A stretch of 64,000 nucleotides of DNA from Gracilibacillus orientalis (GTDB lineage: Bacteria > Bacillota > Bacilli > Bacillales > Amphibacillaceae). Location: NCBI RefSeq assembly GCF_900114645.1, contig NZ_FOTR01000004.1, positions 248,001 through 312,000 on the forward strand. Reading direction: 5' to 3'. Each line of letters opens with the position of its first letter. Position 1 is the first letter of the stretch. Positions 1-64,000 of this stretch are shown here, one piece after another. The notes beneath the pieces were generated by a model. The model ran no database searches. It saw only the letters and a program-made list of their open reading frames with translations, and was not told where the DNA came from. The position numbers and the translations under genes are program-made.

Positions 1-617
1 TGATTATTACGACGATTTTTTCATCAATGGATTATAATGCAACATTTTCTTATGCCGTTGATGAAGAAGAAATGACGTTGGAATATCAGTTGCCAGCATG
101 GTTTGGGCCAGAGAACGGGGAACTGGTAACAGACGATAAGATGGATGCTGTTTTTACTACACCAGGATGGATGCATGGTGCAGAAGCGCCTCGTAAATTG
201 AATACACTAGTATGGTCTTTAACTGCTGGTTTATTATTATATTTGATCTTGAGAATCAGTTTAAGAAAAAGAATAGCTGCGGCCATCCAACCTTTACTTA
301 AAAAAGCAAACCCCGAATTATTGGATGAAGCTTGTTACCGAGCAGTTGCCATTGGATTTCCAGTATTCACCTTAGGCGGATTAATTTTTGCAGCGATTTG
401 GGCACAAGAAGCATGGAACAGATACTGGGGTTGGGATCCAAAAGAAGTATGGGCACTTATTACTTTCTTTTTCTATGCTATTTTCTTACACCTTCGTTTA
501 TCACGAGGGTGGCATGGTGAGAAATCAGCATGGTTAGCTGCGATTGGATTTGCTATCATTATGTTTAATCTGATAGTTGTTAACCTAGTATTAGCCGGTT
601 TACATTCGTATGCATAA
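1..617 (+). CDS. resC: Cytochrome c biogenesis protein ResC (CcsA/CcsB family), C-terminal part
   Basis: The frame is open from the first bases of the window, so the N-terminus lies upstream and the ATG at 27 is internal. ResC works with ResB in the membrane, handing heme to apocytochromes c on the outer face (system II). The visible part has several membrane helices and the tryptophan-rich [11 protein letters not shown] segment at about 426-458, the WWD heme-handling signature of this family. The C-terminal helix pair ends in HSYA. resD follows about 80 bp later, as in the B. subtilis res locus. The QcrC c-type cytochrome at 41908 is a likely client. Identification is confident; only the 5' part is missing. 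Confidence 0.93.
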
Positions 618-630
618 AAGTATTTGCTGA

Positions 631-664
631 AAGTACAAGTGATATTTGTCTCTTGTGCTTTTTG
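631..664 (+). terminator. Weak terminator or attenuator hairpin between resC and resD
   Basis: AAGTACAAG at 631-639 pairs with CTTGTGCTT at 652-660 (one G-U pair), and TTT follows. The short stem and T-run suggest partial termination, leaving resD partly independent of resABC. Confidence 0.45.
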
Positions 665-697
665 CCTATATACTATGAAGAGATAGGGGGGAGAATG

Positions 698-1417
698 ATG
701 GAACAGGAAACGAAGAAAATTCTTGTTGTGGATGATGAAGATAGAATTCGCCGTCTATTAAAAATGTATCTTGAACGTGAAGGTTTTGAGATCGATGAAG
801 CGGAAGACGGAGAACAAGCCCTAAAGTTAGCTTTGACTGAAGATTACGAAGTGATTTTACTGGATCTTATGATGCCTGGGAAAGATGGCTTAGAGGTATG
901 TAAAGAACTGAGAACCAAAAAGACGACACCCGTTATTATGCTCACAGCTAAAGGTGAAGAGTTAAGTCGAATTCATGGCTTTGAAGCCGGGACTGATGAT
1001 TACATTGTGAAACCATTTAGTCCACGTGAAGTGGTGTTAAGGGTCAAAGCATTATTGAGAAGATCCACTAGTTCTAATGCTATAAATACATCAAACCGGT
1101 CGAAAGATTTGATTGAATTTCCACACCTCTTAATTGATAATGATGCACATCGTGTTCTAGCAGATAATAAGGAAGTTAATTTAACACCAAAAGAATACGA
1201 GCTGCTTTTATTTCTAACTAAAACACCTGATAAAGTTTTTGAAAGGGAAGAATTACTTAAAGAGGTATGGAAATATGAGTTTTTTGGTGATTTACGAACA
1301 GTGGATACGCATGTGAAACGGTTAAGAGAAAAACTAAGTAAGGTTTCAACAGATGCGGCGAAAATGATCGTAACGGTATGGGGTGTCGGATATAAATTTG
1401 AAGTAACACAAAACTAA
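698..1417 (+). CDS. resD: Response regulator ResD (OmpR/PhoB family)
   Basis: Two-component response regulator that controls aerobic/anaerobic respiration and cytochrome biogenesis genes. The receiver domain is at residues 7-120, with the acidic pocket VDDED and phospho-acceptor Asp56 in ILLDLMMP. A winged-helix DNA-binding domain follows at about 140-236, with RTVDTHVKRLREKL in the recognition region. The start at 698 follows AGGGGGGAG at 685-693 and gives 239 aa. An ATG at 695 is possible, and the open frame back to 653 has no ribosome site. The cognate kinase ResE normally follows directly, but here a cobalamin riboswitch does, so the phosphodonor must be encoded elsewhere or replaced. Confidence 0.95.
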   Translation: MEQETKKILVVDDEDRIRRLLKMYLEREGFEIDEAEDGEQALKLALTEDYEVILLDLMMPGKDGLEVCKELRTKKTTPVIMLTAKGEELSRIHGFEAGTDDYIVKPFSPREVVLRVKALLRRSTSSNAINTSNRSKDLIEFPHLLIDNDAHRVLADNKEVNLTPKEYELLLFLTKTPDKVFEREELLKEVWKYEFFGDLRTVDTHVKRLREKLSKVSTDAAKMIVTVWGVGYKFEVTQN

Positions 1418-1429
1418 TAGAATATTGAT

Positions 1430-1590
1430 TGTTTAGTGGTGTAATGCTTAATAGGGAATTTGGTGTAAATCCAGAACTGTCCTCGCAACTGTAAGTGTAA
1501 CGAAATAGCTAATATGTCACTGTACGGTAAATTTATGTATGGGAAGACGCTAGAGTAGAACAATACACATAGTCAGGAGACCTGCCATTA
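1430..1590 (+). promoter_or_regulatory. Cobalamin (B12/AdoCbl) riboswitch aptamer
   Basis: The conserved cobalamin-riboswitch blocks occur in order: AGGGAATTTGGTGTAAATCC (1453-1472), the CTGTCCTCGCAACTGTAAG region (1477-1495), GTCAC (1516-1520), GGGAAGACGC (1541-1550) and AGTCAGGAGACCTGCC (1571-1586), the B12 box. The leader precedes a DUF4430 lipoprotein and an ECF S-component, which fits control of corrinoid uptake. The exact 5' edge of P1 is uncertain. Confidence 0.95.
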
Positions 1591-1600
1591 AACATCTATT

Positions 1601-1689
1601 CATGCTTCGAGGAATTAAGCATGTGGAGTGTAGTATCATATACATACTTTAACATAGCTTTTATCCTCAACGATTATAAAATTGAGGAG
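1601..1689 (+). promoter_or_regulatory. Riboswitch expression platform: P13-like kissing hairpin and Shine-Dalgarno sequestor
   Basis: CATGCTT (1601-1607) and AAGCATG (1617-1623) form a hairpin. Its loop contains CGAGGA (1608-1613), complementary to TCCTCG (1480-1485) in aptamer loop 5, as expected for the L5-L13 kissing contact. Downstream, TCCTCAA (1664-1670) can pair with TTGAGGA (1682-1688), which holds the ribosome site of the lipoprotein gene. No T-run is present, so control looks translational. The same TCCTC could alternatively pair with the hairpin loop. Confidence 0.7.
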
Positions 1690-1698
1690 AATGAAAAT

Positions 1699-2073
1699 AT
1701 GAAACATATGAAACAATTAATTATTATTACTATTTTAGCGATAGTAATGACTGCTTGTGGAAATTCAACTACATCGGATGAGGAAGTATCCATCTCATTA
1801 ACTATTACGGATCAAACATCCGATACAACGATCAGCGATGAAGATTTTACTGTACAATCGGGAACAACTTTACAAACTATCTTAGAAGACAATTATGAAG
1901 TGGAAGTATCTGATGATGGCTTTCTTACTGCCATAGAAGATTATCAACAGGACACTGAAGAGAACATCTTCTGGACATATGAAGCAAATGGTGAAATAGT
2001 AAATGAGGGAATTGCAGATTATCAAGTAGAGGATGAAGATCATATTACATTTGATCTTCACGAAGTAGAGTGA
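1699..2073 (+). CDS. DUF4430 (transcobalamin-like) lipoprotein, probable corrinoid-binding
   Basis: Small predicted lipoprotein of 124 aa. A hydrophobic signal ends in VMTAC with the lipidated Cys at residue 20. The mature part matches the DUF4430 pattern: a TVQSGTTLQTIL start, a GFLTAIEDY core, an FWTYEANGE strand pair and a final YQVEDEDHITF. This domain resembles the C-terminal domain of transcobalamin. The start at 1699 has GAGGAG at 1684-1689; the open frame from 1621 runs through the riboswitch platform and is not used. Behind a B12 riboswitch and before an ECF S-component, it likely captures corrinoids outside the membrane. The ligand is inferred from context. Confidence 0.82.
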   Translation: MKHMKQLIIITILAIVMTACGNSTTSDEEVSISLTITDQTSDTTISDEDFTVQSGTTLQTILEDNYEVEVSDDGFLTAIEDYQQDTEENIFWTYEANGEIVNEGIADYQVEDEDHITFDLHEVE

Positions 2074-2077
2074 TACG

Positions 2078-2572
2078 TTGAACACCTATAAACTAACACT
2101 TATATCATTATTAGCAGCTGTTTGTGTTATAGGAAGAATCACTTTTCAATTTATACCAAATATACAACCTGTAACTGCAATTATCATTATTACCGGTGCT
2201 ATGCTAGGTGTTTTACCAGCTATATGTATTGCCGTCATCACGACATACATTACAAATCTCTTTTTAGGTATGGGAATTTGGACTATTTGGCAAATGACGG
2301 GATGGGCAGTAATAGGACTTACTGCTGGAATTATAGGCAAATATACTAGACAAAAGCAAATGTTACTATTAACTATTTTTTCATTTTTTGCAGCATTTAT
2401 TTATGGGTTGATTGTTAATCTGGGTACATTTACATTTTCTGGAAATTTCGTCGTGTATTATCTAGCCGGCATCACATTTGATATTGCGCATGCCATAGGG
2501 AATGTTGTTTTTATGATCCTTTTATATCCAGTATTAGTTAGAGTATTCCGGCATACTCAACGATTATTTTGA
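2078..2572 (+). CDS. ECF transporter S-component, probably for cobalamin or a corrinoid
   Basis: Integral membrane protein of 164 aa with about five or six helices, of the size and helix pattern of energy-coupling-factor substrate-binding subunits. N-terminal LISLLAAVCVIGRI and the MLGVLPAICIAVITTYITNLF segment are typical. It would pair with the shared EcfA/EcfA'/EcfT module, which is not in this window. It starts with TTG four bases after the lipoprotein stop, without a strong ribosome site, so translation is probably coupled. The upstream B12 riboswitch is the only evidence for substrate. A terminator follows. Confidence 0.75.
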   Translation: MNTYKLTLISLLAAVCVIGRITFQFIPNIQPVTAIIIITGAMLGVLPAICIAVITTYITNLFLGMGIWTIWQMTGWAVIGLTAGIIGKYTRQKQMLLLTIFSFFAAFIYGLIVNLGTFTFSGNFVVYYLAGITFDIAHAIGNVVFMILLYPVLVRVFRHTQRLF

Positions 2573-2580
2573 TAAATTAC

Positions 2581-2616
2581 TACCACAGTATTGATTACTG
2601 TGGTATTTTAGTTTTG
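2581..2616 (+). terminator. Rho-independent terminator after the corrinoid uptake pair
   Basis: TACCACAGTA (2581-2590) and TACTGTGGTA (2596-2605) form a perfect 10-bp stem with loop TTGAT, followed by a T-rich stretch. Confidence 0.9.
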
Positions 2617-2638
2617 TATACATAATTTCAAACTGATT

Positions 2639-2664
2639 TGTAACGTTTTGATAAAAATTTCGAC
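2639..2664 (+). promoter_or_regulatory. ECF sigma-X-type promoter (autoregulatory)
   Basis: TGTAAC at 2639-2644 and CGAC at 2661-2664 are 16 bp apart, directly upstream of sigX. This closely matches the known SigX consensus (TGTAAC, about 17 bp, CGAC) and predicts autoregulation of sigX-rsiX. Confidence 0.75.
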
Positions 2665-2692
2665 AAATAGTATAAGGTGAGGGGGTCTTGAG

Positions 2693-3238
2693 ATGAAGAC
2701 CACTTTTGAGGAACTATATTACAAATATCATCAGGATTTATTTCAATTTATATTTTATATGATAAAGGATAAACAACAAACAGAAGATATCGTTCAAGAA
2801 GTCTATATAAAGGTATTAAGTTCGTATCAGAATTTTAAAGGTGAAAGTTCGGAAAAGACGTGGCTTTTTTCGATCGCAAGACATGTAACGTTTGATTATT
2901 TTCGGAAATTAAAAAGAAAAAGAACTAAATTCTTAGAATTTTTTAATTGGGGTGAAGAAGGAGAGCAACTTAAATCTGATTATCAAGAGCCAGAAGAATA
3001 TGTTATGTTAGATGACCAAATGAAACAGATATATCAATGTATGGAGTATTGCACCAATGATCAAAAACAAGTCATTATTTTACGTTTTATGCAAGACTTT
3101 AATATAAATGATACGGCAGAAATCTTAGATTGGTCGACCAGCAAAGTAAAAACTACTCAGCATCGTGCGCTAAAAGCCCTGCAACAATGTATGATGACCT
3201 CGTATAGAGAGGAGGAAGGCTATCATGAAGAATCATAA
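2693..3238 (+). CDS. sigX: ECF RNA polymerase sigma factor SigX
   Basis: Extracytoplasmic-function sigma factor of 181 aa that directs cell-envelope genes. Region 2 runs from about residue 8 to 75 (DLFQFIFYMI, DIVQEVYIKVL, FSIARHVTFDYFRKLKRKR). Region 4 is at about 115-170, with a helix-turn-helix around INDTAEILDWSTSKVKTTQHRALKAL. It starts after AAGGTGAGGGGG. It overlaps the anti-sigma gene by 14 bp, and the SigX-type promoter upstream supports the specific assignment. The locus sits two genes downstream of resD, as in B. subtilis (there after resE). Confidence 0.9.
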   Translation: MKTTFEELYYKYHQDLFQFIFYMIKDKQQTEDIVQEVYIKVLSSYQNFKGESSEKTWLFSIARHVTFDYFRKLKRKRTKFLEFFNWGEEGEQLKSDYQEPEEYVMLDDQMKQIYQCMEYCTNDQKQVIILRFMQDFNINDTAEILDWSTSKVKTTQHRALKALQQCMMTSYREEEGYHEES

Positions 3239-4379
3239 ACCAAATGAAGAACAGCTAAAAGAACAACTACGAAAATTACCTAAAATGGAAGATAAACGTT
3301 CTAAAGAAGAGATTTATAAACAAATTGAATTAAAAATATATCCAGATGAGGAAGCTACTCGGAAGAAACGGTCCTTTGTTTGGATTCCGATGATTGCTAC
3401 TGTTTGTGCAGCATTGTTAATTTTCGTAATTATACAGGGGCAAGATTTTTCGAAGAATTATGATCAATCAACTTCCGAACTGGCAGATGAATCAAGTATG
3501 GATTCTTCAGAAAAATTTGATAATAGTAATGATGAAATAGCTACTTCAGAAGAAGCTGATGTAATGGAAGAAGCAGAAAGTTTTAATGAAAACGAAATGC
3601 ATGACACTGCATATCGTTATCTACTTGATACGGATGATACGCAATCCGCCAGTTATATGGCATTTTTGACAGAACAAGCACAACACATTGTTCCTGTTAC
3701 CATTTTGAACAATAATTTTTCTTATAGTCATATTAGCGAGTATATCAATTTAGAAGAAAATGGCTTGTACGATATCGGTATTAGTGATATGCATTTTGAA
3801 AGAGATGATAAACAGGTACGTGCAACATTCACAGATTCCTTTGAATTGCAGCAAAGCGGAAGTAATAGTAGCAATTTTGATAAGATAATAACGTTTATGT
3901 TTCAACCATTAGGGGTTGAGGAGATTCAGTTTGAGAATCGCGATCCAATTTTAAATGAAGTAGATATGAGCAATAATCTTTATCCACTAAGCCCAATAGA
4001 ACAAGTACCTTATAAAATATATCAATATAATACTGGTTTAGATTGGTTTGCTGCAAAAAACGATGGTACATTTAAGACATTAACTGTTGCCTTAGAAGAA
4101 ATGAAAATAGCTGAACCTGAATTCAATGTGAGGCCTTCTATACCTGAAGATACGGTGATTGATACAAAGGATCAGACTGCTGACCAAGTATTTGTTTCAC
4201 TGTCATCTGACCAAATTGGAGAAAATCAAAGTACCGTTCAAATGATTGAAGCGATATTAGCTACTGCATCTACTTATGGATATCAGGAAGTGCTTTTTAG
4301 TATCGGTATGGATCAAATTGGTAAATATGATTTATCTCAACCAATTCAAACAACCGATCAAATTAATGTTATTCAATGA
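3225..4379 (+). CDS. rsiX: Anti-sigma-X factor RsiX
   Basis: Membrane anti-sigma factor of 384 aa. The cytoplasmic N-terminal 50 residues, rich in K/E, should bind SigX. One membrane helix spans about residues 51-70. A long outer domain begins with an acidic Ser/Glu/Asp-rich linker (about 75-125) and then a folded region. It overlaps sigX by 14 bp, so the pair is translationally coupled. Sequence conservation of RsiX proteins is low; the call rests on topology and operon position. No terminator is obvious after it; the next 600 bp are a non-coding repeat islet. Confidence 0.85.
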   Translation: MKNHKPNEEQLKEQLRKLPKMEDKRSKEEIYKQIELKIYPDEEATRKKRSFVWIPMIATVCAALLIFVIIQGQDFSKNYDQSTSELADESSMDSSEKFDNSNDEIATSEEADVMEEAESFNENEMHDTAYRYLLDTDDTQSASYMAFLTEQAQHIVPVTILNNNFSYSHISEYINLEENGLYDIGISDMHFERDDKQVRATFTDSFELQQSGSNSSNFDKIITFMFQPLGVEEIQFENRDPILNEVDMSNNLYPLSPIEQVPYKIYQYNTGLDWFAAKNDGTFKTLTVALEEMKIAEPEFNVRPSIPEDTVIDTKDQTADQVFVSLSSDQIGENQSTVQMIEAILATASTYGYQEVLFSIGMDQIGKYDLSQPIQTTDQINVIQ

Positions 4380-4582
4380 AGTAATAAAGGATACTTTCCA
4401 GAACCGAGCGCCTATTAAAGACTGTAAAAAGCTACCGAAAATAACCGATCTGACCCCTTATTCGCACTAGATATAAACTGTGAAGTAATGAAAGTTTTGT
4501 TTGTTCTAAGTAGTGCAGTAATTAGATGTGCGGTAATCTAAGACATAATTTTGAAATATATCGTGATGATAACTACCACTCC

Positions 4583-4700
4583 GGCTGCCCGCTTCCCTTT
4601 CCGTGGGGTTTTCCCTTCAGCTAACTTTTTCGAGTAAAAACCGCTCGTAAAAGTGGATCTTCAGGTCAAACAGGTCCCACAGGAGTGGAAGTGGGCGGCC
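4583..4700 (-). repeat. Palindromic repeat unit A2 (diverged)
   Basis: Reverse-oriented unit homologous to 59399-59511. Shared blocks are CTTTCCGTGGG, CTTCAGCTAACTT, AAGTGGATCTTCAG and TCCCACAGGAGT. Its ends (GGCTGCCCGCTTCC and GGAAGTGGGCGGCC) differ from the other copies but still pair with each other. An apical stem at 4624-4634 and 4644-4654 pairs at 10 of 11 positions. Confidence 0.7.
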
Positions 4701-4883
4701 TTCGTTAAGATATGCTCCACAACACTAATCCGAAATCAATCAGTCGATTTCTCCCACATTTGTAGCATAAGAGGGTACGGCTATGCTAAGAGGCATTCAC
4801 AACCGATTAGCACTGTAATAAAACAGAAAAGTTTAGTTCCATGAGTTCATTTCTTTCTATAATCAGAGAACAAAAATAGCGCA

Positions 4884-4997
4884 GGCAGAATACGGAGACT
4901 CCTATGGGAACAGCACGAGCCGAAGACCCCGCAGGAAAGCGACTTTTGCTTTCCGAGGAGGCTAAGGCCGTGCCCATGGAAAGCGCAGTGTTCTGCC
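4884..4997 (+). repeat. Palindromic repeat unit A1 (114 nt)
   Basis: Bounded by GGCAGAATAC and GTGTTCTGCC. The apical hairpin GGAAAGC/GCTTTCC is at positions 51-57 and 65-71 of the unit. By eye it differs from 59944-60057 at 14 of 114 positions with no gap, and three pairs of differences are compensatory. Confidence 0.8.
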
Positions 4998-5115
4998 GGA
5001 GCGAATGGATATCACTCACCTCTAGCAAATCTATAAAAGTATTACTTCGCAGTTTATGTTTTTTGTGAACGTTTTGTCCTTTTAGAAAAAATAAAGAATA
5101 GGGTAGTAACACTCC

Positions 5116-5337
5116 CTATTCTTTCTGATATATTTTTACTGATTCTGTGGGACAGCTTTCGTGTGCATCTAAAAGATCTTCTTCTACATCAGATGGTACT
5201 ATTGTCTCTCCTTTATTATTATCGAGATGGCTGTATGCTACTCCTTCGTCGTCATAATCGAATAAATCAGGAGCGATTGCACCACATACCCCGCATGCAA
5301 TACATGTTTCTTTATCTATCCACGTATAATATGGCAT
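5116..5337 (-). CDS. fer: [4Fe-4S] ferredoxin
   Basis: Small acidic ferredoxin of 73 aa, a soluble low-potential electron carrier. The cluster ligands are visible as CIACGVC at residues 12-18 and a distal Cys in ESCPTES (about residue 62), the single-cluster bacillus pattern. The ATG at 5337 is preceded on the minus strand by AAGGAAG. It is divergent from ypbB, as in B. subtilis, and its 3' end abuts the repeat islet. No clear terminator is visible between them. Confidence 0.93.
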   Translation of the reverse strand: MPYYTWIDKETCIACGVCGAIAPDLFDYDDEGVAYSHLDNNKGETIVPSDVEEDLLDAHESCPTESVKIYQKE

Positions 5338-5469
5338 TAATCGCCACTTCCTTTTCTTTCTTATATTCTAGCTATTAGATTATCAAATACTTTAGTAAGT
5401 TACAATGATGTTGTATTCAAATCTCACAATAATTGTTAAAATATATATAGCTTAAATTGAGGTGTTCAC

Positions 5470-6543
5470 ATGTTTGAATGTATTTTATTAGATAGTATCA
5501 TGAAGATAAATGGTGAACGAACAGTATATAATATATTTCACTTGTTATCGGCGAAGAAATCTACTCAAACGATACAAGACAGTAATTTATTTGGTTTAAC
5601 CAACTATTTTGGGGTATATAAACCATTATCGAGACAAGCATTTAATAAGGAAATCCGACGATTAAATCATAATCAATTTATTACGTTGAATATTGATCAA
5701 CAAACCGTACATATTACTGATAAAGGGCATAATTATTTTAATCAGATCAAAGAAGAACATAAGCATTTTTTTCACCTGAACGGTGCAGAATTTCATCAAA
5801 CGGCAGATCAATTTTCAAAACATTTGCTACTATTTATTCAAACCTTGACTCATTTACATCAGAAAAACCAACGATTTATACCGATTATCGAGGATATTGA
5901 AACCCAACAGTTTGTTAAAAAAGTATGGAACAAACAACAACAACTGGGTACCGAAAAAATATTGAAATCTATTTATCAAGATTTAACCATTATATTAGAG
6001 ACTTTCCCAGACTCTCATGCAGGAGCTTTTGTTGATAGTTTAACCTCAGTAAAAAAAGTAGGACTTAGTAGATATCAGATTGCTAAGAAATATAATATTA
6101 CAAGTCACAATGTATATTTTTCTTTCATGAACATTATTCACGCTATATGTAAAGCAATCGAGACGAACCAAAGTCTAACATTTCTTCCACAATTATATCC
6201 TGTTCATAAAAATCAGATGTTATTAAGTGATTCGGCAAATCAGACGTTCTATTATTTACAACAAGGACTATCGATTGACGAAATTGCCAATGTCCGCACC
6301 TTACGAGTAAACACCATAAAAGATCACATTGTCGAACTCGCATATATTTACAAGACACTGAATTGGACAGGATATATGACAGAACAACAGTATCTATTGG
6401 TTAAAGATACACTAGCAAAATTGCAATCAAAAAAATTAAAGGATATTAAGAGCGAGTTGCCAGAATCAATTAGTTATTTTCAAATTAAACTGGTGATAGC
6501 CTTAGGCGGGCGAGAGAATTTGGGGGAAAATCACTATGTCTGA
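5470..6543 (+). CDS. ypbB: YpbB-like helix-turn-helix protein
   Basis: Cytoplasmic protein of 357 aa encoded just before recQ and overlapping it by 8 bp. The C-terminal part (about residues 265-340) is a helix-turn-helix of the type often fused to the C-terminus of RecQ, with GLSIDEIANVRTLRVNTIKDH as its core (about 272-292). The N-terminal and middle parts are helical and unrecognised. GAGGTG lies before the ATG. The split arrangement, with the HTH protein and a RecQ lacking a C-terminal HTH/HRDC domain, suggests that the two proteins act together. Molecular role unknown. Confidence 0.85.
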   Translation: MFECILLDSIMKINGERTVYNIFHLLSAKKSTQTIQDSNLFGLTNYFGVYKPLSRQAFNKEIRRLNHNQFITLNIDQQTVHITDKGHNYFNQIKEEHKHFFHLNGAEFHQTADQFSKHLLLFIQTLTHLHQKNQRFIPIIEDIETQQFVKKVWNKQQQLGTEKILKSIYQDLTIILETFPDSHAGAFVDSLTSVKKVGLSRYQIAKKYNITSHNVYFSFMNIIHAICKAIETNQSLTFLPQLYPVHKNQMLLSDSANQTFYYLQQGLSIDEIANVRTLRVNTIKDHIVELAYIYKTLNWTGYMTEQQYLLVKDTLAKLQSKKLKDIKSELPESISYFQIKLVIALGGRENLGENHYV

Positions 6544-8056
6544 ATCACAATTAGAACAGAATTTACAAGCCAATTTTGGTTTTTCGACTTTCCGACCAGG
6601 ACAGAAAGATATCATAGAGGCAGTTCTAAATAAACGGAATGTCTTTGCAGTCCTGCCAACCGGAACAGGGAAATCTCTTTGCTATCAGTTACCAGCTATG
6701 ATGTTATCCGGAACTGTAATTGTTGTATCTCCTTTACTATCATTAATGACTGATCAGGTTAAACAGCTAAAGGCCACCGGATTTAAAAAGGTAGCTGCAC
6801 TAAATAGCATGCTGTCATATCAAGAAAGAGAAATGCTATTACAACAAATTGACTCCTATAAATTACTATATTTGTCACCGGAAATGCTTCAGAGTAAGCG
6901 AATTATATCGAGAATTAAACCCCTTAAGATTAGCTTATTTGTAGTCGATGAAGCGCATTGTATATCTCAATGGGGCCATGAGTTTCGACCAGACTATCTA
7001 AGAATAAAGCAAACTCATCAATTATTACATAAACCACCGTTATTAGCACTGACGGCAACAGCAACACCTGATGTCCAACAAGATATTATACAAGCATTAC
7101 AAGTACCTGATGTAGACAAATTCATCTACCCAATGGATAAGCCTAATATCTCCTTGGTAGTGGAACAGGTAAATCATGTGAAAGAAAAAGAAGATAAACT
7201 TGTAGAGATAATCCAGCATTATCCTGTTCCTACTTTAATTTATTTTTCTAGTAGAGATGAAGCGGCTAGAGTAGCATCATTATTACAAGCGAAAGTACTT
7301 GACCGAAATATCGCTTATTATCACGGTGGCTTAGATAATCAAGATCGATTGTTGATTCAACAACAATTTATGAACCACCAATTAGATGTAATTTGTTGTA
7401 CAAATGCTTTTGGGATGGGCATTAATAAAAAAGATATCCAATTAGTGATTCATTATCATTTTCCATCTCAAATCGAATCATTTATACAGGAAATAGGTAG
7501 AGCAGGGAGAAATGGCCAGGAATCCGTTAGTGTAACACTTTATCATGAGTATGATCGTATCATTCCGCAACGTTTACTTGATACAGAATTACCTGACATT
7601 GTAGTTGTTAAGCAAATGTTACGACAGATTTACAACAGTGATGTATCTTATGAAGATGTAAAAGACGAATTTATCTTGAAAGTAAATGGTATGGAACCTC
7701 ATTGGCGATTTTTCCGGTATCAATTAGAAAAACTTAAGATAATAGAACATGAACAATTTAATATAACAAAAATTTCGTATCAGGATGCGGTTATTGCATT
7801 ACAAAAAACAATAGAAAAACGCTATCAATACAAATATAATAAATTAAATGAAATGTTACAATGGCTTCATACGAAAGGGTGCAGAAGAAAAGAGCTGTTT
7901 ACACATTTCCAGGAGCATATTCAAGAACCAACGAATATGTGTTGTGATTATTGTGATTTTCAATGGGAGAACTGGCAACCAGTTTTTGAACAAAGTAATG
8001 ATACTAGTCAAAGCTGGCAAATCAGTTTGAAAGAGATATTATATCAAGGAGAATAA
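6536..8056 (+). CDS. recQ: RecQ-family ATP-dependent DNA helicase
   Basis: Superfamily 2 3'-5' DNA helicase of 506 aa acting in recombination and fork repair. The Q-motif region (FGFSTFRPGQ) is at residues 14-23, Walker A TGTGKS at 42-47 and the DEAH box at 138-141, followed by the HCISQWGHEFRPDY aromatic-rich loop. Motif VI is QEIGRAGRNG. A zinc-binding cysteine cluster lies near the C-terminus (GCRRKELFTHF, CCDYC). No HRDC domain follows, unlike E. coli RecQ. It overlaps ypbB and is followed after 1 bp by the CAAX protease gene. Confidence 0.93.
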   Translation: MSESQLEQNLQANFGFSTFRPGQKDIIEAVLNKRNVFAVLPTGTGKSLCYQLPAMMLSGTVIVVSPLLSLMTDQVKQLKATGFKKVAALNSMLSYQEREMLLQQIDSYKLLYLSPEMLQSKRIISRIKPLKISLFVVDEAHCISQWGHEFRPDYLRIKQTHQLLHKPPLLALTATATPDVQQDIIQALQVPDVDKFIYPMDKPNISLVVEQVNHVKEKEDKLVEIIQHYPVPTLIYFSSRDEAARVASLLQAKVLDRNIAYYHGGLDNQDRLLIQQQFMNHQLDVICCTNAFGMGINKKDIQLVIHYHFPSQIESFIQEIGRAGRNGQESVSVTLYHEYDRIIPQRLLDTELPDIVVVKQMLRQIYNSDVSYEDVKDEFILKVNGMEPHWRFFRYQLEKLKIIEHEQFNITKISYQDAVIALQKTIEKRYQYKYNKLNEMLQWLHTKGCRRKELFTHFQEHIQEPTNMCCDYCDFQWENWQPVFEQSNDTSQSWQISLKEILYQGE

Positions 8057-8057
8057 A

Positions 8058-8645
8058 ATGCAAAAAAGTCAAGCAGAACTTATCAAATTACTATCAAGCA
8101 AACAATTGAAAAAACAAGTGTGGATATCTCAGACGATTCTTGGGCTGATCGCAGTTATTTTAGCTTATTTTTTATTAGACGATTTGCAAATCATATCTTC
8201 ATTCTTTTTTTGGGACTTTTATGATTGGGCCGTTTTTGGTGTTTTTTCTGCTTTTGTAATAGTTTTACTGGATGTAATATTAATGAAAGTCTTTCCGAAA
8301 AAATGGTGGGATGATGGCGGTATAAATCAGAAAATTTTTCAAGAAGGCTCTTATACTGAAATTATTTTATTATGTTTCGCCATTGCTTCTGTTGAAGAAT
8401 TGTTATTTAGGGGTGTGATCCAAAGCAATTTTGGTATACTGATTGCGAGTATTCTTTTTGCAGTTATTCATATTAGATATTTATCAAAAATGGTCCTGTT
8501 TATTGCGATTACAGGATTGAGTTTTTGGATAGGTTTTGTGTTTCATTGGACAAGCAATCTGTTCGTGGTAATCACGCTACATTTTTTAGTGGATGTTATA
8601 TTGGCTTTGTTAATTAGGACGGGGAGGTTTCGTCATGCATCTTAA
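8058..8645 (+). CDS. ypbD: CPBP-family intramembrane protease (CAAX protease), YpbD
   Basis: Integral membrane protein of 195 aa with the Abi/CPBP signature. The paired glutamates are Glu113-Glu114 in SVEELLFRGV with Arg118, followed by conserved His in FAVIHIRY and VITLHFLVD. The family are glutamate-type intramembrane proteases; the substrate of YpbD is not known. The start follows AAGGAG and recQ ends one base before it. Its 3' end overlaps the next gene by 11 bp, so recQ-ypbD-ypbE is one transcription unit. Confidence 0.88.
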   Translation: MQKSQAELIKLLSSKQLKKQVWISQTILGLIAVILAYFLLDDLQIISSFFFWDFYDWAVFGVFSAFVIVLLDVILMKVFPKKWWDDGGINQKIFQEGSYTEIILLCFAIASVEELLFRGVIQSNFGILIASILFAVIHIRYLSKMVLFIAITGLSFWIGFVFHWTSNLFVVITLHFLVDVILALLIRTGRFRHAS

Positions 8646-8979
8646 TCAAAGAGATGACCAGGCAGCATCTTTAAGAAATCAAGTTGAGCAGCAACAAACG
8701 ACACAAGATGATACAGATTCTTTACCACCTAGGAATGAAGTACATCAAAATAGCAAAACGAAGGTTAAATGGAAGATTTCTTTTCCTTTTATTCGGTTTA
8801 TTTTAATATTGTTAATTGTGATCATCCTCTTATTGTTAACAGTTAAACTTTGGGGTGAACATCAAGCAGAACGAACGGATAATTTATTTTCCATTTCTGA
8901 TCTACATTACGGGAATACGAATTTTGCATATCATATTGTAGAGGATAATCCAATTGATGTTGAAACTATAATTGATTGA
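8635..8979 (+). CDS. ypbE: YpbE-like membrane protein with a cut-short LysM-like end
   Basis: Protein of 114 aa: a hydrophilic Gln/Asp-rich cytoplasmic segment (1-45), one membrane helix (about 55-75) and a short outer tail. The tail DNLFSISDLHYGN...YHIVEDN resembles the first two thirds of a LysM peptidoglycan-binding motif. It stops at the point where LysM domains normally continue to their final PGQ-L-IP strand. B. subtilis YpbE, at the same position, is about twice as long with a full LysM. Either the domain has eroded or this is a lineage-specific short form. Function unknown. Confidence 0.65.
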   Translation: MHLNQRDDQAASLRNQVEQQQTTQDDTDSLPPRNEVHQNSKTKVKWKISFPFIRFILILLIVIILLLLTVKLWGEHQAERTDNLFSISDLHYGNTNFAYHIVEDNPIDVETIID

Positions 8980-8991
8980 TCAGCGAAAATA

Positions 8992-9036
8992 ATATCAGTC
9001 CCGTCACATTTGCATATGACGGGACTGATATTTATT
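8992..9036 (+). terminator. Strong terminator between convergent ypbE and cotJC
   Basis: ATATCAGTCCCGTCA (8992-9006) pairs perfectly with TGACGGGACTGATAT (9017-9031), followed by TTTATT. The left side is A-rich, so it may work in both directions. Confidence 0.88.
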
Positions 9037-9094
9037 ATGTTTATCCCAATGCTTAATCGTCCGTAAAACCTTCTTTGGTGGAAGTCTCACTTTA

Positions 9095-9664
9095 TTAAAA
9101 AACTTTTTTGCGATCACGTTCTTCTTTTAATAATTCGACAGCTTCATGGAATCGTTGTGAGTGGACAATTTCTCGCTCTCGTAAAAATTTTAATGAATCA
9201 TTAATAAATGGGTCATCAGATATATCAATAATCCATTGATATGTTGCCCGAGCTTTTTCTTCTGCTGCAATGTCTTCATATAAATCAGCAATCGGATCTC
9301 CTTTAGCTTGGATGTATGTGGCTGTCCATGGCGACCCAGCAGCGTTCTGGTAGAATAACGCATGGTCATGATTGACGAAATGAGCCCCTAATCCAGCATC
9401 CACTAATTGCTCTGGTGTAGCATCCTTTGTTAATTTATAAATCATCGTAGCAATCATTTCCAAATGAGCAAATTCTTCAGTACCAATATCATTTAATAAA
9501 CCAACAACTTTGTCTGGTATGGTATAGCGTTGATTTAAGTAGCGTAAAGCAGCAGATAGTTCTCCGTCCGCGCCACCATATTGTTCGGTTAAATATTTAG
9601 CTAACATTGGATTGCATTGGCTCACTTTAACAGGATATTGCAATTTCTTCTCGTAATACCACAT
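9095..9664 (-). CDS. cotJC: Spore coat protein CotJC (manganese-catalase-like)
   Basis: Ferritin-like protein of 189 aa of the dimanganese catalase family, deposited in the spore coat. Metal-ligand-type motifs are visible in EEFAHLE, AAEEKARATYQ and the REIVHSQRF region. The start is the ATG at 9664, preceded on the minus strand by GGGAGGAAT and giving the usual MWYYEKKLQYPV N-terminus. The longer frame reaching 9778 runs into cotJB and is discarded. Third gene of cotJABC. Confidence 0.94.
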   Translation of the reverse strand: MWYYEKKLQYPVKVSQCNPMLAKYLTEQYGGADGELSAALRYLNQRYTIPDKVVGLLNDIGTEEFAHLEMIATMIYKLTKDATPEQLVDAGLGAHFVNHDHALFYQNAAGSPWTATYIQAKGDPIADLYEDIAAEEKARATYQWIIDISDDPFINDSLKFLREREIVHSQRFHEAVELLKEERDRKKVF

Positions 9665-9683
9665 CTCTCGTATTCCTCCCTTC

Positions 9684-9953
9684 TTATACTTGCCAAGGCC
9701 ATGGAGCTTCTTTCCAATTCCATGGGTAGCTAGAATAACTTTGGCCATATTGCATAAGAGGACCAAACTGTTCTTCAAATTGATTTTTTAATTGTCTGCT
9801 CTCATAAGCCGCTTGATTAAATTGTTTAATCGCCTCTAAGTCATGGGGATGCGTATCTAGGTATAATGTTAACTCAACTAAGACAAAATCTACCGCTTGT
9901 ATTTGTTCCATTAACTGATAATAACTGTCTGGTAAGGGTTTTTGCTGTGTCAT
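9684..9953 (-). CDS. cotJB: Spore coat protein CotJB
   Basis: Coat-associated protein of 89 aa. Typical CotJB features are the PDSYYQLMEQIQAVDFVLVE helix, the YLDTHPHD turn and a Trp/Pro-rich C-terminus (YPWNWKEAPWPW). It overlaps cotJA by four bases (ATGA) and precedes cotJC by about 20 bp, so the three are co-translated. CotJ proteins are incorporated into the spore coat during mother-cell development. Molecular function is not established. Confidence 0.93.
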   Translation of the reverse strand: MTQQKPLPDSYYQLMEQIQAVDFVLVELTLYLDTHPHDLEAIKQFNQAAYESRQLKNQFEEQFGPLMQYGQSYSSYPWNWKEAPWPWQV

Positions 9954-10174
9954 CCGCTTGATTCACCCCTTTTCGAATAATATGGGTCATACAAACAAGG
10001 CCATAATGTGCCTGCATAAAGCGCTTCTTTGGCAGTCGGAAATTGTTCTGTATTATTCGGCTGAAACTCTATATATAAATTAGGTGGAGTAGAATAACAC
10101 TTCGTTAAGACTGGTTTACATGGATCAAACTTGCTTACGAACGGCGAGTAACATTTGGTTAGTGTAAAAGTCAT
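9950..10174 (-). CDS. cotJA: Spore coat-associated protein CotJA
   Basis: Protein of 74 aa with the conserved CotJA core: two Cys-rich repeats (TKCYSPFVSKFDPC and TKCYSTPPNLY) and a C-terminal LYAGTLWPCLYDPYY. The ATG at 10174 has AGGAGA five bases upstream. The in-frame TTG at 10192 lies upstream of that ribosome site and is rejected. First gene of cotJABC; a SigE-type -10 element lies about 45 bp upstream. Confidence 0.92.
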   Translation of the reverse strand: MTFTLTKCYSPFVSKFDPCKPVLTKCYSTPPNLYIEFQPNNTEQFPTAKEALYAGTLWPCLYDPYYSKRGESSG

Positions 10175-10218
10175 GAGTTTCTCCTTTCTCAAAAATAAGT
10201 AAATTTCCCTTCCTTTTC

Positions 10219-10226
10219 ATTGTATG
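10219..10226 (-). promoter_or_regulatory. Candidate sigma-E -10 element for cotJABC
   Basis: On the minus strand the sequence reads CATACAAT, a full match to the SigE -10 consensus, about 45 bp before cotJA. No convincing -35 lies at 14-15 bp, so this is partial evidence. B. subtilis cotJ is SigE-dependent. Confidence 0.5.
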
Positions 10227-10590
10227 GTGTTGTGGTCATGTCCTATTACATATCAACGGCGATCTATTTGTAACGTCACATTATAAAGTGAGAGGGGGGT
10301 TTTACGGACGATTAATCCGTGATAAATAGAGAAGTGACAGAATGATGAAGGGACATAGCTTTTGATAAAAAATGGAGAACATTCAGGCTATACTAAAAAA
10401 AGGAAGAATTCCGGTTAGAATGGATGATGATTCGGTGAGAATATTTACTGGTTCAATCAAACAAGTTTGCTATGTTTCTGAAAATAAAAATGTTAATATA
10501 TATATGGTCGGTTATATGATTGGCTTAAAAATTCAAGCTGAAGGTTTCAATGGCTGGATTTGGAATATACATATATTTGTGAAGTGTTGA
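10227..10590. other. Intergenic stretch between cotJA and ypdA with no supported gene
   Basis: About 360 bp of AT-rich sequence. An open frame of 72 codons at 10372-10590 (+) has no ribosome site and no recognisable family. A short inverted repeat ACGGA/TCCGT lies around 10306-10320. TGTAAC occurs at about 10270 but without a CGAC partner, so no SigX promoter is called. Confidence 0.5.
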
Positions 10591-10606
10591 AGGAGTGTAT
10601 CGTTTT

Positions 10607-11590
10607 ATGCAGCAAGAAAGAGTAATTGTGATTGGAGCAGGACCATGTGGTATGTCTACCGCAATTGAATTGCAAAATATTGGTATAGATCCCTTGATTA
10701 TTGAAAGAGGGAATATTGTTGATTCGATTTATCAATATCCTACTCATCAAACATTTTTTAGTTCTAGTGATAAATTAGAAATAGGTGATGTTGCGTTTGT
10801 AACGGAAAAAAATAAACCTGTTAGAAATCAAGCATTGGCTTATTACCGTACAGTGGCAATTCGGAAGAAGTTAAGAATTAATAGCTTTGAAGAAGTAATA
10901 AAAATGGTAAAAACAGATAATGGTTTCCAATTAGAAACTAAAAATCAAAACAATGAAACAAATTCGTATCAAACAAAATATTGTATTATTGCAACAGGTT
11001 ACTACGGCCAACCGAATTATATGGGTGTCAAAGGCGAAGAATTGGATAAAGTTCACCATTATTTCAAAGAAGCACATCCATACTATCAACAAAATGTTAC
11101 AGTAATTGGTGGTAAAAACTCTGCAGTAGACGCTACAATCGAATTACATAAAGCTGGGGCAAATGTAACAGTACTTTATCGGGGAAGTGAGTATTCTCCA
11201 AGTGTGAAACCATGGATTTTACCGGAATTCGCTTCACTTGTAAAACATGGTAAAGTAAAGATGGAATTTAATGCAACGGTTGAGGAAATAACGAAGGACG
11301 AGGTTATTTATCGAGTGAATGATAAGAGGAAATCTGTCGCCAATGATTACGTATTTGCCATGACAGGATATCAACCGAATCAGAGTTTTCTTAAACAGAC
11401 TGGAATTACTATTGATCAAGAAACAGGTAAGCCAACGCTTGACTTAAAGACAATGGAGACAAATATAAAGGATATTTATATCGCTGGTGTTATTGCTGCT
11501 GGATTTGATAATAACGGAATATTTATTGAAAATGGTCGTTTCCACGGAGGATTAATTGCCTCTTCTATCAAAAGTAAAGAGGAATTATAA
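10607..11590 (+). CDS. ypdA: Bacillithiol disulfide reductase YpdA (Bdr)
   Basis: FAD/NADPH flavoprotein of 327 aa that reduces bacillithiol disulfide to bacillithiol in the cytoplasm. The FAD-binding GAGPCG is at residues 10-15 and includes Cys14, the residue conserved in characterised YpdA proteins. A second dinucleotide motif (VIGGKNSAVDAT) lies near the middle. The ATG at 10607 follows AGGAG at 10591-10595; the GTG at 10595 overlaps that site and is rejected. Together with bshA at 46631 it shows a working bacillithiol system. Confidence 0.93.
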   Translation: MQQERVIVIGAGPCGMSTAIELQNIGIDPLIIERGNIVDSIYQYPTHQTFFSSSDKLEIGDVAFVTEKNKPVRNQALAYYRTVAIRKKLRINSFEEVIKMVKTDNGFQLETKNQNNETNSYQTKYCIIATGYYGQPNYMGVKGEELDKVHHYFKEAHPYYQQNVTVIGGKNSAVDATIELHKAGANVTVLYRGSEYSPSVKPWILPEFASLVKHGKVKMEFNATVEEITKDEVIYRVNDKRKSVANDYVFAMTGYQPNQSFLKQTGITIDQETGKPTLDLKTMETNIKDIYIAGVIAAGFDNNGIFIENGRFHGGLIASSIKSKEEL

Positions 11591-11597
11591 AAATGAT

Positions 11598-11624
11598 ACC
11601 CTCCACATGATTATGGTGGAGGGT
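11598..11624. terminator. Bidirectional terminator between convergent ypdA and ansA
   Basis: ACCCTCCAC (11598-11606) pairs with GTGGAGGGT (11616-11624). On the minus strand it is followed by ATCATTTTTATAA, so it best serves ansA. On the plus strand the T-run is missing. Confidence 0.7.
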
Positions 11625-11637
11625 GAAAGTGAATGTA

Positions 11638-12618
11638 TTAATCTCTAAAAGCTTTCATTAAATCATGATGAGACACGTTATTTTCCAATAATAGCATGAG
11701 TTTTAAGCGCGCTTTCGGACCATTTAAGTGATTAGCAAAGATGACACCATCCTCAAGTAATGTCCGTCCACCACCTTCGTATTGATAAGTAGGCTGTACA
11801 ATGCCTTTATAACAGCGAGATACCAATAATACCGTTACATCATGTTTAATAAAGTTTTTTATTGCCGGGACGATTACAGGAGGGACATTTCCTTGACCCA
11901 GTGCCTCAATAATAAGTCCATCGATGTGTGAAGGTTGAATAGAATCTAATAAGTCATTTGACATGCCAGCATATGCTTTCAAAAGTAATACGTTTTTCGT
12001 TATCTCTTGAATATGAATGGTTTCATGATGATACCTTTTTTGATAAAAATAAACATCTTGTTTCGTTACAATACCGACAGGGCCAAATTGTGGACTTTGA
12101 AAGGTTGCCACATTACTAGTAGAAGTTTTGGTGACATATTGTGCCGTGTGCACTTCATCATTCATGACAACTAACACACCACGATTACAAGACTTTGGAT
12201 TTGATGCTACACGAAGTGCACATAAGAGATTATATAATCCATCTGATCCAATTTCATTACTTGATCTCATCGCACCTGTAAACACAATAGGGATACTTGT
12301 TTTAACACACAGATCAATAAAATACGAGGTTTCTTCTAACGTATCTGTACCATGTGTGACAACAATCCCATTATAAAGATCTGTAGCTATTTCTTTCTGA
12401 ATAAATGTTGATAATTCAAGCATGTGTTCTGGTGTGATGTGTGGTGATGGCAGGTGAAATAAATTCACTTCTTCTATGGGAAAAGAATGTAATGGTTCCA
12501 TTTTTGATAAGGGATGTGTTTCTGTTTCCACTACGCTCCCATCTTGATTCTCTTCCATAGATATTGTACCACCTGTATGAATGATTAACGTTTTCTTCAC
12601 TATGTACCCAACTCTCAT
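11638..12618 (-). CDS. ansA: Type I (cytoplasmic) L-asparaginase
   Basis: Hydrolyses L-asparagine to aspartate and ammonia. Both nucleophile-region motifs of the family are present: HTGGTIS near the N-terminus and VVTHGTDTLEET near residue 90. There is no signal peptide. The ATG at 12618 gives 326 aa but has no ribosome site; the GTG at 12600 gives an N-terminus (VKKTLIIHTGGT) more like relatives, with only a weak GGG upstream, so the start is uncertain. Convergent with ypdA and divergent from prsW. The symbol denotes the family rather than orthology to B. subtilis ansA. Confidence 0.88.
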   Translation of the reverse strand: MRVGYIVKKTLIIHTGGTISMEENQDGSVVETETHPLSKMEPLHSFPIEEVNLFHLPSPHITPEHMLELSTFIQKEIATDLYNGIVVTHGTDTLEETSYFIDLCVKTSIPIVFTGAMRSSNEIGSDGLYNLLCALRVASNPKSCNRGVLVVMNDEVHTAQYVTKTSTSNVATFQSPQFGPVGIVTKQDVYFYQKRYHHETIHIQEITKNVLLLKAYAGMSNDLLDSIQPSHIDGLIIEALGQGNVPPVIVPAIKNFIKHDVTVLLVSRCYKGIVQPTYQYEGGGRTLLEDGVIFANHLNGPKARLKLMLLLENNVSHHDLMKAFRD

Positions 12619-12702
12619 TATTTATATACGTGTTTTTTATTTAAACAAATTCTGTTGATATTATGACATAATTATTGGGATATAGAAAGTAGGTGAAATC
12701 AG

Positions 12703-13359
12703 TTGTTTGCTCTCATATCAGTTTCCATTGCTCCAGCATTTGCATTATTATCGTTTTTTTATTTAAAAGATGAATATGAATTAGAGCCACTTTATGCTAT
12801 TTTTCGTACGTTTATATATGGAGCGTTACTAGTATTTCCAATAATGTTTATTCAATATGCATTTCAAGAAGAGGGTATCGCGCAAACCCCTTTTTTACAA
12901 TCCTATTTAATCTATGGGTTATTTGAAGAATTTTTTAAATGGTTCATTTTTATTTTTACCGCATACAAGTATTCGAAATTTAATACGGTTTATGATGGGA
13001 TTGTGTATGGAGTTTCAATAAGCTTGGGGTTTGCAACTGTTGAAAATATCCTTTATTTATTTGCTCATGGTATTGAATTTGCATTTAGCAGAGCCATTTT
13101 TCCTGTATCATCTCATGCATTATTCGGTGTAATAATGGGTTATTATTTGGGAAGAGCAAAATTTTCGGCTAATAAAGCAGTATTTTCGCTATTATTAGCA
13201 TTATTATTACCTACTTTTTTACATGGTACTTATGATTTTATAATCGAAGCTATTCAGACTCAATGGGTATACGGACTGATCCCTTTTATGGTTATATTAT
13301 GGTTGCTTAGTCTTAGAAAAGTAAAAGTGGCTAATGAAATCAGCCAGCAACAAATTTAA
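12703..13359 (+). CDS. prsW: Intramembrane-associated protease PrsW
   Basis: Multi-pass membrane protease of 218 aa, the same length as B. subtilis PrsW, which makes the first cut in the anti-sigma factor RsiW. Family motifs are EEFFK with Glu75-Glu76 and Lys79, then GFATVENILY, SSHALFGVIMGYYLG and FLHGTYDF. It starts with TTG after AGGTGA. Whether RsiW, RsiX or another anti-sigma factor is the target here cannot be told from this window; sigX-rsiX lies 8 kb upstream. Confidence 0.92.
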   Translation: MFALISVSIAPAFALLSFFYLKDEYELEPLYAIFRTFIYGALLVFPIMFIQYAFQEEGIAQTPFLQSYLIYGLFEEFFKWFIFIFTAYKYSKFNTVYDGIVYGVSISLGFATVENILYLFAHGIEFAFSRAIFPVSSHALFGVIMGYYLGRAKFSANKAVFSLLLALLLPTFLHGTYDFIIEAIQTQWVYGLIPFMVILWLLSLRKVKVANEISQQQI

Positions 13360-13396
13360 ATAGCTAATTGGGTCTTATATGCCATACGTAATTTGT

Positions 13397-13441
13397 AAAT
13401 ATCCGTTTCATTATTTATGTAATGAAACGGATATTTTTTTA
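13397..13441 (+). terminator. Terminator after prsW
   Basis: AAATATCCGTTTCATT (13397-13412) pairs perfectly with AATGAAACGGATATTT (13421-13436), followed by a T-run. Confidence 0.92.
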
Positions 13442-13592
13442 TGAGCATTTTTGGTGTGTGACCAATCTTTCATTGAACATAATGTTATAAATTTTTAAGG
13501 GATGTATTGTTTTTGAATGAATAAATTTCAATTTTTATTAAAAGCTATCCATAACAATATGTCACTTAGATATTAATTTGGAGGTAGCTTTA

Positions 13593-14489
13593 ATGAAAAA
13601 AAAGATAACGATTTGTCTTATCATTTTTACCATAAGTTCTTTTTTCTTTATTGATGGAAAAGACAATCAGGTTCATGGTTTTTCAAATCAAGTAGTGCAA
13701 CATGGTGCTACAGGTGATGATGTTATTGAACTCCAAGCGAGACTTCAATATTTAGGTTTTTATAATGGCGATATTGATGGAGTTTTTGGTTGGGGGACGT
13801 ACTGGGCGTTACGTAATTTTCAATACGAATTTGGTATGGAAATAGATGGTTTAGCAGGACAGGAAGTCAAGCAAAAACTGGAAAAGGCAAGTGAATTTGA
13901 TAAAACTTATGTGCACGAGCAAATTCAAAAAGGTAAAAAATTCACCCATTATGGTGGTATGGACAAAGAAAAACAAACAGAACCATCTCCTAATACAACG
14001 AATCAACAAGATTCACAAGATGGTGATGCTGGCCAACAGAGTAAACAACAAGGTAACAATCAACAGGATCAAAATCAATCAGAAGCAACAGAGGAAGATC
14101 TAGAGCCAACCGCTGTCAATATGCCACAAGGATTTTCACAAAATGATATACAAATTATGGCAAATGCTGTTTATGGTGAAGCAAGAGGTGAACCGTTTGA
14201 AGGTCAAGTAGCAGTTGCATCTGTTATTTTAAATCGTGTCGAAAGTTCCACTTTCCCAAATACTGTGTCAGGGGTGATTTTCGAACCTCGAGCCTTTACA
14301 GCAGTTAGTGATGGTCAGATTTGGTTAACACCTAATGATAATGCCAAAAGAGCCGTGCTAGATGCTATTAATGGGTGGGATCCAACAGGAGAAGCACTAT
14401 ATTACTTTAATCCTGACACTGCTACTTCTGACTGGATTTGGTCACGACAGCAAATTAAACGAATAGGAAAACATATATTCTGTATTTAA
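13593..14489 (+). CDS. sleB: Spore cortex-lytic enzyme SleB
   Basis: Secreted germination hydrolase of 298 aa that degrades cortex peptidoglycan with muramic delta-lactam (a lytic transglycosylase). It has a signal peptide (about 1-25) and a peptidoglycan-binding domain with the repeat VIELQARLQYLGFYNGDIDG (about 44-63). A Gln/Asn-rich linker (127-168) is followed by the hydrolase domain with YGEARGE at 194-200, which holds the catalytic Glu. The ATG at 13593 follows GGAGGT; the upstream in-frame TTG at 13578 overlaps that site. ypeB follows by 18 bp. Expected to be made in the forespore under SigG, though no clear promoter was found. Confidence 0.94.
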   Translation: MKKKITICLIIFTISSFFFIDGKDNQVHGFSNQVVQHGATGDDVIELQARLQYLGFYNGDIDGVFGWGTYWALRNFQYEFGMEIDGLAGQEVKQKLEKASEFDKTYVHEQIQKGKKFTHYGGMDKEKQTEPSPNTTNQQDSQDGDAGQQSKQQGNNQQDQNQSEATEEDLEPTAVNMPQGFSQNDIQIMANAVYGEARGEPFEGQVAVASVILNRVESSTFPNTVSGVIFEPRAFTAVSDGQIWLTPNDNAKRAVLDAINGWDPTGEALYYFNPDTATSDWIWSRQQIKRIGKHIFCI

Positions 14490-14507
14490 TTTTTCGGAGG
14501 TGAAAAA

Positions 14508-15842
14508 ATGTTTCGTTGGACGCTTATTACACTTTTAAGTATTGCTGTGATTGGAGTTTCCGTATGGGGATATCAAGAACATCAAGAAAAAAATGCAATT
14601 CTTATTCAAGCTGAAAATAGTTATCAAAGATCTTTTCATGATTTAACCTATAATTTAGATCTTTTACATGACAAAATTGGCTCCACTTTAGCGATGAATA
14701 CTAGAGAACAATTATCCCCGCAATTAGCGGAAATATGGAGGTTAACATCTATGGCCCATAATGATGTCGGTCAATTACCACTAACATTATTGCCATTTAA
14801 TAAGACCGAAGAGTTTTTACAACTGATGGGTGATTTTAGTTATCGAACAGCAGTACGAGATTTAGATAAAGAGCCGCTTTCTGACGATGAATTGGATGCT
14901 TTAGAATCTCTTTACGAGGCGTCAGGAGATATAGAACAAGAATTACGTAAAGTACAAAGTATGGTGTTAAATGATAATCTGAGATGGATGGATGTACAAC
15001 TTGCATTAGTGAATAACGATGAACAAGCTGATAATACGATTATAGATGGTTTTGAAACGGTAGAAAAAACGGTAGAAGGATATTCAGAAGGAAAGTTGAA
15101 TGCAAGTATGATGGGAACATCAAGCAAAAAAGATGGTTTCTCAATACTTGGAGATAAAAAGATATCAGAAGAAGAAGCGAAGAAAAAAATGCGATCACTT
15201 TTGCGTATTGATGAGGAAACCGAATTAACGGTAGCTCCAACAGGTAAAGGAGCTAATGTTCCATTATTCAGTGGATCTTACAAACAGGACGAAACTAGTG
15301 GATATATCGATGTTACTCAAAATGGTGGATACCCAATAACTTTAATGATTAATCGAGAAGTAAAGGAATCAAACAAAAGTCTACATGAGGCGATGCAAAA
15401 CGGTAAAGATTACTTATCTAAATTGGATTTCACTACAGATCTTGCTTTAGTTGAAAGCAATCAATATGACAATGTAGGTGTATTTCAATTTGTGCCTCAA
15501 TATGAAGATGTCTGGATTTATCCAGATGCGATCCAAATCAAAGTTGCTTTAGATAATGGAGAAGTACTGGGTTTTGTTGCGAAAGATTACTTGGAGAATT
15601 ATCATGAAAGAGAAATATCTGAAGCAGAATTATCAGAAGAAGAAGCACGAGATAAAGTAAATCCTAACTTAAAAATTCAGGAACACCATCTAGCTGTTAT
15701 TGAAGATGATATGGGGGAAGAAGTATTAACCTATGTCTTTTTAGGAACATTAAATCAAGACACATACAAAATTTTCATCAATGCATCTGATGGAAGTGAA
15801 GTGAGAGTAGATAAATTGAAACAAGCAGAGATGAAATATTAA
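14508..15842 (+). CDS. ypeB: Germination protein YpeB
   Basis: Protein of 444 aa required for SleB assembly or stability in the spore. One N-terminal membrane anchor (about 5-22) precedes a helical domain, then PepSY-like repeats in the C-terminal half. It starts after GGAGGTG and is followed directly by a terminator, so sleB-ypeB is a bicistronic unit, as in other spore formers. SleB and YpeB stabilise each other in dormant spores; that knowledge comes from the family, not this sequence. Confidence 0.94.
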   Translation: MFRWTLITLLSIAVIGVSVWGYQEHQEKNAILIQAENSYQRSFHDLTYNLDLLHDKIGSTLAMNTREQLSPQLAEIWRLTSMAHNDVGQLPLTLLPFNKTEEFLQLMGDFSYRTAVRDLDKEPLSDDELDALESLYEASGDIEQELRKVQSMVLNDNLRWMDVQLALVNNDEQADNTIIDGFETVEKTVEGYSEGKLNASMMGTSSKKDGFSILGDKKISEEEAKKKMRSLLRIDEETELTVAPTGKGANVPLFSGSYKQDETSGYIDVTQNGGYPITLMINREVKESNKSLHEAMQNGKDYLSKLDFTTDLALVESNQYDNVGVFQFVPQYEDVWIYPDAIQIKVALDNGEVLGFVAKDYLENYHEREISEAELSEEEARDKVNPNLKIQEHHLAVIEDDMGEEVLTYVFLGTLNQDTYKIFINASDGSEVRVDKLKQAEMKY

Positions 15843-15849
15843 AAAGTGA

Positions 15850-15881
15850 GAAAGAAGGACTTTTCCTTCTTTCTTTTTTTT
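15850..15881 (+). terminator. Terminator after ypeB
   Basis: GAAAGAAGGA (15850-15859) pairs with TCCTTCTTTC (15864-15873), followed by an eight-base T-run. Confidence 0.93.
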
Positions 15882-15949
15882 GCGATAATAAGTATTGAAC
15901 TAGTCTCCATTTATCATGGCTAACAAATCGTCCATAAGACTTCCTCTTC

Positions 15950-16050
15950 CATACTTAGAAGCATAAAGAAGTATAAGTGGGTCGATAACTTACGCTAACC
16001 ATAAGTGAGGGTTGATGCTAGCCCTCACTGATAAGAGGTCTCACTTTATA
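15950..16050 (+). promoter_or_regulatory. Structured leader upstream of motI with competing hairpins
   Basis: Gene-free. AGTGAGGG (16004-16011) can pair with CCCTCACT (16022-16029), or the overlapping ATAAGTGAG (16001-16009) can pair with CTCACTTTAT (16040-16049). A further short inverted pair ATACTT/AAGTAT lies at about 15951-15974. The element resembles no riboswitch class I can name; the conserved cores of the c-di-GMP class I riboswitch are absent. Function unknown. Confidence 0.4.
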
Positions 16051-16088
16051 TCATTTATAAAAAAATTAACAGAGAAAGAGGATGCACA

Positions 16089-16736
16089 TTGATTAAAATA
16101 GGCACATTTTTGCAGCTTGAGCAAATAAAAGAAGAGAAGACCACCTATAAATGCAGGGTAATCGAAACAAAAAAAGATAAGTTATACATTGATTACCCAA
16201 TTGATGAGCAAACAAATCGCACCGATATCTTCCCTGTCGGAACACATTTACATGTTCATTTTATTGAAAACAATTCAATGTATAGTTTTCCAAGTGAAAT
16301 CGTCGGTAAGGCGAAAGTGAAAAATATTCCAACCCTTATTCTTTCTGTTGAAGTAAATAATTTAGAGAAAATTCAACGACGAGACTTTGTGCGAGTAGAA
16401 GCATTGATGGATGTTTCCGTGCAAAGTATTGACCAAAAGTTTGATTCTTTTACTACTGTAACTCATGATATCAGTGGTGGTGGAATGGCTATTTTAGTGG
16501 ATAAAAACTTTGAGGTAAAACAAGGCGAAATACTGGATATTATGTTAGTATTACCTTTAGATAAAAAAATAGAATATGTACATATCATTGGAGAAGCAAT
16601 ACGAATACAAGAGAGAAAAGAAGATAAAAATATTTTATCTATAAAATTTAATGAAATGGATAAATATGATCAACAATCTATTGTACAGTATTGCTTTATT
16701 AGACAATTAGAAGATCGCAGAAAAGGTCTTTCATAG
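16089..16736 (+). CDS. motI: c-di-GMP-binding PilZ flagellar brake protein (MotI/DgrA/YpfA)
   Basis: YcgR-type protein of 215 aa with an N-terminal YcgR domain (1-95) and a C-terminal PilZ domain (98-210). The c-di-GMP-binding residues are visible as RRDFVRVEA (RxxxR) at about 98-106 and DISGGG (DxSxxG). In B. subtilis, c-di-GMP-loaded MotI engages the MotA stator and stops rotation, so its presence implies flagellar motility; cheR is also here. It starts with TTG after AGAGG. An unusual structured stretch lies just upstream, and cmk follows after 17 bp. Confidence 0.9.
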
Positions 16737-16753
16737 ATAGAAGGGGTAGGATT

Positions 16754-17428
16754 ATGATGAGTGAGAAAGAAATAGCCATTGCGATTGATGGCCCGGCAGC
16801 TGCAGGAAAAAGCACTGTAGCAAAAATAGTCGCAAAAAAATTAGGATATATATATATTGATACAGGTGCAATGTATAGATCGTTAACTTTTTCTGTGTTA
16901 AACAATCAGATTGACATTAACAATTCTGACAAGGTTATAAATCATCTCCATGACATCAGTATCGATATTAATGCCAATCAACAAGTGTTTATTAATGATG
17001 AAAATGTAGCAGATGCTATTAGAACAGAAGAAGTTTCAAAGAACGTTTCTGCTATAGCATCGATTCCGGAAGTAAGACAGGAGATGGTGAAAAGACAACA
17101 AAAGCTTGCTGAAAAACGAGCGGTAGTAATGGATGGAAGGGATATCGGTACACAAGTCATTCCTGATGCAGAAGTTAAAGTTTTTTTGGTTGCCGGTGTG
17201 GAAGAACGAGCAGAAAGAAGACATACAGAAAACCTGCAAAAAGGATTTCCTTCAGACTTAGATCAAATCAAACGTGATATTAAAAAACGAGATAAAATGG
17301 ATTCAGAACGAGAAGTGTCTCCACTTAAAAAAGCGGCAGATGCGACAGAAATTGATACGACTTCATTATCGATTGATGAAGTTGCAGAAAACATATTATC
17401 TTTAGTTAATACAAAGATGAGGAGTTAG
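16754..17428 (+). CDS. cmk: Cytidylate kinase
   Basis: Phosphorylates CMP and dCMP for pyrimidine nucleotide supply. The P-loop GPAAAGKST lies near residues 13-21, followed by IDTGAMYRS and the catalytic DGRDIGT. The length of 224 aa matches B. subtilis Cmk. Two adjacent ATGs (16754, 16757) follow AAGGGG; either could be used. First of the cmk-plsC pair that precedes the S1-like gene, an arrangement conserved in bacilli. Confidence 0.96.
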
Positions 17429-17432
17429 AAGC

Positions 17433-18011
17433 ATGAGTTTTTATCATTTTGCAAGAACAGTGGTGAAGATCGTTTTAAAACCAAAGTATAAAGTAAAAGC
17501 ACTAGGTACTGAAAATATTCCGACAGAAGGTCCTGTCATCATTTGTTCTAATCATATTTCAAACTATGATCCACCGATTGTAGGCATTACTTGCCCACGA
17601 CCTATCCAGTTTATGGCAAAAGAAGAATTGTTTAAAAATAAAATTTTTGCATTTATTCTAAATAACGTAAACGCCTTTCCAATAAAACGCGGGATGAAAG
17701 ATCGTAACGCGTTAAGAAAAGGTCTGGAAGTATTAAAAGAGGGTAATGTGCTAGGGCTCTTCCCAGAAGGGACAAGAAGTAAAAATGGAGAGATAAAAAA
17801 AGGGCTGGCAGGAGCTGGTTTCTTTGCGCTTAAATCTAAAGCAACAGTGATCCCTTGTGCTATCGTCGGGAGTTATAAGAGTAAAGAGCCTCTGATGGTT
17901 ATCTATGGTAAGCCGGTTGATTTAGAGCCATTAAGAGATAATAAATCGTCTGCACAGGAAGTAACAGATACAATAATGAATGAGATTAAAAAAATTAAAG
18001 AAAATCATTAA
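17433..18011 (+). CDS. plsC: 1-acyl-sn-glycerol-3-phosphate acyltransferase
   Basis: Membrane-associated enzyme of 192 aa that makes phosphatidic acid from lysophosphatidic acid. The HX4D motif is His41-Asp46 in SNHISNYD; the second motif FPEGTRSKNG lies near residue 115 and the VIPCAIVG strand follows. It starts four bases after the cmk stop, within the same operon. Confidence 0.93.
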   Translation: MSFYHFARTVVKIVLKPKYKVKALGTENIPTEGPVIICSNHISNYDPPIVGITCPRPIQFMAKEELFKNKIFAFILNNVNAFPIKRGMKDRNALRKGLEVLKEGNVLGLFPEGTRSKNGEIKKGLAGAGFFALKSKATVIPCAIVGSYKSKEPLMVIYGKPVDLEPLRDNKSSAQEVTDTIMNEIKKIKENH

Positions 18012-18109
18012 GTTTTATATATATAACTTGACAAATCACGCTAAATGTTAGAAGTTAGAAAAAAGCACATTTATGTTTTTTGTGTTGGAAATCGAAGGAG
18101 GTCTTTGTC

Positions 18110-19255
18110 ATGGATGAAATGAATCAAGAAATTTCTGAGATTAAGGAACTTTCAGTAGGAGATATTGTACAAGGTAAAGTGGTTAAAGTAGAAGATAAAC
18201 ACGTACTTGTTGATATCGGATATAAAGTGGAAGGGATTGTTCCGATTAGTGAGCTTTCTGCACTTCGCATAGAAACAGCTAGTGATGCAGTTAGTGAAGG
18301 TGACCAACTGGAATTACAAGTGAAAAAATTAGAAGACGAAGAAATTGTCTTATCTAAAAAAGCTGTAATTGCGGAAAAAGCTTGGGAAGACTTGCAAGAA
18401 AAGTTTGAAAATGATGAAATTATTGAAGCTACAGTCCGTGATGTTGTCAAAGGCGGCCTCGTAGTAGACGTAGGTGTCAGAGGTTTTATTCCAGCTTCAT
18501 TAGTGGAAACACACTATGTAGAGGATTTTGCTGATTATCAAGATAAATCGCTAACATTAAAAATTGTAGAATTAGATAAGGAACAAAATAGAATTATTTT
18601 ATCGCATCGTGCTGTTATTGAAGAAGAAGAACAAAAGAAAAAAGGTGAATTACTTAATACAGTTGAAGAAGGTCAAGAAATCGAAGGTACTGTTCAACGT
18701 ATTACAGACTTTGGTGTATTTGTAGATATTGGTGGATTAGATGGTTTGGTACATATCTCACAACTAGCACATACTCATGTAGACAAAGCTTCAGATGTGG
18801 TTTCTGAAGGGGACATGCTTAAAGTGAAGGTTTTGTCTGTCGATAAAGAAAATGAAAGAGTGTCTTTATCGCATAAAGCAACACAACCAGGTCCTTGGGA
18901 CAATATTGAAGAGAAAATTGCGATTAATGATGTAGTAGAAGGTACGGTAAAACGTTTAGTTAACTTTGGTGCCTTTGTGGAGGTTCTTCCTGGTGTGGAA
19001 GGTCTTGTTCATATCTCGCAAATTTCTACAGAGCATATTGGGACACCAGGTGAAGTGCTGGAGGTTGATCAGACTGTCGATGTCAAAGTACTTGATGTGA
19101 GTGAAAGGGATAAGCGTATTTCACTAAGTATCAGAGAAATTGAAGAAGAGAAAAATCAGCAAGAAATGAAACAGTATGAAAGTGACGACGATCAATCAGG
19201 ATTCCAATTAGGAGATATGATCGGAGACAAATTAAATAAGTATAAAGACGAGTAA
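18110..19255 (+). CDS. ypfD: Ribosomal protein S1-like RNA-binding protein (YpfD/RpsA)
   Basis: RNA-binding protein of 381 aa built from four S1 domains of about 70 residues each. Their starts read GDIVQGKVV, NDEIIEATVRDV, GQEIEGTVQRI and NDVVEGTVKRL. An acidic, charged C-terminal tail follows. Firmicute forms have four domains rather than the six of E. coli S1. The ATG at 18110 follows AAGGAGGT at 18095-18102; the upstream extension to 18080 has no site. A TTGACA at 18028 is a possible -35 without a good -10. A strong terminator follows. Confidence 0.93.
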   Translation: MDEMNQEISEIKELSVGDIVQGKVVKVEDKHVLVDIGYKVEGIVPISELSALRIETASDAVSEGDQLELQVKKLEDEEIVLSKKAVIAEKAWEDLQEKFENDEIIEATVRDVVKGGLVVDVGVRGFIPASLVETHYVEDFADYQDKSLTLKIVELDKEQNRIILSHRAVIEEEEQKKKGELLNTVEEGQEIEGTVQRITDFGVFVDIGGLDGLVHISQLAHTHVDKASDVVSEGDMLKVKVLSVDKENERVSLSHKATQPGPWDNIEEKIAINDVVEGTVKRLVNFGAFVEVLPGVEGLVHISQISTEHIGTPGEVLEVDQTVDVKVLDVSERDKRISLSIREIEEEKNQQEMKQYESDDDQSGFQLGDMIGDKLNKYKDE

Positions 19256-19256
19256 G

Positions 19257-19296
19257 TCAAAAAACATGCTACAAAATGTAGCATGTTTTTTGTTTC
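19257..19296 (+). terminator. Terminator after the S1-like gene
   Basis: AAAACATGCTAC (19261-19272) pairs with GTAGCATGTTTT (19278-19289), then TTTGTTTCTT. Confidence 0.92.
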
Positions 19297-19365
19297 TTTA
19301 CTACTATGTACTTTAAAAAAGATTAAAAAACAGGAAAACGGTACATACTGTTAAAGGTGATGTCT

Positions 19366-19965
19366 ATGTATCAATATTTAACGATCTATTTATGCTGGGT
19401 ATTGTGGTGTTTTGTTACTTTTTTTATGTCAAAACAAGGAAAGAGAAATACCTATTCGATTGTATTACTGTTATTTTTAATATTACTACCTTACGAAATC
19501 ATTATAATTGATTTGCCTATGAATGTAGCTTTCCTGTTTCTATTAATGTTTAGTGTTGTTGTTACTATCCAAAGCAAAATGTCAGTTAAAAAGTATCTTT
19601 CCTTACTTTTTATGAGTTATTTGTATGCCATTTACTTTATTTGGCGGATCACAAGCCCTATTCTGAATGATTTTTCGTTTATTACCATTGCAGTTATAAG
19701 TGGATTTCTATTGCTACAAATTGCATCGAGAAACATACATCAACAAATAACCATGTTAGTTGCAGGCATTAGCTTTGGTCAGTTTTTATACAGTATTATA
19801 TGCCGAAGCTATTACTTGCAATATACTATTAATGAAATATATTTTTTCAGTATCTTATTTTCTATCCTGTTGCTCGTAACTATCCAACACAGCTGGGAGT
19901 TTTTAATTGCAAAAGTAGAAAACGTTGTAAGAATAGTGGAATTTAAAAAGAGGTGGAATTCGTGA
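19366..19965 (+). CDS. yphA: YphA-like membrane protein
   Basis: Hydrophobic protein of 199 aa with about six or seven membrane helices and a basic C-terminus. No catalytic motif is visible. The length and its place before the YIEGIA gene and der match B. subtilis YphA. The ATG at 19366 has AAAGGTGA at 19353-19360. It overlaps the next gene by four bases (GTGA), so it is translationally coupled to the YIEGIA pair. Function unknown; the context suggests a sporulation or membrane role. Confidence 0.7.
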   Translation: MYQYLTIYLCWVLWCFVTFFMSKQGKRNTYSIVLLLFLILLPYEIIIIDLPMNVAFLFLLMFSVVVTIQSKMSVKKYLSLLFMSYLYAIYFIWRITSPILNDFSFITIAVISGFLLLQIASRNIHQQITMLVAGISFGQFLYSIICRSYYLQYTINEIYFFSILFSILLLVTIQHSWEFLIAKVENVVRIVEFKKRWNS

Positions 19966-20846
19966 ATGAATATACATATCCCATGTTATTTGGAATTACA
20001 ATAGGTACTATTGCTCGGTTTCTTATGTTAAAAACGGACTACCGACAATACCCAACTTATTTGCATGGGAAAATTATTCACTTGGCACTAGGCTTTATCG
20101 CGGCAAGTCTTGGTGCAGTTGCCGTACCAGCAATAATGGAAAAGGAATTTACTGCTGTGACATTTTTAACGATTGCTGCTTCCCAATTTAGAGAAGTCCG
20201 AAATATGGAAAGAAATACGCTTGCAGAAATGGACAGTTACGAATTAGTCCCAAGAGGTAACACATATATAGAGGGTATAGCGGTTGCTTTTGAAAGTAGA
20301 AATTATTTAGTGATTTTTACTTCATTATTGGGAACAATGACTTATTTAGCGTGGAACATTTACGCAGCTTGTATTGTCGCCTTCTTCTGTTATATTATCA
20401 TTCGGAAGTATATGAGTGGATCAACACTCGGAAATATTGTGGATATTGAACAGGCTTCTGTCTCATTTGATGGAGCTGGCTTGTACGTTGATAACATTTA
20501 TATTATGAATATTGGTATACCAGAAAGACAAGAAGAAATTTTAAAGTATGGAATGGGATTTATATTAACACCCAAAAATTTTGATGTACGTTCTACGATT
20601 GCTAATTTAGGTCAACGTCAGGCAATTTTACATGATATCTCCATTTCATTAGGAGTTTTTAGAGATTCTGGAACTCCTGCTCTGGTTCCGCTAATCAAAC
20701 GTGATTTAGATGACGGTCGCATCGGTGTATTTATATTACCCCAAGATAAGGATTTAAACAAAGCTGTGAAAGTACTCCAATCAGTGCCAGTGTTAGAAAA
20801 TGCCATTAGAATGCCTTCAGAATCTAAAGCACAAAGTAAGGAGTGA
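19962..20846 (+). CDS. seaA: YIEGIA-family membrane protein (YphB/SeaA type)
   Basis: Membrane protein of 294 aa that contains the family-defining YIEGIA motif in RGNTYIEGIAVAFESRNY (about residue 101). The first half has membrane helices. The second half is a cytosolic-looking alpha/beta domain ending in LQSVPVLENAIRM. The GTG at 19962 follows AGAGGTGG. Its B. subtilis counterpart has been linked to spore envelope assembly; I am fairly, not fully, sure of the symbol. The small partner gene follows within 5 bp. Confidence 0.8.
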   Translation: MNEYTYPMLFGITIGTIARFLMLKTDYRQYPTYLHGKIIHLALGFIAASLGAVAVPAIMEKEFTAVTFLTIAASQFREVRNMERNTLAEMDSYELVPRGNTYIEGIAVAFESRNYLVIFTSLLGTMTYLAWNIYAACIVAFFCYIIIRKYMSGSTLGNIVDIEQASVSFDGAGLYVDNIYIMNIGIPERQEEILKYGMGFILTPKNFDVRSTIANLGQRQAILHDISISLGVFRDSGTPALVPLIKRDLDDGRIGVFILPQDKDLNKAVKVLQSVPVLENAIRMPSESKAQSKE

Positions 20847-20851
20847 GATTG

Positions 20852-21037
20852 ATGGTATTAGAAAAAGCCATTTTAGCTACGATCACTACAAATGCTAATA
20901 AGGTAACAGCCGGTGCTTCAATTTTTATCTGTGACAGTAAAGAAGAAATGGACAAGGTTGCTGCAAACTTAGAAGCAATATTAGATGGGATTGGTCATGC
21001 ACTTAGTGATGAATTATATATTATTGTGAAACATTAG
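20852..21037 (+). CDS. Small partner protein of the YIEGIA protein (capping complex subunit)
   Basis: Protein of 61 aa with the shape of the small family found directly after YIEGIA genes: ILATITTNANKVTAGASIFIC followed by a helix and an ELYIIVKH end. The ATG at 20852 follows AAGGAG at 20838-20843; the GTG at 20843 overlaps that site and is rejected. It likely forms a complex with the upstream product. Biochemical role unknown. Confidence 0.75.
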   Translation: MVLEKAILATITTNANKVTAGASIFICDSKEEMDKVAANLEAILDGIGHALSDELYIIVKH

Positions 21038-21168
21038 AAGTGAATGATAATTTTATTATGTAAACAAATACAAATTAACTTGTTTTATTTATCTTAAATG
21101 TGGTAATTTAGTAAAGTGAAACGTAGAGGAACATAGTAGAAAATCAATTTTAGGAAGGAAGTGCCTTC

Positions 21169-22479
21169 ATGAGAAGTTCAGTTGTAGCAATAGTTGGAAG
21201 GCCAAATGTAGGAAAATCAACTATTTTCAATCGTTTAGTTGGGGAAAGAATATCAATTGTGGAAGATATTCCTGGAGTCACACGAGATCGTATTTACGCA
21301 AAAGCAGAGTGGTTAAACACCACTTTTCGTTTAATAGATACTGGCGGGATCGAAATTGGTGATGAACCGTTATTAATTCAAATGCGTGAACAAGCAGAAG
21401 TTGCTATTAGAGAGGCAGACGTTATAATATTCCTCGCAAATGGAAGAGAAGGGATTACAGCGGCTGATGAAGAGGTTGCTAAGATTTTGTATAAATCGAA
21501 TAAACCTATCGTTTTAGCAATAAACAAAGTCGATAACCCGGAAATGCGTGAACAGATTTACGAATTTTATGCATTAGGATTTGGTGAACCTCATCCTATT
21601 TCAGGAACGCATGGACTAGGATTAGGAGATTTATTGGACAGTGTTGTTAACCAATTTCCTGAAAGAGAAAATGTGCCAGTAGACGAAGATGTTATTCATT
21701 TTAGTGTAATTGGTCGACCGAATGTCGGAAAATCCTCTTTAGTTAATACAATTGTAAATGAAGATCGTGTCATTGTCAGCGATATTGCAGGGACAACGCG
21801 TGATGCGATTGATACCAGCTTCAGTAAAGACGACCGTGATTTTGTCATTATTGATACAGCTGGTATGAGAAAACGAGGGAAAATCTATGAAACTACCGAA
21901 AAATACAGTATATTAAGGGCGTTAAAAGCAATTGAACGATCGGATGTTGTCTTAACATTAATTGATGCCGAAACAGGTATTATTGAACAAGATAAAAAAA
22001 TAGCAGGATATGCTCATGAAGCAGGAAGAGCAGTAGTTATTGTAGTTAATAAGTGGGATACCATTAAACAGCATGATAAAGCAATTAAAGAATTTGAGGA
22101 CAATGTGAGAGCTCACTTTCAATTCTTAGATTACGCACCAATTGTATATTTATCAGCGGAGACGAAAAAAAGAGTACACACACTTTTACCGAAAGTCGTT
22201 CAAGCAAGTGAAAATCATACGAAGCGGGTCGAAACGAATGTACTGAATGACGTGATTATGGATGCGTTGGCAATCAATCCTGCACCATCAAAGCATGGTA
22301 AGAAACTGAAAGTATTATATGCTACACAAGTGGCAGTTAAACCACCTACATTTGTTGTTTTTGTCAATGATCCGGACCTAATGCACTTTTCTTATCAACG
22401 ATTCCTTGAAAATCAAATACGTGAAGCATTTGGCTTTGAAGGTACTCCGATAAAAATTTATGCTCGTAAGCGAAGTTAG
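21169..22479 (+). CDS. der: Ribosome biogenesis GTPase Der (EngA)
   Basis: Essential GTPase of 436 aa that helps assemble the 50S subunit. It has two tandem GTPase domains, each with GRPNVGKS (residues 10-17 and about 184-191), DTAG or DTGG switch motifs and NKVD/NKWD specificity motifs, then a C-terminal KH-like domain. The length matches the B. subtilis protein exactly. It begins after AGGAAGG, and gpsA follows after 11 bp. A weak TTGTTT...TAATTT promoter may lie at about 21079. Confidence 0.97.
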
Positions 22480-22490
22480 GGGTGAATGAA

Positions 22491-23531
22491 ATGTCAAAAG
22501 TAGCTGTTCTAGGAGCAGGTAGTTGGGGTACAGCACTTGCAATGGTTTTATGTGATAACCATCATGATGTAAGGCTCTGGACACATAACCCAAATCAAAA
22601 AAAAGCGATGGAACTGGAGAAAAAAAATCAAAAATATTTACCAGATATTTCACTTCCAGAATCATTAGCAATTTATGATGATCTCAGTCAGGCTATAGAG
22701 CAAGTGGAAGCTATTGTATTAGTTGTGCCAACCAAAGCAATAAGAGAAATTTGTCAAAAATTGAATGATGTTTTAGATGATAAAGTAGTCATCATTCACG
22801 GTAGCAAGGGAATTGAACCCGAGAGTCATTATCGTATTTCGGAAATGATAAAAGCGGAGTTATCCTCAAGTATCTATGATGATGTTGTTGCATTGTCGGG
22901 ACCTAGTCATGCTGAAGAGGTAAGTGTGAAACATCCAACTACTGTGACAGCAGCTTCAGAAAATGGTGAATTGGTTGCTTTTACTCAGGATCTATTTATC
23001 AATCAGTATTTTCGAGTTTATACAAGTAAAGATATCATTGGGGTTGAATTAGGTGGCGCACTAAAAAATATTATTGCTTTAGGTGCCGGGATATCTGATG
23101 GATTAGGTTATGGTGACAATGCAAAAGCAGCACTTATTACCAGAGGATTAGCTGAAATTTCCCGATTCGCGACGATCAAAGGAGCGAATCCATTGACGTT
23201 TATTGGTTTATCTGGTGTTGGTGATCTTATCGTTACCTGTACCAGTGCTCACAGTCGTAATTGGCGAGCGGGTAACATGTTAGGTAAAGGACTACAGTTA
23301 CATGATATATTAAGTGAAATGGGCATGATAGTGGAAGGGATTCGTACAACAGAAGCAGTTTACCAATTAGCAAAAAAAGAGAATATAGAAATGCCGATAA
23401 CAACTGGAATTTATGATGTGATTTATGAAATCAGATCACCAAAAGAGGTAGTCGATGATCTCATGACCAGAGACCGGACAAATGAAGTGGATGATATTGC
23501 ATCGATACTTCTAAATAGGAATACGGATTAA
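22491..23531 (+). CDS. gpsA: NAD(P)-dependent glycerol-3-phosphate dehydrogenase
   Basis: Makes sn-glycerol 3-phosphate from dihydroxyacetone phosphate for phospholipids. The Rossmann motif GAGSWGTALA lies at about residues 8-17. Catalytic-domain motifs include GSKGIEPE, LSGPSHAEEV, ELGGALKNIIALGAG and TRGLAEI. The ATG at 22491 follows AGGGGTGA; the GTG at 22482 lies within that site. The length of 346 aa is as expected. Paired with der, as in B. subtilis. Confidence 0.96.
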   Translation: MSKVAVLGAGSWGTALAMVLCDNHHDVRLWTHNPNQKKAMELEKKNQKYLPDISLPESLAIYDDLSQAIEQVEAIVLVVPTKAIREICQKLNDVLDDKVVIIHGSKGIEPESHYRISEMIKAELSSSIYDDVVALSGPSHAEEVSVKHPTTVTAASENGELVAFTQDLFINQYFRVYTSKDIIGVELGGALKNIIALGAGISDGLGYGDNAKAALITRGLAEISRFATIKGANPLTFIGLSGVGDLIVTCTSAHSRNWRAGNMLGKGLQLHDILSEMGMIVEGIRTTEAVYQLAKKENIEMPITTGIYDVIYEIRSPKEVVDDLMTRDRTNEVDDIASILLNRNTD

Positions 23532-23535
23532 CTGT

Positions 23536-23588
23536 TTAACTCCTCCGTGCATATTATAAGAATGACTATAGTAGTTAGGAGGAGTTAA
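23536..23588 (+). promoter_or_regulatory. 11-bp inverted repeat masking the ribosome site of the SpoVIF-like gene
   Basis: TTAACTCCTCC (23536-23546) is the exact reverse complement of GGAGGAGTTAA (23578-23588). The right arm contains the whole Shine-Dalgarno sequence for the TTG at 23590. Transcripts from gpsA would carry both arms and hide the site; a transcript started within the loop would not. Confidence 0.55.
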
Positions 23589-23589
23589 T

Positions 23590-23850
23590 TTGAGTGATTT
23601 TAAACAAAATATGTTTGATCAGATTCAAAATAATTCAAATATCCAACCTGATCAAATTATGAAAGTAGCACAAGCAGTACAAAACGCTGACTTTTCAGAT
23701 GAAAAGACAGTAAGAAAATTAGTAAAACAATTAGCCCAGCTTTCTGATAAACCTGTATCCAAACAAAAAGAAGATAAAATTGTTAAAGCAATTACGAACA
23801 ATAATATGCCTAAAGATATGAATTCATTAAGTAAATTGTTTAAAAACTAA
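23590..23850 (+). CDS. Stage VI sporulation protein F (SpoVIF-like)
   Basis: Small helical protein of 86 aa of the SpoVIF family: SDFKQNMFDQIQ at the start, an NIQPDQIMKVAQAVQNADFSD block and a C-terminal SLSKLFKN. Family members affect late coat maturation and resistance of spores. It starts with TTG after GGAGGAG. The ribosome site lies in a perfect inverted repeat that could silence translation from upstream read-through. Confidence 0.85.
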   Translation: MSDFKQNMFDQIQNNSNIQPDQIMKVAQAVQNADFSDEKTVRKLVKQLAQLSDKPVSKQKEDKIVKAITNNNMPKDMNSLSKLFKN

Positions 23851-23947
23851 CATTATAGGCACATGAGGATGCAAGGTCTTATTGCTTCGCATACAATAAA
23901 TCGCACAAGCATTCACTTTTAGGGTGATGATGGGTATTATTTAGTCA

Positions 23948-23988
23948 TAACCGGAGTAGATTTTGCCCCTACTACTTCGGTTTTTTTG
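23948..23988 (+). terminator. Terminator after the SpoVIF-like gene
   Basis: AACCGGAGTAG pairs with CTACTTCGGTT (one G-U pair), followed by a seven-base T-run. The 90 bp between the stop codon and this hairpin hold no gene. Confidence 0.82.
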
Positions 23989-24105
23989 TTACATATACTA
24001 TTAAAATGAAACACCCACACGCTTTCCTTTTTTAAAAAAATGTATGTTATAATATGTATCGATGTATATAATATTGTAGAAATCGTAAGAGAGGATGAAT
24101 GTCAG

Positions 24106-24306
24106 TTGTCAGATCCATTAATGAAAATGTGGATATCGTTTGGAGGCATGGGTGCACTTATTTTATCCATGGTTTTAATTGTACTTAGCAGGTATAAATT
24201 GAAAGGAATTCTATCAGGTATTGTGGCATTTATTGCTTATATCTGTTTAATTATAGGTGGTATTATAATCACTTTAGTGGTTATTGGTGGGCCATCCGAT
24301 GCCTGA
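24106..24306 (+). CDS. yphE: YphE-like DUF2768 membrane protein
   Basis: Small membrane protein of 66 aa with two helices. The start is the TTG at 24106, preceded by GAGAGGAT, giving SDPLMKMWISFGG, close to the known N-terminus of the DUF2768 family. The longer frame from 24040 has no ribosome site. Located between gpsA and yphF as in B. subtilis. Function unknown, probably spore-related from its neighbours. Confidence 0.82.
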   Translation: MSDPLMKMWISFGGMGALILSMVLIVLSRYKLKGILSGIVAFIAYICLIIGGIIITLVVIGGPSDA

Positions 24307-24328
24307 TAAGGAGGAAAGCTGAAAAATA

Positions 24329-25057
24329 ATGGTACATAAATTTATGGTATTTGTCTTTAGTACGATTTTGCTGACCGGTTGCATGTATCCATCAGAAAAC
24401 CTCAGCCAAAATCAAATTTCAAATGATTCACAACTACAGTTAGTACAAAATGCTATTGATCTGTATGCAGAACAAAATGATGGTATTCTACCGATTATAA
24501 CGAAAGAAAGCGATACACCCTTATATCAAAAATATATTATTGATTTTAGTTTGTTAAAGCAGCAAGGACTTATTCAATCTATCCCTGGAACAGCTTTTGA
24601 AAATGGTGGGAGTTATCAATATGTTTTAGTTGATGTGGAAGAGAAACCAACTGTTAAAGTAATTGATTTGCATTTAGCAGATGAAATAAGAACGATACAA
24701 CAACGATTAACGATATATCGGGATGAACATACATACCCACCATTTGGTGACAAAGTAGAAGAAGATGTATACGAACTAGACTATGAAGAACTTAATTTAG
24801 ATGCAGATCCAAGTGTAAACAGTCCTTATTCCGATAACAAATTACCTGTTTATATCAGTAGTGATGGAGAACTATTAATTGATTATCGAATCGAGCTTTA
24901 CCAAGCTTTAGAGGGAAAAGATCACTCTTATTCAAATGGCGATGATATTAGACCTATTCTAATAGAAGACCATCCAGTCGTTCCAGCATACAGTATTCCC
25001 TATACTGTATCAGACAATGAGCCAGTTTTTGCTCCAAAAATAGAAGAGGGATGGTAA
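24329..25057 (+). CDS. yphF: YphF-like lipoprotein
   Basis: Predicted lipoprotein of 242 aa with a short signal ending in LLTGC (Cys at residue 18), then a soluble outer domain of about 220 residues with no recognised catalytic motif. Ribosome site AAGGAGGAAAG lies upstream. Its position between yphE and spoIVA and its length match B. subtilis YphF, a poorly understood protein. A strong hairpin terminator follows. Confidence 0.82.
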   Translation: MVHKFMVFVFSTILLTGCMYPSENLSQNQISNDSQLQLVQNAIDLYAEQNDGILPIITKESDTPLYQKYIIDFSLLKQQGLIQSIPGTAFENGGSYQYVLVDVEEKPTVKVIDLHLADEIRTIQQRLTIYRDEHTYPPFGDKVEEDVYELDYEELNLDADPSVNSPYSDNKLPVYISSDGELLIDYRIELYQALEGKDHSYSNGDDIRPILIEDHPVVPAYSIPYTVSDNEPVFAPKIEEGW

Positions 25058-25065
25058 CTAATATA

Positions 25066-25107
25066 CACACAAAAAACTTATCGAATATCGGTAAGTTTTT
25101 TGTGTTT
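25066..25107 (+). terminator. Terminator after yphF
   Basis: Long stem: ACACAAAAAACTTATCG pairs with CGGTAAGTTTTTTGTGT around loop AATAT. The right arm itself supplies the T-run. Confidence 0.88.
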
Positions 25108-25460
25108 AGAGAAAAATATCGCATACGCATAAAACATAAACTGCACATTACCAGAGCGATTTTTGCTTGTTTTTATGTGACAAGAATGAGATGTATAGAA
25201 AACTTTGGAGCATATACCCGTGATAGAATCCACCACATGATGACTTTCCTCTTAAACCATAATACTCAAGCTGAAAAGAGGCCATTGAAAGGCAAGTATA
25301 TTTCATTCTATTGATAATACTGAATTCTAAAAAATATATTTCCTTGAAGGCTTTTCTAATTTTTGTGAATAAACAAGTTGTTCGCATCATATGTTGGAGT
25401 TAGAACTGGATAATCCATATGGCGTGTTTACCAGAAAAGTTTATTTATTATGCGAATATT
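25108..25460. other. Gene-free stretch between yphF and spoIVA
   Basis: About 350 bp of AT-rich DNA. Open frames here on both strands lack ribosome sites and family resemblance. CATAAACTGC at about 25134-25143 resembles the edge of the repeat islets but has no inverted partner nearby, so it may be a relic. Confidence 0.45.
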
Positions 25461-25462
25461 TA

Positions 25463-25492
25463 GCATAAATTAATAGGACAACATCATAGAAT
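25463..25492 (+). promoter_or_regulatory. Candidate sigma-E promoter of spoIVA
   Basis: GCATAAA (25463-25469) and CATAGAAT (25485-25492) are 15 bp apart and resemble the SigE -35 (KMATATW) and -10 (CATACAMT). The site lies about 57 bp before the spoIVA start; spoIVA is a classical SigE gene. Confidence 0.55.
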
Positions 25493-25548
25493 AGAATTGT
25501 CAAAGATTCGAAGTAATGATGAGGTCGAATAGATCGGGAGGGGATCAT

Positions 25549-27027
25549 TTGGAAAGGGTAGATATCTTCAAGGATATTTCAAAACGGACGAATGGTGATA
25601 TTTATTTAGGTGTGGTTGGAGCAGTTCGGACCGGTAAGTCAACATTTATTAAAAAATTTATGGAAAAGACTGTCTTACCAAACATGGCGAATGAAAGTGA
25701 TCGAATGAGAGCACAGGATGAATTACCACAAAGTGCAGCAGGAAAAACAATTATGACAACTGAGCCCAAATTTGTTCCTAATCAGGCTGTATCGTTAACA
25801 GTTGAAGAAGGTTTAGATGTAAATGTCCGATTAGTTGATTGTGTCGGATATACCGTTAATGGTGCACAAGGCTTTGAAGATGAAAATGGACCACGTATGA
25901 TTCATACACCTTGGTATGAAGAACCTATACCTTTTCATGATGCAGCCGAAATTGGAACAAGGAAGGTTATTCAAGAACATTCTACAATGGGTCTTGTAGT
26001 TACAACAGATGGAAGTATCGGAGAAATACCTAGAGGCGACTACGAAGACGCAGAATCACGTATTGTAGATGAATTAAAAGAAGTTGGTAAACCGTTTATT
26101 ATGATTATTAATTCCGTACAACCTTACAATCAAGAAACGGAATTGTTAAGGCAAGATCTATCAGAAAAATATGATATTCCAGTTCTGTCGATGAGTGTGG
26201 AAAGTATGACTGAGCATGATATTAATAATGTGCTAAGAGAAGTACTATATGAGTTTCCGGTGCTCGAAGTTAATGTTAACCTACCAAGTTGGGTGTTAGT
26301 TTTAGATGAGTCGCATTGGTTAAGACAAAATTACCAAATTGCCATCGAAGAGACGGTTAAAGATATAAGAAGATTAAGAGATGTGGATCATGTTATAGGT
26401 CAATTTGATCAATTTGATCATATTCAACAAGCATCGCTGGCAGGAATTGAAATGGGAGAGGGTATTGCAGATATCGACCTTCACGCTCCAGATGAATTAT
26501 ATGATCAAGTATTAAAAGAAATCGTAGGCGAAGAAATTAGAGGTAAAGATCATTTACTTCAATTGATGCAAGAGTTTACAAGTGCTAAAAAAGAATATGA
26601 CCAAATTGCCGAGGCGTTAAAAATGGTAAAACAAACTGGTTATGGTGTGGCATCTCCCGCTTTAACTGACATGGCCTTGGAAGAGCCAGAAATTATCAGA
26701 CAAGGCTCAAGGTTTGGAGTCCGATTGAAAGCTGTTGCCCCATCTATCCACATGATAAAAGTAGATGTGGCATCTGAATTTGCACCGATTATTGGTACAG
26801 AAAAACAAAGTGAAGAATTAGTCAGATACTTAATGCAAGATTTTGAGGAGGATCCTCTATCCATTTGGCAATCTGACATTTTTGGAAGATCATTAAGTTC
26901 TATCGTTAGGGAAGGGATTCAAGCAAAGCTATCACTTATGCCTGAAAACGCTAGATTTAAATTAAAAGAAACTTTAGAGCGAATTATCAACGAAGGTTCA
27001 GGTGGCTTGATCGCAATAATTTTATAA
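25549..27027 (+). CDS. spoIVA: Spore coat morphogenetic ATPase SpoIVA
   Basis: ATPase of 492 aa, exactly the B. subtilis length, that polymerises on the outer forespore membrane as the base of the coat. Walker A GAVRTGKS is at residues 24-31 in an LGVVGAVRTGKSTFIKKFME context; the C-terminus ends GGLIAIIL. The TTG at 25549 follows GGGAGGGG and reproduces the known (M)EKVDIFKDI-like start; the ATG at 25516 has no site. Monocistronic, with a terminator after it and a SigE-type promoter before it. Confidence 0.97.
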   Translation: MERVDIFKDISKRTNGDIYLGVVGAVRTGKSTFIKKFMEKTVLPNMANESDRMRAQDELPQSAAGKTIMTTEPKFVPNQAVSLTVEEGLDVNVRLVDCVGYTVNGAQGFEDENGPRMIHTPWYEEPIPFHDAAEIGTRKVIQEHSTMGLVVTTDGSIGEIPRGDYEDAESRIVDELKEVGKPFIMIINSVQPYNQETELLRQDLSEKYDIPVLSMSVESMTEHDINNVLREVLYEFPVLEVNVNLPSWVLVLDESHWLRQNYQIAIEETVKDIRRLRDVDHVIGQFDQFDHIQQASLAGIEMGEGIADIDLHAPDELYDQVLKEIVGEEIRGKDHLLQLMQEFTSAKKEYDQIAEALKMVKQTGYGVASPALTDMALEEPEIIRQGSRFGVRLKAVAPSIHMIKVDVASEFAPIIGTEKQSEELVRYLMQDFEEDPLSIWQSDIFGRSLSSIVREGIQAKLSLMPENARFKLKETLERIINEGSGGLIAIIL

Positions 27028-27034
27028 AAAAGAT

Positions 27035-27075
27035 TGAAAAAGCGTTAATGTATCAACATTACGCTTTTTTATTTT
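27035..27075 (+). terminator. Terminator after spoIVA
   Basis: AAAAAGCGTTAATGT pairs with ACATTACGCTTTTT with one bulged T, followed by TTATTTT. Confidence 0.88.
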
Positions 27076-27169
27076 GCATAAATTCATATTTTTTGGCAAT
27101 AATAGGTAATATCAATAAAACTTATGTCCTAATCACTTAAAATATTATGATATCAACGTTTGAAAACAC

Positions 27170-27198
27170 TTGCATCCATAAAAAACATATGATAACAT
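27170..27198 (+). promoter_or_regulatory. Candidate sigma-A promoter of hbs
   Basis: TTGCAT (27170-27175) and TAACAT (27193-27198) are exactly 17 bp apart, about 180 bp before hbs. Each hexamer matches consensus only partly. The long leader is consistent with the complex hbs promoters known in B. subtilis. Confidence 0.4.
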
Positions 27199-27296
27199 TC
27201 ATGATAACTTAGCAGTAATTGGAGAAAATAATATTTTTTTCTCCATGAAATGCGAATAATTGTTGAATTATCTTTCATTCTCAGTTATTATAAGCT

Positions 27297-27320
27297 TTGT
27301 CATCATTTGATGGATGACAA
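27297..27320 (+). promoter_or_regulatory. Inverted repeat in the hbs leader
   Basis: TTGTCATC (27297-27304) and GATGACAA (27313-27320) are perfect inverted 8-mers around an 8-base centre, 60 bp before the hbs start. No T-run follows. It could be an operator or an mRNA 5' stabilising hairpin. Confidence 0.4.
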
Positions 27321-27380
27321 TTGGCTATCAGTATTTCTTTGAAAGAAACGTATAGCTATTATTGGGAGGAGGTGAATATC

Positions 27381-27653
27381 ATGAACAAGACAGATCTAAT
27401 TAATGCAGTTGCAGAAAAAAGTGAACTTTCTAAGAAAGATGCAACAAAAGCTGTAGATGCAGTTTTTGAATCTATCATGGATTCACTTAAAGATGGTGAA
27501 AAAGTACAATTAATTGGTTTTGGTAATTTTGAGGTACGCGAGCGTGCTGCACGTAAAGGGCGTAATCCGCAAACTGGGGATGAAATCGAAATTCCAGCAA
27601 GCAAAGTACCTGCTTTTAAACCAGGTAAAGCCCTTAAAGATATCGTAAAATAA
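27381..27653 (+). CDS. hbs: DNA-binding protein HU (HBsu)
   Basis: Nucleoid protein of 90 aa that bends and compacts DNA. It begins [14 protein letters not shown]; the arm region carries [20 protein letters not shown], the PROSITE-type HU signature. The ATG at 27381 follows GGGAGGAGGTGA, a very strong site; the in-frame start at 27321 is ignored. It lies downstream of spoIVA as in B. subtilis, but folE and mtrB, which follow hbs there, are absent. Confidence 0.97.
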
Positions 27654-27670
27654 TATGGTATTACATATGG

Positions 27671-27702
27671 GCAAAAAAGGGTGCAGATTGCACCCTTTTT
27701 TC
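27671..27702 (+). terminator. Terminator after hbs
   Basis: AAAAAAGGGTGCA (27673-27685) pairs perfectly with TGCACCCTTTTTT (27689-27701). It may act in both directions. Confidence 0.93.
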
Positions 27703-27834
27703 ATATCACCTATTCTAATTTCTCCTCTGAAATTTTTCCTTCGCAAAACAAAGTTTTATCTATCCTGTAAGATGTAAACTTATGCTATACTATGTTAATA
27801 TAGAATTGGATTTTGAAGAATTGCGGTGAATTTG

Positions 27835-28617
27835 ATGAAATACATAGACACGATTAATTATTATACAAATTTAATAACGCAAACCATAAAACAAAGTTTC
27901 CTGAATAAATATTTAGATGAACCAGAGCTAGAAATACATAAAATGATTACTCTTCATGAATTAGTACAGGATAAACCAAACTATGAAGAATTAGTTCAGA
28001 CAACTATGTTAGTTCAAATCGCTCTTAATACACATGATAAAGTCAGCATTAATTTTGAAGAAGAAAATATCAGGAAACAGCAACTTACTGTGTTGGCAGG
28101 AGATTACTATTCAGGTATCTATTATCATTTATTAGCAAACCATAACAACTTAACCTTCATTCGTTTGCTTGCAGATGGAATTAATGAAATGACACAAGCT
28201 AAAATGGCTTTTTATTATTCCGACTTTAAAGATTTGGATAGCTTCCTTATCGACTATAAAGAAATTGAAAGTAAACTTATAGAGAAAGTAGCTTTTTTTG
28301 TTAATAAATCAGATCAGATACCGTATATAACTACATGGCTCTTGGCCAAACGTCTTGAATATGAATTAATACAGTTAAGCAACGGTAAAGGTACTTTTTT
28401 CCACAAATTAGTAATGGAAAATGTGCAAAGCATACAAAATAACGAACAGCTGGAGAAAAAATTGCGACAGCATTTAATAAAAATCAATCAAGATTTAGCC
28501 GAAATAATAGCTGATAACAAGAAGAACTTAGTAATTCCCAAAAATTTAGATTTATTTAATTATTATGCGTTACAGAAAAAATGGAATATGGTGTTGGAAG
28601 AAGGATTATCACAATGA
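27835..28617 (+). CDS. hepS: Heptaprenyl diphosphate synthase subunit 1 (HepS)
   Basis: Regulatory/small subunit of 260 aa of the two-part synthase that makes the C35 side chain of menaquinone-7 with HepT. It has no DDxxD motif, as expected for component I; the helical core includes [15 protein letters not shown]. The ATG at 27835 has a modest GCGGTGA; the upstream GTG overlaps it. It overlaps menG by four bases, so hepS-menG-hepT are coupled. Confidence 0.9.
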
Positions 28618-29330
28618 CAAAGCAGTCAAAAGAAGAAAAAGTACATCAAGTATTTGAAAAAATCTATAATAATTATGATTTTATGAATTCGATCATTTCA
28701 TTTCAAAAACATAAAAAATGGCGAAATGATGTAATGAAAAGAATGAAAGTACAACTAGGTTCTAAAGCCTTAGATGTATGTTGTGGGACGGGAGATTGGA
28801 GTTTTTCTTTATCTGAAGCTGTAGGAGCGAATGGAGAAGTAATTGGCTTGGACTTCAGTCAAAACATGCTATCTGTGGCAAGAGAAAGACAAGCTGAACA
28901 AGCATTGAACAATGTACAATTTATTCACGGTAATGCAATGGAGTTACCGTTCGAAGATAATTATTTTGATTATGTAACGATTGGATTTGGTTTGCGAAAT
29001 GTGCCGGATTATTTGCAAACATTAAAGGAAATGCATCGTGTTGTTAAACCAGGCGGCATGGTTGTATGTCTTGAAACTTCGCAACCAAGCGGAAAGGTCT
29101 TTCGGAAATTATACTATTTTTATTTCAAAAATATCATGCCTTTATTCGGTAAAGTTTTCGCTAAGAGTTATCAAGAATATGTGTGGTTGCACGAGTCTGC
29201 GAAAGACTTTCCTGGTAAAGAGGCATTAAAGAGTTTATTTGTAGATGCTGGACTTGTAAATGTCCAATATAAAAGCTATACAGGTGGAGTAGCAGCCATG
29301 CATCTTGGTGAAAAACAAGTGGAGAAATAA
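28614..29330 (+). CDS. menG: Demethylmenaquinone methyltransferase
   Basis: SAM-dependent C-methyltransferase of 238 aa (UbiE/MenG family) that performs the last step of menaquinone synthesis. Motif I is [11 protein letters not shown]; the FGLRNVPDY and ETSQPSG segments are UbiE/COQ5 signatures. The ATG at 28614 overlaps the hepS stop as ATGA; the upstream frame to 28581 is not used. Known as menH in older B. subtilis maps. Sits between the two HepST genes. Confidence 0.95.
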
Positions 29331-29342
29331 AGGTGAAGTCAA

Positions 29343-30314
29343 ATGAAGCTTGCAAAAACATATTCTTTTTTAAAAAAAGATTTATCATTAATTGAAGATG
29401 CATTGGAAGAAACGGTGTATGCTGACCAACCCGTCTTGCACGAAGCGTCTACCCAATTATTAAAAGCTGGAGGCAAGAGACTGCGACCGATTTTTGTATT
29501 GTTGGCATCTAAATTTGGTGATTATAACATAAATAGAATCAAAAATGTCGCTAGTTCATTAGAGTTAATTCATATGGCATCCCTTGTACATGATGATGTC
29601 ATAGATGACTCTGATATAAGGCGGGGTAAACCAACCGTAAAAGCAAATTGGGATAACCAGGTAGCTATGCTCACAGGTGATTTTATGTTTGCTAAAGCAT
29701 TACAACAATTCACCGATATTGACCAACCCCGAGCCCATCAAATACTTGCTAAGACGATGATGGAATTAACAATTGGCGAAATTGAGCAAATTAAAGATAA
29801 ATATAATCTAGATCAAAACTTAAGAGTCTATTTACGAAGGATAAAAAGAAAGACAGCGTTATTAATATCTTCCAGTTGTCAGTTGGGGGCTATTGTAGCA
29901 AATACTGATAGGGAGACAGAAAAAGCTTTATATCGTTATGGTTACTTTATGGGAATGTCCTATCAAATCATCGACGATATATTAGATTTTACTGCTTCTG
30001 AAAAAGAATTGGGAAAACCAGCTGGAAGTGACTTGATTCAAGGAAATATTACATTACCCGTATTATATGCCATGGAAAATCGGACTATTCGACAAGAGTT
30101 GAAGAACGCCTTTGCAGATAGTAGTAATGTAAGTCCCAATCTATTAAGACCTATTATCTCAAAAATATCAAAATCGGATGCCATTACAAAAGCTAGGGAA
30201 GTCAGTGACCAATACCTTCAGAAAGCATACGATTCGCTTAGTTTATTGCCGGACATTCAAGCAAAGGAAGCACTAGCTAATATTGCTAATTACATAGGAA
30301 ACAGAAAAATATAA
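29343..30314 (+). CDS. hepT: Heptaprenyl diphosphate synthase subunit 2 (HepT)
   Basis: Catalytic trans-prenyltransferase subunit of 323 aa that elongates farnesyl diphosphate with isopentenyl diphosphate. The first aspartate-rich motif DDVID is at residues 84-88 in [15 protein letters not shown]; the second is IIDDILD. GGKRLRP lies near 43-49. Works with HepS to supply the menaquinone-7 tail used by the qcr-containing respiratory chain. Confidence 0.95.
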
Positions 30315-30327
30315 TGAGGTGAATATG

Positions 30328-30774
30328 GTGGAAAAGACATTCTTGATGATAAAACCAGATGCAGTACAACGTAATTTGATTGGTGAAATTGTTACTAGAT
30401 TTGAAAGAAAAGGATTCAAATTAGTTGCAGCGAAACTTATGACAATTTCGGAGCCTCTAGCAAAACAACATTATGCTGAACATGAAGGGAAACCTTTCTT
30501 TAATAATTTAGTATCTTTTATTACTTCCGGACCTGTATTCGCCATGGTGTGGCAAGGCGAAAATATCATTGAATCTTCAAGAAAAATGATAGGAAAAACA
30601 AACCCACAAGAAGCTGAAGCAGGTACAATCAGAGGTGACCACGGGATTGTAACTCATCGTAATATTATTCATGGTTCTGATTCAACTGAAAGCGCGGATA
30701 GAGAAATCAATCTATACTTTAGCAAAGAAGAAATACAGAATTATGAAAAAAATGTTGATTACTGGTTATCATAA
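30328..30774 (+). CDS. ndk: Nucleoside diphosphate kinase
   Basis: Balances NTP pools by phosphotransfer through a histidine. Catalytic His115 lies in NIIHGSDS, and the start [11 protein letters not shown] is typical. The GTG at 30328 gives 148 aa and sits five bases after GAGGTGA; the ATG at 30325 is a near alternative and the GTG at 30319 is inside the ribosome site. Between hepT and cheR as in B. subtilis. Confidence 0.95.
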
Positions 30775-30809
30775 TTGCAACTCAACAGCTAGGTTAAGGG
30801 AGAAGAGAC

Positions 30810-31580
30810 ATGACGGAATATCAAACTTTTATAGATCAGATATACAAGAAGACCGGTCTTGACTTATCTTTGTACAAAGAAGTACAAATGAAAAGGCGTT
30901 TAACCTCTTTACGAAATAAACGGGGCTATGAATCATTTGATAGCTACTTTAAAGCAATTAATAAGGATCAGCAGTTACTTCAAGAATTTTTAGATAAGGT
31001 AACGATCAATGTATCTGAATTTTATCGCAATCCAGTAAGATGGAGAGTACTGGAGGATAAAATAGTTCCGACGTTTAAAAAAAACAAGAGAAAAATAAAA
31101 ATTTGGAGTGCAGCTTGTTCTACCGGTGAAGAACCATACACATTAGCGATTATTGCCAATCAATTCTGGAGTTTAAAAGATATCGAAATTTTGGCAACAG
31201 ATATAGATCCTAATGTGTTAGCTAGAGCTAAGCAAGGAATTTATAATGACAGAGCACTGCAAGAAGTCCCAGTAAATATTAAAAAGAAATATTTTCACCA
31301 AGAAGGTGACACCTATAAAGTAGATGAACAACTAAAACAAGCCATCACCTTTAAAGAACATAATCTACTAGCAGATCCATATCCATCCAATGTAGATTTG
31401 ATTATTTGTCGAAATGTGCTTATCTATTTTACGGAAGAAGCTAAAAGCACGATTTATCATAAATTTAGTGATGCATTAGCAAATGATGGTGTTTTTTTTG
31501 TTGGAAGCACAGAACAGATATTTTCACCAGACAAATACGATTTGGAAGTTTTGGATACTTTTTTTTATAGAAAAAAATAA
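30810..31580 (+). CDS. cheR: Chemotaxis protein methyltransferase CheR
   Basis: SAM-dependent enzyme of 256 aa that methylates glutamates of chemoreceptors for adaptation. It has an N-terminal helical CheR domain (1-75) and a C-terminal methyltransferase domain with SAACSTGEEPYTLAI (motif I, about 100-114), ATDIDPN, and CRNVLIYF near 200. Retains the ndk-cheR-aroC order of B. subtilis. Together with MotI it implies motility and chemotaxis. Confidence 0.95.
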   Translation: MTEYQTFIDQIYKKTGLDLSLYKEVQMKRRLTSLRNKRGYESFDSYFKAINKDQQLLQEFLDKVTINVSEFYRNPVRWRVLEDKIVPTFKKNKRKIKIWSAACSTGEEPYTLAIIANQFWSLKDIEILATDIDPNVLARAKQGIYNDRALQEVPVNIKKKYFHQEGDTYKVDEQLKQAITFKEHNLLADPYPSNVDLIICRNVLIYFTEEAKSTIYHKFSDALANDGVFFVGSTEQIFSPDKYDLEVLDTFFYRKK

Positions 31581-31627
31581 ATTGCATAAAAAATCAGAAA
31601 ATTTCTACACACATTTTTTGAATGCTG

Positions 31628-31636
31628 TGTTATAGT
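31628..31636 (+). promoter_or_regulatory. Extended -10 promoter candidate for the aro operon
   Basis: TGTTATAGT matches the extended -10 form TGnTATAAT with one mismatch, 32 bp before the aroC start. No good -35 lies upstream, which extended -10 promoters can tolerate. No T-box or TRAP-type leader repeats are visible. Confidence 0.45.
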
Positions 31637-31668
31637 AATACAAAAATGTATTATTGAGGGGGATAACA

Positions 31669-32835
31669 ATGCGATATTTAACAGCAGGTGAATCGCATGG
31701 TAAACAACAAACGACAATTATCGAGGGGTTACCAGCGAGAATGCCAATTACTCCAAACGACATTAATGATTCGCTTTTACGCCGTCAGAAAGGTCACGGT
31801 AGAGGGAAACGAATGCAAATAGAGAAAGATTTAGTAGATGTAGTCGGTGGTGTACGTCATGGTTATACCTTAGGATCTCCAATTGCTTTGGTTGTACATA
31901 ATGATGATTTTAAACACTGGATTGATGTAATGGGAGAAGATCCTGTATCTGAAGACCAAAATATTCGCCGAGTAGTGACTCGACCACGTCCAGGTCATGC
32001 TGATTTAAATGGGGCCCTGAAATACGGTCATCGAGATATGCGTAATATTTTGGAGCGTTCATCAGCGAGAGAAACAACTGCTCGTGTTGCAGCTGGAGCA
32101 GTAGCTAAAACTTTATTAAAACATTTGGATATTAACATTGTTGGTTATGTAAAGGAAATTGCTGGAATTAAAGCTGAAGAAAAGCCAGAATTATCAATCG
32201 ATGATAAGATCCGGATTTCCGAAGAGTCTACAGTTCGCTGTTTAGATGAGGCGGTTGGACAACAAATGATGGATGCAATCGATCAAGCGAAAAAAGATGG
32301 AGATTCCATTGGTGGTGTTTGTGAAGTTGCTATTGAAGGACTGCCAGCAGGAATTGGATCGTATGTACAATATGACCGAAAATTAGATGGTCGTATTGCT
32401 GGGGCTGTACAAAGTATTAACGCTTTTAAAGGTGTTGAATTTGGTATTGGATTTGAAGCAGCTCGTAAAAATGGCAGTGAAGTACACGATGAAATCCTCT
32501 GGTCAGAAGAGCGTGGTTATTACCGTAGAACGAATCGTTTAGGCGGCTTTGAGGGTGGAATGACGACAGGTATGCCTGTTATCGTCAAAGGGGTTATGAA
32601 ACCAATTCCTACATTATACAAACCACTTCAAAGTGTAGATATTGAAACGAAAGAGCCTTTTAATGCAAGTATTGAAAGATCTGATTCCTGTGCAGTTCCG
32701 GCTGCTGCAGTGGTAATGGAGCATGTCGTTGCATTTGAAATTGCCAAAGCAATCTTAGAACAATTCCCGAATGATCAATTTCCGAAATTAAAAGAAACAA
32801 TTGATGGGTACCGTGAGGAAATAAGGTGTTTCTAA
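31669..32835 (+). CDS. aroC: Chorismate synthase
   Basis: FMN-dependent enzyme of 388 aa that converts EPSP to chorismate, the last shikimate step (aroF in B. subtilis naming). It begins [40 protein letters not shown] and [17 protein letters not shown] are family signatures. The ATG at 31669 follows GAGGGGG. The stop and the aroB start share one base (TAATG). First gene of the aromatic supraoperon. Confidence 0.97.
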
Positions 32836-33911
32836 TGCACAAGCAGACAATCACAACTAGTACAAATCAATATGATGTATTTGTTGGCAAAGGCATGATG
32901 GAAAACATAAAAGATTACTTACCAAAAGCGTACCGTAATATATTAGTTATTACGGATTCAATCGTCAACGATCTTTATACGGCAAAAGTTGTAGCTAATC
33001 TACCAGAAGAAGCAAAGGTATCTGTTAGTGTAGTCCCAACTGGAGAATCTTCCAAAAGTATGGAGCAATATTATCAATTATTGACAGATGTCATTCATCA
33101 TCAATTAGATCGAAAATCCCTTATTATTGCACTTGGTGGAGGAATGATTGGAGATTTAGCGGGATTTGTTGCTGCTACCTATATGAGAGGAATTGACTTT
33201 GTACAAGTTCCTACCACCATTTTAGCTCACGATAGCAGTGTTGGTGGAAAAGTAGCAATAAATCATCCAGAGGGTAAGAATTTAATCGGTAATTTTTATC
33301 CACCGCAAGCCGTTCTTTATGACATCGACACGTTGCACTCATTGCCTGATAAAGAGAAAAGATCAGGATATGCAGAAGTAGTCAAACATGGTTTTATAAG
33401 TGACCATGCCTATTTGGAAGATGTATTGAAAGTGGACCTTACTAAAGCGATAGACTCAAATGTGATGACCGACCATTTGCAGAAAGGGATCGCTGTCAAA
33501 GCAAAGGTTGTAGAACAAGATGAGATGGAAACCAATATTCGGAAATATTTGAATTTTGGACACACTTTAGGTCATGCTATTGAATCGGAGCTTGGCTATG
33601 GGAAGATCACTCATGGTGAAGCTGTTGCAATTGGCATGTTATTTGCTATCAGAGTAAGCGAACAAAAGTTAGGTAGTAAATTACCATACAAAGCATTGTA
33701 TAATTGGTTGTTAGATAATCATTATCCTTTAAATTTACCATCGATACCTACTACTCAACTTGTTGAACGCATGAAAAAAGATAAAAAATCAGAGAATGCA
33801 ACTGTTCAAATGGTATTGTTACAAGAAATAGGTGAGCCTGTAACAGAGAATATATTAGATCAAGACCTCACCAATCTTCTAGAAAACTTTATGAGAGAGT
33901 TGGGTTCGTAA
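32835..33911 (+). CDS. aroB: 3-dehydroquinate synthase
   Basis: NAD- and metal-dependent enzyme of 358 aa that cyclises DAHP to 3-dehydroquinate. GGGMIGDLAGFVAATYMRGI (NAD binding), NFYPPQAVL and NFGHTLGHAIE with metal-ligand histidines are visible. The ATG at 32835 overlaps the aroC stop; AAGGTG lies just upstream. Its stop overlaps the aroH start in the same TAATG manner, giving tight translational coupling. Confidence 0.97.
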   Translation: MHKQTITTSTNQYDVFVGKGMMENIKDYLPKAYRNILVITDSIVNDLYTAKVVANLPEEAKVSVSVVPTGESSKSMEQYYQLLTDVIHHQLDRKSLIIALGGGMIGDLAGFVAATYMRGIDFVQVPTTILAHDSSVGGKVAINHPEGKNLIGNFYPPQAVLYDIDTLHSLPDKEKRSGYAEVVKHGFISDHAYLEDVLKVDLTKAIDSNVMTDHLQKGIAVKAKVVEQDEMETNIRKYLNFGHTLGHAIESELGYGKITHGEAVAIGMLFAIRVSEQKLGSKLPYKALYNWLLDNHYPLNLPSIPTTQLVERMKKDKKSENATVQMVLLQEIGEPVTENILDQDLTNLLENFMRELGS

Positions 33912-34282
33912 TGATAAGAGGAATACGAGGAGCAACTACTGTAAAACACAATGATGCAGATGAAATAGTCCAAACAACAAAAGAGCTGATTGAAACGATG
34001 GCTAGAAAGAATGATGTGGATCCTGAAACAATTGCTTCTGTGATGATTTCAGTAACTCCTGATCTGACAGCTACTTTTCCGGCAAAAGCCTTACGCTTAA
34101 TCGATGGATGGAAATACGTTCCGGTAATGTGTATGCCAGAAATTAATGTTCCTGACAGCTTACTAAAATGCATTCGAGTGATGATGACTGTAAATACATC
34201 AAAATCTCAAAAAGAAATCGAACATATTTATTTAAATGATGCAATTAAACTAAGACCTGACTTGCTAAAAGAAAAGAAGTAA
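33911..34282 (+). CDS. aroH: Chorismate mutase, AroH class
   Basis: Monofunctional mutase of 123 aa converting chorismate to prephenate. It has the AroH-type (alpha/beta barrel-like trimer) sequence MIRGIRGATTV, SVTPDLTATFPAKALR and PVMCMPEINV. In B. subtilis the trpEDCFBA genes follow; here hisC follows directly, so the tryptophan branch has been left out of the cluster. Confidence 0.95.
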   Translation: MIRGIRGATTVKHNDADEIVQTTKELIETMARKNDVDPETIASVMISVTPDLTATFPAKALRLIDGWKYVPVMCMPEINVPDSLLKCIRVMMTVNTSKSQKEIEHIYLNDAIKLRPDLLKEKK

Positions 34283-34305
34283 GTAAATTGAAAGGAGCTA
34301 TGTCA

Positions 34306-35394
34306 TTGCAAGCAAAACAAGTATTTCAAAATATGTCGCCATATACACCAGGAAAACAAATTGAAGAAGTAAAAAAAGAATATGGTTTATCTAAGATAGT
34401 TAAGTTAGCCTCAAATGAGAATCCATTTGGCTATTCTGATAAAGTAAAAGATGCTATTCCACGGATGATCGATCATCTAGAAATTTATCCAGATGGATAT
34501 GCGACGGCTTTGCGTGAAACATTAGCCAATACGTTACATGTAGGAGAGAAACAATTAACTTTTGGTTGTGGATCTGATGAAGTCGTGGATATCATATGTC
34601 GAACATATCTAGAAGAAGGAACGAATACTGTAATGGCAACTCCAACGTTCCCTCAATATAAACATAACGCAGTAATTCAAGGTGCAGAAATTGCAGAAGT
34701 ACCTTTAATCAACGGTTATCATGACTTAGAAGCTATGCTTAAAACTATCAATGCTCAAACAAGAGTGGTATGGCTATGTTCGCCTAACAATCCTACTGGC
34801 ACGTTGATTAGTCGAGATAAGTTAGTGAATTTTTTAAATGAATGTTCAACAGATGTTATGGTTGTATTAGACGAAGCGTACTATGAATATATTGAAGACA
34901 GTCACAACCCGGATAGTATTGGACTATTAAATGACTATCCTAATTTAGTCATTTTACGCACATTCTCCAAAGCATATGGTCTAGCCAATTTACGTGTAGG
35001 TTATGGTGTTGCGTCAGAAGAAATTACTACTCATTTAAATATCACACGTGGACCATTTAACACGTCGTCTATTTCCCAAATATCCGCTCTAACAGCGCTT
35101 GAAGATGAAGGCTTTTTACAACAGACGTATCAAGAGAACATTAAGAATAAGAAAGCATTTATGCAGGCCTGTGATGAAATGAATTTAAGCTACTATGATT
35201 CAGAAGCAAATTTCCTTTTTGTGAAATTGCCGACTTCGGGTGATGCAATGTTTGAGTATCTATTGAAAAAAGGTTTCATTGTTCGTTCTGGTGAAGCGTT
35301 GGGGCATCCAAACGGAGTACGAATTACCATCGGTTCTACAGAACATATGGGTGAGTTAGTAGCAAATATGAAAGAATTTCTAGCATCAATATAA
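34306..35394 (+). CDS. hisC: Histidinol-phosphate / aromatic aminotransferase
   Basis: PLP-dependent class II aminotransferase of 362 aa. In bacilli it serves both histidine synthesis and the final transamination of phenylalanine and tyrosine synthesis. LASNENPFG, SPNNPTGTLI, VLDEAYYEY and RTFSKAYGLANLRVGY (PLP lysine) are visible. AAAGGAG (34291-34297) best suits the TTG at 34306; an ATG at 34300 is possible. Located between aroH and tyrA. Confidence 0.93.
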   Translation: MQAKQVFQNMSPYTPGKQIEEVKKEYGLSKIVKLASNENPFGYSDKVKDAIPRMIDHLEIYPDGYATALRETLANTLHVGEKQLTFGCGSDEVVDIICRTYLEEGTNTVMATPTFPQYKHNAVIQGAEIAEVPLINGYHDLEAMLKTINAQTRVVWLCSPNNPTGTLISRDKLVNFLNECSTDVMVVLDEAYYEYIEDSHNPDSIGLLNDYPNLVILRTFSKAYGLANLRVGYGVASEEITTHLNITRGPFNTSSISQISALTALEDEGFLQQTYQENIKNKKAFMQACDEMNLSYYDSEANFLFVKLPTSGDAMFEYLLKKGFIVRSGEALGHPNGVRITIGSTEHMGELVANMKEFLASI

Positions 35395-35408
35395 AAGGAG
35401 AATAAATC

Positions 35409-36509
35409 GTGAAACAAACGGTTTTAATAGCGGGTCTCGGACTAATAGGAGGCTCGCTTGCTTTAAGTATACGAGAAACGAAACAAGTAAGATTAATAGG
35501 ATATGATTCCAATTACAGCACACTTGAATATGCCAAAATGAATAAAATCGTGGACGAAGTTTATAGTGATTTTACTGAGGCAGCAGCTCAGGCAGATATA
35601 TGTATCTTAGCTGCACCGGTTTCTGTGACGGTAGAATTGATCAATATTTTAAATGAAATGATATTCGAAAAATCGATCATTGTGACAGATGTAGGATCTG
35701 TTAAAGGACCAATAATGGAAGCAGCAAGTGAAATTGATTCACCTTACATTGCTTTTATAGGTGGTCACCCAATGGCAGGGTCACATAAGAAAGGCATTCA
35801 AGCTGCAAAAAAGCATTTATTTGAAAATGCAATCTATGTCCTGTCTCCAACAGATAGTAGTACGGAAGAGGATGTAGAACGATTACAAGCACTATTAACT
35901 CCAACTAATAGTAAATTCTTAATCTTAGAACCGGATGAACATGATGAGATGACAAGTGTCATTTCGCATTTTCCCCACTTAATCGCTTCATCTCTTGTTC
36001 ACCAGGCAAGAAACTGGCAAAAAAAGCATCCATACATACCTAAGCTTGCAGCAGGTGGCTTTCGTGACATAACAAGAATCGCTTCTAGTAATCCATTAAT
36101 GTGGAGAGATATATTCTTTCAGAACCGATCTAAAATGAGTCGATTATTGGCTGATTGGATAGAAGAAATGAAGCAATTAAAAAAATTGATTGACAGTGGT
36201 GAAAAATCGCAAATCCAGCAATATTTAGAGCAAGCACGTGAATATCGTGATGGTTTGGATAGTAGAAAACAAGGAGCTCTTCCATCCTATTACGACATAT
36301 ATGTGGATATTTTTGACCAACCTGGTGCCATGTTGAAAGTTATCGAATTATTAGCTAAACATGATATTAGTATTAACAATATTGAAATACTGGAGATTAG
36401 AGAAGGTATTACTGGTGTTTTACGGTTAAGTTTCCAAAACAAAAATGATCAGGAATTAAGTCAAGCTATTTTGAAGAAAAATCACTATGATACAGTGATT
36501 GAAGAATAG
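35409..36509 (+). CDS. tyrA: Prephenate dehydrogenase with C-terminal ACT domain
   Basis: NAD-dependent oxidative decarboxylase of 366 aa for tyrosine synthesis. N-terminal Rossmann motif GLGLIGGSLAL (residues 9-19), catalytic segment GGHPMAGSHKKGI, and an ACT domain from about residue 295 (YDIYVDIFDQPGAMLKVIELLAKHDISI) for amino acid feedback. GTG start after AAAAGGAG. Confidence 0.95.
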   Translation: MKQTVLIAGLGLIGGSLALSIRETKQVRLIGYDSNYSTLEYAKMNKIVDEVYSDFTEAAAQADICILAAPVSVTVELINILNEMIFEKSIIVTDVGSVKGPIMEAASEIDSPYIAFIGGHPMAGSHKKGIQAAKKHLFENAIYVLSPTDSSTEEDVERLQALLTPTNSKFLILEPDEHDEMTSVISHFPHLIASSLVHQARNWQKKHPYIPKLAAGGFRDITRIASSNPLMWRDIFFQNRSKMSRLLADWIEEMKQLKKLIDSGEKSQIQQYLEQAREYRDGLDSRKQGALPSYYDIYVDIFDQPGAMLKVIELLAKHDISINNIEILEIREGITGVLRLSFQNKNDQELSQAILKKNHYDTVIEE

Positions 36510-36521
36510 GAGAGGTATATC

Positions 36522-37814
36522 TTGTCGCAAAAAGTATTAGCATTTGAAAAAAAGACGCTAACTGGTAACATTACTGTCCCTGGAGATAAATCCATTTCTC
36601 ATCGCGCAGTAATGTTTGGTTCTTTAGCAGAAGGAACAACCAAGATTACTAACTTTTTAGCTGGTGAGGATTGTTTATCTACCATCGAGGCTTTTCAATC
36701 AATGGGAGTTTTTATCCAACGTGAGGAAAATACTGTCTTAATCGAATCTGAAGGGGTTAACGGACTAGAAGAACCGGTTCAGCCGATTGATTTGGGTAAC
36801 TCCGGAACAACCGCACGACTATTAATTGGTATCTTAGCAGGCTTGCCATATCACTTTACGTTATATGGTGATGATTCGTTATCGAAACGACCAATGGATC
36901 GTATTGCTAATCCTTTACGCGAAATGGGTGCAAAGATTGATGGCCGAGAAAATGGTCGGTTACTTCCGATTGCTGTAAGAGGCGGCCATTTATCACCAAT
37001 TGATTTCAAACCACCTATTAAGAGTGCTCAGATTAAATCAGGTGTTTTATTGGCAGGTCTCTTAACAGATGGGGTCACAACTGTTGAAGAAAAGACTAAA
37101 ACGCGAGATCACACGGAGAATATGCTACAAGCGTTTGGTGCTGATATTGATGTGGAAGGTACTACAGTAAAAATAACAGGTAATAAAAAATTAACCGGAT
37201 GTGATATTGAAGTGCCAGGTGATATTTCGTCAGCAGCATTTTTCCTGGTAGCTGCTGCCATTACCAAAGGAAGTCATATCACCATTGAAAATGTAGGTCT
37301 TAATCCGACACGAACAGGTATCATTGATGTATTAAAAATGATGAATGTTTCCATTAAAGTCGTTGCAAAAAGAACGATTGGTGGGGAGTCCATAGGGGAT
37401 ATTACTGTGCAAGCTTCTCAGCCCAAAGCCACGGTAATAGAAGGAGATATTATTCCTCGAATCATTGATGAAATACCGGTTATTGCTTTATTAGCAACAC
37501 AAGCAACCGGTCAAACCGTGATAAAGGATGCTGAGGAATTGCGATTTAAAGAAACCGACCGCATAGAATCAGTGGTCAATACATTATCAAAATTAGGTGC
37601 GACTATTACTGGTACCAAGGATGGTATGATTATTGAGGGAAATACCCAGCTTCATGGTGGGGTAACGGAATCATATGGTGATCACAGGATTGGAATGATG
37701 ATCGCAGTGGCATCTCTTCTAACGGATGAAAAAGTAGAGTTACATGATGATGAATGCATCGCCATTTCTTATCCAACCTTTTTCGAAGATTTACATTACT
37801 TAATATCCAACTAA
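36522..37814 (+). CDS. aroA: 3-phosphoshikimate 1-carboxyvinyltransferase (EPSP synthase)
   Basis: Makes EPSP from shikimate 3-phosphate and phosphoenolpyruvate; called aroE in B. subtilis. Length 430 aa. PGDKSISHRAVMFGSLAEG (substrate binding), DLGNSGTTARLL and KETDRIES signatures are present. It starts with TTG after AGGAGAGG. Last gene of the supraoperon; a perfect 18-bp stem overlaps its stop codon. Confidence 0.97.
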   Translation: MSQKVLAFEKKTLTGNITVPGDKSISHRAVMFGSLAEGTTKITNFLAGEDCLSTIEAFQSMGVFIQREENTVLIESEGVNGLEEPVQPIDLGNSGTTARLLIGILAGLPYHFTLYGDDSLSKRPMDRIANPLREMGAKIDGRENGRLLPIAVRGGHLSPIDFKPPIKSAQIKSGVLLAGLLTDGVTTVEEKTKTRDHTENMLQAFGADIDVEGTTVKITGNKKLTGCDIEVPGDISSAAFFLVAAAITKGSHITIENVGLNPTRTGIIDVLKMMNVSIKVVAKRTIGGESIGDITVQASQPKATVIEGDIIPRIIDEIPVIALLATQATGQTVIKDAEELRFKETDRIESVVNTLSKLGATITGTKDGMIIEGNTQLHGGVTESYGDHRIGMMIAVASLLTDEKVELHDDECIAISYPTFFEDLHYLISN

Positions 37815-37858
37815 CGAAAAGATCCATGTTGAGTATAATGAACATGGATCTTTTCGTT
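37813..37858 (+). terminator. Terminator at the end of the aro supraoperon
   Basis: AACGAAAAGATCCATGTT (37813-37830) and AACATGGATCTTTTCGTT (37841-37858) form a perfect 18-bp stem. There is no T-run after it, so termination efficiency is uncertain. Confidence 0.7.
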
Positions 37859-37879
37859 ACAAGTAATGAATACACAAAA

Positions 37880-37978
37880 ACATAAACTGCTAGGAAATTT
37901 CATTTTTTCTATAGGGAGTATTTATCCGCAGTGTCAGTTTTATCTATTTGGAATCAGTTAGCCAGAGCAGTTTAGAAA
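37880..37978 (+). repeat. Possible remnant of a repeat islet
   Basis: TAAACTGCT (37883-37891) and AGCAGTTTA (37967-37975) are inverted and resemble the outer ends of the islets at 4473 and 52100. The 75 bp between lack the palindromic units, so this may be a deletion product or chance. Confidence 0.35.
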
Positions 37979-38105
37979 GAAGGTTGATGTGAACAGGTTA
38001 TTTATATGAATTTTTGTTCTTATAAATTGTCTTGGTTGCTCGATTGGTTGTTATCCGATAAGATGAATAGTTAGAAGGATACGATATAAAGAAAGGTTGA
38101 AATTA

Positions 38106-39377
38106 TTGAATACAATTGAACAAGCAATTGAAATGATCCATGCTGGAGAAGTTAAAGAAGCCTTAACATTGCTTAATGAAACGGCAATTTCAGCTGACAT
38201 AGATACCAAACTAGAGATTTCGCATATATTTATAGAATTAGGGAATCATGATTTGGCGGAAGAACTATTAGAAGATATTCTAGTTATAGAACCACATAAC
38301 AGTGAAACGAAATTATTATTATCGGATATCATGATTGATGATAATAAAGACGAGCGAGCAATTGAACTGTTAAATGAAATAGAACTTGGTGATGAGAATT
38401 ACCTTCAAGCATTAGTACAGCTTGCAGATCTTTACCAGGCACAAGGATTATTCGAAGTAGCAGAGAGAAAACTAATAACAGCAAAAAATATAGCCCCGGA
38501 AGAAGCGATAATTGATTTTGCGTTAGGCGAATTATTATTTACTTCTGGAGAATACCATAAATCGATTATTTATTATGAAAAACTAAGACAAACAACTGAA
38601 GAATTTGCCGGTGTTAACATCACCAGTCGCTTAGCAGAAGCATATGCTCTCAATGGTGATTTTGAAGCATCCCTCGATCACTACCAAACATTAGATACAG
38701 AAGATCCTGAGACGCTCTTTCGTTATGGTTTTTTAGCTTATAAGTCCGAACGGTATGAAATAGCAATTCAAGCGTGGGAAAAATTATTAGAAGAAGAGTT
38801 AGAGTATCCTTCTGTTTATTTATATCTAGCGAAAGCATATGAAGAAGAAGGTATGATTGAAGAGGCTTATAAAACGGCCAATCAAGGGGTAGAAATGGAC
38901 CCATTTAATAAAGAAATGTGGTTTACAGCAGGCAGAATCGCATTAAAAATAGGTAACACTGAACTAGCATTTGATTTTGTAATAAAAGCGATATCGTTAG
39001 ATAATGAATATCAAGAAGCACTCTTATTCTTAGTGGAAGCATATAAAAAACAAGAAAATGATTCCGAAATTATACACCTATTAACGGAACAAGTTGATAT
39101 CGAACCGCTAGATGGAATTTTTTACTGGGAGCTTGCCAAAGCTTATTATGAGGAAGAAGAGTTTAAACAGGCATTAAATGCTTACCAAAATGCATACAAT
39201 AAGATAAAGCAAGATACCGACTTCTTAAAAGATTATGGTTATTTTCTAGTAGAAGAAGGGAGGATCAGCAAAGCTTTAGAAGTATTTGAAGAGTTCATGG
39301 CTTTAGAACCATCAGATTTCGATATTCAACAATATGCCGAAAGGTTGAAAGATCAAAATAATGATACTCTCTTTTAA
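38106..39377 (+). CDS. ypiA: TPR-repeat protein YpiA
   Basis: Acidic cytoplasmic protein of 423 aa made almost entirely of tetratricopeptide repeats, with typical A-L-Y-E-A-P spacing (for example LVQLADLYQAQGLFEVAERK and VYLYLAKAYEEEGMIEEAYK). Such repeats mediate protein contacts; no catalytic domain is present. The TTG at 38106 sits nine bases after AAAGG; the TTG at 38097 touches that site. Position between aroA and ypiB matches B. subtilis. Partner unknown. Confidence 0.88.
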   Translation: MNTIEQAIEMIHAGEVKEALTLLNETAISADIDTKLEISHIFIELGNHDLAEELLEDILVIEPHNSETKLLLSDIMIDDNKDERAIELLNEIELGDENYLQALVQLADLYQAQGLFEVAERKLITAKNIAPEEAIIDFALGELLFTSGEYHKSIIYYEKLRQTTEEFAGVNITSRLAEAYALNGDFEASLDHYQTLDTEDPETLFRYGFLAYKSERYEIAIQAWEKLLEEELEYPSVYLYLAKAYEEEGMIEEAYKTANQGVEMDPFNKEMWFTAGRIALKIGNTELAFDFVIKAISLDNEYQEALLFLVEAYKKQENDSEIIHLLTEQVDIEPLDGIFYWELAKAYYEEEEFKQALNAYQNAYNKIKQDTDFLKDYGYFLVEEGRISKALEVFEEFMALEPSDFDIQQYAERLKDQNNDTLF

Positions 39378-39395
39378 TTGGAGGGGGAAGTAAAA

Positions 39396-39956
39396 TTGGA
39401 AACTTCAATTCGTGTGGAGGATAAAAAATCATTTATTCAGTGGTTTTTAGGAAATTATCAACTAAAAAAAAGGGAAAGTGTTTGGATTCTTAACTATTTA
39501 TTAAACCATGAACAACTATTAGAACATGTTCACTTTGTGTTAGAAGCACGATTCTGTCCTAGAGCGATGATTATTTCTACGCATTGTTCAAAAGAAATAG
39601 CTTTTCGGTTTTATAAAAAGCATATTGTAACAACGGATGCAGATAAATCGTTTCATGATATCCGGTTACATGCTAAAGAACCTATATATATACAGCTTAA
39701 TTTTAAAGATTCCAGACAATGTATCCCTTATATAAAAGTATTGGAGGATAATCCGTTTATTCCTGATGATTACTTTTTGACCAAAAGTGATAAAAAAATG
39801 GCAGAAGAATGGTTAGCATATTCGTTATATGAATATAAAAAAGACATGTTACTCCAAAACATAAATGAGGCATTAGATCAAAAAAATCAACAATTGTTTG
39901 AACATTACTCTGATCAATTGAAAAAACTGGAAGCATCCTATATTATTAAGAAGTGA
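39396..39956 (+). CDS. ypiB: YpiB family protein (UPF0302)
   Basis: Cytoplasmic protein of 186 aa of the UPF0302 family: KSFIQWFLGNYQLKKRESVWILNY at the start and VHFVLEARFCPRAMIIST in the middle. The TTG at 39396 follows GGAGGGGGAAG. It directly follows ypiA and precedes ypiF, as in B. subtilis. Proposed there to affect stability of respiratory or qcr components; I cannot confirm that from the sequence. Confidence 0.88.
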   Translation: METSIRVEDKKSFIQWFLGNYQLKKRESVWILNYLLNHEQLLEHVHFVLEARFCPRAMIISTHCSKEIAFRFYKKHIVTTDADKSFHDIRLHAKEPIYIQLNFKDSRQCIPYIKVLEDNPFIPDDYFLTKSDKKMAEEWLAYSLYEYKKDMLLQNINEALDQKNQQLFEHYSDQLKKLEASYIIKK

Positions 39957-40021
39957 ATAGATTGTAGAACGGGAGACCCATTACGAAGGGGATATTCCGT
40001 TTCTTTTTGTGAATTATTGTC

Positions 40022-40046
40022 AACTTGACATCTCGTCAAGTTTTTC
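40022..40046 (+). terminator. Small terminator-like hairpin before ypiF
   Basis: AACTTGAC (40022-40029) and GTCAAGTT (40035-40042) with loop ATCTC, followed by TTTC. The left arm also contains TTGACA, a perfect -35 hexamer, but without a good -10 at 17 bp. It could end ypiB transcripts. Confidence 0.5.
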
Positions 40047-40079
40047 ATGTTCTAGTAAATGTAATAGGGAGGATAATAG

Positions 40080-40538
40080 ATGCGGTGGAAAAAGAAAGAT
40101 CTGGAATTATTTTTTCAATCAAAAGAATATGTTGATACGCTGTGTATACCACTAGTACCCCTTGATTTACAAACAGAATCAGAGGCAACAAAATTAGCTG
40201 ATCAAAATACTTCTTTGCAGATCATATTAGATGAATTAGAAAGAAATTATACGGGTAGAATAATGCTAAGTCCAGCTTATACATACATACGTAGCACAGA
40301 TTATGAGAGCGAGAGTGCCATTCTAAAACAGTGGACAAGCATGTTTTCCAACAATCATTTTAAACATATATTTTTACTTACTTATGATGTGAACTGGAAA
40401 AAACACGAACGTCTCCTCGATAGTAATTTGATATGGCTGACTGCAACTACTATTGAAGATTATCAATCGGACCATGCTAAGAAATGGGTAAACGAACAAG
40501 TACTTCAAATTAGCGAGCTAATCAGAAGCTATTGGTAA
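40080..40538 (+). CDS. ypiF: YpiF family protein (DUF2487)
   Basis: Protein of 152 aa in the YpiF/DUF2487 family: MRWKKKDLELFFQSKEYVDT at the start and KHIFLLTYDVNWKKH in the middle. No enzymatic motif is visible. Ribosome site AGGGAGGA. It always sits just upstream of qcrA in bacilli, hinting at a role linked to the menaquinol:cytochrome c reductase. Confidence 0.86.
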   Translation: MRWKKKDLELFFQSKEYVDTLCIPLVPLDLQTESEATKLADQNTSLQIILDELERNYTGRIMLSPAYTYIRSTDYESESAILKQWTSMFSNNHFKHIFLLTYDVNWKKHERLLDSNLIWLTATTIEDYQSDHAKKWVNEQVLQISELIRSYW

Positions 40539-40581
40539 GAGTTGTTCTTAATAGAAAATAGATATTATAAATTAGATTTTA

Positions 40582-40610
40582 TTGACCATAGCCATAGTTT
40601 GCGCTATCAT
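40582..40610 (+). promoter_or_regulatory. Sigma-A promoter of qcrABC
   Basis: TTGACC (40582-40587), 17 bp, TATCAT (40605-40610): five of six matches in each hexamer at ideal spacing, about 70 bp before qcrA. Confidence 0.75.
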
Positions 40611-40680
40611 AGTAATGTCCTAGTAATATATAAGAGTTTATAATCCATGAAGTCGGAATATGTGTAGAGGGGGGTAAATA

Positions 40681-41202
40681 ATGTCAGAGAAAAAACAACC
40701 AGTGTCCCGTCGTCAGTTTCTAAATTATTCATTAACAGGGGTTGGCGGTTTTATGGCTGCTAGTATGCTTGCACCAATGGTACGTTTTGCTATTGATCCA
40801 GTTTTAGAAGCTACTAGTGGAAGTGAAATGCATGCTGTTGTTGATGTATCAGAAATCACAACGGAGCCTCAACGATTTGACTGGACTGTAAATCAAGTCG
40901 ATGCTTGGTACACATCAGACGTCACAAAAAGTGCTTGGGTTTATAAAGATGAAAATGATGAGATTGTAGCGTTATCACCGACATGTAAACACTTAGGCTG
41001 TGCGGTGAGTTGGGCTTCAAACCCTGATTATCCTGAAGAATTCTTCTGTCCATGTCACGAAGGTCGTTATTACAAAAGTGGTTTAAATGTCCCGGACACA
41101 CCACCAAATGCGGCATTAGACTTATTTGAATACGAAGTGAAAGACGGAACATTACATCTAGGAAATATTGTTGAAAATACAGTTCAGGAAGGAGGCGCTT
41201 AA
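40681..41202 (+). CDS. qcrA: Menaquinol:cytochrome c reductase Rieske iron-sulfur subunit
   Basis: Rieske [2Fe-2S] subunit of 173 aa of the bc complex. The N-terminus has a twin-arginine signal (SRRQFLNYSL) followed by a membrane anchor. Cluster motifs CKHLGC and CPCHEGRY supply two Cys and two His ligands. A good SigA promoter lies upstream. First gene of qcrABC; qcrB follows after 3 bp. Confidence 0.97.
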   Translation: MSEKKQPVSRRQFLNYSLTGVGGFMAASMLAPMVRFAIDPVLEATSGSEMHAVVDVSEITTEPQRFDWTVNQVDAWYTSDVTKSAWVYKDENDEIVALSPTCKHLGCAVSWASNPDYPEEFFCPCHEGRYYKSGLNVPDTPPNAALDLFEYEVKDGTLHLGNIVENTVQEGGA

Positions 41203-41205
41203 TAG

Positions 41206-41880
41206 ATGCTACAGAAGATCTATGACTGGATTGATGATCGTGTGGACATAACTCCACTCTGGCGAGACATTGCAGATCACGAAGTGCCAGAGCATGTTAA
41301 CCCTGCACATCATTTTTCTGCGTTTGTATATTGTTTTGGTGGCTTAACATTCTTTGTAACAGTCATTCAAATTTTATCAGGGATGTTTTTAACGATGTAT
41401 TACGTACCTGATATTGAAAATGCATGGCGGTCTGTTTATTATCTACAAACAGAAGTAGCACATGGGCAAATTGTAAGAGGTATGCACCACTGGGGTGCAA
41501 GTGTAGTTATTGTGATGTTATTTTTACATACTTTACGTGTTTTCTTTCAAGGTGCTTATAAGAAACCACGTGAGCTTAACTGGATGGTAGGTGTCCTTCT
41601 ATTCTTTGTTATGCTTGCACTAGGATTAACGGGTTACTTATTACCATGGGACAATAAAGCATATTTTGCTACAGTAGTAACACTTGAAATTGCAGAAGGT
41701 GTACCTGTTATTGGGGAAATGACTAAAACATTACTTAATGGAGATCCATCTATTGTAGGCGCCCAAACATTAGCTAGATTCTTTGCGATTCACGTGTTCT
41801 TCTTACCAGCAGCACTATTCGTGTTGATGGGTATTCACTTTATCATGATCCGTAAGCAAGGGATTTCCGGTCCGCTATAA
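41206..41880 (+). CDS. qcrB: Menaquinol:cytochrome c reductase cytochrome b subunit
   Basis: Cytochrome b6-type membrane subunit of 224 aa, the same length as in B. subtilis. Heme-ligand histidines lie in MHHWGAS, FLHTLRVF and AIHVFFLP. Cys43 in AFVYCFGG corresponds to the cysteine that covalently holds an extra heme in b6f-like complexes. Transfers electrons from menaquinol across the membrane together with QcrA and QcrC. Confidence 0.97.
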   Translation: MLQKIYDWIDDRVDITPLWRDIADHEVPEHVNPAHHFSAFVYCFGGLTFFVTVIQILSGMFLTMYYVPDIENAWRSVYYLQTEVAHGQIVRGMHHWGASVVIVMLFLHTLRVFFQGAYKKPRELNWMVGVLLFFVMLALGLTGYLLPWDNKAYFATVVTLEIAEGVPVIGEMTKTLLNGDPSIVGAQTLARFFAIHVFFLPAALFVLMGIHFIMIRKQGISGPL

Positions 41881-41907
41881 ACTAGAGCTAACAAAGGAGG
41901 GATAGCA

Positions 41908-42705
41908 GTGAAACGAGGAAAAGGGATGAAGTTTGTCGGCGACTCACGAGTTACGGCTGACAAGAAAAAGTTTATTCCGAAAGATTATTCAGAATTTCCT
42001 GGTAGAACAGAAGCATTTTGGCCAAATTACTTGTTAAAAGAGTGGTTAGTAGGGGCAGTATTTATAATAGGTTTTTTATGTTTAACCATTGCACACCCTG
42101 CACCATTAGAGAAAATGGCCGATCCAACTGATACTAGTTATTTACCATTACCAGACTGGTATTTCTTATTTCTATATCAATTATTAAAGTATAAATTTGC
42201 AAGTGCGCAGTTCTTTGTATTAGGTGCAATTGTTATTCCTGGACTAGCATTTGGTGGACTTCTCTTAGCGCCGTTTCTAGACAGAGGAAAAGAGCGTCGT
42301 CCACATAAACGTCCAATTGCTACTGGTTTAATGATTCTTAGTTTTATTGCTGTATTCTGGTTAACTTATGAAGCATCAGCCCACGTTGACTGGGAAGAAA
42401 AAGCAGAAAACAACAAACCAGAGTTGCCGGATGATCAACCAACTGTTGAAATAGATGAGTCTGATCCCGGTTATGCTCTGTATGAAGAGAACAGCTGTAT
42501 TAATTGCCACGGTGGAGATTTGACTGGTGGAGGAGCAGCTCCAGGTTTGATTGGAATGGAACATGGTGTTGATGAAATTAAAGATATTGCAGTTAATGGT
42601 GTCGGTCAGATGCCTGCAGATCAATTCCAAGGAACAGAAGAAGAATTACAACAGCTTGCTGACTTTATTGTTTCAGTAAATGAACAAGCTGCAGAAGAAG
42701 AATAA
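41908..42705 (+). CDS. qcrC: Menaquinol:cytochrome c reductase subunit IV-cytochrome c fusion
   Basis: Fusion of 265 aa: an N-terminal subunit IV-like membrane part with PDWYFLFLYQLLKY (about 82-95), then a further helix and an outer cytochrome c domain. The heme c site is CINCH at residues 197-201, and a GQMPA methionine is the likely axial ligand. ResC in this window belongs to the heme-delivery system that would mature it. GTG start after AAAGGAGGG; a terminator follows. Confidence 0.96.
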   Translation: MKRGKGMKFVGDSRVTADKKKFIPKDYSEFPGRTEAFWPNYLLKEWLVGAVFIIGFLCLTIAHPAPLEKMADPTDTSYLPLPDWYFLFLYQLLKYKFASAQFFVLGAIVIPGLAFGGLLLAPFLDRGKERRPHKRPIATGLMILSFIAVFWLTYEASAHVDWEEKAENNKPELPDDQPTVEIDESDPGYALYEENSCINCHGGDLTGGGAAPGLIGMEHGVDEIKDIAVNGVGQMPADQFQGTEEELQQLADFIVSVNEQAAEEE

Positions 42706-42710
42706 ACCAT

Positions 42711-42746
42711 TACCCTCGCTCGTACTACATGGGCGGGGGGTTTTTA
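42711..42746 (+). terminator. Terminator after qcrC
   Basis: A GC-rich imperfect stem between ACCCTCGCTC and GGGCGGGGGGT (one bulge and G-U pairs), followed by TTTTT. Confidence 0.8.
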
Positions 42747-42845
42747 ATAGGGTGCTAATAGAGTTGTTGGAACGATGAATTTACTACTAGCAGATCCAAC
42801 AGGTCATTTTGCACTTTAAATGGTGATAGCAAGGGGAAATGTATA

Positions 42846-43430
42846 ATGTTACAAAAGTTATTGTTCCACCCGTATTTTATTGCGCTTTTATTTATTGTGA
42901 ATTTAGTTGGTACTATTTACGGCTACTTTTGGTATGGCAACCAATTAGTAGATGCACCTGTTTATTTTCTCCCTTTTGTACCTGATAGTCCAACAGCTAG
43001 TCTGTTCTTCACATTATTTTTATTTTTTATCTTAAGGGGAAAACATGTCCCAATAATCGAGGCCTTAGCATTTACTACGCTTGTAAAATATGGGATATGG
43101 GCTGTCGTGATGAATCTTTTAACGCTTTACATTAGTGGAGATTTAAGTTGGCAAGGCTATATGCTAATCGCTTCTCATGGTGCAATGGCGGTTCAAGCAT
43201 TTCTGTATGCCCCACTTTATAAATTTAAATTGAGTCATTTAGCAATCGCAGCCATTTGGTTGTTACATAATGAACTGATCGATTATGTCTATGATATGAT
43301 GCCTGTTTATGGCAGTTTATCTGATTATCAGCAACATATTGGCTATTTTACTTTTTGGCTATCGATCATTACTATTTTTATTGTCTATCATATATCTGTC
43401 AAGAAGAACTTGAAATATACTATTACCTAA
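42846..43430 (+). CDS. ypjA: YpjA family membrane protein (DUF1405)
   Basis: Integral membrane protein of 194 aa with about six helices and the DUF1405 pattern (LVGTIYGYFWYGNQL, FVPDSPTASLFFTLFL, TLVKYGIWAVVMN). It lies after qcrC and before ypjB as in B. subtilis. Function unknown; the family is found next to respiratory genes in bacilli. Confidence 0.86.
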   Translation: MLQKLLFHPYFIALLFIVNLVGTIYGYFWYGNQLVDAPVYFLPFVPDSPTASLFFTLFLFFILRGKHVPIIEALAFTTLVKYGIWAVVMNLLTLYISGDLSWQGYMLIASHGAMAVQAFLYAPLYKFKLSHLAIAAIWLLHNELIDYVYDMMPVYGSLSDYQQHIGYFTFWLSIITIFIVYHISVKKNLKYTIT

Positions 43431-43514
43431 ATTTCCAACAGGTTATAATCGAATGCATAACTGCGACCGATCTTTCATACATTTTTAAAAAGAAAGATGG
43501 AAGAAGGGGTAGTT

Positions 43515-44231
43515 GTGCGAATTATATATATGTTTTCATTTTTTTTCATCTTAATAATAATACAAGCTTTTTATCCATCCGACCTCTCTGCTCAAAGTAA
43601 TGATCATTATATGTATACCTTTGAACGACTAGTACAAGAACAACGTTATGATGTAGCCGTCCAAATCATCGAAAATAATCAAATGGCCATTATACAGAGA
43701 GTTGCAGAAGAAAAGGGTACATACGAACCGATAATGAGAGAATACCTTGATAAATGTCTAAGTGTACTTCGAGATGAGCAAACAACAGATTCTGAAAAAT
43801 CATTAGCAGCCCAACAAACCATGATTTTATGGGATGCTATGACCTCTGATAATGCTCCACTATGGACATCCTGGAAGTATGAATTAGATAATAAGATGAA
43901 CAAATTATTAGATCAGAAAAAAGTAAGTCAACATGAAATGGATGAAATTGTTTACTATGTGAAAGCAATATCCCCAGTTGTTAAATTACATTTAAATGAT
44001 GAACAATTCCAAGATTATCAGCAGTCAGTAAGTGTCCTGGCGAATAATCATCAGTCGTATAATGAAATCGAATTAGAAGAAACCTTTGCACAAATATCTA
44101 AGCTTAATATTGACACACTGAATAATGCAAATGCCCATTATACGAAGTGGCTTATATTTATTGTATTCGGTTTTATTTTCCTGAGTTTATCTTATGTTGC
44201 CTGGGCAAAATACAGGGGAGAAACTACGTAA
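43515..44231 (+). CDS. ypjB: Sporulation-associated protein YpjB
   Basis: Protein of 238 aa with an N-terminal signal or anchor (about 2-20), an outer helical domain, and a C-terminal membrane helix (WLIFIVFGFIFLSLSYVAW) with a short basic tail. The GTG at 43515 follows AAGAAGGGG; an ATG at 43497 is upstream of that site. A small ATCTTTC/GAAAGAT hairpin (43470-43498) precedes it. Matches the SpoYpjB family by size and position; function unclear. Confidence 0.8.
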   Translation: MRIIYMFSFFFILIIIQAFYPSDLSAQSNDHYMYTFERLVQEQRYDVAVQIIENNQMAIIQRVAEEKGTYEPIMREYLDKCLSVLRDEQTTDSEKSLAAQQTMILWDAMTSDNAPLWTSWKYELDNKMNKLLDQKKVSQHEMDEIVYYVKAISPVVKLHLNDEQFQDYQQSVSVLANNHQSYNEIELEETFAQISKLNIDTLNNANAHYTKWLIFIVFGFIFLSLSYVAWAKYRGETT

Positions 44232-44307
44232 TCATTTTAATTGACACTTTGTCGTTTTTTGACTAAAATTGACGTTAGTGAGATGTATTTATGATGGAGG
44301 AATGAAG

Positions 44308-44985
44308 ATGTTAGGATATATAGTTTATCTCGCTTTATTAATTCTAGTCCCAATGTTAGCACAATCAAAAGTAAAAAAAACCTATAAAAAATATGCACAA
44401 GTAATGAATTCTAACATGATAACAGGTGCACAAGTCGCAAGAAAGATCTTAGATAATAATGGCTTGTACCATGTATCAATAGAAGAGACGAAAGGTAAGC
44501 TGTCGGATCATTATGATCCACGTAAAAAGATCGTTCGTTTATCCAGTGATAACTATCATGGTTATTCTGCAGCTGCAACAGCAATTGCTGCGCATGAAGT
44601 AGGTCACGCTATTCAAGATGCAGAATCATATGCATTCTTGCGTTTTCGTCACACTCTTGTGCCAGTCGCGGGACTGGCGGATAAAATGTCGTTTATTTTC
44701 ATCATTGCCGGTATTCTACTAAGCGCAATGAACCTAGTACTTATTGGGGTTGTTTTCATGTCATTTGCAGTTCTGTTCCAGCTTGTGACTTTACCAGTAG
44801 AATTCAACGCTTCCAACCGTGCAATGAGTCAACTCGTTTCTTCCGGTATTATCCGCAACAACGAAGAACGACAAACGAAAAAAGTGTTAAACGCAGCTGC
44901 ATTAACTTATGTTGCAGCAGCACTAGTAGCAGTAGCAGAGTTAATTCGGTTTGCTTCGATGTTTTTACTTGCAAATAATGAATAA
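44308..44985 (+). CDS. YugP-type zinc metallopeptidase, membrane-bound
   Basis: Membrane protein of 225 aa with the zinc-protease motif HEVGH at residues 96-100, an N-terminal helix and two or three C-terminal helices. DHYDPRKKIVRLS before it is typical of the YugP family. The ATG at 44308 sits seven bases after TGGAGG; the ATG at 44302 is too close. B. subtilis yugP lies elsewhere on its chromosome, so the placement here between ypjB and the mazG gene is a local difference. Substrate unknown. Confidence 0.87.
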   Translation: MLGYIVYLALLILVPMLAQSKVKKTYKKYAQVMNSNMITGAQVARKILDNNGLYHVSIEETKGKLSDHYDPRKKIVRLSSDNYHGYSAAATAIAAHEVGHAIQDAESYAFLRFRHTLVPVAGLADKMSFIFIIAGILLSAMNLVLIGVVFMSFAVLFQLVTLPVEFNASNRAMSQLVSSGIIRNNEERQTKKVLNAAALTYVAAALVAVAELIRFASMFLLANNE

Positions 44986-44999
44986 TATTAAATATGATG

Positions 45000-45031
45000 A
45001 AAGGCAGATGTGTATACATCTGTCTTTTTAC
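45000..45031 (+). terminator. Terminator after the metallopeptidase gene
   Basis: AAGGCAGATGT pairs with ACATCTGTCTT around GTAT (one G-U pair), followed by a T-run. Confidence 0.88.
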
Positions 45032-45052
45032 TTTATCTCTGGAGGGTTTTAA

Positions 45053-45403
45053 ATGTATAATAAAGAAAGTATGCAAGATATGCAAAAGAGAGTAGATCAG
45101 TATATTTCTCAATTTGAAGAAGGTTATTTCTCACCATTAAGTATGCTCGCCCGTTTTACGGAGGAAATTGGTGAGTTAGCACGTGAAGTTAACCATCAAT
45201 ATGGTGAAAAGCCAAAAAAGAGTTCTGAAAATGATAATACGATGGAAGCAGAATTAGGTGATCTTCTTTTTGTAATGATTTGTTTTGCTAATTCACAAAA
45301 TATTAGCTTAAGTGAAGCATTTGCAAAAACGATAAACAAGATCGAAACAAGAGACAAAGATCGTTGGACAAGGATAGCGAGTCAGGAGGATAACAATGAG
45401 TAA
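45053..45403 (+). CDS. ypjD: MazG-like nucleotide pyrophosphohydrolase YpjD
   Basis: Small all-alpha NTP pyrophosphatase of 116 aa. The metal-binding motifs [10 protein letters not shown] and EAELGDLLF match the MazG EExxE...ExxD pattern. It probably removes non-canonical nucleotides. Ribosome site GGAGGG; it overlaps dapB by 8 bp and opens the long operon that ends with panD. Confidence 0.9.
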
Positions 45404-46196
45404 AATTAAAGTAATTGTAGCGGGACCCAGAGGAAAAATGGGTAGTGAAGCGCTAAGAATGATTGAAAAAAAAGAAGACTTGGAATTAGTCGCTTGTTTA
45501 GATCATAAATTTGAAGGTAAACAAATAAACGAGTTGGAGGAACTACCCAATTTTGATGCTATGATCTATACGGATATGGAAACATGTTTTCAATCAGTAG
45601 AAGCAGATGTATTAGTTGATTTGACGACACCTGAATTTGGTTATATACATACAAAGACAGCGATCAACTATGGAATAAGACCAGTAGTTGGCACAACAGG
45701 TTTTACAGAAGAGCAATTACAAGAGCTAACTGATTTGGCAGAAGAAAAGGAAGTTGGCGTTATTATTGCACCAAATTTTGCCTTAGGTGCGGTACTTATG
45801 ATGCAATTTGCGAAATGGGCAGCTAAATACTTTCCGGATGTCGAGATTATTGAAAAACATCATGATAATAAACTGGACGCGCCATCTGGAACTGCAGTGA
45901 AAACCGCTTCATTGATCAAGGAAGAACGAGAAACGAAAAAGCAAGGGCATCCTGAAGAAAAAGAAACCCTTCCTGGTGCAAGAGGTGCTGATGTTGACGG
46001 CATGAAGATCCACAGCATGCGATTACCAGGTCTAGTTGCACATCAAGAAGTGGTATTCGGTTCGTCTGGAGAGAATCTAACAATCAAGCATGATTCGTTT
46101 CATCGTCAATCCTTTATGACAGGAGTTAAATTGGCAATTGATAATGTAATGAAACTGGATATTTTAGTTTATGGATTAGAAAATATACTTGAATAA
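45396..46196 (+). CDS. dapB: 4-hydroxy-tetrahydrodipicolinate reductase
   Basis: NAD(P)H-dependent enzyme of 266 aa in lysine, diaminopimelate and dipicolinate supply. Rossmann motif [12 protein letters not shown], then [15 protein letters not shown] with the catalytic His and Lys. Overlaps ypjD; 12 bp before mgsA. Relevant here for both cell wall and spore dipicolinic acid. Confidence 0.96.
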
Positions 46197-46208
46197 GGAG
46201 AGAGCCAG

Positions 46209-46604
46209 ATGAATATAGCTTTAATTGCACATGATAAAAAGAAAACAGATATGGTTAATTTTACGTTAGCTTACTCAACCATTTTGAAAAATCATACGCT
46301 TTATGCAACTGGAACGACTGGTGAAAAAATTAACGAAGCAACAGGTTTGCCTATTCAACGCTTTGAATCCGGGCCATTAGGTGGGGATCAACAAATAGGT
46401 GCAAAAATTGCAACCAATGAAATAGACCTCGTTATTTTTTTCCGTGATCCATTAACAGCTCAACCTCATGAACCAGACATAAGTGCATTGATGCGTTTAT
46501 GCGACGTTTATCAAATTCCTTTAGTAACCAATTTAGGTGGAGCAGAAGTAATGATAAGAGCGCTTGACGCAGGTTTTTTTGAATGGCGTAATTTACAGTC
46601 ATAA
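46209..46604 (+). CDS. mgsA: Methylglyoxal synthase
   Basis: Converts dihydroxyacetone phosphate to methylglyoxal and phosphate. Length 131 aa. ATGTTG phosphate-binding loop, [13 protein letters not shown] and [15 protein letters not shown] are family signatures. In B. subtilis bshB1 follows it; here bshA follows directly after 26 bp, so the deacetylase gene is missing from the cluster. Confidence 0.96.
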
Positions 46605-46630
46605 ATCCAAAATAATAGGTGGGTTGCCAC

Positions 46631-47776
46631 ATGCTAAAAATAGGAATTATTTGTTATCCATCAGTAGGTGGTTCTGGAATAATTGCAACCGAATTAGGTA
46701 AAATGCTAGCAAAGCAAGGCCATGAGATTCATTTTATTACATCCAGTGTTCCATTTCGTTTGAATTCATTTAATCCTAATATATATTTTCACGAAGTAGA
46801 ATTAAATCATTATCCTGTTTTTCAATATCCACCTTACGATTTAGCTTTGGCAACGAAAGTAGCGGAAGTAATAGATACGGAACAATTAGATATCATTCAT
46901 GCACACTATGCGGTGCCACATGCTATTTGTGCTATTTTAGCCAAACAAATGGCAAAGCATCCAGTGAAAATTGTTACCACATTACATGGTACTGATATTA
47001 CTGTTCTGGGAATTGACCATAGCTTAAAGAAGATGATCCAATTTGGAATCGAACAGTCGGATGCCGTTACAGCTGTATCAGAAAGTCTGGTAAAGCAAAC
47101 GAAAGAAATGCTAAGAATAGAACGCCCCATTCATGTGGTGTATAATTTTGTGAATGAACAGGAATATCAACCAGACGATAAGGAAGAATTAAAGCAAAAA
47201 TTCGGCATTGAAAAAGATGAAAAAGTTTTGATTCATATTTCTAACTTTCGTAAAGTAAAGAGGTTAGAAGATGTGATTCGTACTTTTGCAGCTGTATATA
47301 AAGAGACGCCTGCCCGACTTCTGTTAATTGGAGATGGTCCTGAATACGGCCCAATTTATGATTTGGTACGAGAGTTACAATTGGAGCAAGTAGTCCACTT
47401 TCTTGGAAAACAAAAAAATATTCCTTCTTTACTTTCGATTGCAGATATTAAATTACTATTATCTGAGAAGGAAAGTTTTGGGCTAGTTTTATTAGAAGCA
47501 ATGGCTTGCGGTGTTCCGTGTATTGGTTCAAATGTCGGTGGCATTCCCGAAGTTATTGAAGATGGAGCAACAGGTTATATTGAAGAACTGGGAGATATTG
47601 ATGCTTTCGCTGCGAGAACACTAGAGTTAATTAATGATACGAATAAATGGCAAATCTTTTCAGACAAGGCCAAAGAAAGAGTTTTACAACATTTTTCATC
47701 AGATAAGATTAAACAGCAATATGAAAATTTGTATACTGAAGTGTTAGGTGAAACCGATGATAGCAGATCTATTTAA
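46631..47776 (+). CDS. bshA: N-acetyl-alpha-D-glucosaminyl L-malate synthase BshA
   Basis: GT4-fold glycosyltransferase of 381 aa that joins UDP-GlcNAc to L-malate, first step of bacillithiol synthesis. PSVGGSGIIATELG at the N-terminus and EKESFGLVLLEAMACGVPCIG (EX7E motif) near residue 282 are diagnostic. The ATG at 46631 follows AGGTGGG. Overlaps cca by 20 bp. YpdA at 10607 recycles the product; BshB and BshC are not in this window. Confidence 0.94.
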   Translation: MLKIGIICYPSVGGSGIIATELGKMLAKQGHEIHFITSSVPFRLNSFNPNIYFHEVELNHYPVFQYPPYDLALATKVAEVIDTEQLDIIHAHYAVPHAICAILAKQMAKHPVKIVTTLHGTDITVLGIDHSLKKMIQFGIEQSDAVTAVSESLVKQTKEMLRIERPIHVVYNFVNEQEYQPDDKEELKQKFGIEKDEKVLIHISNFRKVKRLEDVIRTFAAVYKETPARLLLIGDGPEYGPIYDLVRELQLEQVVHFLGKQKNIPSLLSIADIKLLLSEKESFGLVLLEAMACGVPCIGSNVGGIPEVIEDGATGYIEELGDIDAFAARTLELINDTNKWQIFSDKAKERVLQHFSSDKIKQQYENLYTEVLGETDDSRSI

Positions 47777-48944
47777 GTTAGCTCAACAAGTTGTACAAGA
47801 GATTCAAAACCATGGATTTCAGGCGTATATTGTTGGTGGCGCTGTAAGAGATTCCATACTTGGAAGAGATATTGACGACATAGATATCGCAACATCTGCT
47901 TATCCTGAACAAGTACAGAAAATGTTCACAAAAGTGATACCGACCGGGATAGAGCATGGTACAGTATTAGTACGATATCATGGCACATCCTTTGAGGTAA
48001 CAACATTTCGAACCGAAACAGGTTACAGTGATTTTAGAAGACCAGATACAGTGAACTTTGTTACGAATTTAAAGGAAGATCTTGCAAGAAGAGATTTTAC
48101 CATGAACGCAATAGCAATGGATCAATCATTACAGCTGATTGATCCATACCATGGCCAATCTGATATCAAGAATAAAGTAATTCGGACAGTAGGAAGAGCA
48201 CAGGAACGTTTTTTAGAAGATCCATTAAGAATGATGCGGGCTATCCGTTTTCAGAGTCAATTAGGATTCAAATTAGACAATGAACCTTTAGATGCCATTC
48301 ATGATAACAAAAAATGGCTAGAAAAAATTGCGGTGGAAAGAATTGCAGTAGAGTGGGAAAAAACGTTAACAGGTACATATTTCAATGAAGCAAAACAATC
48401 GCTATTTCATACAGGTTTAGTTGACCATTTACCCATTCTGTCTGAACATATTAACATACAATTAGAGTTTCAAAGGTTAAATTGTTCACTGCCAAGTTTT
48501 GCTGCTTTTATCGCTTATATGAATCTAAACATAGCTGATATAGCGATATCTGATTGGACAAACAGGTGGAAACTATCTAATCAGATTAAAAAAGATAGCC
48601 ATCTGTTAGTCCAACTTGTTCAAGATTATCCGAAAGAGCCGCTAAGCTGGGTGCTATATCGATTACCTGAAGATTTAATAGAGGATTTTTCAAGATTATG
48701 TTTATTATTACAAAATGAAGCAATAAACAAGGAAGATATTATTGCGATTAAAAATGGCCTGACTATCAAAAACAGAAGAGACTTAGTAATTAATGGACAA
48801 GATATTATTTCCTTTTTTCCGGATCGTGAGGCAGGATCATGGATTCAACATATGCTTCTTGAAACAGAGAAAGCAGTCATTTCAGAGGTAATTAAAAATG
48901 ATAAAAATGATATAAGAGAGTGGTTACAATATGACAACAAATAA
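47757..48944 (+). CDS. cca: CCA-adding tRNA nucleotidyltransferase
   Basis: Class II enzyme of 395 aa that adds or repairs the 3' CCA of tRNA. The nucleotidyltransferase motif is YIVGGAVRDSILGRDIDDIDI (catalytic DxD), followed by RRDFTMNAIA and the nucleotide-binding EDPLRMMRAIRF. The ATG at 47757 follows TTAGGTGA. It overlaps bshA upstream and birA downstream by 14 bp. Confidence 0.96.
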   Translation: MIADLFKLAQQVVQEIQNHGFQAYIVGGAVRDSILGRDIDDIDIATSAYPEQVQKMFTKVIPTGIEHGTVLVRYHGTSFEVTTFRTETGYSDFRRPDTVNFVTNLKEDLARRDFTMNAIAMDQSLQLIDPYHGQSDIKNKVIRTVGRAQERFLEDPLRMMRAIRFQSQLGFKLDNEPLDAIHDNKKWLEKIAVERIAVEWEKTLTGTYFNEAKQSLFHTGLVDHLPILSEHINIQLEFQRLNCSLPSFAAFIAYMNLNIADIAISDWTNRWKLSNQIKKDSHLLVQLVQDYPKEPLSWVLYRLPEDLIEDFSRLCLLLQNEAINKEDIIAIKNGLTIKNRRDLVINGQDIISFFPDREAGSWIQHMLLETEKAVISEVIKNDKNDIREWLQYDNK

Positions 48945-49908
48945 ACGCCACGAGTTAATTTCCCTACTGGCGGGACAGGATGATCATTATATCTCAGGAC
49001 AAGCTTTATCCGAGAAATTAGAAGTTTCCCGTACTGCTATATGGAAACATATGAATGAATTAAAAAAAGATGGTTATCAGTTTGAATCTGTTCCTAAGAA
49101 AGGATATCGTCTGATAGCTAAACCCGATAAACTCAATGAAAGCACAATAAAATGGGGATTAGATACAGACTGGTTGGGGAAACGTATCGAGTTCAGACAT
49201 GAGGTGGCGTCTACCCAGGATTTAGCACATGCATTAGCAAGAAAAGGTGCAGAACATGGCACTGTTGTTACTACCAATAAACAATTATCTGGCCGTGGAC
49301 GAATGGATCGGCGTTGGGTATCTGATCATGATGGAGGAATATGGATGAGTCTCATCCTAAGGCCTAACATTCCACCACATCAGGCATCACATATGACTTT
49401 ATTTGTAGCAGTAACCTTAGTAGACACGCTGGAGCGTGTCACGGGGCAAAGGATCCAAATTAAATGGCCAAATGATTTATTTATTGATGGTAAAAAAATA
49501 TCTGGAATTTTAACAGAAATGTCAGCAGAATTGGAAGCTATTCAATATCTAATTATCGGTTTCGGTATTAATGTAAATCAGTCATCTGAAGATTTTCCGG
49601 AAGATCTTGAAGCAAAATCTACTTCTCTTGGGATAGAATCTGGGCAGGAATGGGACAGGCAAGCAATCATTCAGAATATATTACAAGATTTTGAAATAGC
49701 TTATCAACTTTATTTGAAAACCGGTTTTGGACCAATCAAAGAAAAATGGTTAGAGCACGCATATAAATTGAATGAAAAAATTCATGTGAAAACAGCTCAG
49801 GAAGAGTATGCTGCCATAGTCAAAGGGATAACAGATGATGGAGCATTGATTGTTTTAAATGACAAGAATGAAGAAAAGGTTATTTATAGTGCAGAAATTA
49901 TATGGTAA
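48931..49908 (+). CDS. birA: Bifunctional biotin-[acetyl-CoA-carboxylase] ligase and repressor BirA
   Basis: Enzyme of 325 aa that attaches biotin to acyl carrier proteins and, through an N-terminal winged helix (1-65, LEVSRTAIWKHMNELKKDGY), represses biotin genes. The ligase domain shows GRGRMDRRW (biotinyl-AMP loop) and IKWPNDLFIDGKKISGIL. Within the cca-birA-panBCD run, as in B. subtilis. Confidence 0.96.
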   Translation: MTTNKRHELISLLAGQDDHYISGQALSEKLEVSRTAIWKHMNELKKDGYQFESVPKKGYRLIAKPDKLNESTIKWGLDTDWLGKRIEFRHEVASTQDLAHALARKGAEHGTVVTTNKQLSGRGRMDRRWVSDHDGGIWMSLILRPNIPPHQASHMTLFVAVTLVDTLERVTGQRIQIKWPNDLFIDGKKISGILTEMSAELEAIQYLIIGFGINVNQSSEDFPEDLEAKSTSLGIESGQEWDRQAIIQNILQDFEIAYQLYLKTGFGPIKEKWLEHAYKLNEKIHVKTAQEEYAAIVKGITDDGALIVLNDKNEEKVIYSAEIIW

Positions 49909-49920
49909 GGGGTTATCAAG

Positions 49921-50757
49921 GTGAAAAATACGATTCAATTTCAAAAGATGAAAAAGAACGGTGAAAAAATCTCAATGGTTACAGCATATGACCATCCATC
50001 TGCAAAACTAGCAGAATCAGCGGAAGTTGATATGATTTTAGTTGGTGATTCTCTCGGAATGGTAGTATTAGGTTATAATTCTACGATTGAAGTCACTGTA
50101 GAAGACATGATCCATCATGGAAAAGCTGTTACACGAGCTTCGACCGATACATTTACTGTCATTGATATGCCTTTTATGTCTTATCATTTATCATTAGAAA
50201 GTGCAATGGAGAATGCACAAAAAATCATGCAACAGACAAATGCCCAGGCGCTCAAAGTCGAAGGAGCTTCTGAAGATACATTAAAGCTTATCCGGAAATT
50301 GACAGAAGCAGGTGTTCCGGTAGTAGGCCATATCGGTTTGACACCACAATCGGTAAACGTGTTGGGCGGTTATCGAATCCAAGGAAAAGATGAAGAAACT
50401 GCCAAACAATTAATTTCAGATGCAGAGAAGCTAGAAAAAAGTGGGGCATTCAGTGTTGTATTAGAATGTGTGCCAGATCGTTTAGCAAAACATATAAGTA
50501 AACATTTATCGATTCCAACTATTGGTATTGGTGCTGGCAAAGATTGCGATGGTCAAGTCCTCGTCTACCATGATATTTTACAATACGGAGTAGATTTCAA
50601 GCCTTCATTCGTGAAAGCCTATCATGAAGTCGGGTCAGATATTAAGTCAGCAATTATGCAGTATCATAAGCAAGTAAAAAGTGGGCACTTTCCAGATGAG
50701 AAACATACGTTTATTATGGATGAACAACTGGCTAATGATCTGAAGTTGGAGGAATAG
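49921..50757 (+). CDS. panB: 3-methyl-2-oxobutanoate hydroxymethyltransferase
   Basis: Makes ketopantoate from 2-ketoisovalerate and methylene-tetrahydrofolate, first step of pantothenate synthesis. Length 278 aa. [26 protein letters not shown] with the metal Asp, and GHIGLTPQS are signatures. GTG start after AAGGGG. First of panBCD. Confidence 0.97.
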
Positions 50758-50759
50758 AA

Positions 50760-51632
50760 GTGAAAATAGTACGGACTGTAAATGAACTGGCATCCATTAC
50801 TGACACTTTGAAAAAGGACAATAGGACAATAGGTTTTGTACCTACAATGGGCTATTTACATGAGGGCCATACAACACTAATGGATGAGAGTAAAAGCTAT
50901 GCAGATATATTAATTGCAAGCATATTTGTAAACCCCCTGCAATTCGGACCTGGTGAAGATTTTGAGCGTTATCCTAGAGATGAAGAACGTGATCAAAAGA
51001 TTGCAAAACAACATAGTGTTGATATTTTATTTATGCCTACTGTTGATGATATGTATCCTCAAGAGTCCACTGTTAACGTTGATGTAAAGAGACGTACTGA
51101 TGTTTTATGTGGTAAAAGTAGGCCAGGGCATTTCAATGGCGTTGCTACCGTATTAACAAAGCTTTTTCATATAACAAAAGCAGATTTTGCTTTTTTTGGT
51201 CTTAAAGACGCACAACAAGTTGCTGTTGTTAAAGGTCTTATTGATGATTTTAATTTTTCTACCAAGCTTATTGCTGTGCAAACTATAAGAGAGTCAGATG
51301 GTTTAGCTAGGAGCAGTCGAAATGTATATTTATCTGATCAGGAAAGAGATGAGGCAGTTCACTTACATAAAGCATTACGTACAGGTCAGCAATTAATTAT
51401 TGACGGTGCAAAAAATCCTGTTATGATTATAGAGAAAGTAAAAAAATATATAGAGACACATACAAATGGTCAAATTGATTATGTTGATCTGCTATCCTTT
51501 CCATCTTTAGATAAAATCGATACTGTTAATCAACAAGTCATCATAGCCGTAGCTGTTCAATTTACGAAAGCAAGACTAATCGATAATATTATTATAAGTG
51601 AGAATGGAATTGTACCTAAAGCAATTGTTTAG
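50760..51632 (+). CDS. panC: Pantothenate synthetase
   Basis: ATP-dependent ligase of 290 aa joining pantoate and beta-alanine. [13 protein letters not shown] (HIGH-type nucleotide site), FVNPLQFGP, and DGLARSSRN near residue 181 are visible. GTG start two bases after panB, ribosome site GGAGG inside the panB end. Confidence 0.97.
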
Positions 51633-51643
51633 GGGGAACGATT

Positions 51644-52030
51644 ATGTTACGTACCATGATGAAATCGAAAATTCATCGCGCACGTGTAACAGAGGCAAAC
51701 TTAAATTATGTAGGTAGTATTACTATTGATAAAGATATTATGGATAAAGTAAATATTTTACCGCATGAAAAAGTACAAATTGTAAACAACAATAATGGAG
51801 CACGCCTGGAAACTTATGTGATTGCTGGAGAAAGAGGTAGTAAGGTATTTTGTTTAAATGGTGCAGCCGCTCGCCTTGTTCAGCCTGATGATATTATTAT
51901 AGTCGTTTCATACGGCATAATATCAGACGAAGAACTAGTAGAATTCAAACCCAAAGTGGCTGTGATGGATGAGCACAACAATATTAAAGAAATATTAGCG
52001 CAAGAACCACCATTATCAAGCCTTGAATGA
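51644..52030 (+). CDS. panD: Aspartate 1-decarboxylase proenzyme
   Basis: Pyruvoyl enzyme of 128 aa that supplies beta-alanine. The self-cleavage site is Gly24-Ser25 in NYVGSITID; Ser25 becomes the pyruvoyl group. [14 protein letters not shown] is the conserved C-terminal region. Last gene of the operon; a perfect terminator overlaps the stop. Confidence 0.97.
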
Positions 52031-52068
52031 AAACAAACTCTTATCCACAAAGATAAGAGTTTGTTTTG
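52029..52068 (+). terminator. Terminator after panD
   Basis: AAAACAAACTCTTATC (52031-52046) and GATAAGAGTTTGTTTT (52052-52067) form a 16-bp stem whose right arm is T-rich. Confidence 0.9.
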
Positions 52069-52099
52069 TGAAGAATATAAATAAGGATGCACCAGAAAT

Positions 52100-52293
52100 A
52101 TAAACTACGAAGCAACTTTTGTGTTTTTCCTCCCATTTTGTTGGAGATGAGTGCTAGTTCTTTCGCTGCGGAAAAACACTCCCTTTCACCCAAGGGCAAA
52201 AGCGCATTATTCTGCCGAAGCGGTGACATACCACTCCCTTCAAAAAAGTGGAAGAAAGTCACTCTATAGAAATTTTCAGTACTTAGTAGTAAT
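52100..52293 (+). repeat. Short, hybrid copy of the repeat islet
   Basis: Begins ATAAACTACGAAGCAAC (52100-52116), like the islet ends at 4473 and 5057, and ends in a degenerate inverted match (52279-52293). The middle joins a piece matching the reverse of 59811-59848 (CTGCGGAAAAA at 52166) directly to a piece matching the right end of the 114-nt unit (ATTCTGCCGAAGCG). It looks like a deletion or recombination product. No gene lies between panD and dinG. Confidence 0.6.
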
Positions 52294-52387
52294 CTGAGCG
52301 GGTATCTGTTTGTTGCATATAAACTGTATGTGCCTTAAGTTGCAAACTATAAATTCGAATGTAATATCAAGAATCGGGGATGATCCT

Positions 52388-55030
52388 TTGCAAAAATTTG
52401 TTGTAATAGATGTGGAAACTACTGGGCAGTCAGCATCAAAAGGTGACCGAATTATTGAAATAGCCTTAGTAGTAATCGAAAACAACCAAATAACAAAACA
52501 GTATAATCAATTAATCAATCCAAAGCGACCCATCCCATCCTTTATTTCACAATTAACATCTATAACTGATAACGATGTGGAAGCAAAACCCGCTTTCGAT
52601 GAAGTCGTAGTCGAGTTTAAAGATTTACTGGATAATGCTATTTTAGTTGCACACAATGTACCCTTTGATTTAACTTTTTTAAATGAAGAGCTTGAGCGCG
52701 TAGGAGAAACCAAAATTCAACCTTATGTTGTCGATACAGTTGAACTAGCAAGGATATTATTACCAAAAGCACCCAGTTACAAACTAAATGAATTAGCTGA
52801 ATATTTAATGATTAGTCATAAAAATCCACATAGAGCAATATCTGACGCATTGGTAACAGCTGATTTGCTAATAATAATGATTAACAAATTACAGTACCTA
52901 CCGAAGAATGTCATACATCAAGTATTATCAATATCTGAACCATTACGTACAGACTTTGCTAAATTGTGTGAATCATTAGACCATAAAGCTATTCGGAAAG
53001 ATATAGAAAAATTTAGAGGTTTTTCTTTTAAGAAACAAGAAGAAACCAAGGATGTAGAAACAAGAATTCCATATGATTTCGCTGAATATCTAGATGAAAT
53101 GTACGGTGAGATTGGCAAACTAGCACAAGTCTATCCCCGCTACGAAAAACGAAGCGCACAAGTCTTCATTAGCGAGAAAATCTATGATCATTTTAGGATG
53201 AATGAACATGCCCTAATCGAAGCGGAAACAGGACTGGGGAAAACGATTGGATATTTAGTTCCAGCTGTTTATGAAGCACTAAATCAGCATCATAAAATAG
53301 TGATAAGCACTACTAATACGAACTTACAATCACAATTAATTGATCAGGATTTAGCCAAACTCGATTTGCCAGTGCGAACAGCGATTATTAAAGGTAAAAC
53401 ACATTATTTAAGTCTGCAAAATTTCGAACAATTTTTTCACGATGTAAATTATCAATCTTATCAAGATACATTATTAAAGGCTATGATTATAGTCTGGTTA
53501 ACGGAGACAACAACAGGCGATTTAGATGAAATACAGTTTCCAGTTGAGAAACACCCTGTTTTTTATCAAATTGTAGTGAATAATGGAAAAACAAATGAGA
53601 TTTGGAAGAACCATTGTTTTTATCAAAGAATGATAAATAAAGTATCTGATGCTTCGATAATTGTTACTAATCATTCTTTGTTAGCGATAGACATGTTAGC
53701 AGAAAAGCCCGTTCTTCCTGAGTATCAAAGGTTGATTATTGATGAAGCCCACCAACTAGAACAAAGGGCAACGAATTATCTTGGAGATTCTTTAAGCTAT
53801 TTTGAATTAACTCACTTTTATCAACAATTAGAAAAGAGTTATTCCAAAAGTATAACCTTTCAACAATATTTAGATTCGGTTAAGTATGAAACAGATATAT
53901 TATTCCGTCAATTATATCAATATGTCAAAGGGCAGAATAAAAAACAGAAAGCCGTGACTGATGTTGGACGCTTAAAAACTGTCTGGAATCATGATAAACC
54001 AATAGAACTTGTCGACAGCATTTATCGAACCATGATGGTGATAAAAGAATTAGCGCAGTTGTTCCAAGATGATACAACAGATGAAAAGGATCAAATCTTA
54101 CGTACACAAGAACTGCTTCGACAACTATTAATTGAAGATAAACAGGCGGCTATAACATGGTTGGAGATTGATCAACAAGGTGCAGAGAATGCTGTATTTA
54201 TTCAGCATGAACCATTTTCAGTTAAGCATACATTAAATGATTATTTATTTCGAAAAAAGGAATCCATTATATTAATCAGTGCTACATTAACCATGAACCA
54301 ATCATTCCATTATATAAAAGAAAGATTAGGGCTTGATACAGAGCGAACTAGAGAATATATCGTAGAACATTATTTTGATTATCGAAATAATGTACAGTTG
54401 ATGATACCTAATGATCTCCCTGCCATTCAATATCCTAATAATGACGATTTTATATTTGCTATTAACGAAGCAATCATTTCGATTGCTGAAAAAACGAATG
54501 GAAGAATGTTAGTACTGTTTACTTCATATGATATGTTGCGAAAAAGCTACTATATTTTGAAAGAAACAGATTTGTTAATGGATTATATGATTATTGGGCA
54601 AGGTGTTTCAACAGGTAGCAGGAATCGGTTAATTAAACAATTTCAAGCATTTGAGAAATCAATCCTTTTAGGAACGAATGCTTATTGGCAGGGCATTGAT
54701 ATACCCGGCAACGATTTGTCATGTTTAATCATTGTGAAGTTGCCTTTTCAGTCACCACAAGATCCTGTGTATATTAAAAAGGCAGATTATTTTAAATCCA
54801 AAGGGATGAATCCGTTTATGGAATTAGCATTACCACAAGCGGTATTGCAATTCAAACAAGGATTTGGCAGATTAATACGGAAAGATACAGATCATGGCAT
54901 GATATTTGTTTTTGATGAAAGAATCATGACAAAACGTTATGGTAAGACATTTACTCAATCCATACCAGAAATTCCTATTCACTATGAAAACATGCAAAAC
55001 TTACTAAATCGTGTAAGTAAATGGCTATGA
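52388..55030 (+). CDS. dinG: DinG-family 3'-5' exonuclease/helicase
   Basis: Large protein of 880 aa. The N-terminal DEDDh exonuclease domain (1-170) has VIDVETTG at 6-13, AHNVPFD and PHRAISDALVTADL. A superfamily 2 XPD-like helicase follows with EAETGLGKTIGY (Walker A, about 278-289) and IIDEAHQLE (about 451). The last motifs are in the FGRLIRKDTDHG region. The TTG at 52388 follows CGGGGA; earlier ATGs have no site. Like other Firmicute DinG proteins it lacks an obvious four-Cys iron-sulfur cluster. Preceded by a repeat islet. Confidence 0.93.
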   Translation: MQKFVVIDVETTGQSASKGDRIIEIALVVIENNQITKQYNQLINPKRPIPSFISQLTSITDNDVEAKPAFDEVVVEFKDLLDNAILVAHNVPFDLTFLNEELERVGETKIQPYVVDTVELARILLPKAPSYKLNELAEYLMISHKNPHRAISDALVTADLLIIMINKLQYLPKNVIHQVLSISEPLRTDFAKLCESLDHKAIRKDIEKFRGFSFKKQEETKDVETRIPYDFAEYLDEMYGEIGKLAQVYPRYEKRSAQVFISEKIYDHFRMNEHALIEAETGLGKTIGYLVPAVYEALNQHHKIVISTTNTNLQSQLIDQDLAKLDLPVRTAIIKGKTHYLSLQNFEQFFHDVNYQSYQDTLLKAMIIVWLTETTTGDLDEIQFPVEKHPVFYQIVVNNGKTNEIWKNHCFYQRMINKVSDASIIVTNHSLLAIDMLAEKPVLPEYQRLIIDEAHQLEQRATNYLGDSLSYFELTHFYQQLEKSYSKSITFQQYLDSVKYETDILFRQLYQYVKGQNKKQKAVTDVGRLKTVWNHDKPIELVDSIYRTMMVIKELAQLFQDDTTDEKDQILRTQELLRQLLIEDKQAAITWLEIDQQGAENAVFIQHEPFSVKHTLNDYLFRKKESIILISATLTMNQSFHYIKERLGLDTERTREYIVEHYFDYRNNVQLMIPNDLPAIQYPNNDDFIFAINEAIISIAEKTNGRMLVLFTSYDMLRKSYYILKETDLLMDYMIIGQGVSTGSRNRLIKQFQAFEKSILLGTNAYWQGIDIPGNDLSCLIIVKLPFQSPQDPVYIKKADYFKSKGMNPFMELALPQAVLQFKQGFGRLIRKDTDHGMIFVFDERIMTKRYGKTFTQSIPEIPIHYENMQNLLNRVSKWL

Positions 55031-55096
55031 TAAACTTCCGTATTTTGTGAAAACCTACATATATGAAAAATAACAAACAAAGAGGTAGGTTTCCTA

Positions 55097-55906
55097 ATGA
55101 AAATACGTTTGATCTGTTGCTTATTATTGTCGATGCTTATTAGCTCTCCGTTACTAGCTATACCTGATATACCGAAATTAAATAATGATGAATTAGACAT
55201 GATATTTTTTAATGTGCCTCATGGTGAAGCAAGTTTATTAACTAACCAACAAGGTCAACATATTTTAGTTAATACAGCTTCAAAAAGGAGTCAAAAAACG
55301 TTATACCAGCAATTAAGTAAATTGCAGGTGGACAAAATAGAAACCATTGTTATAACAAACCAATCAGAAGAATATACAGGTAACTTATTATATTTTTTAG
55401 AACATTATCAAGTCGAAAAGTTAATCATTCCTTCGAACATGAATGTTGAATTTTTAGAGGATGTTGACGTAGAAACATGGAAGCTTAATGAGGATTTTGT
55501 TCTTTGGGAAGATGTAAATATCCGAACGTTGGATGAAACAAAAGATGGAGATATTTCCTTTTTAATGCAATATGGCAAAGAATCCATATTATTTTTAAAT
55601 GACAAAGAAACGGCAATTGAAGAAAAATTAATTCAGCAGACAGGGGATGTAGATATATTAAAGGTAGCAGCTTTCGGTAGTGGACACTCACCATCGCAAA
55701 GCTTTCTGGAACATATTGATCCTTATATGAGTATTATTTTTCCGAGTCAAACTCATAAGATCAATGAATCATTAATTGAGCGATTAAACGCAACTTGGAT
55801 TGATGTCTACTTTTTGAAGCAGTCTGGTACCGTATTTGTACGTTTAAATAAGGATGATTACGAAATTCTCACGGAAAATAGTTCAATCAGCCTTTTATAT
55901 TCTTAA
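55097..55906 (+). CDS. Secreted metallo-beta-lactamase-fold protein with degenerate active site
   Basis: Protein of 269 aa with a signal peptide (about 1-22) and a ComEC/Rec2-type MBL fold. The core strand DMIFFNVPHGEASLL corresponds to the usual D-V-G-Q-G-D-A. The catalytic TH-D-D-H-G-G segment reads VITNQSEEYTGN, the ID-T-G strand reads VNTAS, and the HHGS region reads AAFGSGHS. All metal ligands are thus replaced, so it is probably not a hydrolase. It follows dinG by about 65 bp with its own AGAGGTAGG site. No counterpart is known to me at this position in B. subtilis. Confidence 0.65.
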   Translation: MKIRLICCLLLSMLISSPLLAIPDIPKLNNDELDMIFFNVPHGEASLLTNQQGQHILVNTASKRSQKTLYQQLSKLQVDKIETIVITNQSEEYTGNLLYFLEHYQVEKLIIPSNMNVEFLEDVDVETWKLNEDFVLWEDVNIRTLDETKDGDISFLMQYGKESILFLNDKETAIEEKLIQQTGDVDILKVAAFGSGHSPSQSFLEHIDPYMSIIFPSQTHKINESLIERLNATWIDVYFLKQSGTVFVRLNKDDYEILTENSSISLLYS

Positions 55907-56050
55907 ATGACCATATATATTTTAAAATCGACCATGTTTTCAGTTGAAAAATTAATCAAAGTCTATCAAAATAAATAGAGAAATGTCTTTTTAACAGCAT
56001 AGAAAGAAATTATTGCTTTCACTATGTTATATTTGATGGAGGTGTCTTAA

Positions 56051-56227
56051 ATAAACCATTCAAAAATTACTACACTGTCTACTGTTCAACTAACGTATAC
56101 GGAAGATTTGTACAAAATTGTCGACAGTTTAAATCGAACATTGAAAGAAGATGATCTTATGTTTGGATTAACATTAAGTGAGGATAATGATGAAAAAGCA
56201 ATTTTTACTATATACCGGACTCAATAA
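56051..56227 (+). CDS. ypmA: YpmA family protein (DUF4264), apparently with an ATA start codon
   Basis: Frame of 58 codons reading KITTLSTVQLTYTEDLYKIV and later LMFGLTLSEDN...IFTIYRTQ, the clear YpmA/DUF4264 pattern. A stop lies at 56048-56050, and the frame has no ATG, GTG or TTG early enough. GGAGGTG at 56038-56044 is six bases before ATA at 56051, so translation probably starts there; ATT at 56066 is too far. The 3' end overlaps ypmB by 38 bp. Small soluble protein, function unknown; order ypmA-ypmB-aspB matches B. subtilis. Confidence 0.8.
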   Translation: MNHSKITTLSTVQLTYTEDLYKIVDSLNRTLKEDDLMFGLTLSEDNDEKAIFTIYRTQ

Positions 56228-56717
56228 AATATGGATTTTCGTGTCATTAAGCATTATCGTCTTATTGATTGTTTTGTACTATTTCTTTTCGCTTTACCAA
56301 GACGTTATGAGTAATAAAACAGATAACTTTGACGAAATGCAAACTTTAGCAATGGAAAACACTTCACTTGATGTGATACATAGCATTGAACGATATCATG
56401 CCGATAAATTATACTATGTGTTAGATGGTGAAACGAACAATAACCAACCATCTTTAGTATATATGTATCAATCGGAAGAGGAATGGGAATTCGACACTTA
56501 TGATAAAGAACCACTTTACTCTGAAGATATTCTGTTATCAGAATGGCATGACCGATGTACATCTTGTGAATTTTTAGGTTCTACAGTTGGATTAGCTAAT
56601 GGTGATCCAATTCTCGAGATTAAATACGTTGATACGTCAGATAGACTGGTGTATGAACATGTATTACTAGAGGATAAATCACATTATCAATTAACTTTAA
56701 ACCCATCATTTCAATAA
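56190..56717 (+). CDS. ypmB: YpmB family membrane protein (DUF5590)
   Basis: Protein of 175 aa with one N-terminal membrane helix (about 11-34) and an outer alpha/beta domain of the PepSY-like DUF5590 type. The ATG at 56190 follows GTGAGGA. It overlaps ypmA and is followed after 20 bp by aspB. Function unknown; probably an extracytoplasmic accessory protein. Confidence 0.82.
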   Translation: MKKQFLLYTGLNKIWIFVSLSIIVLLIVLYYFFSLYQDVMSNKTDNFDEMQTLAMENTSLDVIHSIERYHADKLYYVLDGETNNNQPSLVYMYQSEEEWEFDTYDKEPLYSEDILLSEWHDRCTSCEFLGSTVGLANGDPILEIKYVDTSDRLVYEHVLLEDKSHYQLTLNPSFQ

Positions 56718-56737
56718 TAGAAAGGTGATTAAAAAGT

Positions 56738-57919
56738 ATGGAATTAGCAAACAGAGTACAAACATTAACCCCATCATCAACGCTTGCGATTACAGCAAAA
56801 GCTAAAGAGTTAAGACAAGCTGGCCATGATGTTATTGGTTTAGGTGCAGGAGAACCTGATTATAATACACCTAAACATATTTTAGAAGCAGCATCTAAAG
56901 CAATGTATGATGGTTTTACTAAATATACACCTGCTGGAGGAACTGTTGAATTAAAGCAGGCAATTCAGTCAAAAATGAAACAAGATCAAGGATTAGATTA
57001 TGATCTTGACCAAATCATTGTAACAATTGGCGCAAAACATGCACTCTACACTTTGTTTCAAGTGCTGCTGAATAAAGAGGATGAAGTGATTGTTCCAGCT
57101 CCTTACTGGGTAAGCTATCCTGAACAGATTAAATTAGCTGAAGGTAAACCAGTATTTGTTGATGCACAAGAAAAAAATGAATTTAAATTAACACCAGAAC
57201 AATTAGAAAATGCCATCACAGAAAAAACGAGAGCTGTTATTATCAATTCACCTAGCAATCCTACAGGTGTTATGTATGAAAAAGAAGAATTAGAAGCTTT
57301 GGGAAAAGTATGTCTCAAACATAATATTTTAATCGTTTCAGATGAAATTTATGAAAAGTTGACGTATACATCAACAGAACATATTTCTCTCGCAGAGCTT
57401 TCTTCAGCATTTAAAGAACAAACTGTTATTATCAATGGCGTTTCAAAGTCACATTCCATGACTGGATGGAGAATTGGATATGCGGTGGGTAATAAAGCAA
57501 TTATTAAAGCGATGTCGAATTTAGCGTCACATTCAACTTCCAATCCTACTTCCATTGCGCAAGTAGCAGCACAAGCAGCTTATAATGGCTCACAACAACC
57601 GGTAAGTGACATGAGAGAAGCGTTTAGTGAACGATTAGAAAAATTATATGAATGGTTAGTCGCTATTCCAGGAATTGAATGTGTAAAACCAAAAGGTGCT
57701 TTTTATCTCTTCCCAAATGTGAAAAAAGCTGTTGAAATGAATGGATTTGATACAGTAGACGAATGGGTTACTGCTTTATTAGAAGAAGAAAAAGTAGCGT
57801 TAGTTCCAGGTTCCGGATTTGGTGCACCAAATAATGTTCGTCTTTCCTATGCTATTTCATTAGAGCAACTAGAAGAAGCAGCAAGACGAATTAAACGATT
57901 TATTGAAAATCATCAATAA
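56738..57919 (+). CDS. aspB: Aspartate aminotransferase
   Basis: PLP enzyme of 393 aa, the same length as in B. subtilis, of aminotransferase class I (subgroup Ib). [26 protein letters not shown] and the PLP lysine Lys237 in [16 protein letters not shown] are visible. It interconverts aspartate and oxaloacetate. Ribosome site AAAGGTG; asnS follows after 26 bp, linking aspartate and asparagine use. Confidence 0.96.
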
Positions 57920-57945
57920 GTACGAACGATAGTGGAGGAAATATT

Positions 57946-59238
57946 ATGAAAACAACAATTAATCAGGTAGCAAAATATCTCAATCAAGAGGTAACAATAG
58001 GTGTATGGCTTGCCAACAAACGGTCCAGTGGTAAAATTGCCTTTTTGCAACTACGTGATGGAACAGGCTTCATCCAGGGTGTCGTAGTAAAAGCAGAAGT
58101 ATCAGAAGAAACATTTCAAATGGCGAAGTCGCTCACACAGGAGTCATCTTTGTACGTAACTGGAACGATTGTCGAGGATACTCGATCACCGTTTGGCTAT
58201 GAAATGCAATTGAAAGAAATCGAAGTAATCCATGAAGCAACGGATTATCCGATTACACCGAAAGAACATGGTACGGAATTTTTAATGGATCACCGGCACT
58301 TATGGTTACGATCCAAAAAGCAACATGCCATTATGCAAATAAGAAATCAAATAATTCAAGCTACGTATCAGTTTTTTCAAAAAGAAGGATTTGTTAAAGT
58401 AGATCCACCAATTTTAACTGGTTCTGCTGCCGAAGGTACTACTGAGCTATTCCATACCAAGTACTTTGATGAAGAAGCCTATTTATCACAAAGTGGTCAA
58501 TTACATATGGAAGCAGCTGCTATGGCACTCGGACGTGTATTTTCATTCGGTCCAACATTTAGAGCCGAGAAATCTAAAACGAGAAGACACTTAATCGAAT
58601 TTTGGATGATTGAACCGGAAATGGCTTTTGTTACACATGAAGAGAGCTTAGAAATACAGGAAAATTATGTGCAATTTATTATGGAATCCGTGTTAGAACA
58701 TTGTACATTAGAACTTAAAATACTGGAAAGAAATGTGGAAACTTTAGAAAAAATCAAAGCACCGTTTCCACGGATCACATATGATAAAGCTATTGATATG
58801 TTAAAGGAAAAAGGATTTTCAGATGTTGAATGGGGAGAAGATTTTGGTGCTCCTCACGAAACAGCAATTGCTGAAAGCTTTGATCAGCCGGTGTTTATTA
58901 CACATTATCCAAAAGATATTAAAGCCTTTTATATGAAACCTGATCCTGATCGTGACGATGTTGTGTTATGTGCTGACTTAATTGCACCAGAAGGTTATGG
59001 TGAAATCATTGGTGGCTCTGCTAGAATTGATGATTTATCGTTAATGGAACAGCGATATGAGGAGCATAACTTATCAGGTGACGCTTATCAGTGGTATCTA
59101 GATTTGCGCAAGTACGGTAGTGTACCACATGCAGGATTCGGTTTAGGATTAGAACGAACTGTTGCCTGGATTAGCGGTGTTGAACACGTTAGAGAAACCA
59201 TACCGTTCCCAAGACTATTAAACCGCTTATACCCATAA
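57946..59238 (+). CDS. asnS: Asparaginyl-tRNA synthetase
   Basis: Class IIb synthetase of 430 aa. The N-terminal OB-fold anticodon domain (1-100) is followed by motif 2 ([21 protein letters not shown]) and motif 3 ([15 protein letters not shown]). The length matches B. subtilis AsnS. No T-box leader is visible upstream. A terminator follows. Confidence 0.97.
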
Positions 59239-59241
59239 GTA

Positions 59242-59284
59242 ATGATAATCCTTTGCAAAGCATGCAAAGGATTATCTATTTTAA
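59242..59284 (+). terminator. Terminator after asnS
   Basis: GATAATCCTTTGCA (59244-59257) and TGCAAAGGATTATC (59263-59276) form a perfect 14-bp stem, followed by TATTTTA. Confidence 0.85.
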
Positions 59285-59398
59285 AATGAAAGAAAGATAT
59301 ATTAAAATCAACACAAAAACCAAATACTACGCAGTAACTCTATAAAGGACTTGCTTCTTACCATTCTTTCTTGTAGAGATTGTTATGTCACCGCTACG

Positions 59399-59511
59399 GC
59401 AGAATACTTCGCTTTCCGTGGGCACGGCTTCAGCTAACTTGGTAAAGAAAATCACTTTACCAAGTGGATCTTCAGCCCGTGCTGTTCCCACAGGAGTCTG
59501 CGTATTCTGCC
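59399..59511 (-). repeat. Palindromic repeat unit C
   Basis: Bounded by GGCAGAATAC (59399-59408) and GTATTCTGCC (59502-59511), a perfect inverted pair. The apical stem is 59437-59447 with 59455-59465, 11 bp with no mismatch. Reverse orientation relative to the unit at 59944. Confidence 0.8.
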
Positions 59512-59608
59512 TACGCTGGTAAGGATTTACTGATGATTGAAAGGATAACATCCATGGAATATACATTTTTAGGTATTTCTTCTCACTTCATAAAAAAACT
59601 ACTCTAAG

Positions 59609-59848
59609 CTGCGGAAAAATGCGAGACTCCTGTGGGAAAGGAACAGTCTGAAGACCCCGTGATGCGCCTGTGTCTCCTAGTAACGCTTCGTAGTATGCTT
59701 CCTCGGCGCAAGGGAACAAAGAAGTTATTCAAGTAGTCCCCTGGCGCTGAAGCCTTCCCCGACGGCATAGAAAACACTACGAAAGTGATCTTTGCTTGAG
59801 TAGATGTTGCACTTGTGCCCTTGGTGAAAGCGAGTGTTTTTTCCGCAG
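59609..59848 (+). repeat. Larger palindromic block E
   Basis: Bounded by CTGCGGAAAAA (59609-59619) and TTTTTCCGCAG (59838-59848), perfect inverted 11-mers. The left part (GAGACTCCTGTGGGAA, GAAGACCCCG) resembles the 114-nt unit; the centre carries unrelated sequence with its own weak inner stem. It may be a unit with an insertion. Confidence 0.65.
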
Positions 59849-59943
59849 TTTAGTATGTATTTCTTATCATGCAGGAAGAAATTCATAGAATATCATTCCA
59901 TAAGTTCTCTTCTTTCGATAAACAGAACACTACGCAAAGCGGA

Positions 59944-60057
59944 GGCAGAATACGCAGACTCCTACGGGAACAGCGCGAGCCGAAGACCCCGCAAGAAAAC
60001 GTACTTGGTTTTCTGAGGAGGCTAAGGCCGTGCCCGTGGAAAGCGAAGTATTCTGCC
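59944..60057 (+). repeat. Palindromic repeat unit D (114 nt)
   Basis: Bounded by GGCAGAATAC and GTATTCTGCC. Colinear with 4884-4997 without gaps. Apical stem AGAAAAC/GTTTTCT replaces GGAAAGC/GCTTTCC through two paired changes, and ACGGG/CCCGT replaces ATGGG/CCCAT. Confidence 0.8.
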
Positions 60058-60214
60058 GAAGCGTTTCCCAGCACTCACCATCAACAAGGTGGAAGAGCAA
60101 ATCTACGCAATAAGTTATTGCGCAGTATGTATCTACTGCGAATTAAATGGTATACAGGATAGGGTCTTTTTTCTAATTTAATGTTATCATATTGATTGAA
60201 GGTGGTTTTAAACG

Positions 60215-60889
60215 ATGAAACAAAATATACAATTCATTTTACATGATCAAATAAATTTTCCTGCTTTATTAATAGAAAAATTTGCTGCTTTGGGTCTGAA
60301 TGAGACGCAATTAGCCATTATTATGCAAATTTATACTGCGCAAAGAAAAGGGAACAACTTTCCTACACCTGAAGAAATCTCGCAACATTTAACAATCTCA
60401 AATGAAGTCTGTACCAATTTATTGCGACAGCTTATTCAAAAGGATTATTTGTCGATTGAAGAAGATAAGGAAGACAATCAAATGATAAAAGAAGCCTATT
60501 CATTAGATCCATTATGGAAAAAACTTTATACGGTTGATCAAAAGGTCGAAAAAGTTGATAATAAAGTCGGAGAAGTTTTTCAGAAATTCGAACGTGAATT
60601 TGGCAGACCATTATCACCTTTCGAAATCGAAATGATCAATAATTGGTTAGACGAAGATAACCATGATATTAGTCTTATATATACTGCTTTAAGAGAAGCA
60701 GTATTGATGGGGAAAATTAATTTTAAATATATTGACCGTATCTTAATAGAATGGCAAAAAAAGGGGATAAAATCTTCCCAACAAGCACAACAATCAAGTA
60801 AATCATTTCATACTAATCAGCAAAGCACATCAGCTAAGAAAGAACATCCTTATGATAAATCTTTATATTATAATTGGTTAGAAGAGTAG
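60215..60889 (+). CDS. dnaD: DNA replication initiation protein DnaD
   Basis: Primosomal protein of 224 aa that loads with DnaB and DnaI at oriC and at restart sites. N-terminal winged-helix domain (1-95) and a C-terminal DnaD domain (about 118-190) with KFEREFGRPLSPFEIEMINNW and the YxxxIxxxW motif in FKYIDRILIEW. A Gln/Ser-rich tail follows. Ribosome site AAGGTGG. nth follows after 9 bp. Confidence 0.95.
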   Translation: MKQNIQFILHDQINFPALLIEKFAALGLNETQLAIIMQIYTAQRKGNNFPTPEEISQHLTISNEVCTNLLRQLIQKDYLSIEEDKEDNQMIKEAYSLDPLWKKLYTVDQKVEKVDNKVGEVFQKFEREFGRPLSPFEIEMINNWLDEDNHDISLIYTALREAVLMGKINFKYIDRILIEWQKKGIKSSQQAQQSSKSFHTNQQSTSAKKEHPYDKSLYYNWLEE

Positions 60890-60898
60890 GGGAGAGCA

Positions 60899-61555
60899 AT
60901 GTTAACAAAAAAAGAAATAAATGTTGTTTTGGATAAGATCGAAGAAATGTTTCCAGATGCAGAATGTGAATTAATTCATGATAATCCTTTTGAGTTATTA
61001 ATAGCTGTTGTTTTATCTGCACAATGTACTGATGCATTAGTGAATAAAGTGACAAAAGATCTTTTTAAAAAATATAAGTCACCTGAAGATTATTTAAATG
61101 TACCTTTAGAGGAATTGCAGCAAGATATTCGTTCGATCGGTCTATATCGTAATAAATCAAAGAATATCCGAAAACTTTGTGCAACTTTAATTGAAGAATA
61201 TGATGGGGTAGTTCCTGATACGAAGCAAGAATTAGAAAACCTTGCAGGTGTAGGTCGTAAAACTGCAAATGTGGTCGCTTCAGTTGCATTTGGTGAGCCT
61301 GCCATTGCAGTGGATACCCACGTTGAAAGAGTTTCAAAACGATTAGGTATATGCCGCTGGAAGGATAGTGTTTTAGAAGTTGAAAAAACACTAATGAGGA
61401 AAATTCCCAAAGAAGAATGGAGTAACACACATCATCGGTTAATTTTTTTTGGACGTTATCATTGTAAGGCGAAAAGCCCACAGTGTGAAATTTGTCCTCT
61501 TCTTGACCTTTGTCGAGAAGGGCAAAAGAGAATGCGAAAAAGCAGCAAGGTATAA
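60899..61555 (+). CDS. nth: Endonuclease III (DNA glycosylase/AP lyase)
   Basis: Base-excision repair enzyme of 218 aa removing oxidised pyrimidines. The helix-hairpin-helix LAGVGRKTANVV carries the catalytic Lys, and VDTHVERVSKRLG the catalytic Asp. The [4Fe-4S] motif near the C-terminus is C-x6-C-x2-C-x5-C (CKAKSPQCEICPLLDLC). In B. subtilis ypoC lies between nth and ponA; here it is absent. A bidirectional terminator overlaps the stop. Confidence 0.96.
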   Translation: MLTKKEINVVLDKIEEMFPDAECELIHDNPFELLIAVVLSAQCTDALVNKVTKDLFKKYKSPEDYLNVPLEELQQDIRSIGLYRNKSKNIRKLCATLIEEYDGVVPDTKQELENLAGVGRKTANVVASVAFGEPAIAVDTHVERVSKRLGICRWKDSVLEVEKTLMRKIPKEEWSNTHHRLIFFGRYHCKAKSPQCEICPLLDLCREGQKRMRKSSKV

Positions 61556-61578
61556 GAAATACCTTGCTGCTTTTTTTA
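61538..61578. terminator. Bidirectional terminator between convergent nth and ponA
   Basis: AGCAGCAAGGTAT (61541-61553) and ATACCTTGCTGCT (61559-61571) form a perfect stem with T-runs on both strands. Confidence 0.93.
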
Positions 61579-61581
61579 ATT

Positions 61582-64000
61582 TTATTCTTCGTTTTGTTCT
61601 TCTTGTTGATCATTTTGCTCATTCTCTTCCTGCTGATCTTCTTCTTCAGATTGTTGCTCATCTTCATTTGGTTGTTCTTCTTGTTCTTCTTGTTCTTCTT
61701 GTTCTTCATCTTCTTGCTCATTTTGATCAGACTCTTGTTCTTCATTTTCGATTCCTTGTGTAGATACTTGGACACTTGCAGAAGGACCTCGTACATCATT
61801 ATTTTTTAGGAATGGAGTAACATGAATCGTGTAGTTCTTATTAGATTCAAGCTGAGTTATATTAACAGAGTTTTTATTTGTATTAAACTCATCAATCGTC
61901 TGACCACCATCTTGAACGACAATTTCAAACTCAATCGGTCCATTTTGCTCGTATTCCCAGCTAATTAATGCTGCTCGGTTTGCCGGATCAAAAGTTTGAC
62001 TTAATTGGCTGACCTGTGGAAGTTCTTCCGTTTCTTCTTCTGGAACTTCAACTGTTACTGTCGCTGGATCACTTTCCATATCATCAGTAACGGCAATAAC
62101 TTCAATAGTATAAGTTGTTCCTTTATCTACATTAGAAATTTCTACTTCTTTGTTATCAGTTGTGGTTAAATCATTTAATGAACCATCTGTACCAGCTGAA
62201 ACCTTGAATTGTACATCATCTTCTTCATGATCCCATTCTGCTGTAATCCTGTTATTTTCTCCATCATATGAAGCACTTAGATTACTCACTGTTTCAAGTT
62301 CATCAAATTTTTCAGAGACCGCACTAGGTTCTGTTCCTTTAACGAATAGCTCAGAGACAATTTCAGAATCTGGTGTATATTCACTAGGTCTCTTCGCAGG
62401 GTTAGAACCTTTTTCGACTTGTACTTCCACAACAGAATCTGGTTTCACAAAATTTTGTGTCTCCATATCTTGCGAAATAAAACTCATCGTTTCCCTGAAT
62501 AAATCATGTGCTATCTTGGTATTGTTAAGTGCTTTACGCTCTTTATCATTGCCGGTCCAAACGGCCACTGTATAATTGGTAGTATATCCTGCAAACCATG
62601 AATCTGGACTTCCGTCACCTTCTTCTTCAGTAAGGTTGGTTGTACCTGTTTTACCAGCAAGTTGTAATCCTGAAACATTAGCTCTTGTACCTGTTCCTTC
62701 TGTCACTACAGATTTTAACATATCAGTAATCATGTAAGCAGTGCTGTCTGCCATAGCCACTTCGGACTCTGATTCTAACTCATCTGAACGGCGATCAGGA
62801 TAATCAACACGAATAACGGAAAATGGTTCATGATAAATACCTTCATTACCAAAGGCAGTATAGGCACCAGCCATTTCTAAAGGAGTAACACCATTACCTG
62901 TTCCTCCGATAGTATCGCCTATTGTTAAATCTTCTTCAAAGTCGATGCCTAAACCTTCTGCAAATGATCTAGCATCACTCATACCAACTTCATCAAATGT
63001 TTTTACTGCAGGTACGTTTAATGATTGTTGTAGGGCATACCTTGCAGTCATCCAGCCTTGATAACTTCCATTCCAATTTGTGATCACGCTGTCTGTTCCT
63101 GCGATTGGATATGGTTTATCATCGTTTAGTTGATGATAAGTAGACCATTCTAAATATTCTATAGCTGGTCCATAAGCCAATAGGGGTTTCATAACAGAAC
63201 CACCTTGACGACCGTTACCATCTATTGCATAGTTCCAACCATCATTTTCACGATTTCTACCTGGTCCAATTGCTCTGATAGCACCTGTTTTTGTATCAAG
63301 CACTGTTAGACCAACCTGCATATCTTCGTCATCACTATAATCAATCGGATTATCGTCTGCATCACTTAATAAAAACTCAACCTGTTCTTGTGCGTCTGGA
63401 TCTAATGTGGTGTGGACATCTAAACTATCTTTATAAATATCCGCGCCGGTTTTTTCTTCGACTTCTTTACGGACTTGTTGTATAAAGCCTTCATATTTCA
63501 CAAAGTCTGGTTTCTTATCTGTCAATAAATCTTCAATATTAACCTCTCTAGCTTCATTCGCTTCTTCTTCACTAATTTTGTTGTGCTGCACCATTAAGTT
63601 TAGCACAGTATTCATTCTTTCTTTTGTTAAATCAGGGTTTGCAAATGGATCATACGCAGTAGGTCGTTGTGGTAAACCAGCTAAAATTGCTGCCTCTGCG
63701 AGAGTTAATTCACTTAGGTCTGTTTTTCCAAAATACACTTCTGCTGCCATTGCCACACCGTAGGCTCCAGCCCCATAGTAAATCTTGTTGACATACATTT
63801 CCATAATCTGTTCTTTTGTATATTCTCGATCTAATTTTAATGCAAGCCATTGTTCCTGAACTTTTCTTTTCAATTTCTTGTCATTTGACAGAAATGACCC
63901 CTTCACAACCTGTTGGGTAATCGTACTCGCACCTTGAGCTCCAAATCCATCTCGGAAGTTGGCAATAATAGCTCCACCAATACGCCTGAAGTCAATTCCG
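61582..64000 (-). CDS. ponA: Class A penicillin-binding protein 1A/1B, N-terminus outside the window
   Basis: Bifunctional peptidoglycan synthase. The frame stays open to the window edge, so the ATG at 63906 is internal; upstream codons encode GASTITQQ of the glycosyltransferase domain. The transpeptidase domain shows the SxxK site GGSVMKP, an SLN motif and the LAGKTGTTN box. Two fibronectin type III-like modules follow, then a C-terminal tail of about 50 residues made mostly of Glu, Gln, Asp and Asn. At least 806 aa are visible. Convergent with nth. Confidence 0.95.
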   Translation of the reverse strand, partial: GIDFRRIGGAIIANFRDGFGAQGASTITQQVVKGSFLSNDKKLKRKVQEQWLALKLDREYTKEQIMEMYVNKIYYGAGAYGVAMAAEVYFGKTDLSELTLAEAAILAGLPQRPTAYDPFANPDLTKERMNTVLNLMVQHNKISEEEANEAREVNIEDLLTDKKPDFVKYEGFIQQVRKEVEEKTGADIYKDSLDVHTTLDPDAQEQVEFLLSDADDNPIDYSDDEDMQVGLTVLDTKTGAIRAIGPGRNRENDGWNYAIDGNGRQGGSVMKPLLAYGPAIEYLEWSTYHQLNDDKPYPIAGTDSVITNWNGSYQGWMTARYALQQSLNVPAVKTFDEVGMSDARSFAEGLGIDFEEDLTIGDTIGGTGNGVTPLEMAGAYTAFGNEGIYHEPFSVIRVDYPDRRSDELESESEVAMADSTAYMITDMLKSVVTEGTGTRANVSGLQLAGKTGTTNLTEEEGDGSPDSWFAGYTTNYTVAVWTGNDKERKALNNTKIAHDLFRETMSFISQDMETQNFVKPDSVVEVQVEKGSNPAKRPSEYTPDSEIVSELFVKGTEPSAVSEKFDELETVSNLSASYDGENNRITAEWDHEEDDVQFKVSAGTDGSLNDLTTTDNKEVEISNVDKGTTYTIEVIAVTDDMESDPATVTVEVPEEETEELPQVSQLSQTFDPANRAALISWEYEQNGPIEFEIVVQDGGQTIDEFNTNKNSVNITQLESNKNYTIHVTPFLKNNDVRGPSASVQVSTQGIENEEQESDQNEQEDEEQEEQEEQEEQPNEDEQQSEEEDQQEENEQNDQQEEQNEE

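Follow-up and report, generated by a model that had tools for sequence, protein, structure and literature searches.

A conserved ATA codon as the putative start of ypmA in a clade of Gracilibacillus

The gene for initiation factor IF3, infC, is autoregulated by its own product, as shown in Escherichia coli. In Staphylococcus aureus, infC, ccpN and cvfC1 have AUA or AUU starts behind extended Shine-Dalgarno (SD) sequences, and the use of such starts with strong SDs has been proven by initiation profiling and reporters (PMC13009471). Reporters of ccpN, cvfC1 and an AUA variant of citZ gave about 10% of the AUG level, and the ccpN reporter reached up to 30% in rich medium (PMC13009471). Translation of RsbW in Listeria follows the order ATG > ATA > ATT, and fixed non-canonical starts are very rare there, accounting for 6 of 2,265 core genes (PMC13068326). 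IF3 favours codons whose third base pairs strongly (PMC10158994). Here we describe ypmA, the DUF4264 gene of Gracilibacillus orientalis, a member of a salt-loving genus, which very probably starts with an AUA codon that is conserved in its clade, most simply arose once from ATG and would be read by the ordinary initiator tRNA with the help of a strong SD.

The ypmA frame and its surroundings

The window, that is, the whole 64,000-nucleotide stretch of G. orientalis DNA that was analysed, at positions 248001-312000 of G000:C27, contains a frame that the preliminary description had called an intact and recognisable ypmA lacking ATG, GTG or TTG ahead of its conserved core. Both claims are borne out: the frame matches the whole PF14084 (DUF4264) profile (positions 1-52 of 52; 76.9 bits, E=9e-22, cut-off 27), and it has no canonical codon before codon 20. 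Its features are as follows.

56051..56227, + strand: ypmA, 58 codons and a stop, a DUF4264 protein with a PF14084 match
56051..56053, + strand: putative start codon (ATA) of ypmA, at the alignment position where other YpmA proteins have their start Met; the same in 7/7 species of the clade
56038..56044, + strand: Shine-Dalgarno GGAGGTG, read directly; seven bases matching the standard Bacillus anti-SD
56048..56050, + strand: in-frame TAA abutting the ATA, which rules out an in-frame start further upstream

The frame opens with ATA AAC CAT TCA AAA ATT and closes with TAA at 56225-56227. The ATA does follow the stop at 56048 immediately and does lie six bases downstream of a strong GGAGGTG, as had been stated, with TCTTAA as the 6-nt spacer. 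The first in-frame ATG, GTG or TTG is a TTG at codon 20 (56108), and ATA is the only start candidate before it. A mechanical ORF finder listed ypmA only as a 39-aa version starting at that TTG, so that the warning that such programs would miss the gene was justified. The anti-SD used here is the standard Bacillus one; the 16S 3' end was looked for in the draft assembly of the window genome and was not found. We know of no function for YpmA, and a search for a solved YpmA structure found none.

In Bacillus subtilis, ypmA is the first gene of the ypmA-ypmB-aspB operon (PMC4406074), and the same gene order is present in the window.

55944..55972, + strand: probable ypmA operon promoter, TTGAAA, 17 nt, CAAAAT, from a pattern scan
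56190..56717, + strand: ypmB/tseB, an ORF frame whose first 38 bases overlap the end of ypmA, with GAGG at 56180-56183
56738..57919, + strand: gene for an aspB-like aminotransferase, in third place in the probable operon; its name was given by eye from the sequence and from gene order

The pattern scan, which is weak on its own, gave no more hits than in shuffles; TTGAAA-N17-CAAAAT can be read 5' of ypmA in most Gracilibacillus species. Matches of the second gene to TseB are weak, both being under the curated cut-off. TseB is a cell-wall regulator that is co-transcribed with ypmA. A ATGAAAAAG-type ypmB/tseB start inside ypmA is conserved across the genus, and because ypmB/tseB begins inside ypmA (at 56190), its translation may be affected by the ypmA start.

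Searches of the leader for riboswitches and known RNAs returned none, the sole sub-threshold match being a fungal snoRNA in ypmB, and RNA folding around the ypmA start gave nothing common to the ATA species. A possible hairpin (of the CATAG-AAAG ... CTTTC-CTATG type) lies 5' of the SD at about 56003-56033 and, by eye, is confined to the four closest ATA species. In G. massiliensis (L006; G009:C12:625759-625878), a copy of a dispersed repeat of about 120 bases sits just 5' of ypmA, in the place of the promoter region conserved in its relatives; this repeat has dozens of full or partial matches in each of three genomes searched, including that of the window itself. Further upstream, between dinG and ypmA, the gene at 55097-55906 is similar to the metallo-beta-lactamase-like C-terminal part of ComEC (46.6 bits to TIGR00361, under the cut-off) and has no Pfam match.

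Distribution and origin of the ATA codon

Matching the 58-aa open frame located ypmA in 16 of 17 Gracilibacillus genomes, where the codon at the position of the YpmA start Met is ATA in seven, ATG in seven, ATC in one and TTG in one. The comparison of start codons in related genomes, proposed in the preliminary description, thus yielded ATA in seven separately assembled species: that of the window, its nearest relative G012 (a complete genome), G. kekensis, G. lacisalsi, G. massiliensis, G. suaedae and G. boraciitolerans. In all of them the codon occupies the same position behind GGAGGTG, a strong SD at the normal spacing of 6 nt, and TGGAGGTG is kept in 7/7 despite a leader that has diverged further upstream. 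More than 100 ypmA loci outside Gracilibacillus have ATG, TTG or GTG starts, and in 52 further genomes of the family a canonical start lies no more than a few codons from the alignment edge in every ypmA (some genomes occur in both sets). The ATC of species G015 (L017, locus position 1501), read in one assembly, also follows GGAGGTG and has no canonical start in frame close by; it is probably a second, independent non-canonical start in ypmA.

FastTree trees of 20 genomes were built from ypmA-region proteins and from ypmA-region DNA together with polC, rpoB, infC and aspB. The seven ATA species form one clade in the protein and DNA trees (protein support 1.00), with two ATG species as its sister and G015 branching next; the single-gene aspB tree did not resolve this, nor did a first concatenated tree resolve the key nodes. 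Because the ATA species form one clade in the multi-gene trees, the simplest history would be a single change from ATG to ATA in the ancestor of the seven species and a separate change to ATC, while a non-canonical codon in an older ancestor, followed by reversion to ATG, is less simple, costing one extra step. The codon preceding the ATA (codon -1) is CAA in five of the ATA species and TAA in the other two, that of the window and G. lacisalsi. Since the closest relatives of both have CAA, TAA would most simply have arisen twice, by two independent changes from CAA.

A survey of 397 kb around the window against 400 kb of G012, a rough filter covering part of the genome, kept 333 conserved coding ORFs, among which ypmA alone combined an ATA, ATT or ATC start and a strong SD with no usable canonical start; a genus-wide relaxation of start codon use was rejected on this ground. 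The few other flagged frames that were read looked like RNA genes, shadow frames, a possibly broken gene, or long open frames that start later. A conserved frame at about 201218-201635 of G000:C27 resembles a CAP/SCP-domain protein by eye; no canonical codon occurs in it before the TTG at codon 44, it has no SD-linked start, and it is possibly a broken or frameshifted gene.

The infC gene of the genus, a known positive control, starts with ATT behind GGAGGTGGCTG, a similar SD, which supports its earlier use as the classical ATT comparison. It reads CGGAGGTGGCTG ATT ATT AGC in 15 of the 17 genomes, the exceptions being G. halotolerans (L114), with AAT ATT, and G004 (L123), with ACT ATT. As all 17 genomes have the second ATT, two of them without the first, the second ATT may be the actual infC start in the genus. 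For ccpN, an AUA start is reported in S. aureus (PMC13009471) and conservation in B. subtilis is claimed. With ATG in the five Gracilibacillus loci read, ccpN is no evident second case in this genus.

Initiation at ATA and the alternatives

Of the 57 codons compared across the seven ATA species, 12 are identical throughout, 32 differ by synonymous changes and 13 differ in the amino acid encoded. Residues 3-14 are the same in all seven, though most of their codons vary in sequence; since these codons change only synonymously or not at all, the N-terminus appears to be translated, from before codon 3. As the window and, independently, G. lacisalsi have TAA at codon -1 followed by a frame that is still constrained, an N-terminal extension does not seem to be required. 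The retention of the ATA itself was compared with that of other codons of the window. Of 56 internal Ile codons that read ATA in the window, 6 (11%) do so in every one of the seven species. The final A is shared by all seven at 39 of 457 (8.5%) four-fold codons with that ending, and at 198 of 435 (45%) Lys, Glu and Gln codons with it, for which A/G exchange is the sole silent change. That the ATA has been retained thus speaks against an ordinary codon, but only to a small degree for selection favouring ATA over ATG, because the 45% among the latter codons indicates that shared ancestry accounts for much of the conservation of A.

These data bear on the possibility that the true start is a codon overlapping the SD, TTG/ATG at codon -5 or GTG at codon -3, giving M-E-V-S-Q-I-... 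with ATA as an internal Ile codon. Such codons are present at -5 and -3 in all seven species, and the frame is open from them in the five with CAA at codon -1. However, the window and, separately, G. lacisalsi close it with TAA and still show constraint on the frame that follows; the candidate codons are SD bases themselves and have no SD of their own; the ATG species of the genus begin ypmA, by alignment, exactly at the ATA position; and an internal ATA would remain ATA in all seven species in only 6 of 56 cases. This reading is therefore improbable.

In the window, ATG GAG GTG TCT TAA forms a four-codon frame at 56036-56050, which is not conserved: most relatives begin it with TTG and have CAA in place of the stop. 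Termination on this short frame might feed ribosomes to the ATA, which its stop abuts in the window and in G. lacisalsi. Yet no SD precedes the ATG at 56036, and the arrangement is missing in the five CAA species, so reinitiation would not be the general mechanism. As such it is highly improbable, with a minor contribution possible in the two species.

That ypmA became a pseudogene or fell silent in the clade after loss of its start codon is hardly credible. The ATG has indeed been lost, and the loss of a protein with no function known to us could be tolerable; but YpmA of the six relatives is 87.9-96.5% identical to that of the window, the 32 synonymously varying codons stand against 13 with an amino-acid change, and frame, SD and spacing are intact in 7/7. 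Finally, although a single-base change at 56053 (true base G) would restore ATG, the chance of a sequencing error there is negligible and was rejected, as the identical ATA in seven separately assembled species indicates that the codon is inherited.

We infer that ribosomes use the ypmA AUA: the ordinary initiator tRNA would start at this codon, held by the strong GGAGGUG across the 6-nt spacer, the codon having been kept since the putative change in the clade ancestor. Since IF3 selects against start codons with a mismatch at the third base, the AUA would probably lower ypmA initiation several-fold. Judging from the S. aureus and Listeria reporters, weak and IF3-sensitive initiation is a likely consequence; translation of ypmA is expected to reach a fraction of the rate that ATG would give, the AUA start probably keeping the YpmA level low, and ypmA may respond to IF3. 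By the same analogy, IF3-dependent control of ypmA is plausible.

Comparison with known systems and implications

Gene callers miss or misplace fixed non-canonical starts. The present case suggests that the annotation of ypmA in Gracilibacillus needs checking. With its position on a tree and sister species that have ATG, the putative change from ATG to ATA provides a natural test of whether weak starts are selected or only tolerated. The repeated appearance of ypmA starts that IF3 discriminates against (ATA once, and ATC in G015) might mean that a low or IF3-responsive level of YpmA relative to TseB has been selected; we consider this rather unlikely, but if it were true, ypmA would be the second gene besides infC to read the IF3 level in Gracilibacillus.

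Like infC with its AUU or AUA codon, ypmA has a putative AUH start behind a strong GGAGGTG-type SD. Yet the infC start codon is kept across the genus, whereas the ATA of ypmA is confined to one clade, and we know of no link of ypmA to IF3. The S. aureus genes cvfC1 (AUU) and ccpN (AUA) are similar in being Firmicute genes with a conserved non-canonical start and an extended SD, and cvfC1 also encodes a small protein (61 aa) and comes first in its operon; their starts, however, are established by ribosome profiling and reporters (PMC13009471), while that of the DUF4264 gene ypmA is predicted from sequence. In Listeria, rnhC (ATC) and the ATG-to-ATA variants of rsbW illustrate that ATA or ATT in place of ATG lowers translation, and the start codon changes follow lineages, as in ypmA; the rsbW changes, however, are recent strain variants, whereas the ATA of ypmA is fixed across species (PMC13068326). 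E. coli pcnB (AUU), as cited in PMC13009471, is a case where an inefficient start codon was proven experimentally to keep expression low, but it differs from ypmA in both gene and codon. A literature search found no paper on DUF4264 or the ypmA start codon. On this comparison, the AUA of ypmA appears to add a member to the known class of genes with AUH starts rather than a new mechanism.
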